Source: Ornithobacterium rhinotracheale DSM 15997 (GTDB lineage Bacteria > Bacteroidota > Bacteroidia > Flavobacteriales > Weeksellaceae). From it: a stretch of DNA of 64,000 bases. This document shows, one piece after another, positions 1 through 64,000 of the stretch. A model generated the notes under the pieces. It was not told the DNA's origin. It worked only from the letters and a program-made list of their open reading frames with translations, and made no database searches. The DNA is taken from positions 2,160,001 to 2,224,000 of the forward strand of contig NC_018016.1 of the NCBI RefSeq assembly GCF_000265465.1, written 5' to 3'. The stretch's first letter is position 1. Every line of letters begins with the position of its first letter. Position numbers and translations under genes: made by a program.

Positions 1-1068
1 AGGTTCATAATCAGTAAAATACTCTATGGTTTGCTCACTTTGTGGGGTGTGGTTACCGTGATTTTCTTGCTCTTTAATGTAATGCAAGGAGACCCTGCGC
101 GTATGATGCTCGACCAGAACGAAGACCCTGTGCAATTGGCGGCGATTCGCCATAATTTGGGCTACGACCAACCAAAATTTAAGCAGTATCTATACTATTT
201 AAATGATTTATCGCCTATTTCTATAAATAGCAAAGACAGAGAAGATTTTACTTATTATTCTAAAGCCAAATATGGCGGAAAGGTGCTTTTTTCTACACAG
301 AATTATGATGTAGTGCTTAAATATCCTTATTTGCGAAAATCTTACCAAAAACAAGGGAAACCCGTTGCCGAAATCATTGCTGAAACCTTGCCTAATACGC
401 TCATTTTAGCCACCTCTGCAATTGTGATTGCATTTATTTTGGGAATTGTTTTGGGGATTATTTCTGCGGTGTTCAAAGACACTTGGATAGATAAATTTTT
501 GCTTGTAATCACTTCGATTGGTATGAGTGTGCCGTCGTTTTTTGCCGCGATCATTATGGCGTATATTTTTGCCTATCTCTTGGTAGATTACACGCATCTG
601 AACATGACGGGGAGTTTATACGAAGTCGATGATTATGGCACGGGCAAATATTTAGATTTAAAGAATTTAATTTTGCCTGCCATTACTTTAGGGATTCGTC
701 CGCTTGCGGTGATTACGCAGCTCACGCGCAACTCTTTGCTCGATGTGATGAGTCAAGATTACATCAGAACCGCATTTTCCAAAGGATTGAGCAAAAAGCA
801 AGTGATTCTAAAACACGCATTAAAAAATGCGCTAAATCCCGTAATTACCGCCACATCGGGCTGGTTTGCGGGCATGCTTGCAGGAGCCGTTTTTGTGGAA
901 TTTATTTTCGGGTGGAATGGGATAGGCAAAGAAATCGTAAACGCTTTGAACACGCTCGACCAGCCCGTGATTATGGGTGCCGTTTTGGTCATTGCATTGG
1001 CGTTTATCATCATTAATATTTTGGTGGATATTCTCTATGGCGTGCTCGACCCAAGAGTGAGAAAATAG
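1..1068 (+). CDS. Oligopeptide/dipeptide ABC transporter permease (DppB/OppB type), 5' end outside window
   Basis: Inner-membrane permease subunit of a peptide-type ABC importer. The reading frame is open from base 1 (it begins RFIISKILYG) and the first in-frame TTG at base 31 falls inside the first membrane helix, so the true start lies before the window. A hydrophobic N-terminal helix is followed by a periplasmic stretch of roughly 90 residues and then by several more helices. The cytoplasmic ABC-contact loop is seen as IRTAFSKGLSKKQVILKHAL, and the protein ends in the typical DPRVRK tail. The long stretch between helices 1 and 2 is common in Bacteroidota versions. The partner permease, ATPase and binding protein are not in view, so the substrate cannot be told. 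Confidence 0.9.
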   Translation, partial: RFIISKILYGLLTLWGVVTVIFLLFNVMQGDPARMMLDQNEDPVQLAAIRHNLGYDQPKFKQYLYYLNDLSPISINSKDREDFTYYSKAKYGGKVLFSTQNYDVVLKYPYLRKSYQKQGKPVAEIIAETLPNTLILATSAIVIAFILGIVLGIISAVFKDTWIDKFLLVITSIGMSVPSFFAAIIMAYIFAYLLVDYTHLNMTGSLYEVDDYGTGKYLDLKNLILPAITLGIRPLAVITQLTRNSLLDVMSQDYIRTAFSKGLSKKQVILKHALKNALNPVITATSGWFAGMLAGAVFVEFIFGWNGIGKEIVNALNTLDQPVIMGAVLVIALAFIIINILVDILYGVLDPRVRK

Positions 1069-1114
1069 GAATTTAGGTGTTTTTTTGATTGAATTTTGAT
1101 ACTAAATATAAAAC

Positions 1115-1146
1115 ACAAAAAAATCCCGAGTAATCGGGATTTTTTA
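1115..1146. terminator. Bidirectional intrinsic terminator
   Basis: AATCCCGA and TCGGGATT form a hairpin with a four-base loop, flanked by A-runs on the left and T-runs on the right. It sits between the convergent permease and pyrophosphatase genes and can serve both. Confidence 0.85.
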
Positions 1147-1166
1147 ATTCTTTGAAAATTATATGA

Positions 1167-1673
1167 TTAGATTAAATCTTTCATTTTAAATTCTTCTCCG
1201 CTGTAGCGATCAAAGCAGTCTTTCAAAATTTGCTCCGCTTCTTCTTTAGTGCCCCAGCCTTGCACATCTACTTTCTTTTTCTCTAAATCTTTATACACTT
1301 GGAAGAAATGTTCTATTTCGCTTCTCATGTGCGGGTTAAGGTCTTCTAGCGTTTCAAGGTTACTCCAAACAGGGTCGCCCACAGGTACACAGATTAATTT
1401 TTCGTCTGGACCTTTCTCATCTTGCATGTGGAATACACCAATGGTTTTCACTTCGATTAAACATCCAGGGAAAGTAGGCTCTGTTACCAATACCAAAACA
1501 TCTAGCGGGTCTTGGTCAAGGGCAAGTGTATTAGGAACAAATCCATAATCAGCAGGGTAGTGCATAGAGGAGAAAATAGTTCTGTCTAAACGGATTCTGT
1601 TCCATTTTTTGTCTAATTCATATTTGTTGCGGCTTCCTTTAGGAATCTCGATTAATACATCAAATGTTTTCAT
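1167..1673 (-). CDS. ppa: Inorganic pyrophosphatase (family I)
   Basis: Soluble cytoplasmic enzyme that hydrolyses pyrophosphate to two phosphates and so pulls biosynthetic reactions forward. The protein (168 aa) starts MKTFDVLIEIPKGSRNKYEL and carries the family I signature DQDPLDVLV with its metal-binding aspartates, plus the YPADYGFVPNT active-site stretch. An in-frame start 57 bases upstream would add 19 residues not seen in the family, so the ATG at 1673 is preferred. It is transcribed alone and ends at the shared terminator. Confidence 0.95.
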   Translation of the reverse strand: MKTFDVLIEIPKGSRNKYELDKKWNRIRLDRTIFSSMHYPADYGFVPNTLALDQDPLDVLVLVTEPTFPGCLIEVKTIGVFHMQDEKGPDEKLICVPVGDPVWSNLETLEDLNPHMRSEIEHFFQVYKDLEKKKVDVQGWGTKEEAEQILKDCFDRYSGEEFKMKDLI

Positions 1674-1754
1674 AGTCTTTATATGATTTAAATAATATCG
1701 CAAATTAATCATTATTTGGAAAAGCAACAAAATTAAATTCTAAAAATTTAACTT

Positions 1755-2408
1755 TTATGCATGGTCAAAATAGTTTTTTAATTGAATGCTTACTTTTTTG
1801 GCTAATTGCATGACCATGATATGCGTGCCACCTTTTATGATATCGGCATTTTTAATATTTCTTACGGGGAACACAATATCCCTATCGCCGTGCATGTGAT
1901 GTAGATTTTTTACGACTAAATCTTTTGGATCCCAACGAATGATTTGATGGATACTCCACTTTAAATAATAAGGATCTCGGTGCGTGAAAAATTCCTTGAT
2001 TTCAGGCAGCCGTCTGTCGTATAACTTTCTAAAAAAAGAATAAGAAAGAAAACTGTCTGAAGTGAAAAAACGCATCGGAATCAATCGATCGGCATTTAAT
2101 TTTCCGCCCCAGCGCATCAATTTTGGGAGCTCGCTATGGTTTTTCACTGTGGAGATTAAAATCGTTTTTTTAGGCGAAAGAAAACGATTCATTTCTTGCA
2201 CGATAATGCCCCCAAATGATAATCCAAGCAAGGCAAAATCCTCGCTTGTGTCTATGTTTTTTGCCATGCGTTGCGTGTAGTGCACCAGCGTTTCGCCCCT
2301 TTCGGGAATGAGCCATTCGATGAAAACGGGCTCTATCCCATCGGGGAATTTTAAAAATTTAAACGCCTTTTGGTTGGCACCGAGCCCGCTGATGCAGTAG
2401 AGTTTCAT
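1755..2408 (-). CDS. Alpha/beta hydrolase of unknown substrate
   Basis: Small predicted cytoplasmic hydrolase (217 aa). The nucleophile elbow is GLSFG with Ser64. A candidate catalytic Asp is in HGDRDIVFP and a candidate His in GGTHIMVM, in the order expected for the fold. The N-terminal YCISGLGAN is the usual oxyanion-side loop. Its ATG overlaps the stop of the mtaB gene by four bases, so the two are translationally coupled, but nothing in the sequence links it to tRNA modification. The substrate is unknown. Confidence 0.75.
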   Translation of the reverse strand: MKLYCISGLGANQKAFKFLKFPDGIEPVFIEWLIPERGETLVHYTQRMAKNIDTSEDFALLGLSFGGIIVQEMNRFLSPKKTILISTVKNHSELPKLMRWGGKLNADRLIPMRFFTSDSFLSYSFFRKLYDRRLPEIKEFFTHRDPYYLKWSIHQIIRWDPKDLVVKNLHHMHGDRDIVFPVRNIKNADIIKGGTHIMVMQLAKKVSIQLKNYFDHA

Positions 2409-3736
2409 AAAATTTGCACTTCCACAATGCCGTCTGGATTAAGCATAACTAAATCCACCTCGGTGCATTGATTGATTAAATCTGGATTGTATGGCGTTTG
2501 CACTTTGATGTAATTTTCGGTATAGCCGAACATCATGCCATCTTTATTTTCTGCCTCCCACACTACTTTTCGTCGTGTGCCCAATTGAGATTGGTAAAAT
2601 GCAACACGCTTTTTCTCGGAAAGAATTCTAAGCATTTTGTTGCGTTTTTTTCTTTCGTTAATCGGTACTACGCCTTCAAAATCAACGGCTTCTGTGTTGT
2701 CTCGCTCCGAATAAGTAAAGACATGCAAGTAGCTGATTGGTAATTGATTCAAGAAATTATAAGTTTCAAGAAAATGTGCTTCGGTCTCACCTGGGAAGCC
2801 CACAATCACATCTACCCCGATGCAACAATGCGGCATAATTTCTTTAATTTTAGCCACACGCTCTTGGTAAAGCCCTGTCAAGTAGCGGCGTTTCATTTTC
2901 TTTAAAATCTCGTCGCTACCTGATTGCAATGGAATATGAAAATGCGGCACAAATCGTTGGCTCTTTGCCGTGTATTCGATTAATTCATTTTTTAATAAAT
3001 TCGGTTCGATAGATGAAATTCTGATACGGTGCACATCTGTCTCTTGGTCAAGTCGTTCCACGAGTTCCAAGAAGGTGTGGTCGTGCTTTTTGTTACCAAA
3101 TTCACCTTTTCCATAATCGCCGATGTTTACTCCCGTGAGCACGATTTCTTCAATCCCTTTTTCGGCAATTTCTTGTGCATTTTTTAGTACATTTTCCACG
3201 CTGTCGCTTCGCGAAATTCCACGCGCAAGCGGAATGGTGCAATAGGTACATTTGTAGTCGCATCCGTCTTGCACTTTTAGGAAAGCACGCGTTCTGTCGC
3301 CAATGGAGTAGGCACTTTCGTAAAAATCAGCTTCTTCGATTTCGCAAGAGTGAATTTGCGTGTTTTCCTTGTTTAAGCTATCTAAAAAATGGACAATATT
3401 AAATTTTTCTTTTGCCCCCAAAACCAAATCCACACCTTCCATAGCTGCGATTTCTTCAGGTTTTAATTGCGCATAACATCCCACCACAATCACAAAACCT
3501 TGCGGATTGGCTTTTTGTGCCATCTTCACCACGCGTTTGCAATCTTTGTCGGCATTTTGCGTTACCGAGCAGGTGTTTATTACATACACATCGGCAGGCT
3601 GGTCAAACTCCACTTGCTCATAGCCACCTTGTTTGAGCGAACGAGCAATGGTGGAGGTTTCGGAAAAATTGAGTTTGCAGCCAAGGGTATAGAAAGCTGC
3701 TTTTTTATGTAGATTGTTATTTTGTGACGCATTCAT
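2405..3736 (-). CDS. mtaB: tRNA (N6-threonylcarbamoyladenosine(37)-C2)-methylthiotransferase MtaB
   Basis: Radical SAM enzyme that adds a methylthio group to t6A37 in tRNA. Domains in order: an N-terminal UPF0004 domain beginning AAFYTLGCKLNFSET with cysteines for the second iron-sulfur cluster, the radical SAM core with CDYKCTYC (CxxxCxxC), and a C-terminal TRAM-like domain. The YTLGCKLN opening and overall length (443 aa) point to MtaB rather than MiaB or RimO. I chose the ATG at 3736 (MNASQNNN); an upstream in-frame ATG at 3790 would add 18 residues of low family resemblance. Overlaps the following hydrolase by four bases. Confidence 0.9.
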   Translation of the reverse strand: MNASQNNNLHKKAAFYTLGCKLNFSETSTIARSLKQGGYEQVEFDQPADVYVINTCSVTQNADKDCKRVVKMAQKANPQGFVIVVGCYAQLKPEEIAAMEGVDLVLGAKEKFNIVHFLDSLNKENTQIHSCEIEEADFYESAYSIGDRTRAFLKVQDGCDYKCTYCTIPLARGISRSDSVENVLKNAQEIAEKGIEEIVLTGVNIGDYGKGEFGNKKHDHTFLELVERLDQETDVHRIRISSIEPNLLKNELIEYTAKSQRFVPHFHIPLQSGSDEILKKMKRRYLTGLYQERVAKIKEIMPHCCIGVDVIVGFPGETEAHFLETYNFLNQLPISYLHVFTYSERDNTEAVDFEGVVPINERKKRNKMLRILSEKKRVAFYQSQLGTRRKVVWEAENKDGMMFGYTENYIKVQTPYNPDLINQCTEVDLVMLNPDGIVEVQIL

Positions 3737-3855
3737 TTTGCAAAAATAATCATTTTTAGGATAGAAATATCTTGTATTAAATCTTAACACATAAATATTG
3801 TTCAGTAAAATGAAAAAAGTATTAAATTAGCCAAAGAATTCAAAATTAATTTCAC

Positions 3856-4602
3856 ATGAAACGACTTTCTACCCTTATTTTTATTATGTTTTTTGCAATG
3901 CTTCATGCTCAAAAAAGTATTGATGTGCAAGCTCGTTTTTTAGAAAATACCAAATATGAAGCTACGGCTAAATACGAGGTGAACATGAAGGTACTTGATA
4001 GCGATGAGTCCTTAGATATGAATTTTGTATTCAAAATGGATTTTTTGACGGGTAAGAAATCGGGAGAAAAAACGCCTATCGTCATCAAGATGAATAAGAT
4101 GGATTTTAAAATCAACGAAAATTTAATTCCGATTTCTTTTAATGGCTTGAAGATGTATGGCATTGCCGAAAATGGAACCAAAATTAGCATTGATTCGGTT
4201 GCGGGGACTATGATGAATAGCGAAGTGAAGAAGCAGCTCAAAAAGACATTTGACCAAATGAAACAGTACGATTTCTCTGGGAAAATCAAAGTGGGAGAGT
4301 CCAAAACTCTATCCCTGCCAATTGAGATGGATGGAGATAAAGTGGTGGCAGAAATGGTTTACACGCTAGAGCGTATCGAAAACAATCACGGGGTATTTAA
4401 TTTCAAAGGGAAAATTCCAGAATATATGAGCAATCAGGGCTTAAAAACCAATATAGAGCTAGAAGGGAAACTTTTCTATGATATTAAAAACTTTTTCTAC
4501 GATATAAACGATATCAATATGAAAATGAAAATGCAAAAAGGATCAAAAACCATCAATGCATTAGGAAAATTCGATATAAGAATTAACATCGTTAAAGAAT
4601 AA
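3856..4602 (+). CDS. Exported protein of unknown function, tandem paralog 1
   Basis: The 248-aa protein has a Sec signal peptide (hydrophobic LIFIMFFAML, cleavage near HAQ) and no membrane segment after it, so it should be periplasmic or attached outside. Rich in Lys, Met and beta-prone stretches. It resembles the next gene in layout: a KS(I/V) start after the signal peptide, a G-x-S/F-x-LP segment, and a YTLxxI segment about 100 residues before the end. I do not recognise a named family. A possible promoter, TTG-N22-TAAATTAG, lies at 3798-3830. Confidence 0.7.
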   Translation: MKRLSTLIFIMFFAMLHAQKSIDVQARFLENTKYEATAKYEVNMKVLDSDESLDMNFVFKMDFLTGKKSGEKTPIVIKMNKMDFKINENLIPISFNGLKMYGIAENGTKISIDSVAGTMMNSEVKKQLKKTFDQMKQYDFSGKIKVGESKTLSLPIEMDGDKVVAEMVYTLERIENNHGVFNFKGKIPEYMSNQGLKTNIELEGKLFYDIKNFFYDINDINMKMKMQKGSKTINALGKFDIRINIVKE

Positions 4603-4632
4603 AAAAACGAATTTTAGCTATTTTTTAATTCA

Positions 4633-5400
4633 ATGAAAAAAGCATTTTCTCTACTATTTTTGTTCGTATTATTTGGGCTAAATGCGCAAAAATCCGTTAG
4701 GCTAAAACCTGGATTTTATCCCAAAAAGCATTACCAAATTGAGTCCAAATCATTGATCAATATATTTGGGCAAGGAAATGCAGTTGCGATGCTTGAGCAG
4801 TTTACAATCGAGATAAAGACGGGGCGGAGATTCATTTTTATCATTCCATTTTCGGGAAAGATTACCGAGAGCACCTTTAGAGCCAATGGGCAAGAAATTC
4901 AGCCCCAAGAAAAAATTGTGGGTGCAGATTTTAGTGGGCTTTCAAATGGCGAAATCCTGCGTATTGATACGATTGCGATAAAAGAGAAAAGCATACTTGA
5001 GCGATTGAATAATGTTTTTGGAACAATGAATGATTACAATCAATTTCTAAAAGGAAGAATGCGAATAGGCAATCGTTTTGTGATGAGGTTGCCCATGCAA
5101 GAAATTCAAAAATATATGAAAGGGGAGAATAAAGATTCTGACATTAAAATCATTTATACGCTCACCAAGATTGATAAAAAATATGCATATTTGGATTTAT
5201 CTGTCGAAATGCCAGAACTGGAATTTGAATCTGGAATCATCTCTAAACTAAAAGGAAAAGGAGGGGCGAGATATGATAAGGATGCCAAATTCTTTGATAA
5301 AAATGATGTAACGATCGAAATCTCGCTTTCGCAAGATGACAAGAGTGTAGATATTATAAACGATATTTCGCTAGACACTAAGGTTTTAGATTTAAACTAG
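4633..5400 (+). CDS. Exported protein of unknown function, tandem paralog 2
   Basis: The 255-aa protein has a signal peptide (AFSLLFLFVLFGLNAQ) and no later membrane helix. It starts 30 bases after the previous gene and is probably co-transcribed with it. Shared features such as QKSV at the mature start, GNRFVMRLPM, and IIYTLTKI suggest an old tandem duplication. The function is unknown. The pair is closed by a strong terminator. Confidence 0.7.
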   Translation: MKKAFSLLFLFVLFGLNAQKSVRLKPGFYPKKHYQIESKSLINIFGQGNAVAMLEQFTIEIKTGRRFIFIIPFSGKITESTFRANGQEIQPQEKIVGADFSGLSNGEILRIDTIAIKEKSILERLNNVFGTMNDYNQFLKGRMRIGNRFVMRLPMQEIQKYMKGENKDSDIKIIYTLTKIDKKYAYLDLSVEMPELEFESGIISKLKGKGGARYDKDAKFFDKNDVTIEISLSQDDKSVDIINDISLDTKVLDLN

Positions 5401-5416
5401 AAATTCTTTAAATACA

Positions 5417-5455
5417 AAAAAACAGCCCTTAAAACTAAATTTAAGGGCTGTTTAT
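5417..5455. terminator. Bidirectional intrinsic terminator
   Basis: AACAGCCCTTAAA pairs with TTTAAGGGCTGTT around a short loop, with flanking A and T tracts. It lies between convergent genes. Confidence 0.85.
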
Positions 5456-5471
5456 ATATAGAGAAAAAGTA

Positions 5472-5948
5472 TTATTCAATTTTGATGTAAGTATTGATCA
5501 AAGTTTCCTCTTTACCATCTTGGTCTCTATCTTGCGTTTTGCCTTTTAAAACCAAAGTTTTGCTATCTGGAAAGCTCACTAGATAGTCAGGAAATTGCAA
5601 TCCATTGATAGTTAAGTGTTCACCATTTTCAGTAAAGTTATAGTATTCTATCTCATTGTTTAAAGGTATGCAAGTATCATTTTCCCCTTCAGTAAAGCTC
5701 TCATGGAAGTATTGATTTTTTTGATTAAAAGCAATATAATCTTTCTTAGCACATTCGTTCTCCTCACGAAAATCAAAGGTATTTGCTTTGTTGTTACTCG
5801 TATTTATGATTTTTTTCTCCACCAAATGCCACTTGCCTAAAAGTTTTCCATTGTATAGATTAGTTTTCGTATTATCATCATCGTTTTTACAACTTGTAAA
5901 AAGGAAAGATAAGCCCAATAAGCCTGAGAGTAAAACTATTTTTTTCAT
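5472..5948 (-). CDS. Lipoprotein with lipocalin-like region
   Basis: The 158-aa protein has a lipoprotein signal ending FLFTSC (Cys20) followed by an acidic KNDDDN stretch, which favours outer-membrane or surface export in Bacteroidota. The mature part begins GKWHLVEKKI, the typical first strand of lipocalin-like domains in this phylum. The ligand is unknown. A monocistronic unit with its own minus-7 box at 5972-5979. Confidence 0.7.
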   Translation of the reverse strand: MKKIVLLSGLLGLSFLFTSCKNDDDNTKTNLYNGKLLGKWHLVEKKIINTSNNKANTFDFREENECAKKDYIAFNQKNQYFHESFTEGENDTCIPLNNEIEYYNFTENGEHLTINGLQFPDYLVSFPDSKTLVLKGKTQDRDQDGKEETLINTYIKIE

Positions 5949-5971
5949 AGCATAAATTTTAATGCAAATGT

Positions 5972-5979
5972 CAAAAGTA
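5972..5979 (-). promoter_or_regulatory. Bacteroidota-type minus-7 box
   Basis: Reads TACTTTTG on the minus strand (consensus TAnnTTTG), 24 bases before the lipoprotein ATG at 5948. No clear minus-33 TTG was found. Confidence 0.45.
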
Positions 5980-6049
5980 GTGCCAAATGAATGCGTTACT
6001 AAATTGAATTTAAAAAATCACCAAACAAAAATCATGAGCATACTACTGA

Positions 6050-6078
6050 TTGAAATCCTAAGAAAATATGTATATTAG
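6050..6078 (+). promoter_or_regulatory. Candidate promoter of the N-glycan operon
   Basis: TTG at 6050-6052, an 18-base gap, then TATATTAG at 6071-6078, a near match to the TAnnTTTG minus-7 box. It is placed about 20 bases before the sulfatase ATG. Confidence 0.4.
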
Positions 6079-6099
6079 CCTAATTGTAATTAAAATTTA

Positions 6100-7608
6100 A
6101 TGAAAAAGGCTATTTTATTATCGAGCCTCATGAGTGTTTCGGCACTAGCGATGGCTCAGAAAAAATTAAGTTCAAAACCCAATATCGTAATCATTTATGC
6201 AGATGATTTGGGAATCAACGATTTGTCTTGCTATGGGGCTAAAGAAATCAAAACGCCAAACATAGACAAATTGGCGCAAAATGGTGTGAGGTTAACCAAT
6301 GCTTATGCTGCAGCGGCAACCTGTACGCCGAGCCGTTTTTCATTGCTTACAGGCGTTTATCCTTGGAAAAACAAAAATGCCCGAATCCTAGAAGGCGATG
6401 CGCCGATGCTCATTCCACAAAACGACCATAATTTGCCAAGCCAATTGCAAAAGGCAGGCTATGTTACGGGCGTAGTGGGAAAATGGCATTTAGGTTTAGG
6501 AAATGGCAAAATGGACTGGAACCAAAAAATCACTCCGTCGCCCAACGATATAGGATTCGATTATTCATTCATCACCGCAGCTACCAACGACCGTGTGCCT
6601 ACTGTTTTTGTAGAAAATCACTCGGTGGTGGGCTTGGAAAAATCAGACCCGCTCAAGGTGAGTTATAAAACCAATTTCCCAGGTGAGCCTACGGGAAAAG
6701 ACAATCCAGAATTGCTGAAATTAAAACCTTCGCAAGGGCATAATCAAAGTATCCATAACGGAATTCCACGCATCGGCTATCAAACGGGCGGAAAGAATGC
6801 CCGCGACCAATGGGTAGATGAGGATATGGCAGATCTTTTTGTGAAAAAGGCAGAAAACTTTATTTCAGAAAATAAAAATAAACCATTTTTCTTGTACTAC
6901 GCACTGCACCAGCCACATGTGCCGCGCACACCGAATCAGCGTTTTGTGGGGAGTACCAATTTAGGACCAAGAGGAGATGCCGTGGTAGAAGCCGATTGGT
7001 GTGTGGGACAAATCATGGAACAGCTTAAAAAAGAGAATTTGCTAGACAATACTTTAGTAATTTTCAGTAGCGACAATGGTCCTGTGCTTGACGATGGCTA
7101 CTTTGATGGGGCAGAGGAGACCAAAAATCTTCATCAGCCTTGGGGTAAATATAAAGGTGGGAAATATAGCATGTACAACGCAGGGGCAAATATTCCTTTG
7201 ATTGTATATTGGAAAGACCAAACCCCGCAAAAGGTGTCTGATGCTTTGCTTTCTCAGATTGATTTACCTGCATCTTTGATGGATTTGGTGGGAATGAAAA
7301 ATGTAACTTTTGCCGATTCTCAAGATTATTTAAAAACATTTTTGGGCAAATCCAACAAGCACCGCAAATATCTGTTGCACGAGGGAATGCAAGGTAAAAT
7401 TGCATTGAGACAAGGCAAATGGTCTTACATTCCGCCGTATGACGGGCCTAAAATGGTGCCATGGGGTGTAACTATCGAAACAGGAAATGCCGACAAACCA
7501 CAATTGTACAATTTGTGCCAAGACCCAGGCGAGACCAAAAATGTTGCTGAAAAACACGCAAATAAAATTAAGAAATTTGATAATTTAATTAAAGCTTCAA
7601 TGCAATGA
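6100..7608 (+). CDS. Sulfatase (arylsulfatase A-like, family S1)
   Basis: Exported enzyme (502 aa) that removes sulfate esters from glycans. The signal peptide ends near AMAQ. The catalytic signature CTPSR is at residues 75-79, with Cys75 expected to become formylglycine. Metal ligands are seen in IIYADDLG and FSSDNGPV. First gene of a four-gene operon; its stop overlaps the next start by four bases (ATGA). Given the neighbours, the likely substrate is a sulfated sugar on host N-glycans or mucin, for example sulfated GlcNAc or Gal, but the subfamily cannot be assigned by eye. A formylglycine-generating maturase is not in the window. Confidence 0.92.
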   Translation: MKKAILLSSLMSVSALAMAQKKLSSKPNIVIIYADDLGINDLSCYGAKEIKTPNIDKLAQNGVRLTNAYAAAATCTPSRFSLLTGVYPWKNKNARILEGDAPMLIPQNDHNLPSQLQKAGYVTGVVGKWHLGLGNGKMDWNQKITPSPNDIGFDYSFITAATNDRVPTVFVENHSVVGLEKSDPLKVSYKTNFPGEPTGKDNPELLKLKPSQGHNQSIHNGIPRIGYQTGGKNARDQWVDEDMADLFVKKAENFISENKNKPFFLYYALHQPHVPRTPNQRFVGSTNLGPRGDAVVEADWCVGQIMEQLKKENLLDNTLVIFSSDNGPVLDDGYFDGAEETKNLHQPWGKYKGGKYSMYNAGANIPLIVYWKDQTPQKVSDALLSQIDLPASLMDLVGMKNVTFADSQDYLKTFLGKSNKHRKYLLHEGMQGKIALRQGKWSYIPPYDGPKMVPWGVTIETGNADKPQLYNLCQDPGETKNVAEKHANKIKKFDNLIKASMQ

Positions 7609-8792
7609 TACATTTTAGAAATTGCTTCCTTTTTTGTTTAACTTTTTGTGCAGTTGTGCTTTTTGCACAGCAACCACAAACGGTAGAAGTGTTTAAAAAT
7701 ACACTCGTAAATTTCAGCAACGAGGGCGAAATCCCGAATACGATTCGTTTGCAAAGTGGTCGGCTTTTAATTAAAAAAGTAAAAGCACCCGTATTTAAAA
7801 AAGGAACAGATGTTTCTATCAAAGTAAAATTGCGTTCTAATGGTGATTCTTGGGACAAGGCGGGCTCTGTTTTTGTTTTAAGCCCTAAAGATCAAAACAA
7901 TATTTTAAAAATAGCGCAAGGCAAAGCCAAATTCCCAAGTGGCTCTGCACCCGAGGCGGGGTTTAATGGCGTGCTGCCTGCAGAAGGCTACAATCCGCCT
8001 GTGGAATTGATGCGTTTTATGACGCCTTTTGGCGTAGGACATTTTAGCGACACGATTAAATTCCCCAAAACCAAATTAGGGCGTCCTGTGAGTGTGCCTA
8101 CTTGGGCAGATTTTGTGGAGTGGAATCAGGATATTTCGCAATTGCAATCTTTGTTGATGGGCGAATTTTATGTCGGTGTTTGGATTGATACTTGGACTAA
8201 AGAAGGCTATTTGGTAGACATCAGTTTGGAATATTCGGGAAGACCTCGCCCGATTAAAAAAGTGCTCCCGCTTGTGAGCACAGTCTACTACATTGATGGA
8301 CAAAAAATCCCTGATTTCTTTTCAAGACAAACTTTGCAGATGTCTTTTGATTTTCCAAAAGTGAAAAAATCAACTCAACCTGAACTATACTACATCACTT
8401 CGGGGCATGGTGGGCATGAAAAAGGCGATGAATTTGTGAAAAAACAAAATACCGTGAGCATAGATCACAAGCCCGTTTTAGATTTTATTCCATGGAGAGA
8501 TGATTGTGCTTCGTTCAGAAGGTTTAGCCCCACGAGTGGCGTTTGGGTGCAGAAAGACACGGCAAGATTTTACAACGATGCGGGCGGGGTAGAAACTCGC
8601 GTGATTGAAGAACGATTGGCGTCTTCGGATTTGTCTCGCTCTAATTGGTGCCCAGGTTCGCAAGTATTGCCTGAAATTGCCCCTGTTCAATTATCGCAAG
8701 GAAAACATGTTTTAGCTATAAAAATACCTGCCACTGCCAATAAGGAAAATCAACAAAATCATTGGATGGTTTCGGCATATTTGGTGTACTAA
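7605..8792 (+). CDS. PNGase F-like peptide-N-glycosidase
   Basis: Predicted secreted amidase releasing N-glycans from asparagine. The 395-aa protein has a signal peptide ending near LFAQ. Residues about 25-210 match the PNGase F N domain and about 215-395 the C domain. Against remembered PNGase F (Elizabethkingia), WDKAGSVFV matches the WDRYANVYV strand (Asp84 at catalytic Asp60), SGHGGHEKGDEF matches the Glu206 region (Glu276), and RSNWCPGSQV matches AGWCPGMAV. The position of Glu118 (TETW) is Asp195 here (IDTW). Only the last of the three disulfides appears retained (Cys301-Cys349). Followed 20 bases later by a GH92 gene, which supports N-glycan processing. Confidence 0.85.
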   Translation: MIHFRNCFLFCLTFCAVVLFAQQPQTVEVFKNTLVNFSNEGEIPNTIRLQSGRLLIKKVKAPVFKKGTDVSIKVKLRSNGDSWDKAGSVFVLSPKDQNNILKIAQGKAKFPSGSAPEAGFNGVLPAEGYNPPVELMRFMTPFGVGHFSDTIKFPKTKLGRPVSVPTWADFVEWNQDISQLQSLLMGEFYVGVWIDTWTKEGYLVDISLEYSGRPRPIKKVLPLVSTVYYIDGQKIPDFFSRQTLQMSFDFPKVKKSTQPELYYITSGHGGHEKGDEFVKKQNTVSIDHKPVLDFIPWRDDCASFRRFSPTSGVWVQKDTARFYNDAGGVETRVIEERLASSDLSRSNWCPGSQVLPEIAPVQLSQGKHVLAIKIPATANKENQQNHWMVSAYLVY

Positions 8793-8812
8793 AAAAACTT
8801 CAATTTAAATAA

Positions 8813-11065
8813 ATGAAAAAAATAATTGTTTTATCCCTTGGATTGCTTGGGAACCTACTTTTAGCACAAAAAGCAATCGATTATGTAGATCCGTTCATTG
8901 GCACCTCCAATTTTGGAGCTACCAATCCTGGAGCCATTGCGCCGCGTGGCATGTTGAGCATTTCGCCGTTTAATGTGGCGTTTGATACCACGGGCATTAA
9001 AAATCCTTTAGAAAAAGATAGCCGATGGCTTTCTAATCCATATGTGCACGAAAATACATTTTTCACAGGTTTCACGCATGTGAATTTGAGCGGTGTAGGC
9101 TGTCCAGATTTGGGCGTAATCATCGCTATGCCCACCATGGGAGATTTAGAACTAAATCACTTAAAATATGGTAGCACTTACCACGACGAAAAAGCAAAAC
9201 CAGGCTACTATGCTTTGACATTGGATAAATATAACATTAAGGCAGAAGCCACTGCCGATACAAGAGCGGGCATTACTCGCTATACTTTCCCCGCAGGGCA
9301 AGCCAATTTAATCATCAATCTTGGTTTGGGCTTAACCAATGAGCAAGGAGCGGTGATCAAAATGAATAATAATCAGGAATTTCAAGGAATGCGTATGGTG
9401 GGCTCGTTTTGCTACAATAATGCAGAAGGGGCATATCCCGTGTATTTTTATGGCAAAGTTTCGATTCCTGCCGAGGAATTTGGTTCGTACAAAGTGGCAG
9501 ATAACTACCAAGGCGTAGAAGCGCAATGGATGACCTATAACGGACAAACTTTGCTAAAACCTTCGTTCACTAATGAAGTCATAGGCGATAGCATCGGCGG
9601 TTTTTTTAGTTATAATTTTAAAAAACCGACACAACTTGAATTAAAGATTGGCGTTTCGTATGTAAGTATTGAAAATGCTAAAGAAAACTTGATGAAAGAA
9701 ATCGGGCAAAAAGACTTTAACCAAGTGGTGGCGCAAACTCAAAACGCTTGGGAAGATAAACTCTCAGTCGCTGAGGTAGAGGGCGGAACTTTAGACCAGA
9801 AAAAAATATTTTATACAGGACTATACCACGCATTGATTCATCCCAATATTTTAAACGACATCAATGGCGAATTTCCTTTACACAAACGCGTGGGCATAAA
9901 GAAAACCAATCACCAGCGATATACCGTATTTTCGTTGTGGGATACCTACCGCAATTATCATAGCTTATTGTCGCTGTTATATCCACAAGACCAGTTGGAT
10001 ATGGTAAATACAATGCTCGATATTTACGACGAAACAGGTTGGTTGCCAAAATGGGAATTAAACAACACCGAAACCTTTACCATGGTAGGCGATCCTGCCA
10101 CCGTTGTTTTGGCAGATACCTACATGCGTGGCATCACAGGTTTTGACAAGAAAAAAGCTTACGAAGCCATGCTAAAAGGTGCAACGCAAATGAAAGACAA
10201 TCCGCTACGCCCAGGGATTGATGATTACTGGACATATGGCTATGTGAGTTTAAATTCAGGTGTGCCTGGTCCTGTTTCCACTACTCAGGAATATAATATT
10301 GCGGATTTTGCAATTTCTCAATTTGCGAAAGTGATGGGAGATAAAGAAAATCAAAAGAAATTTGATACTCAATCTAAAACTTACCGAAAATTATATGACA
10401 AAAAATGGAGTCTTCTAGTACCAAAATACAGAAATGGCGAATGGCTAAAAGACTTTAATCCAGAAAAAGGAGCCAATTTTGAAGCCAACGAGGGCTACAT
10501 CGAAGGAAACGCCTATCAATACACATTTATGGTTCCGCAAGATATTCGTGGTTTAATAAAACTAATGGGCGGAAACAAAAATTTCGTGAAAAATCTAGAT
10601 GCCGTGTTCGAAAAAGGACAATTCGATATGGCAAACGAGCCAGATATCGCTTATCCTTATCTATACAATTACATCAAAGGTAGCGAGTGGAAAACCCAAA
10701 TGCGTGTAAACGATTTATTGAACAAATATTTTACAACACAACCTGCAGGGCTCCCTGGCAACGACGACACGGGCGTAATGTCTGCTTGGGCGATGATGAG
10801 CATGATGGGCTTTTATCCTACCGAACCAGCCGTTGCTAATTATGCACTTACGGCACCTAAGTTTACTAAAATTAAATTACGCTTAAATCCAAAATTCTTT
10901 GGAAACGATGCGGTGGAAATCATCTCCAATGCAAGCCCAGAGAACATTTACATTCAGCAAATTAAAATAGATGGTAAGAAACATAATTCTTACTTCATCA
11001 CCGATAAAGAATTGAAATCTGCAAAAAAAATAGAATTTATACTGGGAAATCAACCCAAAAAATAA
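8813..11065 (+). CDS. GH92 family alpha-mannosidase
   Basis: Exported 750-aa glycosidase; the signal peptide ends near LLLAQ. It opens with YVDPFIGTSNFG, the start of the GH92 beta-sandwich domain, and contains the conserved NDDTGVMSAWAMMSMMGFYP segment of the alpha/alpha barrel. The length is typical of the family. GH92 enzymes are calcium-dependent inverting exo-alpha-mannosidases, mostly acting on 1,2-, 1,3- or 1,6-linked mannose of N-glycans; the linkage cannot be told here. Directly downstream of the PNGase F-like gene and six bases before nanA, so the encoded enzymes probably act on the same glycan. Confidence 0.93.
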   Translation: MKKIIVLSLGLLGNLLLAQKAIDYVDPFIGTSNFGATNPGAIAPRGMLSISPFNVAFDTTGIKNPLEKDSRWLSNPYVHENTFFTGFTHVNLSGVGCPDLGVIIAMPTMGDLELNHLKYGSTYHDEKAKPGYYALTLDKYNIKAEATADTRAGITRYTFPAGQANLIINLGLGLTNEQGAVIKMNNNQEFQGMRMVGSFCYNNAEGAYPVYFYGKVSIPAEEFGSYKVADNYQGVEAQWMTYNGQTLLKPSFTNEVIGDSIGGFFSYNFKKPTQLELKIGVSYVSIENAKENLMKEIGQKDFNQVVAQTQNAWEDKLSVAEVEGGTLDQKKIFYTGLYHALIHPNILNDINGEFPLHKRVGIKKTNHQRYTVFSLWDTYRNYHSLLSLLYPQDQLDMVNTMLDIYDETGWLPKWELNNTETFTMVGDPATVVLADTYMRGITGFDKKKAYEAMLKGATQMKDNPLRPGIDDYWTYGYVSLNSGVPGPVSTTQEYNIADFAISQFAKVMGDKENQKKFDTQSKTYRKLYDKKWSLLVPKYRNGEWLKDFNPEKGANFEANEGYIEGNAYQYTFMVPQDIRGLIKLMGGNKNFVKNLDAVFEKGQFDMANEPDIAYPYLYNYIKGSEWKTQMRVNDLLNKYFTTQPAGLPGNDDTGVMSAWAMMSMMGFYPTEPAVANYALTAPKFTKIKLRLNPKFFGNDAVEIISNASPENIYIQQIKIDGKKHNSYFITDKELKSAKKIEFILGNQPKK

Positions 11066-11071
11066 AAAAAT

Positions 11072-11989
11072 ATGGAAAAAATACAAGGACTCATCGTTGC
11101 ACCCTTTACGCCGTTTGACAAAGCTGGCGAGGTGAATTATGACATCATTCCGCAATATGCCGAAATGCTCAGAAAAAATGGGCTAAAAGGCGTTTTTATC
11201 AACGGTTCGTCGGGAGAGGGCTATATGCTCACTACCGAGGAGCGCATTCAACTAGCCGAAAAATGGAAAGCGTCTGTGCCAGCTGATTTTAAAATCATTG
11301 TGCATGTAGGGAGCACTTGCGTGAAAGATAGCAAAAAAATGGCTGAGCATGCCCAAGCCCTAGGCGTGTTTGGGATAGGCTCTATGGCTCCGCCGTTTCC
11401 AAAAATTGGGCGAGTAGAAGAGTTGATTGCCTATTGCCAAAAAATTACAGAAGGAGCACCCGATTTGCCATTCTACTATTACCACATTCCAGTGTTCAAT
11501 GGGGCGTATCTGTCTATGGTAGAATTTTTGGAAAAAGCCGACCAAAAGTTACCAAGCCTTGCGGGCATTAAATATACCTACGAAAATATGTACGAGTTTA
11601 ACCAATGTAAATTTGTGCAAAACGGGAAATATGATATGCTCCATGGGCAAGACGAAACACTTTTGGCGAGTTTGGCAATGAGCAAAACCCAAGGCGGCAT
11701 TAGTGGCACTGCCAACTATGTGGGCAATGTGCTTGTGGGCGTAATGGAGGCATGGCAAAAAGGAAACTTAGAAAAAGCCCGAATTTTGCAAAATTATAAT
11801 CAAGAAGTCATCAATGTGATTGTAAAATACCGAGGAAACATCGTAGGAGGAAAACGCATCATGAAATTGATGGGCTTAGATTTAGGCGAAAACAGAGTGC
11901 CGTTTAGAAATGTTACAGCCGAGGAAGAAGCCGCTTTATTAAAAGATTTAGAAGCTATAGATTTCTTTAATAAATGTAACGAACTTTAA
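11072..11989 (+). CDS. nanA: N-acetylneuraminate lyase
   Basis: Cytoplasmic aldolase splitting sialic acid into N-acetylmannosamine and pyruvate. The 305-aa protein is a DapA-superfamily barrel. GSSGEG is the pyruvate carboxylate-binding loop, Tyr in YYYHIPVFNG is the catalytic tyrosine, and Lys in AGIKYTYENM is the Schiff-base lysine. The Ser-Ser-Gly-Glu loop favours NanA over dihydrodipicolinate synthase (Thr-Thr-Gly-Glu). Last gene of the glycan operon, followed by a terminator. No sialidase or sialic acid transporter is visible nearby. Confidence 0.9.
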   Translation: MEKIQGLIVAPFTPFDKAGEVNYDIIPQYAEMLRKNGLKGVFINGSSGEGYMLTTEERIQLAEKWKASVPADFKIIVHVGSTCVKDSKKMAEHAQALGVFGIGSMAPPFPKIGRVEELIAYCQKITEGAPDLPFYYYHIPVFNGAYLSMVEFLEKADQKLPSLAGIKYTYENMYEFNQCKFVQNGKYDMLHGQDETLLASLAMSKTQGGISGTANYVGNVLVGVMEAWQKGNLEKARILQNYNQEVINVIVKYRGNIVGGKRIMKLMGLDLGENRVPFRNVTAEEEAALLKDLEAIDFFNKCNEL

Positions 11990-12009
11990 TATTTTTTGAA
12001 ATAAAAACA

Positions 12010-12040
12010 GCAAGCGCGAAACTTTTTCGCGCTTTTTTTG
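12010..12040 (+). terminator. Intrinsic terminator of the N-glycan operon
   Basis: AAGCGCGAAA pairs with TTTCGCGCTT across a three-base loop, followed by a run of T. Confidence 0.85.
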
Positions 12041-12099
12041 TGATTGAAAAATAGCAGAATTTTAAATTTTTTATTTATTTTTAGTCAAAATTATTTTTC

Positions 12100-12453
12100 A
12101 TGGAATCTGGAGTTATTGAACTTTTATTAATTGATTTGATTTTGATGTTATTGCCAGTTGTTTTTTATTTCTTTCCGCCCAAAAAAATGAATTCATTGTA
12201 TGGTTACAGAACCCTAAAATCTTTTAAAGACCAAAGATCTTGGGATTTTGCACAAAGGTATTCCGCAAAAAGATTGTTGCAGATTTCATTTATAATCATG
12301 TTGTTGCAAATAACAATGATACTTTTGGGCGTTGATGCCAATATTGAAAATTCATATTTGTTACTAGTAACATTACTAAGTTATATAATAGGGCTAATTA
12401 TTTGTGTAATATCAACAGAAATAGCATTAAAAAAACTTCAAGAAAACGCTTAA
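12100..12453 (+). CDS. SdpI-family small membrane protein
   Basis: The 117-aa protein has three predicted membrane helices. The cytoplasmic loop YGYRTLKSFKDQRSWDFAQR resembles the SdpI/YhfL C-terminal motif (YGYRT..S.....W..A). In Bacillus SdpI gives immunity to the SdpC toxin, but most stand-alone homologs have no shown role. Transcribed alone; the region after it holds an intergenic repeat. Confidence 0.7.
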   Translation: MESGVIELLLIDLILMLLPVVFYFFPPKKMNSLYGYRTLKSFKDQRSWDFAQRYSAKRLLQISFIIMLLQITMILLGVDANIENSYLLLVTLLSYIIGLIICVISTEIALKKLQENA

Positions 12454-12491
12454 GATAAATAGGGTGATCTATTTTTGTCATTCCAAACTAT

Positions 12492-12650
12492 AGATTTTTA
12501 TTCATATTTGTTATTTTGAAATTAATTCAGAATCTTAGTGCGCTAGACCCTGAAACAAGTTCAGGGTGACACGCGTGAGGAAATTGTGCGTGGAGTCATT
12601 GCGAATTTGATTTTAAGACCATTGTGTCATTCCGAACTTGATTAGGAATT
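12492..12650. repeat. Dispersed intergenic repeat, copy A
   Basis: Shares three blocks in the same order with 24249-24381: a block starting AGATTTTTATTCATATTTG, the hairpin GACCCTGAA-CAAG-TTCAGGGTGACA, and TTCCGAACT-GATT-GGAAT. CCCTGAA and TTCAGGG form a short stem-loop. No coding potential is seen. Confidence 0.75.
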
Positions 12651-12654
12651 CATA

Positions 12655-12691
12655 AAAAAACTCCGCTTATCGCTAAGCGGAGTTTTTTTAT
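12655..12691 (-). terminator. Intrinsic terminator of the capnine cluster
   Basis: AAACTCCGCTTA and TAAGCGGAGTTT flank a four-base loop. The T-run on the minus strand follows the capB stop. Confidence 0.85.
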
Positions 12692-12709
12692 TATGATTAA
12701 AAACGAATT

Positions 12710-13969
12710 TTAGTATTGTTGGTAATCTAAATTCATTTCGTCTTCCATTTTAGCATAAACGCCAGAAGTCAATTTTTCGCGAATAGCTTTGAAGGCTTCG
12801 ATTGTTTCTTTGATTTCGGCATCGGTGTGTGCTGCAGTTGGGATCAAACGCAATAGAATCATTCCTTTTGGAATTACAGGATATACCACGATACTTGTGA
12901 AGATTCCAAAGTTTTCGCGCAAGTCTTTTACCAATAAAGTTCCTTCTACGGTGGATCCTTCTAAGAATACTGGCGTAACGCAGGTTGAGGTATTTCCTAA
13001 ATTGAAACCAGCTTCGCGCAATCCGTTTTGTAATTTATTGGTGTTTTCCCAGAGTTTATCTTTTAATTCTGGCATGGTTTGTAGCATGTCAAGTCTTTTC
13101 AATGCACCTACTACGAGTGGCATTGGCAAAGATTTAGCAAAGATTTGAGAACGCATGTTGTATTTTAGGTACTCAATCATTTGTTTTTCGCCTGCTACGA
13201 ATGCACCAACACTTGCCATAGATTTAGCAAAAGTAGAGAAGTACACATCAATTTCATCTTGCACGCCTTGCTCTTCGCCGGCACCAGCACCAGTTTTGCC
13301 CAAAGTACCGAATCCGTGTGCGTCGTCTACCAAAAGTCTGAAATTGTATTTTTTCTTAAGTGCTACCACTTCTTTTAAGTTTCCTTGCTGTCCGCGCATT
13401 CCGAAAACTCCTTCTGTGATAACAAGGATTCCGCCTCCTGTTTTTTCGGTGATTTTTTCGGCACGACCTAGCATTTTTTCTAAACTTTCGGCATCGTTGT
13501 GTTGGTAAGTAAATCTCTTACCCATGTGTAGGCGAACACCGTCTACGATACAAGCGTGCGAATCGCTATCATACACCACAACATCTTTTGGGCTAAGTAA
13601 TGCGTCGATGATTGAAAGCATTCCTTGGTATCCGAAGTTTAATAAATAAGCAGCTTCTTTCTGAACGAATTTAGCCAAACGCTGTTCTAGCTCTTCGTGT
13701 TTATCAGTCTGTCCAGACATGGCACGCGCTCCCATAGGGTATGCAAGCCCGTATTGTGCAGCCGCTTCGGCATCAGTTTTTCTGATTTCTGGGTGATTGG
13801 CAAGTCCCAAATAGTTGTTTAAACTCCAGCAAATTACTTCTTTGCCTTGGAATTTCATTCTTGGGCCAAGTTCCCCTTCAAGTTTTGGGAAGATGAAATA
13901 ACCTTCGCCATAGTCTGCAAATTGTCCTAACGGACCTCTGTTTTCTTTTATTCTTTCAAAAATATCCAT
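12710..13969 (-). CDS. capB: Cysteate C-fatty acyltransferase (capnine synthesis; alpha-oxoamine synthase family)
   Basis: PLP-dependent enzyme (419 aa) of the serine palmitoyltransferase / 8-amino-7-oxononanoate synthase family. The PLP lysine is Lys249 in STFAKSMASVG, with Asp and His in LLVDDAHGFGTLG and the SLNNYLGL opening. By itself it could be called serine palmitoyltransferase or 2-amino-3-ketobutyrate ligase. Its place after a CapA-like cysteate synthase and a CapC-like reductase points to condensation of cysteate with a fatty acyl thioester to give 3-dehydrocapnine, the sulfonolipid precursor of gliding Bacteroidota. Last gene of the cluster, 21 bases after capC. Confidence 0.8.
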   Translation of the reverse strand: MDIFERIKENRGPLGQFADYGEGYFIFPKLEGELGPRMKFQGKEVICWSLNNYLGLANHPEIRKTDAEAAAQYGLAYPMGARAMSGQTDKHEELEQRLAKFVQKEAAYLLNFGYQGMLSIIDALLSPKDVVVYDSDSHACIVDGVRLHMGKRFTYQHNDAESLEKMLGRAEKITEKTGGGILVITEGVFGMRGQQGNLKEVVALKKKYNFRLLVDDAHGFGTLGKTGAGAGEEQGVQDEIDVYFSTFAKSMASVGAFVAGEKQMIEYLKYNMRSQIFAKSLPMPLVVGALKRLDMLQTMPELKDKLWENTNKLQNGLREAGFNLGNTSTCVTPVFLEGSTVEGTLLVKDLRENFGIFTSIVVYPVIPKGMILLRLIPTAAHTDAEIKETIEAFKAIREKLTSGVYAKMEDEMNLDYQQY

Positions 13970-13990
13970 AATTCGTATTTAATTTTATTT

Positions 13991-14842
13991 TTATGATTCT
14001 TGTGTAAGTTTTTTTAAATCTTTGTAGAAAATCTTGTCGAGCATGCGATCTGGAATGAGGTACATCGCAGCTTTAAACATTAATTTTTTTGGAGCCACGA
14101 CATAGCGTGCTTTAGGTTTTTTAGCTACAAAAGCTTCCCACGCTTTGTCGGCAACAGCTTCCACGGGCAAGCCGATTTTCTCTATTTCGTCTACCGCCTT
14201 GTCTAATTGTGCAAAGATTTCACCATAATCGGTGTCTTTATACGGATTTCCGCCTGATTTGGCTTTGCCCCAAATTTCAGTTTTGATTGGTCCTGGCTCA
14301 ATTAAAACCACCTCTACGCCGTAAATCATAAGCTCTCTTCTGAGTGCATCGTAGATGGCTTCTATGGCGTGTTTAGACGATGAATAAGGTCCTAGCATGG
14401 GGCGTGTCATCACGCCAGCGGTAGAGCTAATTTGAATGACTTTTCCTTGCCATTTGGCTTCTTTTGAGGCACCGAGTAGCCACAATAGTTTTTGTGTAAG
14501 ATATACGGGGGCAAAGACATTTACCTCGTATTGTTGTCTTAATTCTTCAATCGGCACATGCTGAATAGGTCCATATTTGGCAACTCCTGCGTTGTTTACT
14601 AGTACGCTCAAGCCTTTTTTGCCCACCACTTTGTGGATTTCTTCCACGGCTTTGTCCACTGCAGGATAATCTGTTGTATCAAAAACTAGCGTGTGAAAAG
14701 TATTTGGGTATTTTTCTTCGAAATATTTGGCATCTTCTTTTTTGCGAACGCTCCCGAAGACATACAAGCCTTTGGCTAAAAACTTTTCGCAAATGGCTTT
14801 TCCTATTCCAGAGGAAACGCCAGTAACTACTGCATATCTCAT
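13991..14842 (-). CDS. capC: SDR oxidoreductase, probable dehydrocapnine reductase
   Basis: Short-chain dehydrogenase (283 aa) with the nucleotide motif TGVSSGIG (residues 7-14), NNAG at 83-86, the catalytic Ser near 139-140 (QISSTAG), and Tyr153 and Lys157 in GPYSSSKHA. A longer C-terminal part (MLDKIFYKDLKK) resembles the 3-ketosphinganine reductase type of SDR. Six bases separate it from capA upstream. Expected to reduce 3-dehydrocapnine to capnine with NAD(P)H. This is inferred from gene order and the published capnine pathway. Confidence 0.78.
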   Translation of the reverse strand: MRYAVVTGVSSGIGKAICEKFLAKGLYVFGSVRKKEDAKYFEEKYPNTFHTLVFDTTDYPAVDKAVEEIHKVVGKKGLSVLVNNAGVAKYGPIQHVPIEELRQQYEVNVFAPVYLTQKLLWLLGASKEAKWQGKVIQISSTAGVMTRPMLGPYSSSKHAIEAIYDALRRELMIYGVEVVLIEPGPIKTEIWGKAKSGGNPYKDTDYGEIFAQLDKAVDEIEKIGLPVEAVADKAWEAFVAKKPKARYVVAPKKLMFKAAMYLIPDRMLDKIFYKDLKKLTQES

Positions 14843-14848
14843 AATTTT

Positions 14849-15847
14849 TTATTTTTTATCGATGTTAAAGCCTTGTTGCGCCATCCAATCGTCGCTGTAC
14901 ACTTTGTTCATGTAGCGAGAGCCATGGTCTGGGAATACCACAACGCTCACGGCATCGGCTGGTAAATTATCCTTGTATTGCAATAATCCTTGCAAAACGG
15001 CACCGCTCGTATAGCCGCCCATGATTCCTTCTTGCAGAGCCAATTCGCGTGTGCGGTAGGCACTTTGCTCATCGTTTACTTTTACATATTCATCAATTAC
15101 CGAAAAATCGGTGGCACCAGGGATTAAGTTTTTGCCCAAGCCCTCGATTTGGTAAGAATGAATTAAACTTTTATCTAATTCTCCCGTTTCGTGATAATGT
15201 TTAATCACAGAGCCATCGGCATCTACACCGATGATTTTGATGTTTGGATTTTGTTCCTTTAAATATCTAGCAATTCCTGAAATGGTTCCGCCAGTGCCAG
15301 AGCAAGCAAATAAATGTGTGATTTTGCCCTCTGTTTGTTCCCAAATCTCCTTGCCCGTAGAGTGGTAATGGGCTTCGATATTTTTGGGATTAAAGTATTG
15401 ATTGATGTAAATAGAATTTGGAGTTTCTTCGGCGATGCGTCTTGCCGTTTCGTAATAGGAGCGAGGGTCGTCGGCAGGAACATTGGCAGGGCACATATGC
15501 ACTTCTGCACCCAATGCTTTGAGAAATGCAATTTTGTCTTCCTTGGTTTTATCGCTCACGGCTACGATACATTTGTAGCCTTTTACAATGGCATTCATAG
15601 CAATAGCAAAGCCCGTGTTGCCAGAGGTAGTTTCTACAATCGTGGCACCGGGCTTTAGCAAGCCTTTTTCTTCGGCATCTTCTATAATGTATTTTGCGAT
15701 TCGGTCTTTGGCAGAATGTCCTGGATTGAACATTTCAAGCTTTGCAAAGACTTCGCCAGGAACCGATTGCGTAATGCGATTGAGGCGCACCATGGGGGTG
15801 TTCCCGATGAGTTCAAGTATATTGTTATAAATCTTTTTTGTTTCCAC
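14849..15847 (-). CDS. capA: Cysteate synthase (cystathionine beta-synthase-like PLP enzyme)
   Basis: Fold-type II PLP enzyme (332 aa). The PLP lysine is Lys47 in GHSAKDR, the substrate loop is ETTSGNTG, and the phosphate cradle is GTGGTISG. Annotation pipelines would call it cysteine synthase or cystathionine beta-synthase. As the first gene of a three-gene unit with an alpha-oxoamine synthase and an SDR reductase, it fits CapA, which makes cysteate from O-phosphoserine and sulfite. The C-terminal CBS regulatory domains are absent, as expected for this length. Confidence 0.8.
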
Positions 15848-16098
15848 AAAAATGAGTTTTTGTAATTAAAAAGCTAAGGTACGAATTTTAAATGAATGAT
15901 TGTTCTTTTTGTGCTGTGAAACTTTAGATAATTAATGGTTTTAATCGTAGTAAAATGCAATTATAAAGGTTTTTTAAGGTTTGAGTCTATATTTAAAATG
16001 TCCCAAAGCTCTTCAGCTAAGTTTATTAATTTATTATTCAGTTCTGGAATATATTTAATACAATAATCGTCGATATCAATCTCTTCGTAGTCCAAATC

Positions 16099-16105
16099 TT
16101 TACTA
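16099..16105. repeat. Target-site duplication, left of IS copy 1
   Basis: TTTACTA, repeated directly at 17082-17088 on the other side of the element. Confidence 0.85.
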
Positions 16106-17081
16106 ACCCGTAGTGCATTATAAAAAAGGTTGCCCATGAGCCTAAAGAAAAGTAAATTGCATTGGTTACCAATCAAATACAATTATGAGCAACCTAGAGG
16201 CAAGTTACAATTTTATTTTGAATAAACTAATAGAATTTTCAGGAACTGAAAATTTCTATTTTAAACCAGTGAAACCAAAATTATCTGATATAGAGCTGAT
16301 AAGCTTAATTATTTTAGCAGAATTTAAATCTATCGATTCTGAGTACCAGCTTTTTAGAGAGATAAAAGGTTGGGCTATTGAATCTAAAATTGAAAGGAGT
16401 GTTTACAACAGAAGAAAACGAAAACTCTTCCCTTTTCTTGAAGAAATTAGGTGCAAAATGGTGAAAAAGTTCAATGATTTTGAAAACTATTTCTTGGTGG
16501 ACAGCATGCCTTTAGAAGTGTGTAAATTATCCCGCTCTTCCAGAAGCAAAATCTGTAAAGAAAATAGCTTTTCAATGCCAAATAAAGGTTTTTGTGCTTC
16601 TCAAAATCTACACTTTTATGGTTACAAGCTACATGCGATCTGTTCTATTGCTGGTGTGTTCCAAAGTTTTGACTTATCTCCCGCCTCCGTTCACGACATT
16701 CATTATTTGAAAGACATAAAACTTCAAATTTCTGATTGCGTGTTACTTGGAGACAGGGGCTATCTTTCTCAAACGGTTCAGCTTGACTTGTTCAATGAGG
16801 TAAAAATCCAGTTAGAAACCCCTAAAAGAAAAAATCAAAAAGATTACAAACCTCAGTTCTATCCATTCAGAAAGTGTAGAAAACGTATAGAAACTTTATT
16901 CTCGCAGTTGTGTGACCAATTTATGATACGGCGTAATTATGCCAAATCTTTTGAAGGATTCAAAACAAGAATATTGGCAAAAATTACCTCCTTGACTACT
17001 ATTCAATATCTCAATAAATTTGTCTTTCATAGTAACATTAACAATTTAAAAATTAACCTCATTCGATAATGCACTACGGGT
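16106..17081 (+). mobile_element. IS982-family insertion sequence, copy 1 (976 bp)
   Basis: Complete element bounded by inverted repeats of about 16 bases (ACCCGTAGTGCATTAT), starting with the ACCC typical of IS982. Flanked by a perfect 7-base duplication TTTACTA, which shows a clean transposition event. It carries one transposase gene. It interrupts a minus-strand gene. The same element occurs inverted at 60589-61564. Confidence 0.93.
16185..17069 (+). CDS. IS982-family DDE transposase
   Basis: The 294-aa transposase has acidic residues in the expected places: Asp in FLVDSMPLEVCK, Asp in LLGDRGYLS, Glu in RKRIETLFSQL. The protein is identical to that of the second copy. The N-terminal region (LEASYNFILNKLIEF) matches the IS982 helix region. 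It fills nearly the whole element. Confidence 0.93.
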   Translation: MSNLEASYNFILNKLIEFSGTENFYFKPVKPKLSDIELISLIILAEFKSIDSEYQLFREIKGWAIESKIERSVYNRRKRKLFPFLEEIRCKMVKKFNDFENYFLVDSMPLEVCKLSRSSRSKICKENSFSMPNKGFCASQNLHFYGYKLHAICSIAGVFQSFDLSPASVHDIHYLKDIKLQISDCVLLGDRGYLSQTVQLDLFNEVKIQLETPKRKNQKDYKPQFYPFRKCRKRIETLFSQLCDQFMIRRNYAKSFEGFKTRILAKITSLTTIQYLNKFVFHSNINNLKINLIR

Positions 17082-17088
17082 TTTACTA
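17082..17088. repeat. Target-site duplication, right of IS copy 1
   Basis: TTTACTA, direct repeat of 16099-16105. Confidence 0.85.
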
Positions 17089-17779
17089 GTTAAATTTTTT
17101 TCAGGGGAAAAGGATATTTCAAAATCCTCATCATCTCTCAATCCTTTAAAAAGAACAATACCTCTATGTTTTAGTTTATTGGCCATTTCTGAATTGTAGT
17201 CATTTATTCCTTTTTTATCTTTAAATTCATCTTTATTTTCACCTTCATACAATTTTTTAAAGATTGTAAGTACTTTGTCATTTTTCTTCGTTTTTAAAAG
17301 TTTCTTAAACCTTTTTTCTCTATTTTTTTCATCTCTTCGTCGTAATCACTTTTAGAGTTTATCTCTAGACTTTCTTTTTTCAAATAAAACCAAAGTATCT
17401 GTAAAAATAAATCTCTGACACTTTGGTATTGTATAATTGAATTCATGAGATAATTGCTTCTAATAAAGATTTGTCCCCTGTATCCATCTCTCCAATTAAT
17501 CGGCGATTTGTGTAATTTGACAAAAGCCATAAATGCAGAGAAACGAGCGAAGTAAATTAAGTCTATTAAGGTTTTATATTTTTTGTAAATTATAAAGATT
17601 GTCTTAGCTTCTTTATCTTCTTTGCCAAAAATATAAGCGCCTATATCGCCTTTTCTATGTTCTAAATATTTTAAACTTTTTAAATATTCATTTTCAAGTT
17701 CATTTAATTCTTCAAGGCTATAATCTTTACCTTTGTAATTTATTCGTAACATACTTTTAATATTTCTCATAAAGATATA

Positions 17780-17815
17780 AAAAAAATCCCAAATTCATAT
17801 GAATTTGGGATTTTA
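17780..17815 (-). terminator. Intrinsic terminator of the GH20-GH2 unit
   Basis: Long perfect palindrome: AAAATCCCAAATTC, four-base loop, GAATTTGGGATTTT. Lies just after the beta-galactosidase stop and just before the start of the broken gene. Confidence 0.85.
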
Positions 17816-17831
17816 AAAAAAAACTCAATTA

Positions 17832-20975
<3,144 letters not shown>

Positions 20976-20986
20976 TTAATTAAAAT

Positions 20987-22633
20987 TTAGTAGGCCGTTT
21001 TGTCGTAATATTTAGGATAAAAATTAATTCCTTTAAGTTTCCATTCGTCGAAATGATATTCATTTAATCTTTTTACAAAATCATCAAAATTCTTATTTTC
21101 GAGTGGCGTCCAAGCCATTTCTGCAAAGGCTTGCATGCGTGGATAAATCATGTATTCGTAGTGCAAGACAGAGGACATAAACTCCGTCCACACGGCAAAC
21201 TGAGTGCCTAGAACATATTTCTGTTGTTCAGGTGATAATTTATCCGAAGACGGATTATAAGCATACACCGCCTCGAGCGTATTGATCGAATATTTAGGAG
21301 CCCAATATTTGCCAATCTCGCTGCGATCTTGGTGTCTTATGAAATACAACGGATTACTTGGAGACATCACCACATCGTGTCCCATTTTTGCTGCAGCGAT
21401 TCCGCCCTTTTCTCCGCGCCAGCTCATCACCGTAGCCGATGGGGCTAGTCCACCCTCCAAGATTTCGTCCCAGCCGAGGAGTTTTCGGTGGTGTTTGGTT
21501 AAGAATTTCTCTATTCTTTTAACGAAATAACTTTGTAGCTCGTGTGTGTCTTTTAAATTTTCCTTTTTCATTCGAGCTTGGCAAAGCGTACAAGTTTCCC
21601 AATGTTTTTTATCCACCTCATCGCCCCCGATATGAATGTATTCCGACGGGAAAATTTCCATAACTTCTTTTAAAATATTTTCTAAAAAAGTGAAAGTTTC
21701 ATCTTTCCCCGCACAATACTCTAAATTAAACGAATCTCTGTATTCATCGGTATGATGTAAAATGGAATTTGGCGTTTTCTGAGCTTTTCCATTACAGCTA
21801 AATTGTGGATAAGCCGCCAAAGCTGCTCCGCTGTGTCCTGGCATTTCGATTTCAGGAATCACGGTAATGTTGCGTTCCTTGGCATACGCCACAATATCCT
21901 TGGCTTGCTCTTGTGTGTAGTAGCCGCCATAGAGATATTTTTCGCCCGTAGGCACCGTATCTTTTTGGTAAATTCGAGCTTTAGGGATTTCCATACGCCA
22001 AGCACCAATCTCTGTAAGCTTAGGATATTTTTTTATTTCCAAACGCCAGCCCTCGTTGTCGCACAAGTGCCATTGGAAAGTATTTACTTTATAAAAAGCC
22101 AACATATCAAGCGTTTGTTTAATGGCTTCGACCGAATAAAAATGACGACTCACATCGAGCATCATACCACGCCATTTATACCTTGGGTAATCTTTTATTT
22201 GTACACTTTGCACAATTAGCGGGGCATTGTTTCGCACCATTGGGAGCATTTGCAAAAGCGTTTGCACACCATAAAAAGCCCCCTCACGGCTATTGTATTT
22301 TATGGTAATTTTTTCGGGATTAATTTCAAGTTCATAGCCCTCTTTGCCGAGTGAAGTAGGAGCAGTTTGGCTAAAAACGATTACATTTTTACTAGGAGAT
22401 TTAGCATCTTTTAAATGGTAGCCCGAAATTTCCACCATTTTATTTTTAAAATATTGAACCAATTTTTGAGTATCAGCATCTTTCGGGTAGTTTATGCGTG
22501 TTTTTTCTGTAATCAAAAACGAGCCCTCGCCTTTGTGCAGTTCCACGGGTTTTGGAATAATGTGAAATTGAGCCATTGCCGTGCCTAGAAATAAGCACAG
22601 AATCATTGCCCCAAATGTTTTATAAAATTTCAT
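20987..22633 (-). CDS. GH20 beta-N-acetylhexosaminidase, exported
   Basis: The 548-aa protein has a signal peptide (MILCLFLGTAMAQ). N-terminal GH20b domain (about 20-140), then the GH20 barrel. The catalytic pair Asp338-Glu339 is in HIGGDEVDKKHW, which fits the substrate-assisted mechanism of the family. WRGEKGG and the WT(P/E) aromatic pocket near the C-terminus are also seen. It removes terminal GlcNAc or GalNAc. Upstream partner of the GH2 gene in one operon. Confidence 0.93.
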   Translation of the reverse strand: MKFYKTFGAMILCLFLGTAMAQFHIIPKPVELHKGEGSFLITEKTRINYPKDADTQKLVQYFKNKMVEISGYHLKDAKSPSKNVIVFSQTAPTSLGKEGYELEINPEKITIKYNSREGAFYGVQTLLQMLPMVRNNAPLIVQSVQIKDYPRYKWRGMMLDVSRHFYSVEAIKQTLDMLAFYKVNTFQWHLCDNEGWRLEIKKYPKLTEIGAWRMEIPKARIYQKDTVPTGEKYLYGGYYTQEQAKDIVAYAKERNITVIPEIEMPGHSGAALAAYPQFSCNGKAQKTPNSILHHTDEYRDSFNLEYCAGKDETFTFLENILKEVMEIFPSEYIHIGGDEVDKKHWETCTLCQARMKKENLKDTHELQSYFVKRIEKFLTKHHRKLLGWDEILEGGLAPSATVMSWRGEKGGIAAAKMGHDVVMSPSNPLYFIRHQDRSEIGKYWAPKYSINTLEAVYAYNPSSDKLSPEQQKYVLGTQFAVWTEFMSSVLHYEYMIYPRMQAFAEMAWTPLENKNFDDFVKRLNEYHFDEWKLKGINFYPKYYDKTAY

Positions 22634-22861
22634 ATTTTTTTAAACCTTAAAATACACAAATTTAATGAAAAAAAATTATTATCTCAATCCGAAATAACGC
22701 ATAAAACCGCAGAAAATCCCATTTTTGATATGATTTTTGGCAGGCTTTTAAAAATGATTAAAAAATGTATTTTTAACACTAAGTTTTAATTTCAATTCAT
22801 GGTAAATTAACCAAAAGCTAAAATCTAAGTTTTTTATTTTTATAAATTCGTTTTAAATAAT

Positions 22862-22869
22862 TATTTTTG
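22862..22869 (+). promoter_or_regulatory. Minus-7 box of serS
   Basis: TATTTTTG (consensus TAnnTTTG) 19 bases before the serS ATG. Identical to the box found in every CRISPR repeat of this window. Confidence 0.55.
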
Positions 22870-22888
22870 TTGAAAATTCAAGAATATT

Positions 22889-24151
22889 ATGCTACTTGTA
22901 AACGAGATTAGAGAGCAACGCGCTCGTATTGAGGAAGGTCTTAAAAAAAGAAATATCGAAGATTTAAGCTTTTTAGACCAAATTATTGAACAAGATGATA
23001 TAAGAAAACAAACTCAGTTTGAATTAGATAACGCACTTTCGGAATCCAACCAGCTTTCAAAGCAAATTGGCGAGCTTTTTAAATCTGGCAAGGCACAAGA
23101 AGCCAACGAACTTAAAGCTAAAACTGCGGATTTAAAAACTAAAACCAAAGAATTACAAGAGCAATTAAACGCTGCGAAACAGAAAGTGGAAGAATTATTA
23201 TTCCAAATTCCGAATGTTTTGCACGAGTCTGTTCCATTTGGGAAAGGCGAAAACGAGAATGTGGAAGAGTTCAGAAGTGGCGACGAATATGATAGAGAAG
23301 GGCTGCCACACTGGGAATTGGCTAAAAAATATAATTTAATCGATTTTGAATTAGGAACTAAAATCACGGGAGCAGGTTTCCCAGTTTATCGTGGAAAAGG
23401 TGCCGTGTTACAGCGTTCTTTGATCAATTATTTCTTAAACAAAAACACAGCCGCAGGCTATGAGGAGTTTCAAATGCCGCTTATGGTAAACGAGGCTTCG
23501 GCTCGCGGAACAGGGCAATTGCCTGACAAAGAAGCGCAAATGTATGAAGTGCCACTTGACGGATTTTATTTAATCCCGACAGCTGAGGTGCCTGTGACCA
23601 ATGTGTACCGCGATGTGATTTTGGAAGACAAAGATTTCCCGATTTTAATGACAGGTTACACGCCATGTTTCCGTCGTGAGGCAGGCTCTTATGGTAAAGA
23701 TGTGAGAGGGCTCAATCGTTTGCACCAATTTGACAAAGTAGAAATTGTGCGTATTGAAAAGCCAGAAAATTCTTATGCCGCTCTAGAGGAAATGAAAAAA
23801 CATGTCGCATCGATTTTAGATGAATTGGGCTTAACTTATAGAATTTTGCACCTTTGCGGTGGCGACACAGGATTTGCATCGGCGTCTACCTACGATTTTG
23901 AAGTTTGGTCTTCGGCACAAAAAAGATGGTTGGAGGTAAGTTCAGTTTCAAACTTTGAAACTTTCCAAGCCAATCGTTTAAAACTGAGATACAAAACCGA
24001 AAAAGGCACTGCACTTTGCCACACCTTAAACGGAAGTTCATTAGCTTTGCCACGCATCGTAGCGGCATTGCTTGAGCATTACCAAACCGAGGACGGAATC
24101 CAAATTCCAGAAGTATTGCAAGGACTTTGCGGTTTTGATGTGATTAAATAA
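22889..24151 (+). CDS. serS: Seryl-tRNA synthetase
   Basis: Class II aminoacyl-tRNA synthetase (420 aa) that charges tRNA-Ser. The N-terminal long coiled-coil arm spans about residues 1-110 (rich in Lys, Glu and Gln). Motif 2 appears as TPCFRREAGSYGKD and motif 3 as NGSSLALPRIVAALLEHYQ. The start MLLVNEIREQRARIEEGLKK matches the family N-terminus. Monocistronic with its own promoter and terminator. Confidence 0.97.
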   Translation: MLLVNEIREQRARIEEGLKKRNIEDLSFLDQIIEQDDIRKQTQFELDNALSESNQLSKQIGELFKSGKAQEANELKAKTADLKTKTKELQEQLNAAKQKVEELLFQIPNVLHESVPFGKGENENVEEFRSGDEYDREGLPHWELAKKYNLIDFELGTKITGAGFPVYRGKGAVLQRSLINYFLNKNTAAGYEEFQMPLMVNEASARGTGQLPDKEAQMYEVPLDGFYLIPTAEVPVTNVYRDVILEDKDFPILMTGYTPCFRREAGSYGKDVRGLNRLHQFDKVEIVRIEKPENSYAALEEMKKHVASILDELGLTYRILHLCGGDTGFASASTYDFEVWSSAQKRWLEVSSVSNFETFQANRLKLRYKTEKGTALCHTLNGSSLALPRIVAALLEHYQTEDGIQIPEVLQGLCGFDVIK

Positions 24152-24171
24152 ATTAAATCAATACACAAAAA

Positions 24172-24212
24172 ACAAAACGAAGATGAGAAGCGATTTTCAT
24201 CTTCGTTTTTTT
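24172..24212 (+). terminator. Intrinsic terminator of serS
   Basis: AAAACGAAGATGA and TCATCTTCGTTTT with a short loop, followed by a T-run. Confidence 0.85.
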
Positions 24213-24248
24213 ATGGTTTAAATTTTCCGATTCGGCTATTTCTAATCA

Positions 24249-24381
24249 GATTTTTATTCATATTTGTTATTCTGAATTAAATTCAGAATCTCTCTGTGCA
24301 TCGTTGAGACCCTGAATCAAGTTCAGGGTGACATGCGTGTCACAAGTTTTCGTAGTGTCCTTCCGAACTCGATTTGGAATC
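24249..24381. repeat. Dispersed intergenic repeat, copy B
   Basis: Same three-block layout as 12492-12650, including the CCCTGAA-loop-TTCAGGG stem. The 294-base gap between serS and the lipoprotein gene holds only this repeat and two terminators. Confidence 0.75.
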
Positions 24382-24393
24382 TCCCTATGAAAC

Positions 24394-24425
24394 AAAAAAA
24401 GCGTTCTCATAACGAGAACGCTTTA
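24394..24425 (-). terminator. Intrinsic terminator of the lipoprotein gene
   Basis: AAAGCGTTCTC and GAGAACGCTTT around a five-base loop, with a T-run on the minus strand. Confidence 0.85.
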
Positions 24426-24445
24426 AGTTTATTTGGACTTAAAAA

Positions 24446-25042
24446 TTATTTAGAAGTGTAAACAACTTTTGTATCACCTTGAACATACTCAGCAGTGTTA
24501 TCACCTTTGTTTGTCCAAGTTGTAGTGTCGTCTTTGTATTCAGCACCTTTAGCCCAAGCTTGAGTTTGTGGTAAAACAGTTGTTTGACCATCTTGCTCTA
24601 ATTTCACGAATAATTTATCTCCTTCGCTGTAGTAAGTAGCTTTGATGTCTTTAGCTCCTTCAGCAGAATACTCGTAAGAAAGTGGGCTGATTAATGTATA
24701 AGCTACATCACTTCCTACTTTATTTAAAGTTGATTCGTTTCCGTTTAGGCTTAAAGTATAAGCATCGTTGCTGTAAACTTCACCTTCTTTTTTAAGCTCA
24801 ACTGGCTCAGCATCACCTACTTTTAAAGTAGCAGTTTCACCTTTTACCTCTGCAGTAACAAAGTCTCCAGTGTCGCTAGCTTTAAATACATAAGGGATAA
24901 CCTCTGCAGGTGTAGCTTCCTCAGCTTGTTGTACTTGTTCTGTTGTAGTTGTGTTTTCTTCTTGCGCAGCTGCGTTATCTTTTTTCGAACAGCTAAATAC
25001 CAAAAGGCTCGCAAATGTGATTGCTAAAACTGATTTTTTCAT
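24446..25042 (-). CDS. Lipoprotein with MliC-like (lysozyme-inhibitor-type) repeats
   Basis: The 198-aa protein has lipobox LLVFSC (Cys18) and an acidic, Gln/Thr-rich linker to about residue 45. Two similar beta-rich parts follow. The second contains WAKGAEYKDDTTTWTNKGDN, which resembles the MliC/PliC signature (SGxGxRY....WWTKGDEA) of c-type lysozyme inhibitors. The disulfide cysteines of classic MliC are missing. If the likeness holds, it would protect peptidoglycan from host lysozyme at the outer membrane, but this is a pattern match by eye. Strong codon bias and its own terminator suggest high expression. Confidence 0.55.
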   Translation of the reverse strand: MKKSVLAITFASLLVFSCSKKDNAAAQEENTTTTEQVQQAEEATPAEVIPYVFKASDTGDFVTAEVKGETATLKVGDAEPVELKKEGEVYSNDAYTLSLNGNESTLNKVGSDVAYTLISPLSYEYSAEGAKDIKATYYSEGDKLFVKLEQDGQTTVLPQTQAWAKGAEYKDDTTTWTNKGDNTAEYVQGDTKVVYTSK

Positions 25043-25184
25043 CTTTCTTGTAATTTTGAATTAATAATTGTTTTAAAATTTAGTTAAACGCAAATCATCA
25101 ATTTTTAATTTTAATTTGACAATTCACACCCAACTTAGTGCATTTTTTGTGCCAAAAATGAATGAGGCAATAAACTTTATTGCT

Positions 25185-25192
25185 TATCTTTG
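25185..25192 (+). promoter_or_regulatory. Minus-7 box of prfC
   Basis: TATCTTTG, 19 bases before the ATG at 25212. Its position inside the longest open frame argues for the downstream start. Confidence 0.5.
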
Positions 25193-25211
25193 CGCCAAAT
25201 TTATAGTTAAA

Positions 25212-26804
25212 ATGTCTAAACTACTTGAAAAAGAGATAAATAAAAGAAAAACTTTTGGGATAATTTCACACCCAGATGCGGGAAAAACTACACTTACAGA
25301 AAAGCTTTTGCTCTTCGGTGGAGCGATTCAAGAGGCGGGGGCGGTAAAATCCAACAAGATTAAAAAGTCTGCCACTTCCGATTTTATGGAAATCGAACGC
25401 CAGAGAGGTATTTCCGTAGCAACTTCGGTGCTTGCTTTTGAATATAGAGATAAGAAAATCAATATTCTAGACACGCCTGGTCACAAGGATTTTGCCGAAG
25501 ATACTTATCGTACACTCACTGCAGTAGATAGTGTGATTGTCGTGATAGATGTGGCAAAAGGGGTGGAGGAACAAACCGAAAAATTGGTAGAGGTTTGCCG
25601 TATGCGTAATATCCCGATGCTAGTGTTTATCAATAAATTAGATAGAGAAGGGAAAGATGCTTTTGATTTGCTTGATGAGGTGGAGCAAAAATTAAACCTT
25701 TCGGTTACGCCACTTTCTTGGCCAATTGGAATGGGGGAGCGTTTCCAAGGGATTTATAGCATTTACGAGAAAAACATTCAATTGTTTAGTGCTCAAAACA
25801 AACAAAAAGTGAGCGAAGCCATTGAGTTTGAAGATATCAACAATCCAGAATTAGATGAAATCATCGGAGAAGAAGCCGCTGAAACTTTGCGCGAAGAGCT
25901 TGATTTAATCGATGGGGTGTATCCTGCTTTTGATAGCGAAGCCTATTTAAAAGGCGAGTTGCAGCCAGTGTTTTTTGGTTCGGCTTTAAATAATTTTGGA
26001 GTAAAAGAATTGCTTGATGCCTTTATAGATATTGCGCCAAACCCAATGCCTAAGCAGAGCGATACTCGTTTGGTGGAGCCCAATGAAGATAAATTTACGG
26101 GTTTTGTGTTTAAAATTCATGCCAATATGGATCCTAAACACCGTGACAGATTGGCATTTGTTAAAGTGGTGTCAGGCAAATTTGAGAGAAATAAGCCGTA
26201 TTTGCATGTTCGCCAAGACAAAAACTTAAAATTCAGTAGTCCGAATGCGTTTTTTGCAGACAAAAAGGAAATTATAGATGAAAGTTTCCCAGGCGACATT
26301 GTAGGATTGCACGATACAGGAAATTTCAGAATTGGGGATACGCTTACCGAGGGCGAAAAATTGAATTTTAAGGGGATTCCGAGTTTCTCGCCAGAGCATT
26401 TTAGATATGTAAACAATGCCGACCCGATGAAGGCAAAGCAGTTTGAAAAAGGGATAGACCAGCTAATGGATGAAGGGGTGGCTCAGCTCTTTACTCTTGA
26501 ATACAACAATCGTAAAATCATCGGTACCGTGGGAGCTTTGCAGTTTGAAGTAATCGAATACCGCCTAGAACACGAATACAATGCTAAGGTGTCTTACGAA
26601 AACATCAATATCCACAAAGCTTGCTGGGTGGAATGCGAAGACGAAAAATCAGAAGAATTCCAAGATTTCTTGCGTGTGAAACAAAAGTATCTTGCCAGAG
26701 ATAAATATAACCAGTTGGTGTTCTTGGCAGATAGTGCGTTTACCATTCAAATGACGCAACAGAAGTACCCAAGCATTCAATTGCACATGGTGAGTGAATT
26801 TTAA
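25212..26804 (+). CDS. prfC: Peptide chain release factor 3
   Basis: Translational GTPase (531 aa) that recycles RF1/RF2 from the ribosome after termination. G1 is GIISHPDAGKTT, the switch region includes EIERQRGISV, G3 is DTPGHKDFAED and G4 is NKLDREG. An EF-G-like domain II and the RF3 C-terminal domain follow. The frame is open 96 bases further up, but that extension has no family likeness and spans a promoter box, so MSKLLEKEINKRKTFG is taken as the N-terminus. Confidence 0.95.
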   Translation: MSKLLEKEINKRKTFGIISHPDAGKTTLTEKLLLFGGAIQEAGAVKSNKIKKSATSDFMEIERQRGISVATSVLAFEYRDKKINILDTPGHKDFAEDTYRTLTAVDSVIVVIDVAKGVEEQTEKLVEVCRMRNIPMLVFINKLDREGKDAFDLLDEVEQKLNLSVTPLSWPIGMGERFQGIYSIYEKNIQLFSAQNKQKVSEAIEFEDINNPELDEIIGEEAAETLREELDLIDGVYPAFDSEAYLKGELQPVFFGSALNNFGVKELLDAFIDIAPNPMPKQSDTRLVEPNEDKFTGFVFKIHANMDPKHRDRLAFVKVVSGKFERNKPYLHVRQDKNLKFSSPNAFFADKKEIIDESFPGDIVGLHDTGNFRIGDTLTEGEKLNFKGIPSFSPEHFRYVNNADPMKAKQFEKGIDQLMDEGVAQLFTLEYNNRKIIGTVGALQFEVIEYRLEHEYNAKVSYENINIHKACWVECEDEKSEEFQDFLRVKQKYLARDKYNQLVFLADSAFTIQMTQQKYPSIQLHMVSEF

Positions 26805-26835
26805 AAAATAGGATTTTAATATATTTTTAAATATA

Positions 26836-26877
26836 AAAAACCGTTTCAAAATTATATTTGAAACGGTTTCTTTTTTT
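26836..26877. terminator. Bidirectional intrinsic terminator
   Basis: AAACCGTTTCAAA pairs with TTTGAAACGGTTT, with A and T tracts on the outer sides. Serves prfC and, on the other strand, the susD operon. Confidence 0.85.
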
Positions 26878-26897
26878 GGGTATTAAGTCTTAAAAAA

Positions 26898-28223
26898 TTA
26901 TTGCAAAAATGGATTTTCTTGTCGAGCACTTTTTGGGAAAGCAATCGTATAGCGAGGATCGTTCTTTTGCAAAATTCTTTCTACATCGTTGTAAGTATGT
27001 TTGATTTCTTTTTGGTCGTTTCGGCGTAAATCAAACCAGCGATAGCCCTCGAAAGCTACTTCGCGTTGGCGTTCGTTCATAAATTCTGTCCAAAGATTTT
27101 CTCCACTTAAAGAATTTAATTTTTCACTGAATTTTTTAAGCCCTTCAGCATTGTAGCGAGTTTTAGCCAATTGGTTTAAAACTTCTTTGGCTTCGCCTTC
27201 TTGCTTTAATTTCAAAAGTGCTTCCGCTTTTACGAGCATAATTTCTCCAATTCTAAAAGAGCATTTAAAATCGGTATTATTGCCTTTTACAGTTTGGTAT
27301 TTGTCGCTGTCTTTTACTGGTGCATAATAAAGCGAAAATCTTAAATCATCTTTTTGGTCGTAAAGATTTAGCAAATCCTTGCTCACAAAAGCCAATTGTC
27401 TTACTTTGCTATCTATGGCGTAATCCAGTGCCATGATGTTTTCTGGCGAACTTACTTGGTTGGGCAAAATGTTATCTTCATTTTTATTTAAATCAAGCAA
27501 ATTGCTATTTTTAGCCAAAACTTTGTTGGCATAATCAATAGATTTCTGCCATTCGCCTTTGTATAAAGCCACACGAGAAATCAGTGCATTGAGCGAAATT
27601 TTAGAAAAACGATAAGGCGTTTTGCCATCCGCTTTTTCAATTTGCATTAGACTTTCGGCCTTGGCTAAATCATCTTCAATCAAAGCATAAATTTTAGCAA
27701 TACTCTCTGGTCTGTTTTCCTTTTCCAGATCGGTTGCCAGCACAATTGGGACACCTTTTTCTTCGGTATTTTGTGCATTATAAGGTTTTGCAAAAAGATT
27801 CACTAGTTCAAAGTAAGTGTAGGCACGCAGTGCATGCGCTTCGGCAAGGAGCTGTTTTTGTTCCTCGTTGCTTTGCAGTTTTCCTACATGATTGATGACC
27901 TCGTTGGTATAAAAAATACTTCTGTACAAAAGATCGTAGCTGAATTCTGAAGTTTCTGCGTCATAATCTCTATCGTTCCAGAGGAAGATATCTTTGTAAT
28001 TATTGGCAGAAAAATCTTTAGGATTTATCTCCAATTCATCGGTGCGAACACTGGTTTTGCTTTTATCATTGGGAAAAGCATTGTAGCCCGAGGTGAGCAA
28101 TTCGCGATATTCCTGCAAAGTGCTGGGAATTACACGGTCTTTGGGCTGAATGTCTAAATAATCATCACACGAAATCATCGCAAAAGATGAAATAAGACTT
28201 AATGTTATAAGTAGTTTTTTCAT
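26898..28223 (-). CDS. SusD/RagB-family outer-membrane nutrient-binding lipoprotein
   Basis: Surface lipoprotein (441 aa) that caps the SusC transporter. Signal with lipobox FAMISC (Cys19), then DDYLDIQPKDRV, the classic SusD start. TPR-like helices follow (HALRAYTYFELVNLFAKPY) and the RagB/SusD C-terminal region with WTEFMNERQREVAFEGYRWF. Sixteen bases after susC. The substrate is unknown; the protease gene upstream favours peptides or glycopeptides over plain polysaccharide. Confidence 0.93.
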   Translation of the reverse strand: MKKLLITLSLISSFAMISCDDYLDIQPKDRVIPSTLQEYRELLTSGYNAFPNDKSKTSVRTDELEINPKDFSANNYKDIFLWNDRDYDAETSEFSYDLLYRSIFYTNEVINHVGKLQSNEEQKQLLAEAHALRAYTYFELVNLFAKPYNAQNTEEKGVPIVLATDLEKENRPESIAKIYALIEDDLAKAESLMQIEKADGKTPYRFSKISLNALISRVALYKGEWQKSIDYANKVLAKNSNLLDLNKNEDNILPNQVSSPENIMALDYAIDSKVRQLAFVSKDLLNLYDQKDDLRFSLYYAPVKDSDKYQTVKGNNTDFKCSFRIGEIMLVKAEALLKLKQEGEAKEVLNQLAKTRYNAEGLKKFSEKLNSLSGENLWTEFMNERQREVAFEGYRWFDLRRNDQKEIKHTYNDVERILQKNDPRYTIAFPKSARQENPFLQ

Positions 28224-28239
28224 GATTAAATTCTAATTT

Positions 28240-31200
28240 TTAAAATTGAAGATTAAAGCCAACGGTTACCGATTTTTGAATAGGTTGAGCGTAGATGCTT
28301 CCATAAGTTTCTGGATCAAAATAGTTTTTGTGCCCATTGCTGATGACAAAAAGATTTCGCCCTTCTACCGTAAATTTTACATTAGAAATTCCCGCTTGTT
28401 TCACCCATTCTTTAGGGAAATTGTAGCCCAATCGGATGCTGGTAAATCTAAAGTAGCTCAAGTCCTTAGCCAAATTTTGGAACGCATAATAGGTGTTCAT
28501 ATCATCTACACCGCCAAACCAGTTGTAGGCATTTCCTGCCTCTGGCGTATCACGACCGATGATTCTTGGCAAGCTGCTGCTTGTGTTTTCTGGAGACCAA
28601 GCGTTTAGGATTTCGTTTTGGTAATTCTGTCCAGGGTCTACTTGCGTAAAGTTGTACGACGGCTGAGCCAGCACGGTTTTCTTAATCACAAATGTTCCAG
28701 AAATGCCAAATTCAAAGTTTTTATAGCTAAAGTTATTAGACAATCCTCCAAACCATTTTGGGCTGTTGTAGCCTTGGTATTGGAATAAAGCTAAACGCTG
28801 TGTTTCGTTCAAATTTGATTGAACGAAATATCCAGGCATAAAGGCTGCATAAGGATCTTCTAGAGCAAAGAAATCATTGGTAGAAACGATTTTTCCATCT
28901 TTTTCAAACACAGGCAATCCATTTTTGTCGAGTCCCGCAAATGGCACTGTCCAGATGGCGTCGTTTGGTTTGTTTAAGCCCAAAGGTCTTTTCTGGTTCG
29001 GGCTTGGTTGCGCCGAGATTAATTCATTCTTATTGGTACTGATGTTAAATGAAGTTGTCCATCTAAAATCTTCGGTCGAAATGTTGGTTGTATTGATCCC
29101 GATTTCAAAACCGCGATTGGTGATAGAGCCATAGTTAATCGATGTACTGGTAAACCCTGTTTCTTGTGGTAGATTTTTAAGCGTGATTAGATCTGTACTT
29201 TTTCTATCATACCAGTCTAAAACTAAATTCACTCGGTTTCTGAACAAGCCTAAATCCAATCCAAAACCTAAATTTTCGGTTTTTTCCCAGCGTAATTTGT
29301 CGTTTGGTGGAGATAGCACCACGATTGTATTTTCCGTGTTGCCTTGCGTGATGCTGGCAGTGGAGTAGTTTCCGATTACAAATGGTGAAGTGCTCTTGTC
29401 GATGTTTCCTTGGAAACCGTAAGAAGTTCTTAATCTTAAATTAGAAATTACTTCTTTGGCAGGTTCAAAGAAAGCTTCGTTCGAAACATTCCATGCCCCC
29501 GCAACCGACCAAATTGGTAAATATTTATACTTTGGATCTACGCCAAATAGGTTAGAGCCATCATATCTTAAACTACCAAACACGGTATAGCGGTTGTCGT
29601 AAGTGTACGATGCTGTCCCGAAAAACGAAACATAAGCATTTTCGTATTCAAGATTTTTGAAAGGGCGATAATTTTCGTCCAACGCATCAGATGAATTTCT
29701 AAAAATCACAGGAATGTTGTTTAAATTTCTATCATTGTAACCAAATGTATTGGTATTAATGATTTCCTTTTTATCCTTTCTGATTTCAATCCCTGCCAAA
29801 CCACTCAATTCGCTTTTGCCTATTTTTTTCTCTAGGTTTAGTGAGTTTCTCCACATATAGTTGAAGAAATCCGTGCTGCTGTTTTTCAAAATTCCGCCCA
29901 GTGGCAACCAGTATTTATTGGTTTTTGTGCTGGAATCGTAATAGCGTGTTCCTGCCACATAAGCACGATTGTAGTATGAATTTTCGTTGGCGTATTTTTC
30001 GCTGCGGTTGCGCTCAACTTGCAAGCCTAAAAGCGAGTTGAAAGTGATACCTTTAGTGATTTTGTATTCCAAATCGAAGTTAGACATCATTTGCAAAGTT
30101 TTCAGCGTGTTTTGGGTATTTTCACGCTCTTCAATAATATTGAATTTCACAAAATCTGAGTCCGTTCTTAAATTCGGATTAATGTTTTCGTCATAGGCAT
30201 AGCTTCCATCTGCATTGTAAATCAATTGGTACGGATTCACCACTCTTGAGTAATAATTAGGATTGGTAAATGCGCCAGCATCGGTTAAATATTTATTTTG
30301 TATGATCGAAGCTCCCAAAATAGAAACGCCTAATTTGATTTTATCATTGATTTTAAAATCATCTTTTAAAGTTAAATTAAAACGCTTAAAACCTACCTGT
30401 TGCAAAGAAGCTTTCTCATCATAATAGCCCAGCGAGAAATAATAATTATTTCTATCTCCGCCGCCTGAAATCGACGCAGAATACTGCTGGTTGATCGATG
30501 TGCGATACAACTCTTTCCACCAATCAATTTGGTTATTTCTAAGAGCATTGATTTTAGCCAAAGTCTCGGCAGAAAGTTCCTTGCCGTTTTTATAATTATC
30601 AAGTTCGTTGGCGGCTGAAATGATTCTTGCTACATCGCCGTTTCCACTTCTAAAGCTTAAATCTTTTCTTTTAGCCAGAGCCAATTCAAAATCCACTTTT
30701 TCATTAGTGTTTAAAAGATTGATTCGATTGAAATCTGGCATAAAGTTGATGAAAGTATTGGCAGTAATATTGATGTTTAAATTTCCTTTTTTACCACGCT
30801 TTGTCACCACATTGATCACTCCATTTGCTGCACGCGCTCCGTAGATAGATGTTGCCGAAGCGTCTTTTAAAATTGTGATAGACTCAATGTCATCTGGGTT
30901 CAGTCCTGCGATTGAGTAGTTTCTTAAATCATCGAGGTTGTTTTTATCTTTCAAGTTTGGAACATCATTGCCTTCCATTGGCACGCCATCAATCACCCAA
31001 AGCGGATCTTTCACACCATTGAGCGATGAATTTCCACGAATCTGAATGCTTGAAAGTTGCCCAGGCGAGCCCGTTTGTGGCGTGATTGAAACTCCCGCAG
31101 CTTGTCCCTGCAACATTTGGTCTACGCTAGAAACCCCTTTTTGATTGATTTTATCCATGGAAATATCTACCACAGAAGAGGTCAATTTTCTTTTTTCGAT

Positions 31201-31575
31201 TTTTTGGTATCCCGTAGCCACGACTTCTTTTAGGTTTAAATCATCAAAAACGCTTCTCAATACTACATGATATACGCTTTTGCTTGTTAAATCAATGGTT
31301 TCGGTATCGAATCCATCGTAGCTAAAAGTCAATTTTTTAGCACTTTTAGGTACTTCGAGACTAAAGTTTCCGTGGTCATCGGTTATGGTGCCTAGTGCAT
31401 TGTTGCTTATGGTTCCGTCGGTTACTTTTTCGCCCACCACCGAGTTAGGCACATACACAGAGGCTCCCACTACAGGATATCCTTCTTTGTCTTTCACGGT
31501 TCCGCTTATCGTGCGGTTTTGTGCATACAATACCATAGGCAACACAATTGCCACAGGTAAAATTATTTTTTTCAT
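28240..31575 (-). CDS. SusC/RagA-family TonB-dependent outer-membrane transporter
   Basis: The 1111-aa protein has a signal peptide ending near VLYAQ. Carboxypeptidase-D regulatory-like domain at about 22-108 (ISGTVKDKEGYPVVGASV), TonB-box region EVVATGYQ near 118, plug domain with ASATSIYGARAANGVINV at about 240-260, then a beta-barrel ending in aromatic QF. Lies between a metalloprotease gene and susD with gaps of 20 and 16 bases, so the three form one operon. Confidence 0.95.
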   Translation of the reverse strand: MKKIILPVAIVLPMVLYAQNRTISGTVKDKEGYPVVGASVYVPNSVVGEKVTDGTISNNALGTITDDHGNFSLEVPKSAKKLTFSYDGFDTETIDLTSKSVYHVVLRSVFDDLNLKEVVATGYQKIEKRKLTSSVVDISMDKINQKGVSSVDQMLQGQAAGVSITPQTGSPGQLSSIQIRGNSSLNGVKDPLWVIDGVPMEGNDVPNLKDKNNLDDLRNYSIAGLNPDDIESITILKDASATSIYGARAANGVINVVTKRGKKGNLNINITANTFINFMPDFNRINLLNTNEKVDFELALAKRKDLSFRSGNGDVARIISAANELDNYKNGKELSAETLAKINALRNNQIDWWKELYRTSINQQYSASISGGGDRNNYYFSLGYYDEKASLQQVGFKRFNLTLKDDFKINDKIKLGVSILGASIIQNKYLTDAGAFTNPNYYSRVVNPYQLIYNADGSYAYDENINPNLRTDSDFVKFNIIEERENTQNTLKTLQMMSNFDLEYKITKGITFNSLLGLQVERNRSEKYANENSYYNRAYVAGTRYYDSSTKTNKYWLPLGGILKNSSTDFFNYMWRNSLNLEKKIGKSELSGLAGIEIRKDKKEIINTNTFGYNDRNLNNIPVIFRNSSDALDENYRPFKNLEYENAYVSFFGTASYTYDNRYTVFGSLRYDGSNLFGVDPKYKYLPIWSVAGAWNVSNEAFFEPAKEVISNLRLRTSYGFQGNIDKSTSPFVIGNYSTASITQGNTENTIVVLSPPNDKLRWEKTENLGFGLDLGLFRNRVNLVLDWYDRKSTDLITLKNLPQETGFTSTSINYGSITNRGFEIGINTTNISTEDFRWTTSFNISTNKNELISAQPSPNQKRPLGLNKPNDAIWTVPFAGLDKNGLPVFEKDGKIVSTNDFFALEDPYAAFMPGYFVQSNLNETQRLALFQYQGYNSPKWFGGLSNNFSYKNFEFGISGTFVIKKTVLAQPSYNFTQVDPGQNYQNEILNAWSPENTSSSLPRIIGRDTPEAGNAYNWFGGVDDMNTYYAFQNLAKDLSYFRFTSIRLGYNFPKEWVKQAGISNVKFTVEGRNLFVISNGHKNYFDPETYGSIYAQPIQKSVTVGFNLQF

Positions 31576-31595
31576 AGATTTTTAAAAATAGATTT

Positions 31596-34133
31596 TTATT
31601 TTAAATTTAATGCTTCTTTAATTCTGATTATTAAATCGTTATAGTGATTTCTGGTTTCGGTGTCAAAGGTTTTAATGCGTTTAATTCTTTGCAAAACCGC
31701 TAGAAGTTCGCCACGCTTGTACGACGCTACTTCAGACACACGCACCATAGATTTATAATTTAAATTAATTTGATTTTCTGGCATGTCTAGATGCTCGCAA
31801 CCCATATGCAGTGGTGCATAAATCGAATTGATTTTGTATTTATTAGTTTTGTCAAACAAGTTTTTGTTGTCTACAATTAGGGCATCTACATAGTTTTTCT
31901 GCGTCATGCGTTGGTAAATATCCAATTTTGCACGCATTGGGAAAACTTCGCCTCGCAAGTATTCAAACATTTTTTTCACGGTCATTCCCTTGTAGTTTGG
32001 TTGATTAAACTCGTTGTCGAGCAATCTTAACAATCTACCATTTTCAAATAAATAATAAATGACAGAATATTGCTTTTCGCGAGCCAATGAATAAGTTGAT
32101 TCTTGCTGATAGCCCATTGGCGTGCTTCTGATTGGTTTTACTTTTTGTAAAATTTGCTCATCGTTGAACAGCCAAGTCGGGATTGTAATCGCGTTTTTTA
32201 CCAAATATTCCAAAGCCTCTTGCTGAATTTCGTAAGGCACAGGCGTAAAAGTTTTTTGCCCATCGCCATACACAGACGGCGTGATATAGATTCCTCCCAC
32301 ATTATTAAGCACATGAAAATTATAAGCCTGCCATTGATTGATGATAGTCATGTAGAATTTCCCTGCTTCGGTATAATTTTCTTGTTTGTTCAAGTTCCAG
32401 TCCAAGATGTGTGGCATGGTTTTTTTCAAATTGATTAAACCATAAGAGCTGGCTTTCATGGCATTGTTTCCTAAATCTTCGCTTTGAGAGCGAGGGTCTA
32501 TAATATCGTTGCTTGGTTGTTGTGCCCCATAGAAATAGAGCGGATCTCCAGCATGTTTTGCAATCCATGTTTCGTTGATTTTTTTATCCTCAAAAGGATT
32601 TTCTGTCGGAGTCCAGCGGTATCCCCAAGCGATGGCATATTTATCATAAATTCCGATTTCTGGTGTAATTTGCTTTACGCCATCTCCTTCTTGTGCCACA
32701 TAGTTAAATCGAGCATAATCCATGATTGATGGTGCTGTTCCTCCCATTTTTGAAGTGAAAGAAGGCGAACGCAAGGAATCCACAGGATATGCAAATGATG
32801 ATCCCATGTTGTGCATCAACCCAAAAGTGTGTCCTATTTCGTGCGAAGAAACAAAGCGAATTGCATTCCCCATTACTTGCTCTGGGAACGGTAATTTACG
32901 CACTTGCGGATCTATGATTCCTGTTTGTACGCGCATCCAGTCGCTTAAAAGCGTCATTACATTGTGCCACCAAATCACATCAGCCTCGATGATTTCTCCC
33001 GAACGCGGATCCACCACAGATGGCCCCATGGCATTAGCTTTGTCTGATGCGGCATAACTTAAAACAGAATATCTCACATCATCAATATCAAAATCATCTT
33101 TGTTTTCTTCGTTTAATAATTTAGCCTCTACAGCATTTTTAAAACCAGCAGCCTCAAATGCCACATTCCAGTCCAAGATTCCTTGCATGATGTATGGCAC
33201 CCATTGAGGTGGAGTAGAAGGATCGATGTAGTAAACGATTTTCTTTTTAGGCTCAACTAATTTTCCTTTTAAGTAATCATTAATTTCGTTGTCTTTAGGT
33301 TCCAATCTCCAGCGAGTAATGATTTTTCTTTTATCCACTTGCTGTTGCATATCGGTGTAGTACCATTTTGGCTCGTTGAAGAATCCCACACGATCGTCAT
33401 AAAAACGTTCTTTCATAGGTTTTTCTGGGAGCAAAACAAGGTTCGATGTTACATCGATAGTAATGTTCACTTTGCTTTTGCCCTCCGTAACTTTAGACGA
33501 CAAAACAGATTTAATCACAACATTTTGCGGGAAAGATTTGGTTTCACTTATAAAAGATAAATCCTTGTTTACACTTCCTCCTAGTCCTAAGTTGTTCAAT
33601 AAATCATTGAAAGAAGTACTTGAGCCATCAAACACTTTATTCACTTTTACAACAACCGCTGTAGAATCTTTATTAAAGGCTTCGATTTTAAAAGATTCAA
33701 AAATAGATTCGTTGTAGTTCACCGCTACCGATTTAGAGATAGCATCAGCGGTATCCACTTGGATTTTAGGGTCAAAAGATTTTACCCAAACTTTTTTATT
33801 CTTTTTACCTTTGTAGAAACGGAGCAGGATATTTTGATAATTCATTCCGCGGTTGATTCCCGCATCGTTTAGCTCACTACCTACCGATGATATTTTGTTG
33901 ACAATCAGCATGTCTTTTCCCATCAAAGAATCGGGAATTTCGAAATACAAATTATCATCTTTTTCGATTAAAGTAAAAAGTCCTTTTTTTAAGACAGCGT
34001 CTTTCACGATTTTATCATAAGACGAAATACTGTCTTTCTTTTTCTTTTTATCATTTTCTTTTTTTACTGGTTTTTTTTGCCCAAAAGCAACGCTCACGGC
34101 TAGTAAAAGGCATAAAAAAAATCTTATTTTCAT
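31596..34133 (-). CDS. Exported zinc metalloprotease (DUF5117/DUF4953 type)
   Basis: The 845-aa protein has a signal peptide (FFLCLLLAVSVAFGQ) and a Lys-rich linker (KKPVKKENDKKKKKD). The zinc site is SSHEIGHTFGLMHN, a full HExxHxxGxxH metzincin-type motif, preceded by DUF5117-like and followed by DUF4953-like regions common in Bacteroidota. The frame is open for 99 more bases upstream, but the signal peptide and a minus-7 box at 34153-34160 place the start at 34133. First gene of the operon with susC and susD, suggesting that it cuts host or matrix protein for SusCD uptake. Confidence 0.88.
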   Translation of the reverse strand: MKIRFFLCLLLAVSVAFGQKKPVKKENDKKKKKDSISSYDKIVKDAVLKKGLFTLIEKDDNLYFEIPDSLMGKDMLIVNKISSVGSELNDAGINRGMNYQNILLRFYKGKKNKKVWVKSFDPKIQVDTADAISKSVAVNYNESIFESFKIEAFNKDSTAVVVKVNKVFDGSSTSFNDLLNNLGLGGSVNKDLSFISETKSFPQNVVIKSVLSSKVTEGKSKVNITIDVTSNLVLLPEKPMKERFYDDRVGFFNEPKWYYTDMQQQVDKRKIITRWRLEPKDNEINDYLKGKLVEPKKKIVYYIDPSTPPQWVPYIMQGILDWNVAFEAAGFKNAVEAKLLNEENKDDFDIDDVRYSVLSYAASDKANAMGPSVVDPRSGEIIEADVIWWHNVMTLLSDWMRVQTGIIDPQVRKLPFPEQVMGNAIRFVSSHEIGHTFGLMHNMGSSFAYPVDSLRSPSFTSKMGGTAPSIMDYARFNYVAQEGDGVKQITPEIGIYDKYAIAWGYRWTPTENPFEDKKINETWIAKHAGDPLYFYGAQQPSNDIIDPRSQSEDLGNNAMKASSYGLINLKKTMPHILDWNLNKQENYTEAGKFYMTIINQWQAYNFHVLNNVGGIYITPSVYGDGQKTFTPVPYEIQQEALEYLVKNAITIPTWLFNDEQILQKVKPIRSTPMGYQQESTYSLAREKQYSVIYYLFENGRLLRLLDNEFNQPNYKGMTVKKMFEYLRGEVFPMRAKLDIYQRMTQKNYVDALIVDNKNLFDKTNKYKINSIYAPLHMGCEHLDMPENQINLNYKSMVRVSEVASYKRGELLAVLQRIKRIKTFDTETRNHYNDLIIRIKEALNLK

Positions 34134-34152
34134 ATCGTAAAAGTTTAGCTTG

Positions 34153-34160
34153 CAAATGTA
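34153..34160 (-). promoter_or_regulatory. Minus-7 box of the metalloprotease-susCD operon
   Basis: TACATTTG on the minus strand, 20 bases before the ATG at 34133. It supports that start over the longer frame. Confidence 0.5.
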
Positions 34161-34216
34161 TAAATAAAAAAATAAATGAATGTTTAAAGTTTTTAATAAA
34201 GCTAAATTAAAGCCAA

Positions 34217-34252
34217 GAAAAAAGGAATCCAAAACTGAATTCCTTTTTCTTT
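34217..34252 (-). terminator. Intrinsic terminator after sufS
   Basis: AAAAAGGAAT and ATTCCTTTTT arms around an 11-base loop, about 100 bases after the sufS stop. Confidence 0.6.
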
Positions 34253-34348
34253 ATTTAAAATAATTGATTTTTATTACTGATTTCTTAAAAATCGTTTAAA
34301 AACATGGTTTTTTATTTGAAAAAACTAAAAAAAATATTTTTGAAAACT

Positions 34349-35566
34349 TTAACCAAGCATATTTTTAGCCAGCTCCAGCCCGTTGAGCAATTGATTGACA
34401 TCGTCTTCGGTGTTATACACGGCAAAACTTGCACGAATGGTGCCACTAATATTGAATTTATTCATCAAAGGTTGGCAACAATGGTGCCCCGTGCGCACGG
34501 CAATGCCTAGTTTGTCTAAAATCATGCCCACATCAGATGCATGCACCCCTGGCAAGTCCATCAAAAACGAAACCGCCCCTGAGCGTTCAATGCCCTCTCC
34601 AAAAATTCGGATTTCGGGTATATTTTCTAGCCCGTTGAGTGTTTGGTTAATCAATTTTTGCTCGAGCTGAGTGATGGCTTCATGCCCAATGTTTTCGATA
34701 AATTCCGCTGCTTTAGCAATGACGATATTGCCGCAAATATTAGGCGTTCCCGCTTCGTATTTAAAGGGTAATCCTGCGTAGGTAGATTTATCCATGCACA
34801 CGCTTTCAATCATTTCGCCACCACCACGATAGGGCGAAAGTTGCTCTAGGATTTCCTCTTTCCCGTACAAAATTCCTGTTCCCGTAGGTGCATACATTTT
34901 GTGTCCAGAAAAGGCATAAAAATCAGCATTTAAATCTTGAACATCAATCTTTAAATGTGGTGCTGATTGCGCCCCATCTACCAAAACCCAAGCCCCCACA
35001 GCGTGTGCTTTTTCAATCATTTCTTTAGCAGGGTTCACTGTTCCCAATGCATTTGAAACATGATTAAAAGCCACGAGTTTTGTTTTAGTATTTAAAAGTT
35101 TTTCATACTCTTCTAAATCCAAACTTCCGTTTTCAAGCAAAGGAATGTATCGTGTAGTTGCGCCCGTCCACTCGGCAAGCATTTGCCACGGAACGATGTT
35201 AGAGTGGTGGTCTATTTCAGAAATAATGATTTCGTCGCCTTTTTTAATAATGTTTTTGAGTGCATATGCCACCAAATTAATGGAATCCGTGGTGCCAGAA
35301 GTAAAATTGATTTCGCTAGCTTTTTTAGCATTGATAAAAGCACGCATTTTCTCGCGGCTATTTTCCATTTCTATGGTTGCCTCTTGGCTCAGCGTGTGGA
35401 TTCCTCGGTGCACATTGGCGTTGAGCGTGGTGTAGTAGCGATACATTTCGTCTAACACCATTTTGGGTTTTTGCACAGTTGCGCCGTTGTCAAGGTACAC
35501 GAGCGGTTTGCCGTTTACTTTTTGACTTAAAATAGGAAATTGAGATTTTATATTTTCTATGGTCAT
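34349..35566 (-). CDS. sufS: Cysteine desulfurase SufS
   Basis: PLP enzyme (405 aa) that takes sulfur from cysteine for Fe-S cluster assembly. PLP Lys223 is in FSGHKMYAPTG. The persulfide cysteine is Cys363 in RTGHHCCQP, with a second Cys next to it where many homologs have Ala. LVDGAQSAPH is the cofactor Asp/His region. It stands 116 bases after sufD with a terminator-like hairpin between, so it may be expressed at a lower or separate level. Confidence 0.95.
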   Translation of the reverse strand: MTIENIKSQFPILSQKVNGKPLVYLDNGATVQKPKMVLDEMYRYYTTLNANVHRGIHTLSQEATIEMENSREKMRAFINAKKASEINFTSGTTDSINLVAYALKNIIKKGDEIIISEIDHHSNIVPWQMLAEWTGATTRYIPLLENGSLDLEEYEKLLNTKTKLVAFNHVSNALGTVNPAKEMIEKAHAVGAWVLVDGAQSAPHLKIDVQDLNADFYAFSGHKMYAPTGTGILYGKEEILEQLSPYRGGGEMIESVCMDKSTYAGLPFKYEAGTPNICGNIVIAKAAEFIENIGHEAITQLEQKLINQTLNGLENIPEIRIFGEGIERSGAVSFLMDLPGVHASDVGMILDKLGIAVRTGHHCCQPLMNKFNISGTIRASFAVYNTEDDVNQLLNGLELAKNMLG

Positions 35567-35621
35567 TGAGCTAAATTTAGTTGAAAAGCAAAAATAAAAA
35601 TTTTAAATTGTAAAAATGAAT

Positions 35622-35656
35622 AAAAAAACCGAAGAAAATTGATTTTTCTTCGGTTC
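35622..35656 (-). terminator. Hairpin terminator between sufD and sufS
   Basis: On the minus strand AACCGAAGAAAAAT pairs with ATTTTCTTCGGTT and is followed by a T-run. It would end or attenuate the sufCD transcript before sufS. Confidence 0.65.
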
Positions 35657-35682
35657 AGTGAATTCAAATTCAAATAAAAATG

Positions 35683-36954
35683 CTAAAAATCAAGTTCAAC
35701 TTTTAGTTTTGAAGCCAAAAGTTTAGTCCAATATTTTTTAAGCGGTTCAACTTCGATACTTGAAAGTACATCTGCCGAGAAAGCGTATAACAAAAATGCT
35801 TGTGCTTCTTTGGTCGGGATACCGCGTTGTTGCATATAGAATAGCGCATCTTTGTCGAGCTGCCCCACGGTGCACCCGTGCGAGCATTTTACATCATCGG
35901 CAAAGATTTCTAATTGCGGTTTGGTGTTGATGCTGGCATCGTCCGTAAGCAAAATGTTGTTGTTTTGCTGGAACGCATCAATTTTTTGTGCCTCTGGATC
36001 CACAATGATTTTCCCGTTGAATACCCCTTTCGACTTTCCATCTAATATGGTGCGGTATAATTCATGGCTTTCGCAATTGGCAGCAGTGTGCTCCACAAGT
36101 GTATGGTGGTCGATTAATTGTTCGCCTTCGCCCAAGCTCACAGCTTGCATTAGGGAATTGCAATTTTCGCCCAATTGTTTGAAATTTAAACCATTTCTAG
36201 TGAATTTTCCGCCCAAAGATAAAGTGTCAATACTCACCACACTTCCCTGTTTTTGCTCGGCAAATACTTGGTCTATGAGTGCTGTATGCTCGGTATCGTT
36301 TTGGGTTTTGTAGAAATTGATCTGAGTATTTTCGCCCACCACAATTTCGGTTACCGCATTGGTGAAATGTGGCTCGTTGTTTAAACTTACATGAGATTCA
36401 ATCACATCTAGGGTTGCATGGTCTCCCGCTACAATCAAATTTTTTGGCTGAACGAAGCTTGCTTGTGCCTCATTGGTGAAAAACACGATTTCAATCGGTT
36501 TTTCTACTTTTTGATTGTGCTTGATGTGAATATAGTATCCATTGGTAGCCAAAGCAGTATTCAGAGATTCAAGTGAATTTTCATGCTTAACTACGGTATT
36601 TAAATATTTTTGATAAATGACGTTTTCTTTTGCCGCAGTTACAGGCAAAAACTCAATTTCGCTACCGATGTTGGATAAATTTTCGGCAAAAAAACCGTTT
36701 ACAAATACAATTTTGTAGCTATCAAGCTCAGGAATGAAGTGTTGTTCAATATCGCTAAGGTTCAACGCTTCTTCGTTTAATTTTAAATTATATTCCTGAG
36801 AGATGACAGGTTTTAAATTAGTAAATCGCCATTCCTCGTTTTTGGTTGTAGGGAATCCTTCTTGCACAAACTCCTCAAACGCCTGTGTTTGGCGTTCGCT
36901 TGGAGTGGGGTAGGATTCAAAATGAGATTTTATTTCTTCTAAAAATTTAGACAT
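35683..36954 (-). CDS. sufD: Fe-S cluster assembly scaffold subunit SufD
   Basis: The 423-aa protein is the beta-helix partner of SufB in the SufBCD scaffold. N-terminal helical part (ERQTQAFEEFVQEGFPTTK), then repetitive beta-strands, and the conserved C-terminal FADDVKCSHGCTVGQLDKDA, with RGIPTKEAQAFLLYAF following. 21 bases after sufC. No sufB is adjacent in this window. Confidence 0.93.
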   Translation of the reverse strand: MSKFLEEIKSHFESYPTPSERQTQAFEEFVQEGFPTTKNEEWRFTNLKPVISQEYNLKLNEEALNLSDIEQHFIPELDSYKIVFVNGFFAENLSNIGSEIEFLPVTAAKENVIYQKYLNTVVKHENSLESLNTALATNGYYIHIKHNQKVEKPIEIVFFTNEAQASFVQPKNLIVAGDHATLDVIESHVSLNNEPHFTNAVTEIVVGENTQINFYKTQNDTEHTALIDQVFAEQKQGSVVSIDTLSLGGKFTRNGLNFKQLGENCNSLMQAVSLGEGEQLIDHHTLVEHTAANCESHELYRTILDGKSKGVFNGKIIVDPEAQKIDAFQQNNNILLTDDASINTKPQLEIFADDVKCSHGCTVGQLDKDALFYMQQRGIPTKEAQAFLLYAFSADVLSSIEVEPLKKYWTKLLASKLKVELDF

Positions 36955-36975
36955 AATTATATTTTCTGCTTTAAA

Positions 36976-37719
36976 TTATTTAAGCCAATCGTAGCCTTTT
37001 TCTTCTAGTTCAAGAGCCAAGTTTTTGTCGCCAGTTTTGATGATTTTACCATCAGCAAGTACATGCACAAAATCTGGAACGATGTAATCCAAAAGTCTCT
37101 GGTAGTGCGTGATGATAAGCACTCCGTTGTCTTTATTCTTAAACTTGTTTACCCCTTCTGCTACGATTTTAAGGGCATCGATATCTAGCCCAGAATCGGT
37201 TTCGTCTAGGATTGCAAGTTTTGGATTAAGCATCATCATTTGGAAAATCTCGTTTCTTTTTTTCTCCCCTCCAGAGAATCCCTCGTTGAGCGAGCGAGAT
37301 AAGAATGATTGGTCTATATTTAATAAAGCTGATTTTTCTTTAATTTGTTTCAACATTTCGCCAGCAGGCATTTCTTCTAAGCCTTGAGCTTTGCGAGTTT
37401 CGTTGATTGCTGTTTTGATAAAATTAGTTACCGAAACACCTGGAATCGCCACAGGATACTGGAACGACATAAAAATACCTTTCTGCGCACGCTCTGCAGG
37501 ATCAAGTTCAAGTAAACTTTCGCCCTCAAGTAGGATATCTCCATCGGTTACTTCATAGTCTTCTTTCCCTGCAATTACAGATGAAAGCGTACTTTTTCCC
37601 GCACCATTTGGTCCCATAATGGCGTGTACCTCGCCTGGATTTATCTCAAGATTGATTCCTTTTAATATTTCTCTTTGCCCATCTTCCAAGGCAGCGTGTA
37701 AGTTGTTAATTTTCAGCAT
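36976..37719 (-). CDS. sufC: Fe-S cluster assembly ATPase SufC
   Basis: ABC-type ATPase (247 aa) of the SufBCD complex. Walker [10 protein letters not shown], signature [11 protein letters not shown], Walker [13 protein letters not shown], all with the SufC-specific sequence. First gene of a sufC-sufD unit with its own minus-7 box at 37739-37746. Confidence 0.96.
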
Positions 37720-37738
37720 AATTTTAAAAATTGTCTTG

Positions 37739-37746
37739 CAAAAATA
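37739..37746 (-). promoter_or_regulatory. Minus-7 box of sufC
   Basis: TATTTTTG on the minus strand, 20 bases before the sufC ATG. Confidence 0.5.
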
Positions 37747-37850
37747 ATTGTTTTATTTTATATATAGAATAATTATAGATAAAGAATTTTTATAACTTCA
37801 TAAATTAATCGAAATATAAAAATGCAAAATTAAGTGATTTTAGTCAGTTT

Positions 37851-38078
37851 TTAATCCTTGTTTCCGTACAATTTTTTGAGATTATAGATAATTTCTTCCA
37901 GTCCGTTTGATTTGATTTCCAATGTGGTGGAAAGCAAGATGCCCAATTTGCCTTGCGGGAAACCTTTGCTTTTAAACCATTCTAAATAATGCACGGGAAT
38001 ATCCGCAATCGTTACGCCTTTGTATTTGCCAAATGGCATTTTGGTCTGAACGATTTCTATTAAAATTTCTTTGTTCAA
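37851..38078 (-). CDS. DUF3820 family protein
   Basis: Small cytoplasmic protein (75 aa) with MPFGKYKGVTIADIPVHYLE, the typical DUF3820 core (MPFGKYKG). The biochemical role is unknown. Its ATG overlaps the stop of the LolA-like gene by four bases, so it is translated together with it. Confidence 0.8.
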   Translation of the reverse strand: MNKEILIEIVQTKMPFGKYKGVTIADIPVHYLEWFKSKGFPQGKLGILLSTTLEIKSNGLEEIIYNLKKLYGNKD

Positions 38079-38734
38079 AATTTAAATCTTTTTTCGTTGA
38101 TTGGGGCATTCGGTTTTATTTGATTAAAAACGATGACATAATCGTGCCCTCCTTTGGGCTCATAGTGCATGTGCGTGGCAAACTTTAGCCCATCAAAAAC
38201 CTTAAAATCGCTGTAAATGATTTTTTCTTTATCATCTTCAGATTGCACCAAATTATAGTTTTTAGCATCAAACCAATAATCGATTTTTACCGTATTTTTT
38301 ACCAAACGAATATGGAAAACTTCTTGATTGTCGATTTTTTCTTTGCCTAAAAAATCTGCCTTAAATCCTTTTTTTTCATAATGCAAAATATCGGTTTCAA
38401 AGGCATCTGGCGTGTAATTGGCAAGCGGCACATTTTGATTTTTTTCTGGGCTAAAGGTGTAGGCATTTTTGCCATCATAGCCTTCGCTCAGCGTTTCTTT
38501 GCCATCGATGATGAAAGACACACGCTTGAAATAAGGGCGACGATGTTCTATGCTCAGCGTCACGGGATTATTCACATCCATGATCACTTCACCTTTTATA
38601 TATATGGTGTTTAATCGATCCCAGCGAGCCGTGCCCCCCGTGTTTTCAAAATGTTTTTCGATGATGGATTGTGCCGATTGTGCAAAAAGTAACGGACTCA
38701 ATATGAGCCATAAAAAGCTAAGTCTTTTAGCCAT
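38075..38734 (-). CDS. Exported LolA/LppX-fold-like protein
   Basis: The 219-aa protein has a signal peptide ending near LLFAQ. The mature start SIIEKHFENTGGTARWDRLN is the usual opening of Bacteroidota outer-membrane lipoprotein-sorting-like proteins. Beta-rich throughout (YFKRVSFIIDGKETLSEG, KIDYWFDAKNYNLVQSE), as in a half-barrel LolA fold. Cargo unknown; not the housekeeping LolA with certainty. Seven bases after kdsB. Confidence 0.65.
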   Translation of the reverse strand: MAKRLSFLWLILSPLLFAQSAQSIIEKHFENTGGTARWDRLNTIYIKGEVIMDVNNPVTLSIEHRRPYFKRVSFIIDGKETLSEGYDGKNAYTFSPEKNQNVPLANYTPDAFETDILHYEKKGFKADFLGKEKIDNQEVFHIRLVKNTVKIDYWFDAKNYNLVQSEDDKEKIIYSDFKVFDGLKFATHMHYEPKGGHDYVIVFNQIKPNAPINEKRFKF

Positions 38735-38741
38735 AAAAATA

Positions 38742-39482
38742 TTATTTATTTTGTTGAATGAATGCTTCTGCCATTGCTAAATCTTCTGGCGTATCAATAC
38801 CAATGCTTGGATTTTTGGCAATGCCCAAACGGATTTTAAAACCATTTTCTAAATAACGAAGCTGCTCAAGCTTTTCGGTGGGTTCCAAAAATCCACGGTC
38901 GAGAGTGGCAAAAGAAAGCAATGCATCACGACGAAAGGCATAAATACCCAAATGCTTGTAATAAGTGGTGTTTTCCTGCATTTCTCGCGCATATGGAATG
39001 ACTGAACGAGAGAAATAAAGTGCATTATTGTAGTACCTATCTACCACCACCTTCACATTATTGGGATTCTCAATCATATCGGGCTCGGTAATGATTTCCA
39101 TTAAACTCCCTACGGCGACTTCCTTTTGCGTATCGTTTTCAAAAATTTGAATGAGCGTTTTTAAATCTTCGGCTGTGATAAATGGCTCATCTCCTTGCAC
39201 ATTTACAATGATATCTGCATCAAGATTCTGTGCCACTTCGGCGATTCTATCGCTTCCAGAAACATGATTTTCTGCCGTGAGCTGAACTTTTGCATTATTT
39301 TTTTCCAAACATGCCAGAATGCGAGCATCATCTGTTGCCACGATAACATCATCGAAAAGCTCAGTATTTTTCACCGCTTCGTAAGTGTAGAGAATCAATT
39401 CTTTACCGTTTAATTTTTGCATTAATTTTCCTGGAAATCTTTGCGAATTATATCGCGCAGGGATCACTGCGACTACTTTCAT
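38742..39482 (-). CDS. kdsB: 3-deoxy-manno-octulosonate cytidylyltransferase
   Basis: Cytoplasmic CMP-KDO synthetase (246 aa) activating KDO for lipid A core. CTP-binding opening VIPARYNSQRFPGKLM, then VATDDARI and NVQGDEPFI with the metal-binding Asp. The length fits the family. First gene of a unit with the LolA-like and DUF3820 genes. Confidence 0.96.
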   Translation of the reverse strand: MKVVAVIPARYNSQRFPGKLMQKLNGKELILYTYEAVKNTELFDDVIVATDDARILACLEKNNAKVQLTAENHVSGSDRIAEVAQNLDADIIVNVQGDEPFITAEDLKTLIQIFENDTQKEVAVGSLMEIITEPDMIENPNNVKVVVDRYYNNALYFSRSVIPYAREMQENTTYYKHLGIYAFRRDALLSFATLDRGFLEPTEKLEQLRYLENGFKIRLGIAKNPSIGIDTPEDLAMAEAFIQQNK

Positions 39483-39550
39483 GGAGTTTTAATTTTCGGT
39501 AAAATTAAAATTTTTTGCTCAAAATATTTAATTAGTTAAAAAAAATAATT

Positions 39551-39558
39551 TATATTTG
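39551..39558 (+). promoter_or_regulatory. Minus-7 box
   Basis: TATATTTG, 25 bases before the ATG of the 236-aa membrane-anchored protein. Confidence 0.45.
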
Positions 39559-39575
39559 AATAAATTTTTGACACA

Positions 39576-40286
39576 ATGAAAAACATACTTAAAGTTATTT
39601 TGGTAGTTACTGCATTAGGTTTAGCATTTTTAATCTACCGCTCAATCCAAGGTTATGTGGATTTCAATAGAGAAAAGATGGAACGCTATGCTACTGCGGT
39701 GGAACAGTTACAGGATTTAGCCTTGGCAGAGAAGTTGTATAAAGTAGCAAACGGAGAATATACCGCTAGCTTAGATACTTTGAAGAATTACATCAACACG
39801 GCTAAAGTATTAAATATTTCTAGAAAGGATTCATCAGCCTATGTGTTCGATAAAAGCAAAGGTATCGATGTGATGAAAAACTTTACTATTGTAGATACTA
39901 TCGTATCTCCTGTAAGTGTAAAAGATTCAATCTTTGGAAACAGAGATTTCAATTACCGAAACTTTGGTTATATTCCAGTAAATGGTAAAAAATTCCCAAT
40001 TGAGCTTTACGCTTCTTTCAACGACCGTGTTGTAGGAAACGATAGTACAAACATTCAGCGCGACTACTTCTTTATGGGTAGCATTGATAAAGCTAAAGTG
40101 CTTGATGGGCTAGATGAAGAAATGGTGAGCCGTGAAGTAGAAGATGAGTCTTCTCCAATTAAATCAGACATCATTAAAGTAGGTAGCAAATCTCGTCCGT
40201 CACTTGAAGGAAACTGGGGTACAGATGTAGATGTTAAAATTCAAGAGAAGAGAATTAAAAGAATGAAGTCTGAACTCAAAAAATAA
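39576..40286 (+). CDS. Membrane-anchored protein of unknown function
   Basis: The 236-aa protein has one N-terminal helix (VILVVTALGLAFLIYRSI), then a long amphipathic helix (AVEQLQDLALAEKLYKVANG) and a soluble domain. The layout recalls pseudopilin-like proteins, where a helix continues into a globular head, but no prepilin cleavage motif is clear. First gene of a three-gene unit with a DUF3822 protein and rsmD. Confidence 0.65.
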   Translation: MKNILKVILVVTALGLAFLIYRSIQGYVDFNREKMERYATAVEQLQDLALAEKLYKVANGEYTASLDTLKNYINTAKVLNISRKDSSAYVFDKSKGIDVMKNFTIVDTIVSPVSVKDSIFGNRDFNYRNFGYIPVNGKKFPIELYASFNDRVVGNDSTNIQRDYFFMGSIDKAKVLDGLDEEMVSREVEDESSPIKSDIIKVGSKSRPSLEGNWGTDVDVKIQEKRIKRMKSELKK

Positions 40287-40292
40287 TTTTTG

Positions 40293-41045
40293 ATGAGCAG
40301 TAATATTTTATCCATCCTTTTTGAAAAGGATGGATTTTCTTTTTGTAGTTTTAAGGATCAGAAGATTATTGCCACAGATTTTACGCCTTATGAGGTAAAT
40401 TCTGAGGTGGCAATAGAACTCGTGCTAGAGCATAAAATCAAGGATAATTTATATCTAAAGCAAGAGTATGATCAAGTTTATGCGCAAGTGCTCGGAGAGC
40501 AATTTTGTATTGTGCCAGATGAATACTACCAGCAAGAAAAAGACAATGAATTGTGGATTTCGTTCAACACAGAGTTATATGAAAATGACAAAGTAGTAAA
40601 CGAAAAACTTGTAAATACCGATGCACATTTTCTATACAGTTATCCCATAGAAATTGAGCAGATGTTGTCTAAATTTTATCCTAAGTATGAAATTTCGAGT
40701 GCATCGAGAGCTTTTTTAAATGCAATAAGTACCGATAACGAAACGCCAGAAGTTTTTGTGAATATCCATCATCGTTCGGTAGAGATTTTATGTCTTAAAA
40801 ATCAAAAATTGTTGTTTTACAATGTATTTTCGGTGCAATCGAAAAATGATATAATTTATTATATTTTAAATGTTTATAAGCAACTTTCACTAGATACCAA
40901 TCAAGATAAATTATACTTTTTTGGAAATGAAGAAAATTGGGAAGGGCTCATTAAAAAACTTTTAAATTTTGTGCGCCATGTAATCCCTGGAGTGAACGAT
41001 GCTACTGAATTACAATATTATACCCATTATTTAAAACTATTATGA
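40293..41045 (+). CDS. DUF3822 family protein
   Basis: The 250-aa cytoplasmic protein is of a family found next to rsmD in many Bacteroidota. It has an actin/ASKHA-like feel (SILFEKDGFSFCSFKD start, FVNIHHRSVEILCLKNQKLL) like the PilM-type fold, which is interesting beside a pilin-like neighbour; this is a weak inference. The start is the ATG at 40293; a TTG three bases earlier is less likely. Overlaps rsmD by four bases. Confidence 0.7.
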   Translation: MSSNILSILFEKDGFSFCSFKDQKIIATDFTPYEVNSEVAIELVLEHKIKDNLYLKQEYDQVYAQVLGEQFCIVPDEYYQQEKDNELWISFNTELYENDKVVNEKLVNTDAHFLYSYPIEIEQMLSKFYPKYEISSASRAFLNAISTDNETPEVFVNIHHRSVEILCLKNQKLLFYNVFSVQSKNDIIYYILNVYKQLSLDTNQDKLYFFGNEENWEGLIKKLLNFVRHVIPGVNDATELQYYTHYLKLL

Positions 41046-41584
41046 GAATAATCTCTGGAAAATGGAAAGGTCGCAAATTGCAGGCACCTAAAAATTTACC
41101 CACTCGCCCTACCACAGATTTTGCCAAAGAAGGCTTGTTTAATGTGCTGAACAGCCGTTTTTATTTCGAAGATTTACAAGTTTTGGATCTCTTTGCGGGG
41201 ATAGGGAGCATTTCGTATGAGTTTGCTTCTAGAGGTTGCCAATCTGTTACAGGAGTAGATAAACACGCTGCTTGCGTGAAATTCATCAGCCAGACCAAAG
41301 AGCAATTAGAACTTGATAACCTACAAATTTTTAAAGCAGATGTTTTCAGTTTTTTAGCTCAGAATCAAGGTTTAAGCTATGATTTAATCTTTGCCGATCC
41401 GCCGTTTGAATTTGAAAAAGAATCTTATCGAGAAATCTTGGATTTAGTGCTTGAAAATCAGCTGTTAAAACCAGAAGGAACTTTGATTTTAGAGCACTCT
41501 AAAAAAATGGATTTAAGCGATTTTCCAAATTATAAAGAAACCAAAAAGTACGGAAATGTACATTTTAGTTTCTTTAGTAAATAA
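41042..41584 (+). CDS. rsmD: 16S rRNA (guanine(966)-N2)-methyltransferase
   Basis: SAM-dependent methyltransferase (180 aa) acting on 16S rRNA G966. Opening MRIISGKWKGRKLQAP, SAM motif LDLFAGIGSISYEFASRG, catalytic motif FADPPFEF. The length fits RsmD. Translationally coupled to the DUF3822 gene. Ends seven bases from a convergent gene. Confidence 0.93.
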   Translation: MRIISGKWKGRKLQAPKNLPTRPTTDFAKEGLFNVLNSRFYFEDLQVLDLFAGIGSISYEFASRGCQSVTGVDKHAACVKFISQTKEQLELDNLQIFKADVFSFLAQNQGLSYDLIFADPPFEFEKESYREILDLVLENQLLKPEGTLILEHSKKMDLSDFPNYKETKKYGNVHFSFFSK

Positions 41585-41591
41585 TCAAAAT

Positions 41592-42575
41592 TTAAAAATT
41601 ATTGAATTTTTCTGATTGAAATTCTCCTTTGTCATCTGTCCAGATAAGGAGAAATTTCAAATCTTTGCGATTTTGTGCATAGGCTTTAGCTTTGTCCAAT
41701 CCCATAGCCATTAGGGCAGTTGCGGTGGCATCTGCCTCGGCAGCCGTGGGGGCGATCACCGTGGCACTTAAAAGGTTGCTAATTCCCGAGGTTCCGTCGA
41801 TAGGGTTCATGGTGTGCACCACTTTGTCGCCGTTGTCTAAAATATGGAATTTGCGGTAATTTCCAGAAGTAGCAAGCGACTCATTGTCAAGCGGAACGGT
41901 AGTAAACAAATCTTGATCGCCTGATTTAGGCACATCTACACCTACAACCCAAGTGTTCCCATCTTCTTTTTTGCCTTTGGCTCTGATTTCGCCACCGATT
42001 TCAACTAAGTAACTTTTTACCCCCGCTTGGTCGAGTATATGTGCCACATAATCATTGATATAGCCCGTAATAGCATTGAAGACTAATTCAGTTCTGGTAT
42101 CATTTTTTAAAATAGAATCGTTGCGTACAGCGGTTTTAGCAATTCCCACAAATTGCATTACAGAATCCACTTGAGCTCGGCTTGGTTTGTTATGGATTTT
42201 AGCCTTTTTAAAGCCGTAAAGATTAGAAAGCGGTTGCACTGTGGGGTCGAAATAGCCATCAGTTTTTTGGTTAAAATCTTGGCACTGTTTCCATAAATCA
42301 ATCACGATAGAATCCACAGCCGTACCTTTTTCCGATTGATTAAATCGCTCAACATCGGTGCCCGATTTGTAAGTAGAGATTTTGTCATCGAAAAAAGTAA
42401 GAGCTTTTATAATTTCATCGCTTAAATCTTTGTCTGAATAATATTGAATCCCATAAGTCGATCCAAAAGCATCGCCTTTAGCATAACGCAAAGTAGGCTC
42501 GGTTGATTCTGTTTTTTTGTTGCAACCTACATTTAATAATAAAAGCGAGGAGGCTAAAATAATTGATTTTTTCAT
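41592..42575 (-). CDS. apbE: FAD:protein FMN transferase (ApbE), lipoprotein
   Basis: Periplasmic enzyme (327 aa) that attaches FMN to Thr in flavoproteins such as NqrB, NqrC and RnfG. Lipobox LLNVGC (Cys18). FGSTYGIQYY, DVERFNQSEKG, VEIGGEIRAKG and HTMNPIDGTSGI match the ApbE core. It overlaps by one base the upstream gene, which is often annotated as NqrF-related, consistent with an Nqr link. Confidence 0.93.
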   Translation of the reverse strand: MKKSIILASSLLLLNVGCNKKTESTEPTLRYAKGDAFGSTYGIQYYSDKDLSDEIIKALTFFDDKISTYKSGTDVERFNQSEKGTAVDSIVIDLWKQCQDFNQKTDGYFDPTVQPLSNLYGFKKAKIHNKPSRAQVDSVMQFVGIAKTAVRNDSILKNDTRTELVFNAITGYINDYVAHILDQAGVKSYLVEIGGEIRAKGKKEDGNTWVVGVDVPKSGDQDLFTTVPLDNESLATSGNYRKFHILDNGDKVVHTMNPIDGTSGISNLLSATVIAPTAAEADATATALMAMGLDKAKAYAQNRKDLKFLLIWTDDKGEFQSEKFNNF

Positions 42576-42931
42576 TAGCTTAAAAAATTAAATCCATTAA
42601 AAAGTAATTTGTAGGCTTCGCCCTTTACAGGTTTTCTGCTTAAATCATCTGCGTGCGTGATGCCTACGCCCGCAAACCAAACGCGTGCATCTTGCTCGCG
42701 TGCATGCGCCACCATTTTGCTTGCAATGGCGGGCAATCTTGTGTAATCATCGGGTGGGAGCGAGGCCTGCACCAAGACAAATATATTTTTTTCGTTTTTT
42801 TTGTAGGTTACAAATTGCGGATGTTTTTTGAGTTTGCTATTTACGGCAAGAAATTCAAATCCCATTTTTTGAAGCTCTTCGCCTATAAAATTCATTGCCA
42901 TGTAGTGCAATTCTTCTTCGGTAAATTCCAT
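42575..42931 (-). CDS. Small protein of a family annotated as NqrF-related
   Basis: The 118-aa cytoplasmic protein, mixed alpha/beta, begins MEFTEEELHYMAMNFIGEEL. Homologs in flavobacteria are commonly labelled Na+-NADH-quinone reductase subunit F, but it has no ferredoxin Cys motif and no FAD/NAD domain, so that name is unsafe. It is coupled to apbE (stop and start share a base). Confidence 0.6.
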   Translation of the reverse strand: MEFTEEELHYMAMNFIGEELQKMGFEFLAVNSKLKKHPQFVTYKKNEKNIFVLVQASLPPDDYTRLPAIASKMVAHAREQDARVWFAGVGITHADDLSRKPVKGEAYKLLFNGFNFLS

Positions 42932-42974
42932 GCTAAATTTATTTGAATGTGCAAATTACTATAAAAATTTCTTT

Positions 42975-42982
42975 TAATTTTG
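42975..42982 (+). promoter_or_regulatory. Minus-7 box of the DCC gene
   Basis: TAATTTTG, 19 bases before the ATG at 43001. It favours that ATG over a TTG at 42980. Confidence 0.45.
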
Positions 42983-43000
42983 CTCGAAAGAATTTTTTTA

Positions 43001-43399
43001 ATGGCTGAACGCATAATTTTTTTTGATGGTGTATGCAATTTATGCGATGGATTTGTACAATTTGTTTTAAAGAGAGATAAGAGTAAAGTGTTTAAATTCA
43101 GTTCGTTGCAGTCGGGTTTTGCACAGAAAAAACTAGCTGAACTGGGCGAGAATGCACAAAATTTAAACACAATTTTTTATCTAAAAGATGAGAAGTTATT
43201 TAGCCAATCGCAAGCGGTGATAGAAATTGCTAAAGACTTAGGCTTTCCGTACCGAATAATTTCTGTTTTTCAGGTTTTTCCTCTTTCATTCAGAGATTTT
43301 TTATACCAAAAAGTGGCTAAAAATCGCTATAAATTATTTGGGCAAAAAAACGAATGTATGCTCCCTACGCCCGAATTGAAAAATCAATTTTTGGATTAA
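43001..43399 (+). CDS. DCC-family thiol-disulfide oxidoreductase (DUF393)
   Basis: The 132-aa protein begins MAERIIFFDGVCNLCDG with the DxxCxxC motif that names the family (DGVCNLCD). Thioredoxin-like fold predicted; redox partner unknown. The last four bases overlap the end of the convergent acyltransferase gene. Confidence 0.85.
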   Translation: MAERIIFFDGVCNLCDGFVQFVLKRDKSKVFKFSSLQSGFAQKKLAELGENAQNLNTIFYLKDEKLFSQSQAVIEIAKDLGFPYRIISVFQVFPLSFRDFLYQKVAKNRYKLFGQKNECMLPTPELKNQFLD

Positions 43400-44175
43400 T
43401 TTTCGCCTTCTTCGGGAATAGGTTTTACCTTTATGTATTTTTCTGATTGCTCGATAGCGTCCATTACTTGGTCTATAATTTTTTGAGTGCTATCGTTTTC
43501 ATAATCAATTTCTAAAGGTGGCTTGAAAGTCATAGTTTGCTCAATGCCACGCTTTTTAATCAAAAGCCCTTTTTTGTCAAACGAACGGCGGAATCCATCA
43601 ATCACTACAGGAACCACAATTGGTTTGTTCTTTTTGATGATATGTGCAGTTCCCTTTCTACCAGGTGCAAAAGCTTTGGTAGTGCCTTGTGGGAAGGTAA
43701 TTACCCAGCCTTGTTGCAAAGCTTTTTCAATATTATCAATTTCTTTTAAATCAACTTTTCGATTGATGTTTTTTCCCGCTTCGCGCCATGTTCTTTTCAC
43801 GGTAACGGCTCCTGCCAGAGAAAATATTTTAGCCAAAAGACCTTTATTCATGGTTTCTTTTGCCGCTACATAGTACATATCAATTTTAGGATTTAGCAGG
43901 TAAATAGGGTTTTTAATTGAATTTTGAAATCCATTTTTCACGCTGCTGAATACATGATACATCGCCGAAACATCTGCAAAATAGGTTTGGTGATTCGATA
44001 CAAAAAGTACATTTTGCTCTGGGAGATTGGCGATATTTTCGGTTCCTTGGATTTTCAACTTGTTGAATCCGTTGTATCTACGATACGAAATTGCACCAAA
44101 GGTGAAAATGATAAATCGCTTGATGAAATGTGGATACCCAAAGGCATCGAAAAATATATTTTTTTTACGACTCAC
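43396..44175 (-). CDS. Lysophospholipid acyltransferase (PlsC-like)
   Basis: Membrane-associated 1-acylglycerol-3-phosphate acyltransferase family (259 aa). Motif I appears as SNHQTYFADV, which has five rather than four residues between His and Asp; motif III is FPQGTTKAF where FPEGTR is usual. These variants occur in a Bacteroidota subgroup, as far as I recall, so the acceptor may differ from lysophosphatidate. An N-terminal hydrophobic segment (FIIFTFGAISY) is seen. Confidence 0.8.
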   Translation of the reverse strand: MSRKKNIFFDAFGYPHFIKRFIIFTFGAISYRRYNGFNKLKIQGTENIANLPEQNVLFVSNHQTYFADVSAMYHVFSSVKNGFQNSIKNPIYLLNPKIDMYYVAAKETMNKGLLAKIFSLAGAVTVKRTWREAGKNINRKVDLKEIDNIEKALQQGWVITFPQGTTKAFAPGRKGTAHIIKKNKPIVVPVVIDGFRRSFDKKGLLIKKRGIEQTMTFKPPLEIDYENDSTQKIIDQVMDAIEQSEKYIKVKPIPEEGEN

Positions 44176-44192
44176 AATCTAATTTTTTAAGG

Positions 44193-44846
44193 CTACAAAT
44201 TTAATGAATTTCGCAAAAATACAAGAAATTCATTTAACATCATTGCAGTTGCGCCCCAGCAAATTAAATTATTGGGCAAAGCAAATGCAGGCACTTGGTG
44301 TGCAATATTGTCCACAACTACGGTGTGTTTTATAATGTTGGGCGAGTGAATAAATTCATTTAATTTTAATGGAACAATGGCTTTTACTTCTCGCTCAGAG
44401 GGGATAAAATTTGGCTCGCCTTTGTAAACCCCTACAAAGGGGTGCACCATAAAGTTGCTTGGAGGAATAAATAATTGACTTAATTCGCCCACGATTTCTA
44501 TACAATTGGGATTTGCATTGATTTCCTCTAGACTTTCTCGCAAAGCAGTGTCTTGCAGATCCCCATCTACGGATTCCACTCTTCCGCCAGGGAACCCAAT
44601 TTGATTGGAGTGAACGCCAGGATAGGTGTTTCTGTGAATTACGGGAAAATACAATTCGCCATTTTCTTCATACACAATGATGAGTACAGCTGCAATCCTA
44701 GGATTGGCAGGATTATATCTCGCCTTGTCTACCAAGTTTTGACGATAGGGCGGTGCCATTACTTTTTGGGCTTTCCAGCCAGGTGTTTTTGTGTTTCTAA
44801 ATAGGCTTTTAATGTTTGAGGATGTAAGGTTATTTATAGGTTTCAT
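44193..44846 (-). CDS. Nudix hydrolase, CoA pyrophosphatase-like
   Basis: The 217-aa protein has a Nudix box spread over GFPGGRVES and ALRESLEEI, and before it AAVLIIVYEENGELYFPVI. HPGVHSNQ-like text (TYPGVHSNQIGFPGGR) is the UPF0035 signature of CoA diphosphatases (NudL/YeaB). It probably hydrolyses CoA or derivatives. Single gene unit. Confidence 0.85.
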   Translation of the reverse strand: MKPINNLTSSNIKSLFRNTKTPGWKAQKVMAPPYRQNLVDKARYNPANPRIAAVLIIVYEENGELYFPVIHRNTYPGVHSNQIGFPGGRVESVDGDLQDTALRESLEEINANPNCIEIVGELSQLFIPPSNFMVHPFVGVYKGEPNFIPSEREVKAIVPLKLNEFIHSPNIIKHTVVVDNIAHQVPAFALPNNLICWGATAMMLNEFLVFLRNSLNL

Positions 44847-44859
44847 AGTTTAAGGTTTA

Positions 44860-44897
44860 TAAAAAAGGCTATACTTATTTAAAAGTATAGCCCTAAA
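44860..44897 (-). terminator. Intrinsic terminator of the subtilase gene
   Basis: GGCTATACTT and AAGTATAGCC arms, T-run on the minus strand after the protease stop. Confidence 0.8.
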
Positions 44898-44926
44898 ATT
44901 AAGAAATTTAATAATTAAAAACTATA

Positions 44927-46612
44927 TTATTTCTTTCTTTTTTTACTAGACTTTTTGTTTTTCTTTGTTTCAGCTTTCGCTGGGGCAGTAACTCCTGCTT
45001 TTGCATTAGATACTTCTTCCGCTTTTTTAAGTGCTTTCAATGCATCTACCACTACACCGTGAGTAGAAATATCTTTCAAGTTTTCGTTGTAGTTTCCAGT
45101 TTCGATTAAGATATTTCTGATTTCTTGTGCAGTAAGGTTAGGGAAATAGCTCCAAACCAATGCCGCAATACCAGCTACTACTGGAGACGCCATCGAAGTT
45201 CCTTGTAGGTATTTGTAGCTTGCATCTGGCACAGTAGAGTAGATTTCTACTCCAGGGGCAAAGATATCTACTTGTTGTTTACCATAGTTTGAGAAACTAG
45301 CTTTGATGTTTTTGTTGTCTGGAGTGCTAGCTCCCACAGTGAGCAATGAGTTACTCACAGGGTGTCCGTTTCTAAAGTTGGTAGGGTAGTGGATATCTGT
45401 ATCAATGTTTACATCATCATTACCTGCTGCTTTTACTAAAAGAACATTGTGATCTGTAGCATATTTAATCGCGTCCCAAACGGCTTGCTTGTTTGGAGAA
45501 TATGGTTTACCAAAACTCATGTTGATGACTTTTGCACCATTATCTACTGCGTAACGAATCGCGTTTGCCACATCTTTATCTCTCTCATCTCCATCTGGCA
45601 CAGTGCGCACATTCATGATTTTTACATTTTCAGCGACACCATTCATTCCGATACCGTTGTTTCTCACCGCACCTATGATACCTGCCACATGCGTTCCGTG
45701 GAGTGCATCTGGACCTTCTACGGTATTGTTTCCGTAGATTCTTTCGTTTACATCATTGTAGTTATCTCCTACGATGGCGCGTGGATCATAATCAAGGTTT
45801 AAATAATAATCTAATTTACCTTTGTAGTGGTTTAGGTATTCATTTCCTTGTTCTTTAAACTCTTCAATGATTTTATTGGCTGTAGTTCCAAAAAATTCTT
45901 CAGCAGATGCAGTGTTTACAGCTGATAGTATTTTTTCTTTCATGAATGCAGCCTCTTGCCCTTTAGGTGTAAATACTTTGATATCTTCTAGGCTAATGAC
46001 TTTGTCTCCTCCGTACTCTTTGGCAAATTCTTCAAAAATTTTCAAAGTTTGATTGATTTGTCCTTCGGCTTGAGCTACAGCCATTTGCGCTTCTGCTAAT
46101 TCTTCTTTGTATTTAGGCAGAATTTCTTGGTATTCAGCGTATTTTTTAGGATACTTTTGCTGGTTAAGTTTGTTTTCAGCTTCGTTTTTAGAATCAAATA
46201 AAGCTTTGTATTCTCTTACTAAACGAGTGATTTCTGTGTTGTCGTGGTCTACATCTCCATTTGGTCCACCGATAAAGTTCCAGCCGTGGATATCGTCGAT
46301 GTATCCGTTTCCGTCGTCATCTATTCCGTTTCCTGGGATTTCTTTTACATTCGTCCACATGTTTGCTTGCAAATCTGGGTGATCTCCTTCGATACCACTG
46401 TCGATTACGGCAACGATTACTGGGCTAGATTTTAAACCTTTAGATTTTGCATAAGCATATGCATCGTCTGTGGCTACACCATAGATTGAATCTTTGGCAT
46501 AGTTTACATGAAACCAGTTTTGTTTGGCTAGCTCTTTTGCAGATGGCTGTTCTTGCGCTTGAGCAAATACAAAACCTGCTACTAGAGATAAGCTGAGTAC
46601 TAATTTTTTCAT
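44927..46612 (-). CDS. Exported subtilisin-like serine protease (S8)
   Basis: The 561-aa protein has a signal peptide ending near FVFAQAQ. Catalytic Asp71 is in AVIDSGIEGDHPD, His305 in HGTHVAGIIG, Ser in GTSMASPVVAG. Between Asp and His is an insert of roughly 160 residues, charged and helical (EYQEILPKYKEELAEAQ), unlike classic subtilisins. The C-terminus is a basic tail (KKNKKSSKKRKK), not a recognisable T9SS domain. Its ATG directly follows the wbqC-like stop with no gap, so the two are co-transcribed. Confidence 0.92.
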   Translation of the reverse strand: MKKLVLSLSLVAGFVFAQAQEQPSAKELAKQNWFHVNYAKDSIYGVATDDAYAYAKSKGLKSSPVIVAVIDSGIEGDHPDLQANMWTNVKEIPGNGIDDDGNGYIDDIHGWNFIGGPNGDVDHDNTEITRLVREYKALFDSKNEAENKLNQQKYPKKYAEYQEILPKYKEELAEAQMAVAQAEGQINQTLKIFEEFAKEYGGDKVISLEDIKVFTPKGQEAAFMKEKILSAVNTASAEEFFGTTANKIIEEFKEQGNEYLNHYKGKLDYYLNLDYDPRAIVGDNYNDVNERIYGNNTVEGPDALHGTHVAGIIGAVRNNGIGMNGVAENVKIMNVRTVPDGDERDKDVANAIRYAVDNGAKVINMSFGKPYSPNKQAVWDAIKYATDHNVLLVKAAGNDDVNIDTDIHYPTNFRNGHPVSNSLLTVGASTPDNKNIKASFSNYGKQQVDIFAPGVEIYSTVPDASYKYLQGTSMASPVVAGIAALVWSYFPNLTAQEIRNILIETGNYNENLKDISTHGVVVDALKALKKAEEVSNAKAGVTAPAKAETKKNKKSSKKRKK

Positions 46613-47218
46613 TTATTGTTGTTTTAAATTTTTTAAATAAACTATACTTTGTGGTCCTTCATTAAACAATAGATCCACTACGCTTAAATCTGGAATAAAT
46701 TGTATTTTTTCGCTAAATACCTGCGTATATTCTGGCAAATCTTCTACAGGATTTTTGGCATCATAGGCTTGTCTAAAATCTTCTGCGGGCGATTCGATAT
46801 ACGATTCAGAAAGCGAAAATTTATTTTCGACTTGAAGCAAACTCAAAAGTTGTTCCAAAATTTCCAAATTTAAGTCTAAAAGGAATTTATGTTTTTTCTC
46901 AAATATGGGCATTAAATCGTCTTCGTAATACTCAAAGTAGGGTGAGCGACGATAGGCTGCCTCAAAGGAGCGCAAATGTTCCTTTTGCCAATCTTGTGCA
47001 TAGCTTATTTGCAAATCCTTCATGGCGCGTTTTCCTGTGTGGGCAATGGGCACTACGAGTTTTTGCAAGCCGTTTGGACTTAGGATATGACAACGATTTC
47101 TGTAAGTTTGTTTTTGATAGTTTTCGTACACATCAATACACGGATTTTCTTGCGATAAAAAATCTGCAAAAAATCTAATTGGCGGAAAATATTGTGATGA
47201 AAATGCGTTCAATTCCAT
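46613..47218 (-). CDS. WbqC-like family protein
   Basis: The 201-aa protein with SSQYFPPIRFFADF at the start and YQKQTYRNRCHILSPNG is typical of the WbqC family, found in O-antigen loci and scattered elsewhere, mechanism unclear. The frame is open 39 bases further up, but a minus-7 box (TATTTTTG, 47230-47237) and the family start favour the ATG at 47218. It directly precedes the subtilase. Confidence 0.8.
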   Translation of the reverse strand: MELNAFSSQYFPPIRFFADFLSQENPCIDVYENYQKQTYRNRCHILSPNGLQKLVVPIAHTGKRAMKDLQISYAQDWQKEHLRSFEAAYRRSPYFEYYEDDLMPIFEKKHKFLLDLNLEILEQLLSLLQVENKFSLSESYIESPAEDFRQAYDAKNPVEDLPEYTQVFSEKIQFIPDLSVVDLLFNEGPQSIVYLKNLKQQ

Positions 47219-47229
47219 ATGATTTTCTA

Positions 47230-47237
47230 CAAAAATA
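47230..47237 (-). promoter_or_regulatory. Minus-7 box of the wbqC-subtilase unit
   Basis: TATTTTTG on the minus strand, 12 bases before the ATG at 47218. Confidence 0.45.
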
Positions 47238-47329
47238 AACATTTTTCCGAAAAACAAATCAAATAATCTTTAATTGAACAAATTATCTGATTGGCGATAT
47301 TTTTAAATTTCGGATAGATTTAGCGAGCT

Positions 47330-48454
47330 TTAGCCTTTGTTCTCCTCCTCTGATTTTTCGTTGAGATGAATGTTCCAAACTTTTACTTCATCTTTTTCGG
47401 TAATGCCTTTGAGAATTTCGATGTTTTCGCCATCACTCACGCCTAAACGAATGGGTTTTTTGATCCATTCTTCGCCGTTTTTCACTTCTACAAAGGCAGT
47501 GCCGTCGTCTTCATACTGAATGTTTGATTCAGCTAAAACCAATACATTTTTCTTGTTCTCGGTCGTGATTTCGGCATTGGCACTGTAGCCTGCACGGATG
47601 AAATCGTTTTGATTTAAATTCACGCTGGCTTTGATTTCAAATTCCACAATCCCATTGTTTCTGATGCCCGATGGCGCGATAAAATCAAGCGTTCCTGTAA
47701 AAGTTTCATTGGGCAAGGCACCGATTTTGATTTCAAGTGGCATGCCTATCTTTAGTTTTCCTACTTCGGCTTCGTCTACACGACCTTCAAAAATCATGTC
47801 TTTGATATTGGCAATGGTGGCAATGGTTGTCCCTGTGCTAAAGTTGCTGATTTCTTGCACATTGTCTCCAATTTCTACAGGGATGTCTAGAATCATTCCG
47901 TTGATAGTGGAGCGAATTTGCGTAGTAGAATATTGCTCAAGCCCAGGTGCCACGCCTGTCTTGGCGGTGTGGTAATTGTTTTCGGCATTTTTTAAACTTT
48001 GTTTGGCTGAATTATAAGCCGCAAGAGCTGTTTCGTATTCGGCTTTGGAAATCACGCCTTGCGAGTAGAGCAATTTTTGGCGATTGTAGTGTCGCGTTTG
48101 GTTGGCAAGTTCCGTTTGGGTGGAATTGATTTGCATCTGTGCCGAATTTAGGCTATTGACATTTGGGATTACTTTTATTGTGGCAAGTAATTGCCCATTG
48201 GTAACCTCCATACCTTCTTTCACTTTAATGGATTGAATCACGCCTGTGATATTGGGCTTGATTTCGATTTTTTCGCGTGGTTTTACTTCGCCTGTGGCTA
48301 CTGCCGTTTTCTTAATGTCTGTTCTAAAAGCATGTGTGGTCTCGTACACCACATTTTCGGCAGTACTTTTTTGGTAGTTATAGGAAAAAGCCCATATTCC
48401 TAGGCATAAAACTAATAAAACAAGGACTGCTATAATGATTTTTTTAGCTTTCAT
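47330..48454 (-). CDS. Periplasmic adaptor (HlyD/RND membrane-fusion) protein
   Basis: The 374-aa protein has an N-terminal membrane anchor (IIIAVLVLLVLCLGIWAF), then a lipoyl half (PNITGVIQSIKVKEGMEV), a helical hairpin (about 100-165), the second lipoyl half, and beta-barrel domains. MacA/HlyD type, links an inner-membrane exporter to a TolC-like channel. It probably serves the ABC genes at 50.3-53.5 kb on the same strand, from which it is separated by two small genes. Confidence 0.88.
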   Translation of the reverse strand: MKAKKIIIAVLVLLVLCLGIWAFSYNYQKSTAENVVYETTHAFRTDIKKTAVATGEVKPREKIEIKPNITGVIQSIKVKEGMEVTNGQLLATIKVIPNVNSLNSAQMQINSTQTELANQTRHYNRQKLLYSQGVISKAEYETALAAYNSAKQSLKNAENNYHTAKTGVAPGLEQYSTTQIRSTINGMILDIPVEIGDNVQEISNFSTGTTIATIANIKDMIFEGRVDEAEVGKLKIGMPLEIKIGALPNETFTGTLDFIAPSGIRNNGIVEFEIKASVNLNQNDFIRAGYSANAEITTENKKNVLVLAESNIQYEDDGTAFVEVKNGEEWIKKPIRLGVSDGENIEILKGITEKDEVKVWNIHLNEKSEEENKG

Positions 48455-48568
48455 GTGTTAGATAATTAAGGTTTGGCTAAAATATGGATTTTATTTGAAA
48501 TAAGCGCGTCTAGAAACGAAAAAATAGTCGTTTTCCAAATGCGCTTAAATTTAAAATGGTGAAAGGTT

Positions 48569-49225
48569 TTAGCTTCTTACGAATTTGCCAACGCTCTCTA
48601 GTAGCTGTGGGCGATCTTCTAAAGCGATTCTGGATACGGCGTAGAAATCTCGCACCCAATCGGAAAGCTCGGTAAAGGCTTTGTTTTTCTGTTGGGTAGC
48701 GTTTTGGTTTTCGCCTTTTTCTTTTTCGTATTTGGCGCGTAGGCTTTCCACTTTTTGGATTTGTGCCACTTGGGCTTCTACTACGCTTTGATTGATTTTA
48801 AATTTTTCTAACAAAGGTTTGGCTTCGCTATGGCTTTGGGCTTGCTCATAAAAGGTTTTGATTTCCTCCAATGCCTTGAGATAGGCGGCAGATAGCGTGC
48901 CATCGATAGCGAGGCTTTTCCAGAGTTCTGTTCTTTTCATCAAAGCCACTTTGGCTATTTTTCTGTGTTTGCTGTAGGTTTTTTTTAGGGAGTTAAAGGC
49001 GTTGGCAAATTGGGCATAGGCTTCTTTTTCTTCGGTAGTTTCTTGCTTGTTTTGATTATATAGCTGTTGTGTTTTGTCGAATAGGGCTTTGCCTTCGGCT
49101 ATTTTTTCTTCGTCGTAGCCATATTCTGCCATTTCGGTTTTTAAGTCTTGTACCTCATCTAGATTGGTGAATAGTAATCTGTAATTTTCAAGATATTGGA
49201 GTTCGGAATTTTTTAATTTGCTCAT
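48569..49225 (-). CDS. Helical protein of unknown function
   Basis: The 218-aa protein is almost wholly alpha-helical, charged, with coiled-coil-like stretches and no signal peptide or membrane helix. It begins MSKLKNSELQYLENY. I do not recognise a family. It lies between the adaptor and the repeat block, on the strand of the ABC genes. Confidence 0.65.
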   Translation of the reverse strand: MSKLKNSELQYLENYRLLFTNLDEVQDLKTEMAEYGYDEEKIAEGKALFDKTQQLYNQNKQETTEEKEAYAQFANAFNSLKKTYSKHRKIAKVALMKRTELWKSLAIDGTLSAAYLKALEEIKTFYEQAQSHSEAKPLLEKFKINQSVVEAQVAQIQKVESLRAKYEKEKGENQNATQQKNKAFTELSDWVRDFYAVSRIALEDRPQLLESVGKFVRS

Positions 49226-49340
49226 AATAATTTATTTTAATTGGTTTTCATTCTCCAAATATACAAAAAAAAACAATTATTCTTCTATTCTTATAAGTCA
49301 TTTTTTGATTTTTATTTAAATAAATGGACTCCTGATTGCT

Positions 49341-49448
49341 ATTTTTGTATTCCTACGGATAGTTTTTGTATTTCTACAGGACATTATTGTATTCCTACAA
49401 GGGATTTGTGGGTTCCTACTGGTGATTGTTCTATTCTTATAAGTAATT
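49341..49448. repeat. Imperfect tandem repeats of about 21 bases
   Basis: About five units with the core TTGTATTCCTACAAGGGAT (variants TTTGTATTCCTACGGATAG, TTTGTATTTCTACAGGACAT, TTGTGGGTTCCTACTGGTGAT, TTCTATTCTTATAAGTAAT). A further lone TCTATTCTTATAAGT lies near 49282. The gap 49226-49535 holds only this block and a terminator. Confidence 0.65.
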
Positions 49449-49473
49449 GGGCTGTTTTTAAGAATGATTATTG

Positions 49474-49504
49474 CAAAAAAGCACGAGCATATTGCTCGTG
49501 CTTA
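49474..49504 (-). terminator. Intrinsic terminator of the NlpE-like gene
   Basis: AGCACGAGCA and TGCTCGTGCT with a two-to-three-base loop; T-run on the minus strand. Confidence 0.8.
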
Positions 49505-49535
49505 CAATTATTAGGATGCATTATAGAATGAGATT

Positions 49536-49979
49536 TTAATTCTCTTTGGTCAAAACATACATAGAGGCTAACTCTTCGGTGTTTTTTTGTCCATCAGCGT
49601 TGAGCTGTGTAAGGGTATTGTTTTCGAGTTTATATTTTACAGGTGCTTCTCCTTCTATGTTTATGCTTATTTCAGAGTTTGCTTCATCCCAAATGTATTT
49701 TCCATTTTCTACAAAAGGTTGGTTATTTTTGCCCATATATACACTTTGTAATGTGAAAGTATTATCATTATTTAGTGTAAGGGTAGTTTTTATCCCTTCA
49801 CAATCTGCACAGGGTAAGGTCCCTGTATAAACGCCTTTCCAATTGGTTGCTGTTTCTTCTTTTTGTGTTTCTGTGGTTGTTGGTTTTTCTGTAACTTGTT
49901 TTTTTTGTGATTTGTTGTTACACGCAGAAAGTGCAAGTACTGCCACTGCTACTAATGATAATTTTTTAATTCGATTCAT
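49536..49979 (-). CDS. NlpE-like lipoprotein (copper resistance/envelope sensor domain)
   Basis: The 147-aa protein has lipobox LALSAC (Cys20) and a Lys/Thr-rich linker. The domain begins NWKGVYTGTLPCADCEGIKT, which carries the CxxC of the NlpE N-terminal domain. In E. coli NlpE senses surface and lipoprotein stress; here only the N-terminal domain is present, and the role is unknown. An upstream in-frame ATG at 50030 would hide the signal peptide, so 49979 is the start. Confidence 0.85.
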   Translation of the reverse strand: MNRIKKLSLVAVAVLALSACNNKSQKKQVTEKPTTTETQKEETATNWKGVYTGTLPCADCEGIKTTLTLNNDNTFTLQSVYMGKNNQPFVENGKYIWDEANSEISINIEGEAPVKYKLENNTLTQLNADGQKNTEELASMYVLTKEN

Positions 49980-50183
49980 TTTTTTATTTTTAAAATTATT
50001 ATACAAAGTACATGTCAAAATGCGTGCCATTTTTCGCTTTTTGCTATCGTGACGATGGCTATAAAAATAGTTTTTATAATATTTTTAAAATTATCAAGAC
50101 TTCTTTATTTATAGAAAGTTTCCTCTCTATATCGTTTATTATCGTTATTATGTTGTTGTTCTGCAATGCTACAATTTTTTTAT

Positions 50184-50274
50184 TCGCGTGAGGGATAGAG
50201 CCGATATCCTTTTTGCGAGGCTTTGTGCCGAGCAAAAGATAAAGGCGAGAGCCCGACCCGTAGGGGCACGCCCA
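50184..50274. other. Structured RNA-like intergenic element
   Basis: Outer stem GCGTG (50186-50190) with CACGC (50267-50271) encloses a hairpin GGATA-loop-TATCC, a second hairpin TTTTGC-GA-GGC with GCC-GA-GCAAAA (tandem GA pairs), and CCC-loop-GGG. It is GC-rich compared with its surroundings. No T-run follows on either strand, so it is not a plain terminator. The 318-base gap 49980-50297 holds nothing else that I can see except AT-rich sequence. Confidence 0.5.
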
Positions 50275-50297
50275 AAAAAAATGAATTTGGTATATTT

Positions 50298-51545
50298 CTA
50301 CTCCTCTCGCAAGGCGTCGATGGGCTTTATGGCGATGGCGCGTAGGGCGGGAATGAGCCCCGCTAAAAGAGACATAACTAAGACCAATACAAATGCTCCG
50401 AGCAATATTTTGATGTCGATAGAGCTATTTACAAACGGGATATCGTTGTCTTCGGAGTTGGCGACATAGGTGTTTATGCTCGCTAAAAATGCGGTGCCTG
50501 CGATGATGCCTATAAGCCCCGAGAAAAAGGTGATGACGCTACTTTCGATCAAAATCTGACTCACGATTTGGGAGGGCGGTGCGCCCAAGGCTCGGCGGAT
50601 TCCGAATTCTTGTGTGCGCTCCTTGACGGTGATGAGCAAAATCGAGCTCACGGCCAAAACGCCCGCCAAAAGTGTGAAAAAGCCCACGACGACTGTTAGA
50701 AATTCCAAACCTTGCATAAATCTGAACATTTTACCAAACATTTCGCCCAGATTGAATGAGCCAAGTGCCTGTGTATCGTTGGGCGCGATGTGGTGGCGTG
50801 TTTTTAGAAAATCCTTGATTTGCGTTTCTGCTTTTTTGATGTCGGCGTAGTCGTCGATATTGATCACGATTAAGCCCACATTGTTTCCTTGGTTAAAGAT
50901 TTGATTGAAGGTGGCAAATGGAATGGTAACGGTGCTCCCGCTATCTATCCCGCCTTTGGAGTCGCCAGAATATACGCCCACAACTTTGAAACTTACCCCG
51001 TTGATTTGAAGGGTGGTGCCCAGCGGATTGCTCCCTTTGTCATAAAGTTCGTCGATCAAGCGGTCGCTTATCACGGCAACTTTGGCATTATTTTCAATAT
51101 CTTTTTGGGTGATGTATCTGCCCTTTAAAATCTTTTTGACAAAGATTTTGTTTTGCTCTGGGAAATCTCCAAAAATGCTATAATTCCCATTTTTGGCTTG
51201 GTGCACCACGCTTGCGTTGTTTCGCTGGCGAGGCGTGATGATTTTTATTTCTTTAAATTCCTTTTTTAGAGCATCGATGTCACTCAGCTGAAAACGGAAT
51301 GTTCTTCCACGCCCAAATCCGTCGTAGGGAACGCTCGTTTGCTGTGTCCAGATAAAAAGGCTATTGGTGCTTGTGCCTTTCAACTCCTTGTCAAAACCAT
51401 TGCTTAAGCCATTGACCACACCAAGCAAAAACACAAAAAGCAACATGCCCCAAGCTACGCCCACCATGGTGAGCAGCGTGCGTGTCTTGTTTTTTTCTAA
51501 AGCGTGGTAAATTTCGCTCCAAGTATCTCGTTCAAATATCAACAT
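50298..51545 (-). CDS. MacB-like ABC transporter permease (second)
   Basis: The 415-aa protein has an N-terminal helix (LLTMVGVAWGMLLFVFLLGV), a periplasmic MacB core domain (about 50-250) and three C-terminal helices of the FtsX domain, with GIRRALGAPPSQI in the coupling loop. It lies one base after the first permease gene. With the ATPase it forms a MacAB-type (type VII) export or mechanotransmission system; cargo unknown. Confidence 0.9.
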   Translation of the reverse strand: MLIFERDTWSEIYHALEKNKTRTLLTMVGVAWGMLLFVFLLGVVNGLSNGFDKELKGTSTNSLFIWTQQTSVPYDGFGRGRTFRFQLSDIDALKKEFKEIKIITPRQRNNASVVHQAKNGNYSIFGDFPEQNKIFVKKILKGRYITQKDIENNAKVAVISDRLIDELYDKGSNPLGTTLQINGVSFKVVGVYSGDSKGGIDSGSTVTIPFATFNQIFNQGNNVGLIVINIDDYADIKKAETQIKDFLKTRHHIAPNDTQALGSFNLGEMFGKMFRFMQGLEFLTVVVGFFTLLAGVLAVSSILLITVKERTQEFGIRRALGAPPSQIVSQILIESSVITFFSGLIGIIAGTAFLASINTYVANSEDNDIPFVNSSIDIKILLGAFVLVLVMSLLAGLIPALRAIAIKPIDALREE

Positions 51546-51546
51546 T

Positions 51547-52773
51547 TTAGTTACTGTTTAAGGCTTCAATAGGTTTAATTTTAGCGGCTTTTCTAGCGGG
51601 AATAAAACCTGCCAATAAGCCAGAAATAAGCAAAATTATGGCGGCTAGCACAATGCGTGAAGACTCTACTGTGGCGTTGTAAATCATATAATCTTGCAAC
51701 GAATCTTTTACAGAGTAGGTGAGTAGCATACCCATAAAAATCCCGATAAATCCAAATAAAAAGGTGATTGCCAAGGCCTCTTGCAAAATAAGACTGATGA
51801 TATTAAAAGGCGTAGCACCCAAGGCTTTTCTGATGCCGATTTCCTTGGTGCGTTCCTTTACGCTAAAGACCATCATATTGGCAATACTCACCATGCCCGA
51901 AATCAAACTACCAATCCCAATGACCAAAACGATAATGGTAAAAACATAAAAAAACATATTGGTGCTATCGAGTGCATCTTTTGGGTCGTATGCTCGGACT
52001 CCGCGTGTGTCGTCTGGCGAAACGCTGTGTTTAATTTTTAATTCTTTTTCCACCTCTTGTGCAATGTCGTGCAGCTCATCTAAACTTGAGTTTGGCAAAG
52101 GATACAAGGTGAAATTATCGATATTTTGCGTTCCGTAAATCACATGGTAGGTGTTGATGGGCAGGTAAATATAGCGTTCTTTGTCGTCGCCTTCTTCGCT
52201 TGAGTACACGCCTACCACTTTGTAAAGCGTGTTTCCAAGTTGAATATTTTCGCCCACGGCAGATTTGTTTTTAAATAAATCTTTTTCTACCAATCTGCCG
52301 ATTACGACATTTTTCTCAATCGACTGATTGTCGAGCGGATCGAGAAAACGCCCAGAAATGATTTTTAAATCACTGGCTTTTTTCTCTTTGGATGTGGTCC
52401 CGATTAAGTTATAATTTCCAAATTCCGAGAAATTTCTGGCTGATACCATTTGAGAAATATGTGGTAAAACGATTTCTATTCGGTCTTTTAGCAATTCTTG
52501 TAAAAATTGATAATCCGATTTTTTAAGCTGAATGTAGCGATTGGGCTGCTTGCCTTTGTAGGGCAAGGTGGTGTAGTTTGTGTAAACTTCGATGGTCATC
52601 ATATTGGGTGGTAAAAATTGCTCCTCAAAACCGTTCTGCAAACCTTTACTTAGTCCAAAAAGCGTGATAAATACAAATAATGCCAATGCAATGGTAGCAC
52701 CCGATAAGAATGTCCTTAATTTATTGCTCCGAATCGAAGCCCAGATTTCTGCCCAGCGATCTATATCAAACAT
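51547..52773 (-). CDS. MacB-like ABC transporter permease (first)
   Basis: The 408-aa protein has the same layout: N-terminal helix (FLSGATIALALFVFITLFGL), periplasmic core, FtsX domain with GIRKALGATPFNI. Its first base overlaps the last base of the ATPase gene. Two different permeases suggest a heterodimer. Confidence 0.9.
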   Translation of the reverse strand: MFDIDRWAEIWASIRSNKLRTFLSGATIALALFVFITLFGLSKGLQNGFEEQFLPPNMMTIEVYTNYTTLPYKGKQPNRYIQLKKSDYQFLQELLKDRIEIVLPHISQMVSARNFSEFGNYNLIGTTSKEKKASDLKIISGRFLDPLDNQSIEKNVVIGRLVEKDLFKNKSAVGENIQLGNTLYKVVGVYSSEEGDDKERYIYLPINTYHVIYGTQNIDNFTLYPLPNSSLDELHDIAQEVEKELKIKHSVSPDDTRGVRAYDPKDALDSTNMFFYVFTIIVLVIGIGSLISGMVSIANMMVFSVKERTKEIGIRKALGATPFNIISLILQEALAITFLFGFIGIFMGMLLTYSVKDSLQDYMIYNATVESSRIVLAAIILLISGLLAGFIPARKAAKIKPIEALNSN

Positions 52774-53462
52774 TACACACGTACTTGGTTAATCTTTTCG
52801 TCTTCTATAATCACACCGTCTTTCAATCGCACAATCCGCTTGCACATATGTGCAATGTCGTCTTCGTGCGTTACCATAAGTATCGTTTTGCCCTCATCAT
52901 TAATCTGCTGAATCAGGCGCATCACTTCTTGCGAGGTTACACTATCTAGCGCACCCGTAGGCTCATCGGCAAGGAGCAATTTAGGGTTTGCAGCCAAAGC
53001 ACGCGCAATGGCAACACGCTGTTTTTGTCCGCCCGAGAGCTCATTGGGCATGTGTTTAGCCCAAGGCACCAAGCCCACTTTGTCGAGATAGTGCATAGCG
53101 ATTTCGTGGCGTTTTTTTCTACTCATATTTTGGTAATAGAGTGGGAGTGCCACATTTTCCACCACATTTTTAAAATTAATTAAATTATAAGATTGAAAGA
53201 TAAAGCCCAAAAACTTGTTTCGGTAGTGTGCGGCTTTTTTCTCGCTTAGTTTTTCGATGCGCACTCCATCTAAGTCGTAGGTGCCTGTGTCGTGTTCATC
53301 AAGCATGCCAATGATATTGAGCAGCGTGGATTTTCCCGAGCCAGACGAACCCATGATGGCTACAAATTCGCCTTTATCTACATGTAAATCAATGCCTTTT
53401 AGTACATGTAGGCTATTTTTGCCCATTTGGTAGGACTTGTTTAAATCTTGTATATCAATCAT
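52773..53462 (-). CDS. MacB/LolD-like ABC transporter ATP-binding protein
   Basis: The 229-aa protein has Walker [10 protein letters not shown], signature [15 protein letters not shown], Walker [13 protein letters not shown] and switch His in VTHEDDIA. First gene of the ATPase-permease-permease operon. Its class exports lipoproteins, peptides or antibiotics. Confidence 0.93.
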
Positions 53463-53493
53463 TTAATTAAAAAATCGGATTTTACTATATTTT

Positions 53494-54843
53494 TTAGGCA
53501 ATATAAACGGTTTTTTCGTTTACAAATGCTTTAATTCCATTTTCGGCAAGCTCTCTTCCGTAACCCGAAATGCCGGTTCCGCCAAAGGCTAAACGCGGAT
53601 CGCTTTTTACCATTTCATTGATGAAAACAGCACCGTCTTTGATGTTTTTAATGAAATGTTTTATTCGTTTTTTATCTTCGGTAAAGATACTCGCACCTAA
53701 CCCAAATTCTGAATTATTGACCAATTCTAACGCCTCGTCATCGGTTTTAAAAGTGGTGCAAGCCAAGAGTGGTCCAAAGGTTTCTTCATAAAAAACAGGC
53801 ATTTCTGGCGTAACATGGGTGAGAATAGTCGGGGCAAAAAAGGCTTCGTGACGAGTGCCACCGATCAAGATTTTTGCGCCCATTTCCACCGAATCATTCA
53901 TTTGTTTTTCAAGCTCTTCGGCTAAACTTTCTCTAGCCATAACGCTTAAATATGTTTTATCTTCAAGCGGATTGCCCACAACGAGTTCTTCTACTTTTTT
54001 CTGTAATTTAGCAACGAATTTTTCGGCAATTTTCTCGTGGACTAGAAGTCGTTTTCCTGCAATGCAACTTTGTCCCGTGTTTTGAAAACGCGCATTTACT
54101 ACCGTTTTCACAGCTTCTTTGATATCGCAATCTTCAAAAACCACCAAGGCATTGGAGCCACCTAGCTCGAGCAAACTCGGCTTGATTTCTTCTCCAGCCA
54201 CTTTTGCCACGGCAGCACCTGCGGCTTTGCTTCCTGTAAGGCTCACGCCTTTTACCATTGGGTGGCGAATGATGCCTTCTACCGCCTTGCTACTAATCGG
54301 CAGATTGATAAAGCAGTTTTCTGGCAAGCCTGCCAATTCAAATGCTTTTTCCACATTTTTGGCACTTTGCATCACATTGCTTGCATGTTTAAGCAAAACA
54401 GTGTTTCCTGCCATGAGCGTAGGCACAGCAAAACGGATAACTTGCCAAAATGGGAAATTCCAAGGCATTACGCCTAAAATTACTCCAAGCGGGTCGTAGC
54501 GCACATACGATTTTTGAGCTTCGGTTTTGGTATGTTTTGATTTTAAAAGTTTTTGTGCATTGCTTGCGTAGTAGCGGCAAACCCACGCACATTTATTGAT
54601 TTCGGCTATGGATTGTGTGATGGGTTTTCCCATTTCTTCGCTGATGGTTCTTCCCCATTCGTAGGCATTTTCTTCTAAAACTTCGGCAAGTTTTTTAAAG
54701 ATTTTTTTGCGTTTTTTGAGCGAAATGTTGTTCCAAGCAGGCTGAGCGACATTGGCTGATTCGATTTTTTCAATGATTTCAGCCTCAGAAAGTTCAGCGT
54801 GTTCGTAAATAGTTTCTTGTGTAAATGGATTGATAGATTTCAT
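53494..54843 (-). CDS. NAD(P)-dependent aldehyde dehydrogenase (succinate-semialdehyde dehydrogenase-like)
   Basis: The 449-aa cytoplasmic protein has the catalytic Glu in LELGGSNALVVFED and the catalytic Cys in NTGQSCIAGKR. MPWNFPFWQ is the cofactor region. Short compared with many ALDHs, matching the GabD/Sad subgroup (about 450 aa). The true aldehyde is not fixed by the context: the neighbours are a DUF302 lipoprotein and an ABC exporter. Confidence 0.88.
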   Translation of the reverse strand: MKSINPFTQETIYEHAELSEAEIIEKIESANVAQPAWNNISLKKRKKIFKKLAEVLEENAYEWGRTISEEMGKPITQSIAEINKCAWVCRYYASNAQKLLKSKHTKTEAQKSYVRYDPLGVILGVMPWNFPFWQVIRFAVPTLMAGNTVLLKHASNVMQSAKNVEKAFELAGLPENCFINLPISSKAVEGIIRHPMVKGVSLTGSKAAGAAVAKVAGEEIKPSLLELGGSNALVVFEDCDIKEAVKTVVNARFQNTGQSCIAGKRLLVHEKIAEKFVAKLQKKVEELVVGNPLEDKTYLSVMARESLAEELEKQMNDSVEMGAKILIGGTRHEAFFAPTILTHVTPEMPVFYEETFGPLLACTTFKTDDEALELVNNSEFGLGASIFTEDKKRIKHFIKNIKDGAVFINEMVKSDPRLAFGGTGISGYGRELAENGIKAFVNEKTVYIA

Positions 54844-54858
54844 AGTTTGTTGAGATGT

Positions 54859-55305
54859 TTATTGTACTTTTTCAGCGATAGATTGCAAAGCATTTTGCAT
54901 TTTGTCTAGCACTGGTTTATTTTCTTTGATGCCTAAACTTTCGTATTCCTTAGGCGATTTATATAAAACAAAAGTTTTTCCGTCTTTTTCATAAACCAGA
55001 AAGCGCAAAGGCAATTCATAGGCTATGGCTGGAGATTCTTGCATGAGAGCGGTGCCCACTTTGGGATTCCCGAAAATAATTACGGCAGTTGGGTTTATTT
55101 CTAAACCATTTTTTTGAGCTAATTCATCATGGCGAATTACTTGCATAATGCCCATATCTTTAGCTTTTATTTCATTTTTTAAAGTTTCAAGCGTTTGCTC
55201 AAACGGAAACTTTGATTCCACAGTGTTCATAGTTGGATTTTTAGAAGAGTTGTTGCACGCTGTAAGCATGAAAAAACTAAGTGCTAATATAATGATTTTT
55301 TTCAT
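54859..55305 (-). CDS. DUF302 domain lipoprotein
   Basis: The 148-aa protein has lipobox FMLTAC (Cys17). DUF302 core: MGIMQVIRHDELAQKNGLE, then VIIFGNPKVGTALMQESP and ALDLPLR-like text (AIAYELPLRFLVYE). Role unknown; the family is linked to redox or oxidative stress loci. 15 bases before the ALDH gene. The start is set at 55305 because the signal peptide begins there. Confidence 0.85.
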   Translation of the reverse strand: MKKIIILALSFFMLTACNNSSKNPTMNTVESKFPFEQTLETLKNEIKAKDMGIMQVIRHDELAQKNGLEINPTAVIIFGNPKVGTALMQESPAIAYELPLRFLVYEKDGKTFVLYKSPKEYESLGIKENKPVLDKMQNALQSIAEKVQ

Positions 55306-55309
55306 ATTT

Positions 55310-57337
55310 TTATTTTTTATAATTGATGATAGAGATGTTTCCCTTATAGATCGCATCGTCGATTTGCAAAATGTACCAATAATCTCCTTGCGGAAGATTT
55401 TTACCTTCCCATTTTACAGCTTGTTTCAGAGGGTTTTCATAAATCACTTTGCCGTATCGGTTATAGATTTTTAAATTTTTATACTTTCCCTTATTGATTT
55501 TTGGCACATAAAAATAGTCGTTTTTGCCATCTTTTATTGTTGTGATAACATTGTTTAATTTAATAAACTCAAATTCTTTTGGTGCAGACATGCACCCATT
55601 TTTGAATTTAATATAAAACTGATAAACGCCAGGGGCTAAATCCTTGAACGAATTTTCTTCTTGCCATTTGCCATTATTTATGCGATAGAGCAATTCCTCT
55701 GTGTTGTTTGAAAGGATTTTAATTTGATAATTTTCGTAAATGATATTAGAAATTTCAGGTGCTTTCTTTTGTTTAATTGTAAAGAATTGTTCTGTAAAAC
55801 AGCCCTTTTCATTGTAGATTTTTACACTATATTTTCCCGCTTTGCTCACTTCTAGCGTTTGTTTTTCTTTTTTATTGTCCCAAACATAGCGAGCAAAACC
55901 ATCTTGTGCCGAAATTTGAATTGGAAATTCTTCTGGGCAATATTCAAAAGATTGTTCAACGGTTGAAATTTTAGGGGCATCATTGGCAAGAATCGTGAGA
56001 GTAGTAGTGGTGGAACAATGTTCGTTTTCCACTTTTACAAAAAATACATTTTTACCTAAATTTATAGGTGTCTGATTTGGGTTGTTAATTTTTTTATTTT
56101 GCTCTAAATTTTCTTTGGAACTAAAGAAAGAAAAAGAGACTTTTCTGTTGTTAATTTTTGATTCATATAGAGTTAAATCAATTTTGCCATCTTCTAGTGT
56201 ATTGAGGCAAACTTGCTCTTCAAGCATTTTCACCGATGGGTTTTCGGGGACATTTAATTCAATAAAACTATTGTTCTCGCAACTACTTTTTTGGGCGTGT
56301 ACATAGATTTTGGTATTTTTCTTTAAAACGAATTTTTCAGGATTTTGGATAGAGTTTCTTTGGTTATCTAAATCATCTTGCCTTGTGTAATAGGTATATT
56401 TTAGTCCCTCTTGATTGCTGAGCGAAAAGCTCGTTAAATCTACATTCACAGATTCTTTCCCATTTAAGCAATAGGTGGAGGTCGCGGGCGAAAGTTTTAC
56501 GCCCTCCAAATCAATTAAAAAATTCACTAATTCAAAACAGCCCGTTGCGATATTCTCCACACGGCACCAATATTTGCCACTTCTAATTTTGGAATGCTTA
56601 TTCAATGGATTATTTTTAATCGTGGCATCGGATTCGCTGGCATAATAAGAAAATTTCAGTCCTGTGGTGTCGGTAGTTACTTTTTGGTTTAAAGATTCAA
56701 AATCAAAAGTTTCTACGCCATCGTTTTCAGGATCACAAAGGCTGATGTTTTCTAAATTTAGATTTAGAGTAACTTCTTCCATTGGATTTTCTATCTCAGC
56801 ATCGCCCGTCCACTCAAGTGTAAAAGCACTATTCCCGTGTGGGCGATCTATAACAATAAAGTAGCTTTCTCCCGTTTTTACTTGAATGTCTTTTACAAAC
56901 GAATTGCCTCTATTAGCTGGTCCCTCGTAAGTATCTTTTTCACTTGGTTTTAATCCTGTAAAGTTGTTGTATAAGCCTGCTCCCATGGGATTGGTTGTGG
57001 AGCAACGGAGGATTCCGCCTAAATTATAACAAGTAGGATTGGGACCAAACACCCAAAAATCGTAATCTTCCTCTATATCCCTTGACGCAGGACGGAGAAT
57101 AAATCCCAGATTTCCGCTTTTTTTGATAGTGACTTTTACCCAAAGTGAATTATGTTCGTGGGAGTTACAGAAATTTCGATCGTCAATTTCTTGACGAATA
57201 CCCACACCTCCAACATCTAGCGAAATGTTTTTATTTCCACACACTTGGATGTAGTTTACGCAATCGTTTGGGTATTTGTTCTGAGCCCAAATCAAGGAGC
57301 CCGTAAACAGAAACATCAAGAAATATCTTAACTTCAT
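55310..57337 (-). CDS. Large exported protein with T9SS type B sorting domain
   Basis: The 675-aa protein has a signal peptide (FLMFLFTGSLIWAQ). Residues about 20-180 form a jelly-roll-like region (SYFIVIDRPHGNSAFTLEW), then several immunoglobulin-like repeats with Cys pairs. The C-terminal end (DYFYVPKINKGKYKNLKIYN, RYGKVIYENPLKQAVKWEGK, GDYWYILQI) is the gliding-motility-associated type B sorting domain used by the type IX secretion system. Likely a surface or secreted adhesin-like protein. Confidence 0.9.
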   Translation of the reverse strand: MKLRYFLMFLFTGSLIWAQNKYPNDCVNYIQVCGNKNISLDVGGVGIRQEIDDRNFCNSHEHNSLWVKVTIKKSGNLGFILRPASRDIEEDYDFWVFGPNPTCYNLGGILRCSTTNPMGAGLYNNFTGLKPSEKDTYEGPANRGNSFVKDIQVKTGESYFIVIDRPHGNSAFTLEWTGDAEIENPMEEVTLNLNLENISLCDPENDGVETFDFESLNQKVTTDTTGLKFSYYASESDATIKNNPLNKHSKIRSGKYWCRVENIATGCFELVNFLIDLEGVKLSPATSTYCLNGKESVNVDLTSFSLSNQEGLKYTYYTRQDDLDNQRNSIQNPEKFVLKKNTKIYVHAQKSSCENNSFIELNVPENPSVKMLEEQVCLNTLEDGKIDLTLYESKINNRKVSFSFFSSKENLEQNKKINNPNQTPINLGKNVFFVKVENEHCSTTTTLTILANDAPKISTVEQSFEYCPEEFPIQISAQDGFARYVWDNKKEKQTLEVSKAGKYSVKIYNEKGCFTEQFFTIKQKKAPEISNIIYENYQIKILSNNTEELLYRINNGKWQEENSFKDLAPGVYQFYIKFKNGCMSAPKEFEFIKLNNVITTIKDGKNDYFYVPKINKGKYKNLKIYNRYGKVIYENPLKQAVKWEGKNLPQGDYWYILQIDDAIYKGNISIINYKK

Positions 57338-57411
57338 ATTATCTAAAAATTAAAAAACTCTATAAATGTATGAAAAATGTACGAAATATGGATTTTGTAT
57401 TGTGAAAAAAG

Positions 57412-57419
57412 TAACTTTG
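57412..57419 (+). promoter_or_regulatory. Minus-7 box
   Basis: TAACTTTG about 35 bases before the ATG of the M15 peptidase gene. Confidence 0.35.
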
Positions 57420-57453
57420 CAGATGTATTAAGCTACCTAAGTGATGTCAAGAA

Positions 57454-58245
57454 ATGAAAAATAATATACTACCACTATTGCTCGTTTTTGGATTGAGTGC
57501 TCAAGTGGGATGCCAACAAAAAAACGATACAAACAATGCTGCAAAAAACATCGAAATTCAGAATTTTGTAGAAGTTCAAAAAGCAAAAGATACGCTTACT
57601 TTTGTCAAACCACAAACCAATTATAAAGATTATTTGGTCGGGAGAACTAATTTTGCTAAAGATTCTGCTTTTGTTCTGGTACCGTCTAAATATTGTAATA
57701 AGCAAACTTATTTAAGAAAAGAAACCTACGAAGCTTTTTTGAAAATGCACCAAGCAGCACAAAAAGCGGGATTTAATTTGCTCATAGTTTCGGGGGCGAG
57801 AAATTTTCAGCACCAGAAAAATATTTGGGAAAGAAAATGGAAAGCCAATGCTAATTTAACACCGAAAGAACGCGCCAAAAAGATTTTGCTTTTTAGCTCA
57901 ATGCCTATGAGTTCGCGACACCATTGGGGGACAGATGTGGATTTAAATTCGCTGAATAATTCTTATTTTGAAAGCGGAAAAGGAAAGCAACTCTACCAAT
58001 GGATGCAAGAAAATGCAGGAAAATACGGGTTTTGCCAAGTTTTTACCGATAAGAAAGGCGGCAGAACGGGCTACGAAATGGAAAAATGGCACTGGAGCTA
58101 TATGCCGCTTGCCAAACAGCTTTTAAAAGATTATAACAAACAAATCACGACCAAAGATTTTAAAGGGTTCTTAGGAAGCGAAACCGCAGATTCGGTGCGA
58201 ATCATCAAAGATTATGTAAATGGAATCAACACTTGCGAAGATTAA
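57454..58245 (+). CDS. M15 family (VanY-like) D-Ala-D-Ala carboxypeptidase, lipoprotein
   Basis: Periplasmic peptidoglycan peptidase (263 aa). Lipobox QVGC (Cys20). Zinc site SRHHWGTDVD with His156 and Asp163, and WHW in EKWHWSYMP near the C-terminus. GARNFQHQKNIWERKW is the family substrate-binding region. It trims stem peptides. A hairpin separates it from the convergent NlpC/P60 gene. Confidence 0.9.
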   Translation: MKNNILPLLLVFGLSAQVGCQQKNDTNNAAKNIEIQNFVEVQKAKDTLTFVKPQTNYKDYLVGRTNFAKDSAFVLVPSKYCNKQTYLRKETYEAFLKMHQAAQKAGFNLLIVSGARNFQHQKNIWERKWKANANLTPKERAKKILLFSSMPMSSRHHWGTDVDLNSLNNSYFESGKGKQLYQWMQENAGKYGFCQVFTDKKGGRTGYEMEKWHWSYMPLAKQLLKDYNKQITTKDFKGFLGSETADSVRIIKDYVNGINTCED

Positions 58246-58246
58246 A

Positions 58247-58284
58247 ATTTTGCCCGGGTAATTTAAATTATTCGGGCAAAATTC
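58247..58284. terminator. Palindromic hairpin between convergent genes
   Basis: TTTGCCCG and CGGGCAAA arms with an inner palindrome TAATTTAAATTA. The right arm overlaps the last codons of the minus-strand NlpC/P60 gene. Confidence 0.5.
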
Positions 58285-59044
58285 TTTTTACAAATCGCAA
58301 TTTGTGCGAGTATTTTTGCGTATCGGTATTAAATATACCTGTGGAGTCAATTGGGTCGATACGCACTTTGCCATGCGCGTGTAAAATTCGCTGATTATCG
58401 ATGATAATCCCTACATGGATAATGTTTCCTTCATCATTGTCAAAAAAGGCTAAATCTCCAGGCAGAGCTTCTTCTACAAAGCCCAACATTTCGCCTTTTT
58501 CGGCTTGGTCTTTGGCGTCTCTAGGTAAATGAATTTTGGTAAATTTATACACCTGTTGCACAAGCCCAGAGCAATCAACGCCAAAGTTGGATTTTCCGCC
58601 CCATAAATAGGGGACATTGATGTAGTTTTTAGCCAAAATCACCAATTCGTCTCGGCTTATCAAGCCTTCCACTTGTTTGGTTTCGCAATACAATTCGTAG
58701 GTGTCTTCGCCCAATTGAAAAGTATTGTTGCTAATATTTCTGATTTCGGCACCCAATGGGAGCGTGGTAGGCTCATTGTTTGCCACAACAAGATTAAAAG
58801 GCTCGGTGGTGTAGTAGCAAGGAGTTTCGGTATCGAAGAATGCGGCTTCTTCAATTGGCTGAAGATGTTTCTCATCTACCCAGCCTTCGTAAGCATCAAA
58901 ATCGGCTTTAATTCTAATCCAATTTTTCTTTGTTTTTAAAATTTCAACCTTTTCGCCAAAAAGCAATTGCGTTACCATTTCGGCACGGTCGCTCGCTTCG
59001 GCACGCACAGGCGAAATACTTACTTTGCAAATCCCGAAATTCAT
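58268..59044 (-). CDS. NlpC/P60 (C40) peptidase with SH3 domains
   Basis: The 258-aa protein has two SH3-like domains (about 1-65 and 80-130), then the C40 domain with Cys158 in NFGVDCSGL, His210 in GNIIHVGII and a third polar residue after ILHAHG. It resembles YkfC-type gamma-D-glutamyl-dipeptide hydrolases that recycle muropeptides. No signal peptide, so cytoplasmic. Its ATG overlaps the stop of the methyltransferase by four bases. Confidence 0.9.
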   Translation of the reverse strand: MNFGICKVSISPVRAEASDRAEMVTQLLFGEKVEILKTKKNWIRIKADFDAYEGWVDEKHLQPIEEAAFFDTETPCYYTTEPFNLVVANNEPTTLPLGAEIRNISNNTFQLGEDTYELYCETKQVEGLISRDELVILAKNYINVPYLWGGKSNFGVDCSGLVQQVYKFTKIHLPRDAKDQAEKGEMLGFVEEALPGDLAFFDNDEGNIIHVGIIIDNQRILHAHGKVRIDPIDSTGIFNTDTQKYSHKLRFVKRILPE

Positions 59045-59694
59045 ATTTTTCTAATCAAGGTTAAACCATCTCTTATCGGCAACATCACAGCTTCCAATCT
59101 TTCATCATTTTTTACAAATATATTAAAATCATGCAAAGATTGCGTCATTTTATCTTTAGAATCTATCTCGTGTAGCACTTTATTTTTCCAAAGCACATTA
59201 TCGGCAAGGATAATGCCGCCTTGTCGCATTTGTGGTAAGAGCTTTTCTATATATTCGCGGTATTTTTTTTTGTTGGCATCTAGAAATACCAAATCCCAAG
59301 GCTCATCCACTTTTTGGTCAAGAAAATCCATAGCGTCTACCAAATGGGCTTCGATTTGATGACTAAAAGCCGATTGGGCAAAAAACGGACGATAGAATGC
59401 TGCCGCACGCTCATCTCGGTCTAGGGTTACGATTTTCCCGTCGGGAGCTAAGCCTTCTGCCAAGCAAAGTGTGGCGTAGCCCGTGTAGGTGCCAATTTCC
59501 AAAATTCTTTTTGGCTGAATCATTTTAGCCAAAAAACTAAGCAATCGCCCTTGCAACACACCAGAAATCATGTGTGGCTGGTGCATTTCTTGTTCCGTTT
59601 TTTCGCGAATTTCCTTTAGCATTTGGGGCTCATCAGACGAAAAAGCGGTAATATATTGGCACAAATCTTCGGGTAGAATATCGTTTTTAAACAT
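59041..59694 (-). CDS. SAM-dependent O-methyltransferase (family 3, catechol OMT-like)
   Basis: The 217-aa protein has SAM motif ILEIGTYTGYATLCLAEGL, acidic LDRDE after it, metal-binding LVFLDANKKKY and ADNVLWKNKV. Typical of the small divalent cation-dependent O-methyltransferases. The substrate is unknown. Coupled to the C40 peptidase gene. Confidence 0.9.
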   Translation of the reverse strand: MFKNDILPEDLCQYITAFSSDEPQMLKEIREKTEQEMHQPHMISGVLQGRLLSFLAKMIQPKRILEIGTYTGYATLCLAEGLAPDGKIVTLDRDERAAAFYRPFFAQSAFSHQIEAHLVDAMDFLDQKVDEPWDLVFLDANKKKYREYIEKLLPQMRQGGIILADNVLWKNKVLHEIDSKDKMTQSLHDFNIFVKNDERLEAVMLPIRDGLTLIRKI

Positions 59695-59893
59695 AAATGC
59701 AAAGGTATGAAAATGTTAAAACTACGAAAACTTTTCGGTTTGAAAAATGCGATTTTCAATGTTTTTTATCAATGATTAAATTTTGGTTGAATTAATATTT
59801 TTAAACTAAGGAGAATCAAAATTTTCTAACTAAATTGAAACCCAAAAAAATACATAAAATTCCATTTTTTTACCCAAAAAACTTGAAATTTTG

Positions 59894-59901
59894 TATTTTT
59901 G
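59894..59901 (+). promoter_or_regulatory. Minus-7 box of upp
   Basis: TATTTTTG, 17 bases before the ATG at 59919; the same eight bases as in the CRISPR repeat. Confidence 0.55.
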
Positions 59902-59918
59902 CTCAAATATACTTGCTT

Positions 59919-60578
59919 ATGACTTCGTTAAAATACACCGACTTATCTGAAAATCAATCTATTTTAAATTCTTGGGTAAATGAGCTCAGAAATGTGGAAG
60001 TTCAAAACGATCGCATGCGTTTCCGCAGAAATTTAGAGCGCATCGGTGAAGTAGGTGCATTAGAAATCAGCAAAACTTTTAAGTACAAAGCTTGCGAAAT
60101 CAAAACGCCACTTGGCGTGAAACCTTCGGTGGAGCTTGAAACTCAGCCCGTGGTAATGACCATTTTGCGTGCAGGTTTGCCTCTGTATCAAGGTGTTTTG
60201 AATTATTTTGACCATGCCGATAGTGGTTTTGTGGCGGCTTATCGCAAACACAACGCCGAGGGGTTTGAAATTAAACAAGATTATGTAACTTGCCCAGATA
60301 TCACAAATCGCCCTTTGATTGTGGTAGATCCTATGTTGGCAACGGGAGCGTCTTTGTGCGAAGCGATTCATGCCGTGCTGGAATTGGCTCAGCCTTCTGA
60401 ATTGCATATTTTATGTGCCATTGCGGCGACACAAGGGATTCAGAAAATCAACGAAGAATTGCCCCAAGCGCATTTGTGGTGTGCCACTGTGGATGATAAA
60501 TTAGACGAAAAAGGCTATATCGTTCCTGGATTGGGCGATGCGGGAGATTTGTGTTTTGGTCCTAAATTGCAATCTTAA
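59919..60578 (+). CDS. upp: Uracil phosphoribosyltransferase
   Basis: Pyrimidine salvage enzyme (219 aa) making UMP from uracil and PRPP. PRPP loop VDPMLATGASLCEA and the uracil-binding C-terminus YIVPGLGDAGDLCFG. A frame open 84 bases further up covers a promoter box and lacks family likeness, so MTSLKYTDL is the start. Its stop is only 10 bases from the second IS copy, and no terminator of its own is left. Confidence 0.93.
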   Translation: MTSLKYTDLSENQSILNSWVNELRNVEVQNDRMRFRRNLERIGEVGALEISKTFKYKACEIKTPLGVKPSVELETQPVVMTILRAGLPLYQGVLNYFDHADSGFVAAYRKHNAEGFEIKQDYVTCPDITNRPLIVVDPMLATGASLCEAIHAVLELAQPSELHILCAIAATQGIQKINEELPQAHLWCATVDDKLDEKGYIVPGLGDAGDLCFGPKLQS

Positions 60579-60588
60579 TTTTTTAATA

Positions 60589-61564
60589 ACCCGTAGTGCA
60601 TTATCGAATGAGGTTAATTTTTAAATTGTTAATGTTACTATGAAAGACAAATTTATTGAGATATTGAATAGTAGTCAAGGAGGTAATTTTTGCCAATATT
60701 CTTGTTTTGAATCCTTCAAAAGATTTGGCATAATTACGCCGTATCATAAATTGGTCACACAACTGCGAGAATAAAGTTTCTATACGTTTTCTACACTTTC
60801 TGAATGGATAGAACTGAGGTTTGTAATCTTTTTGATTTTTTCTTTTAGGGGTTTCTAACTGGATTTTTACCTCATTGAACAAGTCAAGCTGAACCGTTTG
60901 AGAAAGATAGCCCCTGTCTCCAAGTAACACGCAATCAGAAATTTGAAGTTTTATGTCTTTCAAATAATGAATGTCGTGAACGGAGGCGGGAGATAAGTCA
61001 AAACTTTGGAACACACCAGCAATAGAACAGATCGCATGTAGCTTGTAACCATAAAAGTGTAGATTTTGAGAAGCACAAAAACCTTTATTTGGCATTGAAA
61101 AGCTATTTTCTTTACAGATTTTGCTTCTGGAAGAGCGGGATAATTTACACACTTCTAAAGGCATGCTGTCCACCAAGAAATAGTTTTCAAAATCATTGAA
61201 CTTTTTCACCATTTTGCACCTAATTTCTTCAAGAAAAGGGAAGAGTTTTCGTTTTCTTCTGTTGTAAACACTCCTTTCAATTTTAGATTCAATAGCCCAA
61301 CCTTTTATCTCTCTAAAAAGCTGGTACTCAGAATCGATAGATTTAAATTCTGCTAAAATAATTAAGCTTATCAGCTCTATATCAGATAATTTTGGTTTCA
61401 CTGGTTTAAAATAGAAATTTTCAGTTCCTGAAAATTCTATTAGTTTATTCAAAATAAAATTGTAACTTGCCTCTAGATTGCTCATAATTGTATTTGATTG
61501 GTAACCAATGCAATTTACTTTTCTTTAGGCTCATGGGCAACCTTTTTTATAATGCACTACGGGT
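60589..61564 (-). mobile_element. IS982-family insertion sequence, copy 2 (976 bp)
   Basis: Same element as 16106-17081 in inverted orientation, with the same ACCCGTAGTGCATTAT ends. Left flank TTTAATA and right flank TTTTTTG differ, so there is no target duplication. The right flank is the inside of a CRISPR repeat. This suggests a deletion next to the IS after insertion. Confidence 0.93.
60601..61485 (-). CDS. IS982-family DDE transposase
   Basis: 294 aa, identical in protein sequence to the copy at 16185-17069, with the same DDE residues (FLVDSMPLEV, LLGDRGYLS, RIETLFSQL). Full length and probably active. Confidence 0.93.
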   Translation of the reverse strand: MSNLEASYNFILNKLIEFSGTENFYFKPVKPKLSDIELISLIILAEFKSIDSEYQLFREIKGWAIESKIERSVYNRRKRKLFPFLEEIRCKMVKKFNDFENYFLVDSMPLEVCKLSRSSRSKICKENSFSMPNKGFCASQNLHFYGYKLHAICSIAGVFQSFDLSPASVHDIHYLKDIKLQISDCVLLGDRGYLSQTVQLDLFNEVKIQLETPKRKNQKDYKPQFYPFRKCRKRIETLFSQLCDQFMIRRNYAKSFEGFKTRILAKITSLTTIQYLNKFVFHSNINNLKINLIR

Positions 61565-62892
61565 TTTTTTGTGTGAGTAATCACAAGTCGATGCAAGGCA
61601 AGGAGATGGGGTAGGGTGTTGTAATTAGGTCTCAAATTATTATTTTTGTGTGAGTAATCACAAGATGAACCGCTTAACGGCTAAACAATATCTAGTTGTG
61701 ATTTGCTTTCAAGTTCTTATTTTTGTGTGAGTAATCACAAGCGAAGGGATCACAGGATTAAACTTAGGTTAGTTGTGATTTGCTTTCAAGTTCTTATTTT
61801 TGTGTGAGTAATCACAAGTTTATGTAAATTAAAATAGATTAAAAATGGGTTGTGATTTGCTTTCAAGTTCTTATTTTTGTGTGAGTAATCACAAGTTATA
61901 GAATTTGAAGCTGACGAGGAATTTCGTTGTGATTTGCTTTCAAGTTCTTATTTTTGTGTGAGTAATCACAAGAAATTTCAGAAGCTAAGTTAACGCACAT
62001 AGTTGTGATTTGCTTTCAAGTTCTTATTTTTGTGTGAGTAATCACAAGCAATTTCTTAATTGGTGATAACCAACACCGTTGTGATTTGCTTTCAAGTTCT
62101 TATTTTTGTGTGAGTAATCACAAGAAATGGTCAGAATGTGACGGATGTTTATGTGTTGTGATTTGCTTTCAAGTTCTTATTTTTGTGTGAGTAATCACAA
62201 GTGGCATTCCCTGCGAGTGGACTTACAACAGTTGTGATTTGCTTTCAAGTTCTTATTTTTGTGTGAGTAATCACAAGAACACGCAAAAGATTTAGCCACA
62301 GCGCAGGGTTGTGATTTGCTTTCAAGTTCTTATTTTTGTGTGAGTAATCACAAGAAACAGATGAAGTGTTTAAATCTGGTCCTAGTTGTGATTTGCTTTC
62401 AAGTTCTTATTTTTGTGTGAGTAATCACAAGAAACTTGAAAAGATTCGTTTAGACTATTTAGTTGTGATTTGCTTTCAAGTTCTTATTTTTGTGTGAGTA
62501 ATCACAAGAATCTAAAAGAGCAAAGTGATGGAAGACTGGTTGTGATTTGCTTTCAAGTTCTTATTTTTGTGTGAGTAATCACAAGTATAGGGGGATATTA
62601 CTGCAAGAGAGAGTTGTTGTGATTTGCTTTCAAGTTCTTATTTTTGTGTGAGTAATCACAAGATCTTCTCGATTAATTAATAACCTCATACGTTGTGATT
62701 TGCTTTCAAGTTCTTATTTTTGTGTGAGTAATCACAAGGAGAAAGCACAAGCTAAATTAAAAGAACAAGTTGTGATTTGCTTTCAAGTTCTTATTTTTGT
62801 GTGAGTAATCACAAGACGATATTTAATTATATCGTGGTAGCAAGGGTTGTGATTTGCTTTCAAGTTCTTATTTTTGTGTGAGTAATCACAAG
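61565..62892 (+). CRISPR. Type II-C CRISPR array, 18 repeats (first truncated, second degenerate), 17 spacers
   Basis: The repeat is 47 bases, begins GTTGTGATTTGC and ends GAGTAATCACAAG; TTGTGATT and AATCACAA at the two ends are inverted repeats. Spacers are 29-30 bases. Repeat 1 (61565-61587) is only the 3' half, cut by the IS. Repeat 2 (61618-61664) has six changes, all in its first 22 bases. Repeats 3-18 (61695-62892) look identical. Each repeat contains TTG-N19-TATTTTTG, a Bacteroidota-type promoter pointing into the following spacer. Orientation on the + strand follows the GTTGTG start and that promoter, so the array converges with cas2-cas1. Confidence 0.96.
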
Positions 62893-62927
62893 ATACTTCT
62901 TGTTTTTGCTTGTAAATCAAAAAGTTG

Positions 62928-62968
62928 AAAAGGTTGCTAGGATTATAGAAATCTGCAACCTTTTTTTA
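62928..62968 (+). terminator. Intrinsic terminator at the end of the CRISPR array
   Basis: AAAAGGTTGC and GCAACCTTTT arms with a 17-base loop and a T-run, 35 bases after the last repeat. It would end + strand array transcripts before they run antisense into cas2. Confidence 0.7.
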
Positions 62969-63000
62969 TTTGAAGTAAATTTTTGATAATTTTTTTAATT

Positions 63001-64000
<1,000 letters not shown>

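Follow-up and report, generated by a model that had tools for sequence, protein, structure and literature searches.

The window, a stretch of 64,000 nucleotides from Ornithobacterium rhinotracheale DSM 15997, carries an 88-base intergenic element between a gene for an NlpE-type lipoprotein and a gene for a MacB/FtsX permease. The genes and the parts of the element are listed here with their window positions:

49536..50030, minus strand: NlpE-type lipoprotein ORF (Pfam scan on 49539-49991)
50186..50273, plus strand: Flavo-1-type element, window subtype (GCGTGAGGGATAG...GGGGCACGCCC), from the RF01705 match at 50178-50262 and our own model R1
50186..50190, plus strand: 5' side of the closing stem P1, GCGTG, pairing with 50267-50271
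50192..50254, plus strand: ladder arm with GGG/CCC, a symmetric internal loop, GCC/GGC, ATC/GAT and TTTT/AAAA (fold and covariation)
50210..50237, plus strand: apical variable hairpin with the GA/GA tandem mismatch (sequence; variation among 110 copies)
50257..50265, plus strand: side hairpin P4, CCC-GTA-GGG, the second variable hairpin in relatives (fold, copies and covariation)
50267..50271, plus strand: 3' side of P1, CACGC, not covered by the 76-position Rfam model, which matches as far as 50262
50298..51545, minus strand: MacB_PCD/FtsX permease gene; the element lies 24 bases beyond its stop and antisense to it

The plus strand of the element folds with -36.9 kcal/mol (z -3.48), and none of 200 shuffled sequences folded as well, whereas the minus strand reached a z of -1.83. 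The sequence-only reading of this DNA had described a G+C-rich, non-coding element with a closing stem GCGTG/CACGC and a GA/GA tandem mismatch between GC and GGC pairs, and all of this was recovered: the stem lies at 50186-50190/50267-50271, the mismatch is formed by 50217-50218 with 50230-50231, the G+C content is 58% compared with 37.7% in the window (equally rich 91-base windows make up 0.3%), and the sole listed ORF that crosses the element is a mechanical 93-aa GTG frame. The three inner hairpins of that reading became two hairpin loops in the fold, one on the long ladder-like arm and one in the small CCC-GTA-GGG hairpin.

With default settings, Rfam gave no match in the window. At a relaxed threshold, the element matched Flavo-1 (RF01705) with 41.3 bits (E 8e-8) over model positions 1-76 of 76, with two non-standard pairs marked, and thus fell 0.7 bit short of the curated gathering score of 42 bits. 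The second copy in the same genome reached 51.7 bits, above the gathering score, and all 18 homologous loci scanned matched RF01705, ten of them, the second copy of this genome included, with more than 42 bits. Our own model R1 scored the window copy with 82.1 bits, the copy itself being part of the R1 training set. On sequence grounds, the window element is an enlarged, sub-threshold Flavo-1 variant outside the canonical membership. The family itself, which the sequence-only reading did not supply, is already named and published as Flavo-1, RF01705. Common to Flavo-1 and the window copy are the ladder arm (GAU..GCGG-AUCC-UUUU ... AAAA-GAU..AGC..), the internal loops, and the host group. However, in the window copy GGG/CCC replaces the CCG/CGG of the Rfam consensus, and the copy adds the GCGTG/CACGC closing stem and the CCC/GGG side hairpin, both without a counterpart in the 76-position model.

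The 5'-arm pattern of the window subtype was found in at least 117 stretches in named genomes, and the matches listed come mainly from Flavobacterium and other Flavobacteriales, with some from Sphingobacteriaceae and Chitinophagaceae. In the 110 complete elements (107 distinct) among the matches listed, the 3' arm always measures 18 bases, and the apical and 3' hairpins are highly variable in length and sequence with their self-complementarity kept. The element boundaries are sharp in 103-106 flanks, with YY directly outside GCGTG at the 5' end and CAAA directly outside CACGCC at the 3' end. The terminal GCGTG/CACGC corresponds to inverted repeats of the MITE type, covarying and short (5 bases).

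For the covariation analysis, we used another set, made up of 57 model hits that came mostly from BLAST or Rfam and not from the pattern; a few of them, the window copy included, had trained the model. In this set, 91.2% of the cells of paired positions were paired. Double-sided changes occurred at 21 of 26 pairs among the 55 distinct hits, including four of the five pairs of P1, and at 16 of 18 pairs of helices 2 and 3. The covariation value of 0.369 compared with 0.115 after shuffling (55 distinct hits) and was lost when partners were slid, with the alignment being fitted to the model and hence biased towards the structure. A comparison of G011/G039 with G077/G153 at an orthologous site showed changes in both sides of the apical hairpin.

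RF01705 is present in 109 of 199 relatives and in none of 14 controls, with 39, 48, 52, 68, and 110 copies in five complete genomes, and in a sample of 296 genomes from across the phylum, the window-subtype model matched 36. This genome holds two Flavo-1 copies and its congeners 1, 1, and 8; the family is nearly gone from this genome, and the window copy is probably a passive resident. A lack of compensatory changes and a single occurrence had been named as counting against the sequence-only reading, and we found double-sided changes at most pairs, two copies here, and up to 110 in relatives. Its alternative of a structured RNA or a multicopy repeat therefore stands as far as a multicopy, covarying structured element is concerned; its RNA half is tentative, and several of the observations described below favor a DNA repeat. 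A plasmid and phage search gave no match for the window copy. In viral contigs, there were two stretches of the window subtype and no match for the canonical pattern; in two IMG/VR contigs (L218 and L219), one and the same window-subtype copy is flanked by identical sequence.

In the two closest relatives, the NlpE-type lipoprotein gene is replaced by other genes. G002 has the window copy and the adjoining permease gene at 98% identity, and G001 has kept the permease gene without the element. The far side of the element differs in all three genomes, and the interval from the HlyD-side gene to the permease gene (window 49227-50185; L380:15489-17794 in G002; L381:1687-3817 in G001) is hypervariable, with the lipoprotein gene in the window genome, an EcoRI-type methylase and a GmrSD/HNH nuclease in G002, and a DDE transposase in G001. 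No evidence supports a functional link between the element and the permease. The window region 48567-50084 has a counterpart in L385 (G036), where the 218-aa gene and the lipoprotein gene beside the element are paired too, at 81% identity, and where another Flavo-1 copy lies about 4 kb from the pair. Four further window stretches (16101-16219, 16382-16439, 61231-61288, and 61451-61569) match both flanks of the L381 transposase gene and are possibly remnants of insertion sequences.

The genes around 99 window-subtype copies were oriented ++ in 24, +- in 15, -+ in 23, and -- in 37 cases. Stop codons facing the element were nearer (medians of 32-50 bases) than start codons (75-141 bases), in line with the earlier impression that such sequences recur near gene ends; against this impression, sides with a start codon were equally frequent (107 of 198). 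No recurrent neighbor gene family was found beyond orthologous sets, and gene-specific cis-regulation was rejected because the neighbor clusters were orthologous sets only.

Copies align with one another over approximately the hairpin length and then stop (90-107 bases for two units of G011 and about 120 for a third). One G011 site was compared with eight relatives, of which three contained the element and five did not, a pattern that loss fits as well as gain. At this site, no target-site duplication was evident, and an apparent 5-base overlap that resembled one did not survive the alignment. Many copies are old, with interspecies matches of 75-95% in both flanks. Species can also differ in the whole hairpin at an orthologous site where one flank is up to 95% identical (e.g., L124/L162 versus L138/L184). 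Some variable loops, in L149, L185, and L217, contain GAGGAGGAACGACGAAGC-like sequence, which we take to be a common bacterial repeat and which suggests that the hairpins capture other palindromes. As the element can be aligned with itself and the flank on one side is frequently non-coding, we gave no weight to one-sided synteny breaks at elements (27 both sides, 20 left only, and 27 right only). Copies in L111, L119, L188, and L194 have a type IA topoisomerase gene on one side and RteC on the other, and L026 and L191 share the topoisomerase side (the RteC side being present in four of the six); judged by these neighbors, the copies apparently ride on a conjugative transposon. An autonomous element with a gene in its loop was rejected, as the arms were separated by over 150 bases in only one of 131 pairs, and this pair, 3.6 kb apart, we took for a chance pairing.

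The helices of Flavo-1 contain 10 G-U and 1037 Watson-Crick pairs, compared with 66 and 703 in the tRNAs of the available loci, in an imperfect comparison, as ARAGORN marks allowed pairs only and the Flavo-1 hits were picked by a covariance model. With G-U pairs this rare, most changes in the helices exchange one Watson-Crick pair for a different one. In an RNA helix, a clear G-U excess is expected; G-T mismatches showed no significant excess over A-C, with ratios of 10:5 (p 0.30) in one set and 19:12 in another. A replichore orientation bias, as expected for some single-stranded DNA elements, was seen in two genomes of the same genus (p 0.03 and 0.02) out of four compared, whereas the remaining two showed none, the counts among the matches listed being 29/43, 27/39, 17/29, and 9/20, with ori and ter judged by eye in 20 sampled 10-kb stretches per genome.

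We consider it probable, with moderate confidence, that the element belongs to a dispersed, non-coding family of hairpin repeats in Bacteroidota, is homologous to Flavo-1, and acts as a non-autonomous REP/ERIC-like DNA element. The copy number of 0-110, the presence or absence between close species, the neutrality towards gene orientation, and the hairpin differences at orthologous sites all argue for this, as does the scarcity of G-U pairs relative to tRNAs. Each of these arguments is suggestive, and none proves a DNA mechanism. Against a DNA repeat speak the old copies, the failure to establish a target-site duplication, and the fact that no mobilizing enzyme was found, with none of 30 Y1 transposase genes flanked. 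From the arguments in favor, we infer that the working form is DNA rather than RNA and that an enzyme or process that moves the element exists. Such an element would spread between and within genomes, with copies carried by at least the one apparent conjugative transposon, and would settle in intergenic sites with little regard to the direction of transcription. It would then fold as a single-strand or cruciform hairpin, which some trans-acting enzyme or recombination process may recognize.

Among known repeats, the ERIC/IRU sequences of enterobacteria are, in the part of the source available to us, described as intergenic, multicopy imperfect palindromes of about 100-130 bases with an unknown mechanism of spread (PMC2229807). 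As far as this description goes, the likeness to the Flavo-1 element lies in the architecture of an intergenic multicopy palindrome only, as ERIC is tabulated with target-site duplications and TA termini, neither of which is established for the Flavo-1 element. REP sequences are likewise dispersed extragenic hairpins, but they are palindromes of 20-40 bases, whereas the Flavo-1 unit has about 90 bases and two variable hairpins, and in the REP/RAYT system the repeat flanks a RAYT (Y1) transposase gene. In the literature accessible to us, a search that included flavobacterial and general repeat topics found no paper that treats Flavo-1 as a DNA repeat.

The database view is that of a structured RNA of the sRNA type, transcribed from many copies, whose helices are kept for their function in the RNA. 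RF01705 is typed as 'Gene; sRNA', and Flavo-1 is tabled as RNA 'y' in the portion of Weinberg 2010 that we consulted (PMC2864571). The strong covariation would also be expected of an RNA under selection and in this sense counts against a role in DNA only, and the better fold of the plus strand fits an RNA too. Nevertheless, we regard a structured RNA as unlikely, as the relation of the copies to transcription units is inconsistent, with 23 of 99 lying between divergent genes, as G-U pairs are few, and as presence and copy number vary so widely.

The nearness of facing stop codons and the persistence of many copies at orthologous gene ends could instead mean that the element acts in 3' untranslated regions as a hairpin, on either strand, that affects transcript ends or mRNA stability, and that copies near stops are kept. 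ERIC has been reported to destabilize upstream mRNA in Yersinia, according to the available part of the same source (PMC2229807). However, about half of the neighboring sides are gene starts, and nearness to stops is also expected if insertion avoids promoters, so that we find this function quite doubtful.

In a third subtype, S3, the outer module is kept and the inner helix is different. Its pattern was found at 18 places in 13 of the 199 relatives, and a reversed-pattern control gave none. In an island near gyrB in genus g24 (gyrB was identified by Pfam in L434 and inferred in L431 and L432 from the match to L434), S3 copies lie in one orientation between defense-like modules:

G048 (L431): S3 copies separate an Eco47II-type restriction pair, a Fic gene, and an HNH/GHKL-ATPase/methyltransferase group
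G074 (L432): two S3 copies around a methyltransferase/HerA/AAA group
G063 (L434): an S3 copy adjoining a SIR2 gene

A flanking 19-base sequence occurs at eight places in four of six g24 genomes, within the gyrB island four times in G048, twice in G074, and once in G063, and once more in G083. It is conceivable, though we hold it to be a long shot, that the canonical, window, and S3 subtypes, with their exchangeable nested helices, are folded-DNA recombination sites that have been wrongly filed as RNA and where gene modules, defense systems among them, are inserted, swapped, or lost, the hairpin recombining and its complementarity being restored by DNA-level conversion. Integron attC sites are likewise folded imperfect palindromes with a variable terminal structure, and S3 resembles them in lying between gene modules in one orientation. 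By eye, the element ends TTGCGTG and GCCCAAA do not fit what we take to be the attC core-site consensus, and no integrase was recognized. The arrangement of the island would also be explicable by homologous recombination between direct repeats, for which no special enzyme is needed. A general association with defense genes was rejected: PADLOC at E 1e-12 assigned three families among 127 nearest neighbors (two WYL models with at most five members and one PDC-S22), compared with 16 families among 127 distant genes of the same loci (controls: 127 aligned of 145 sampled, drawn from 277).

Mobilization as a REP-type repeat by a RAYT/Y1 HUH transposase appears highly improbable, as the co-occurrence of Y1 transposases and Flavo-1 in 199 genomes (75/34/14/76, p 2e-14, kinship uncorrected) stands against 34 Flavo-1-positive genomes without a Y1 match, the window's genus included, and as flanking of the RAYT kind is rejected by the absence of elements at 30 Y1_Tnp loci by R1 (within 1.5 kb) and at 20 of these by Rfam.

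Since 2010, Flavo-1, which abounds in the genomes of flavobacteria, has been catalogued among the RNAs of unknown function. Should it prove to be a mobile or recombinogenic DNA hairpin, it would be a Bacteroidota counterpart to the REP/ERIC repeats, and many 'Flavo-1 sRNA' annotations would need revision. The modular exchange of hairpins and the arrangement in defense islands lead to directly testable predictions.
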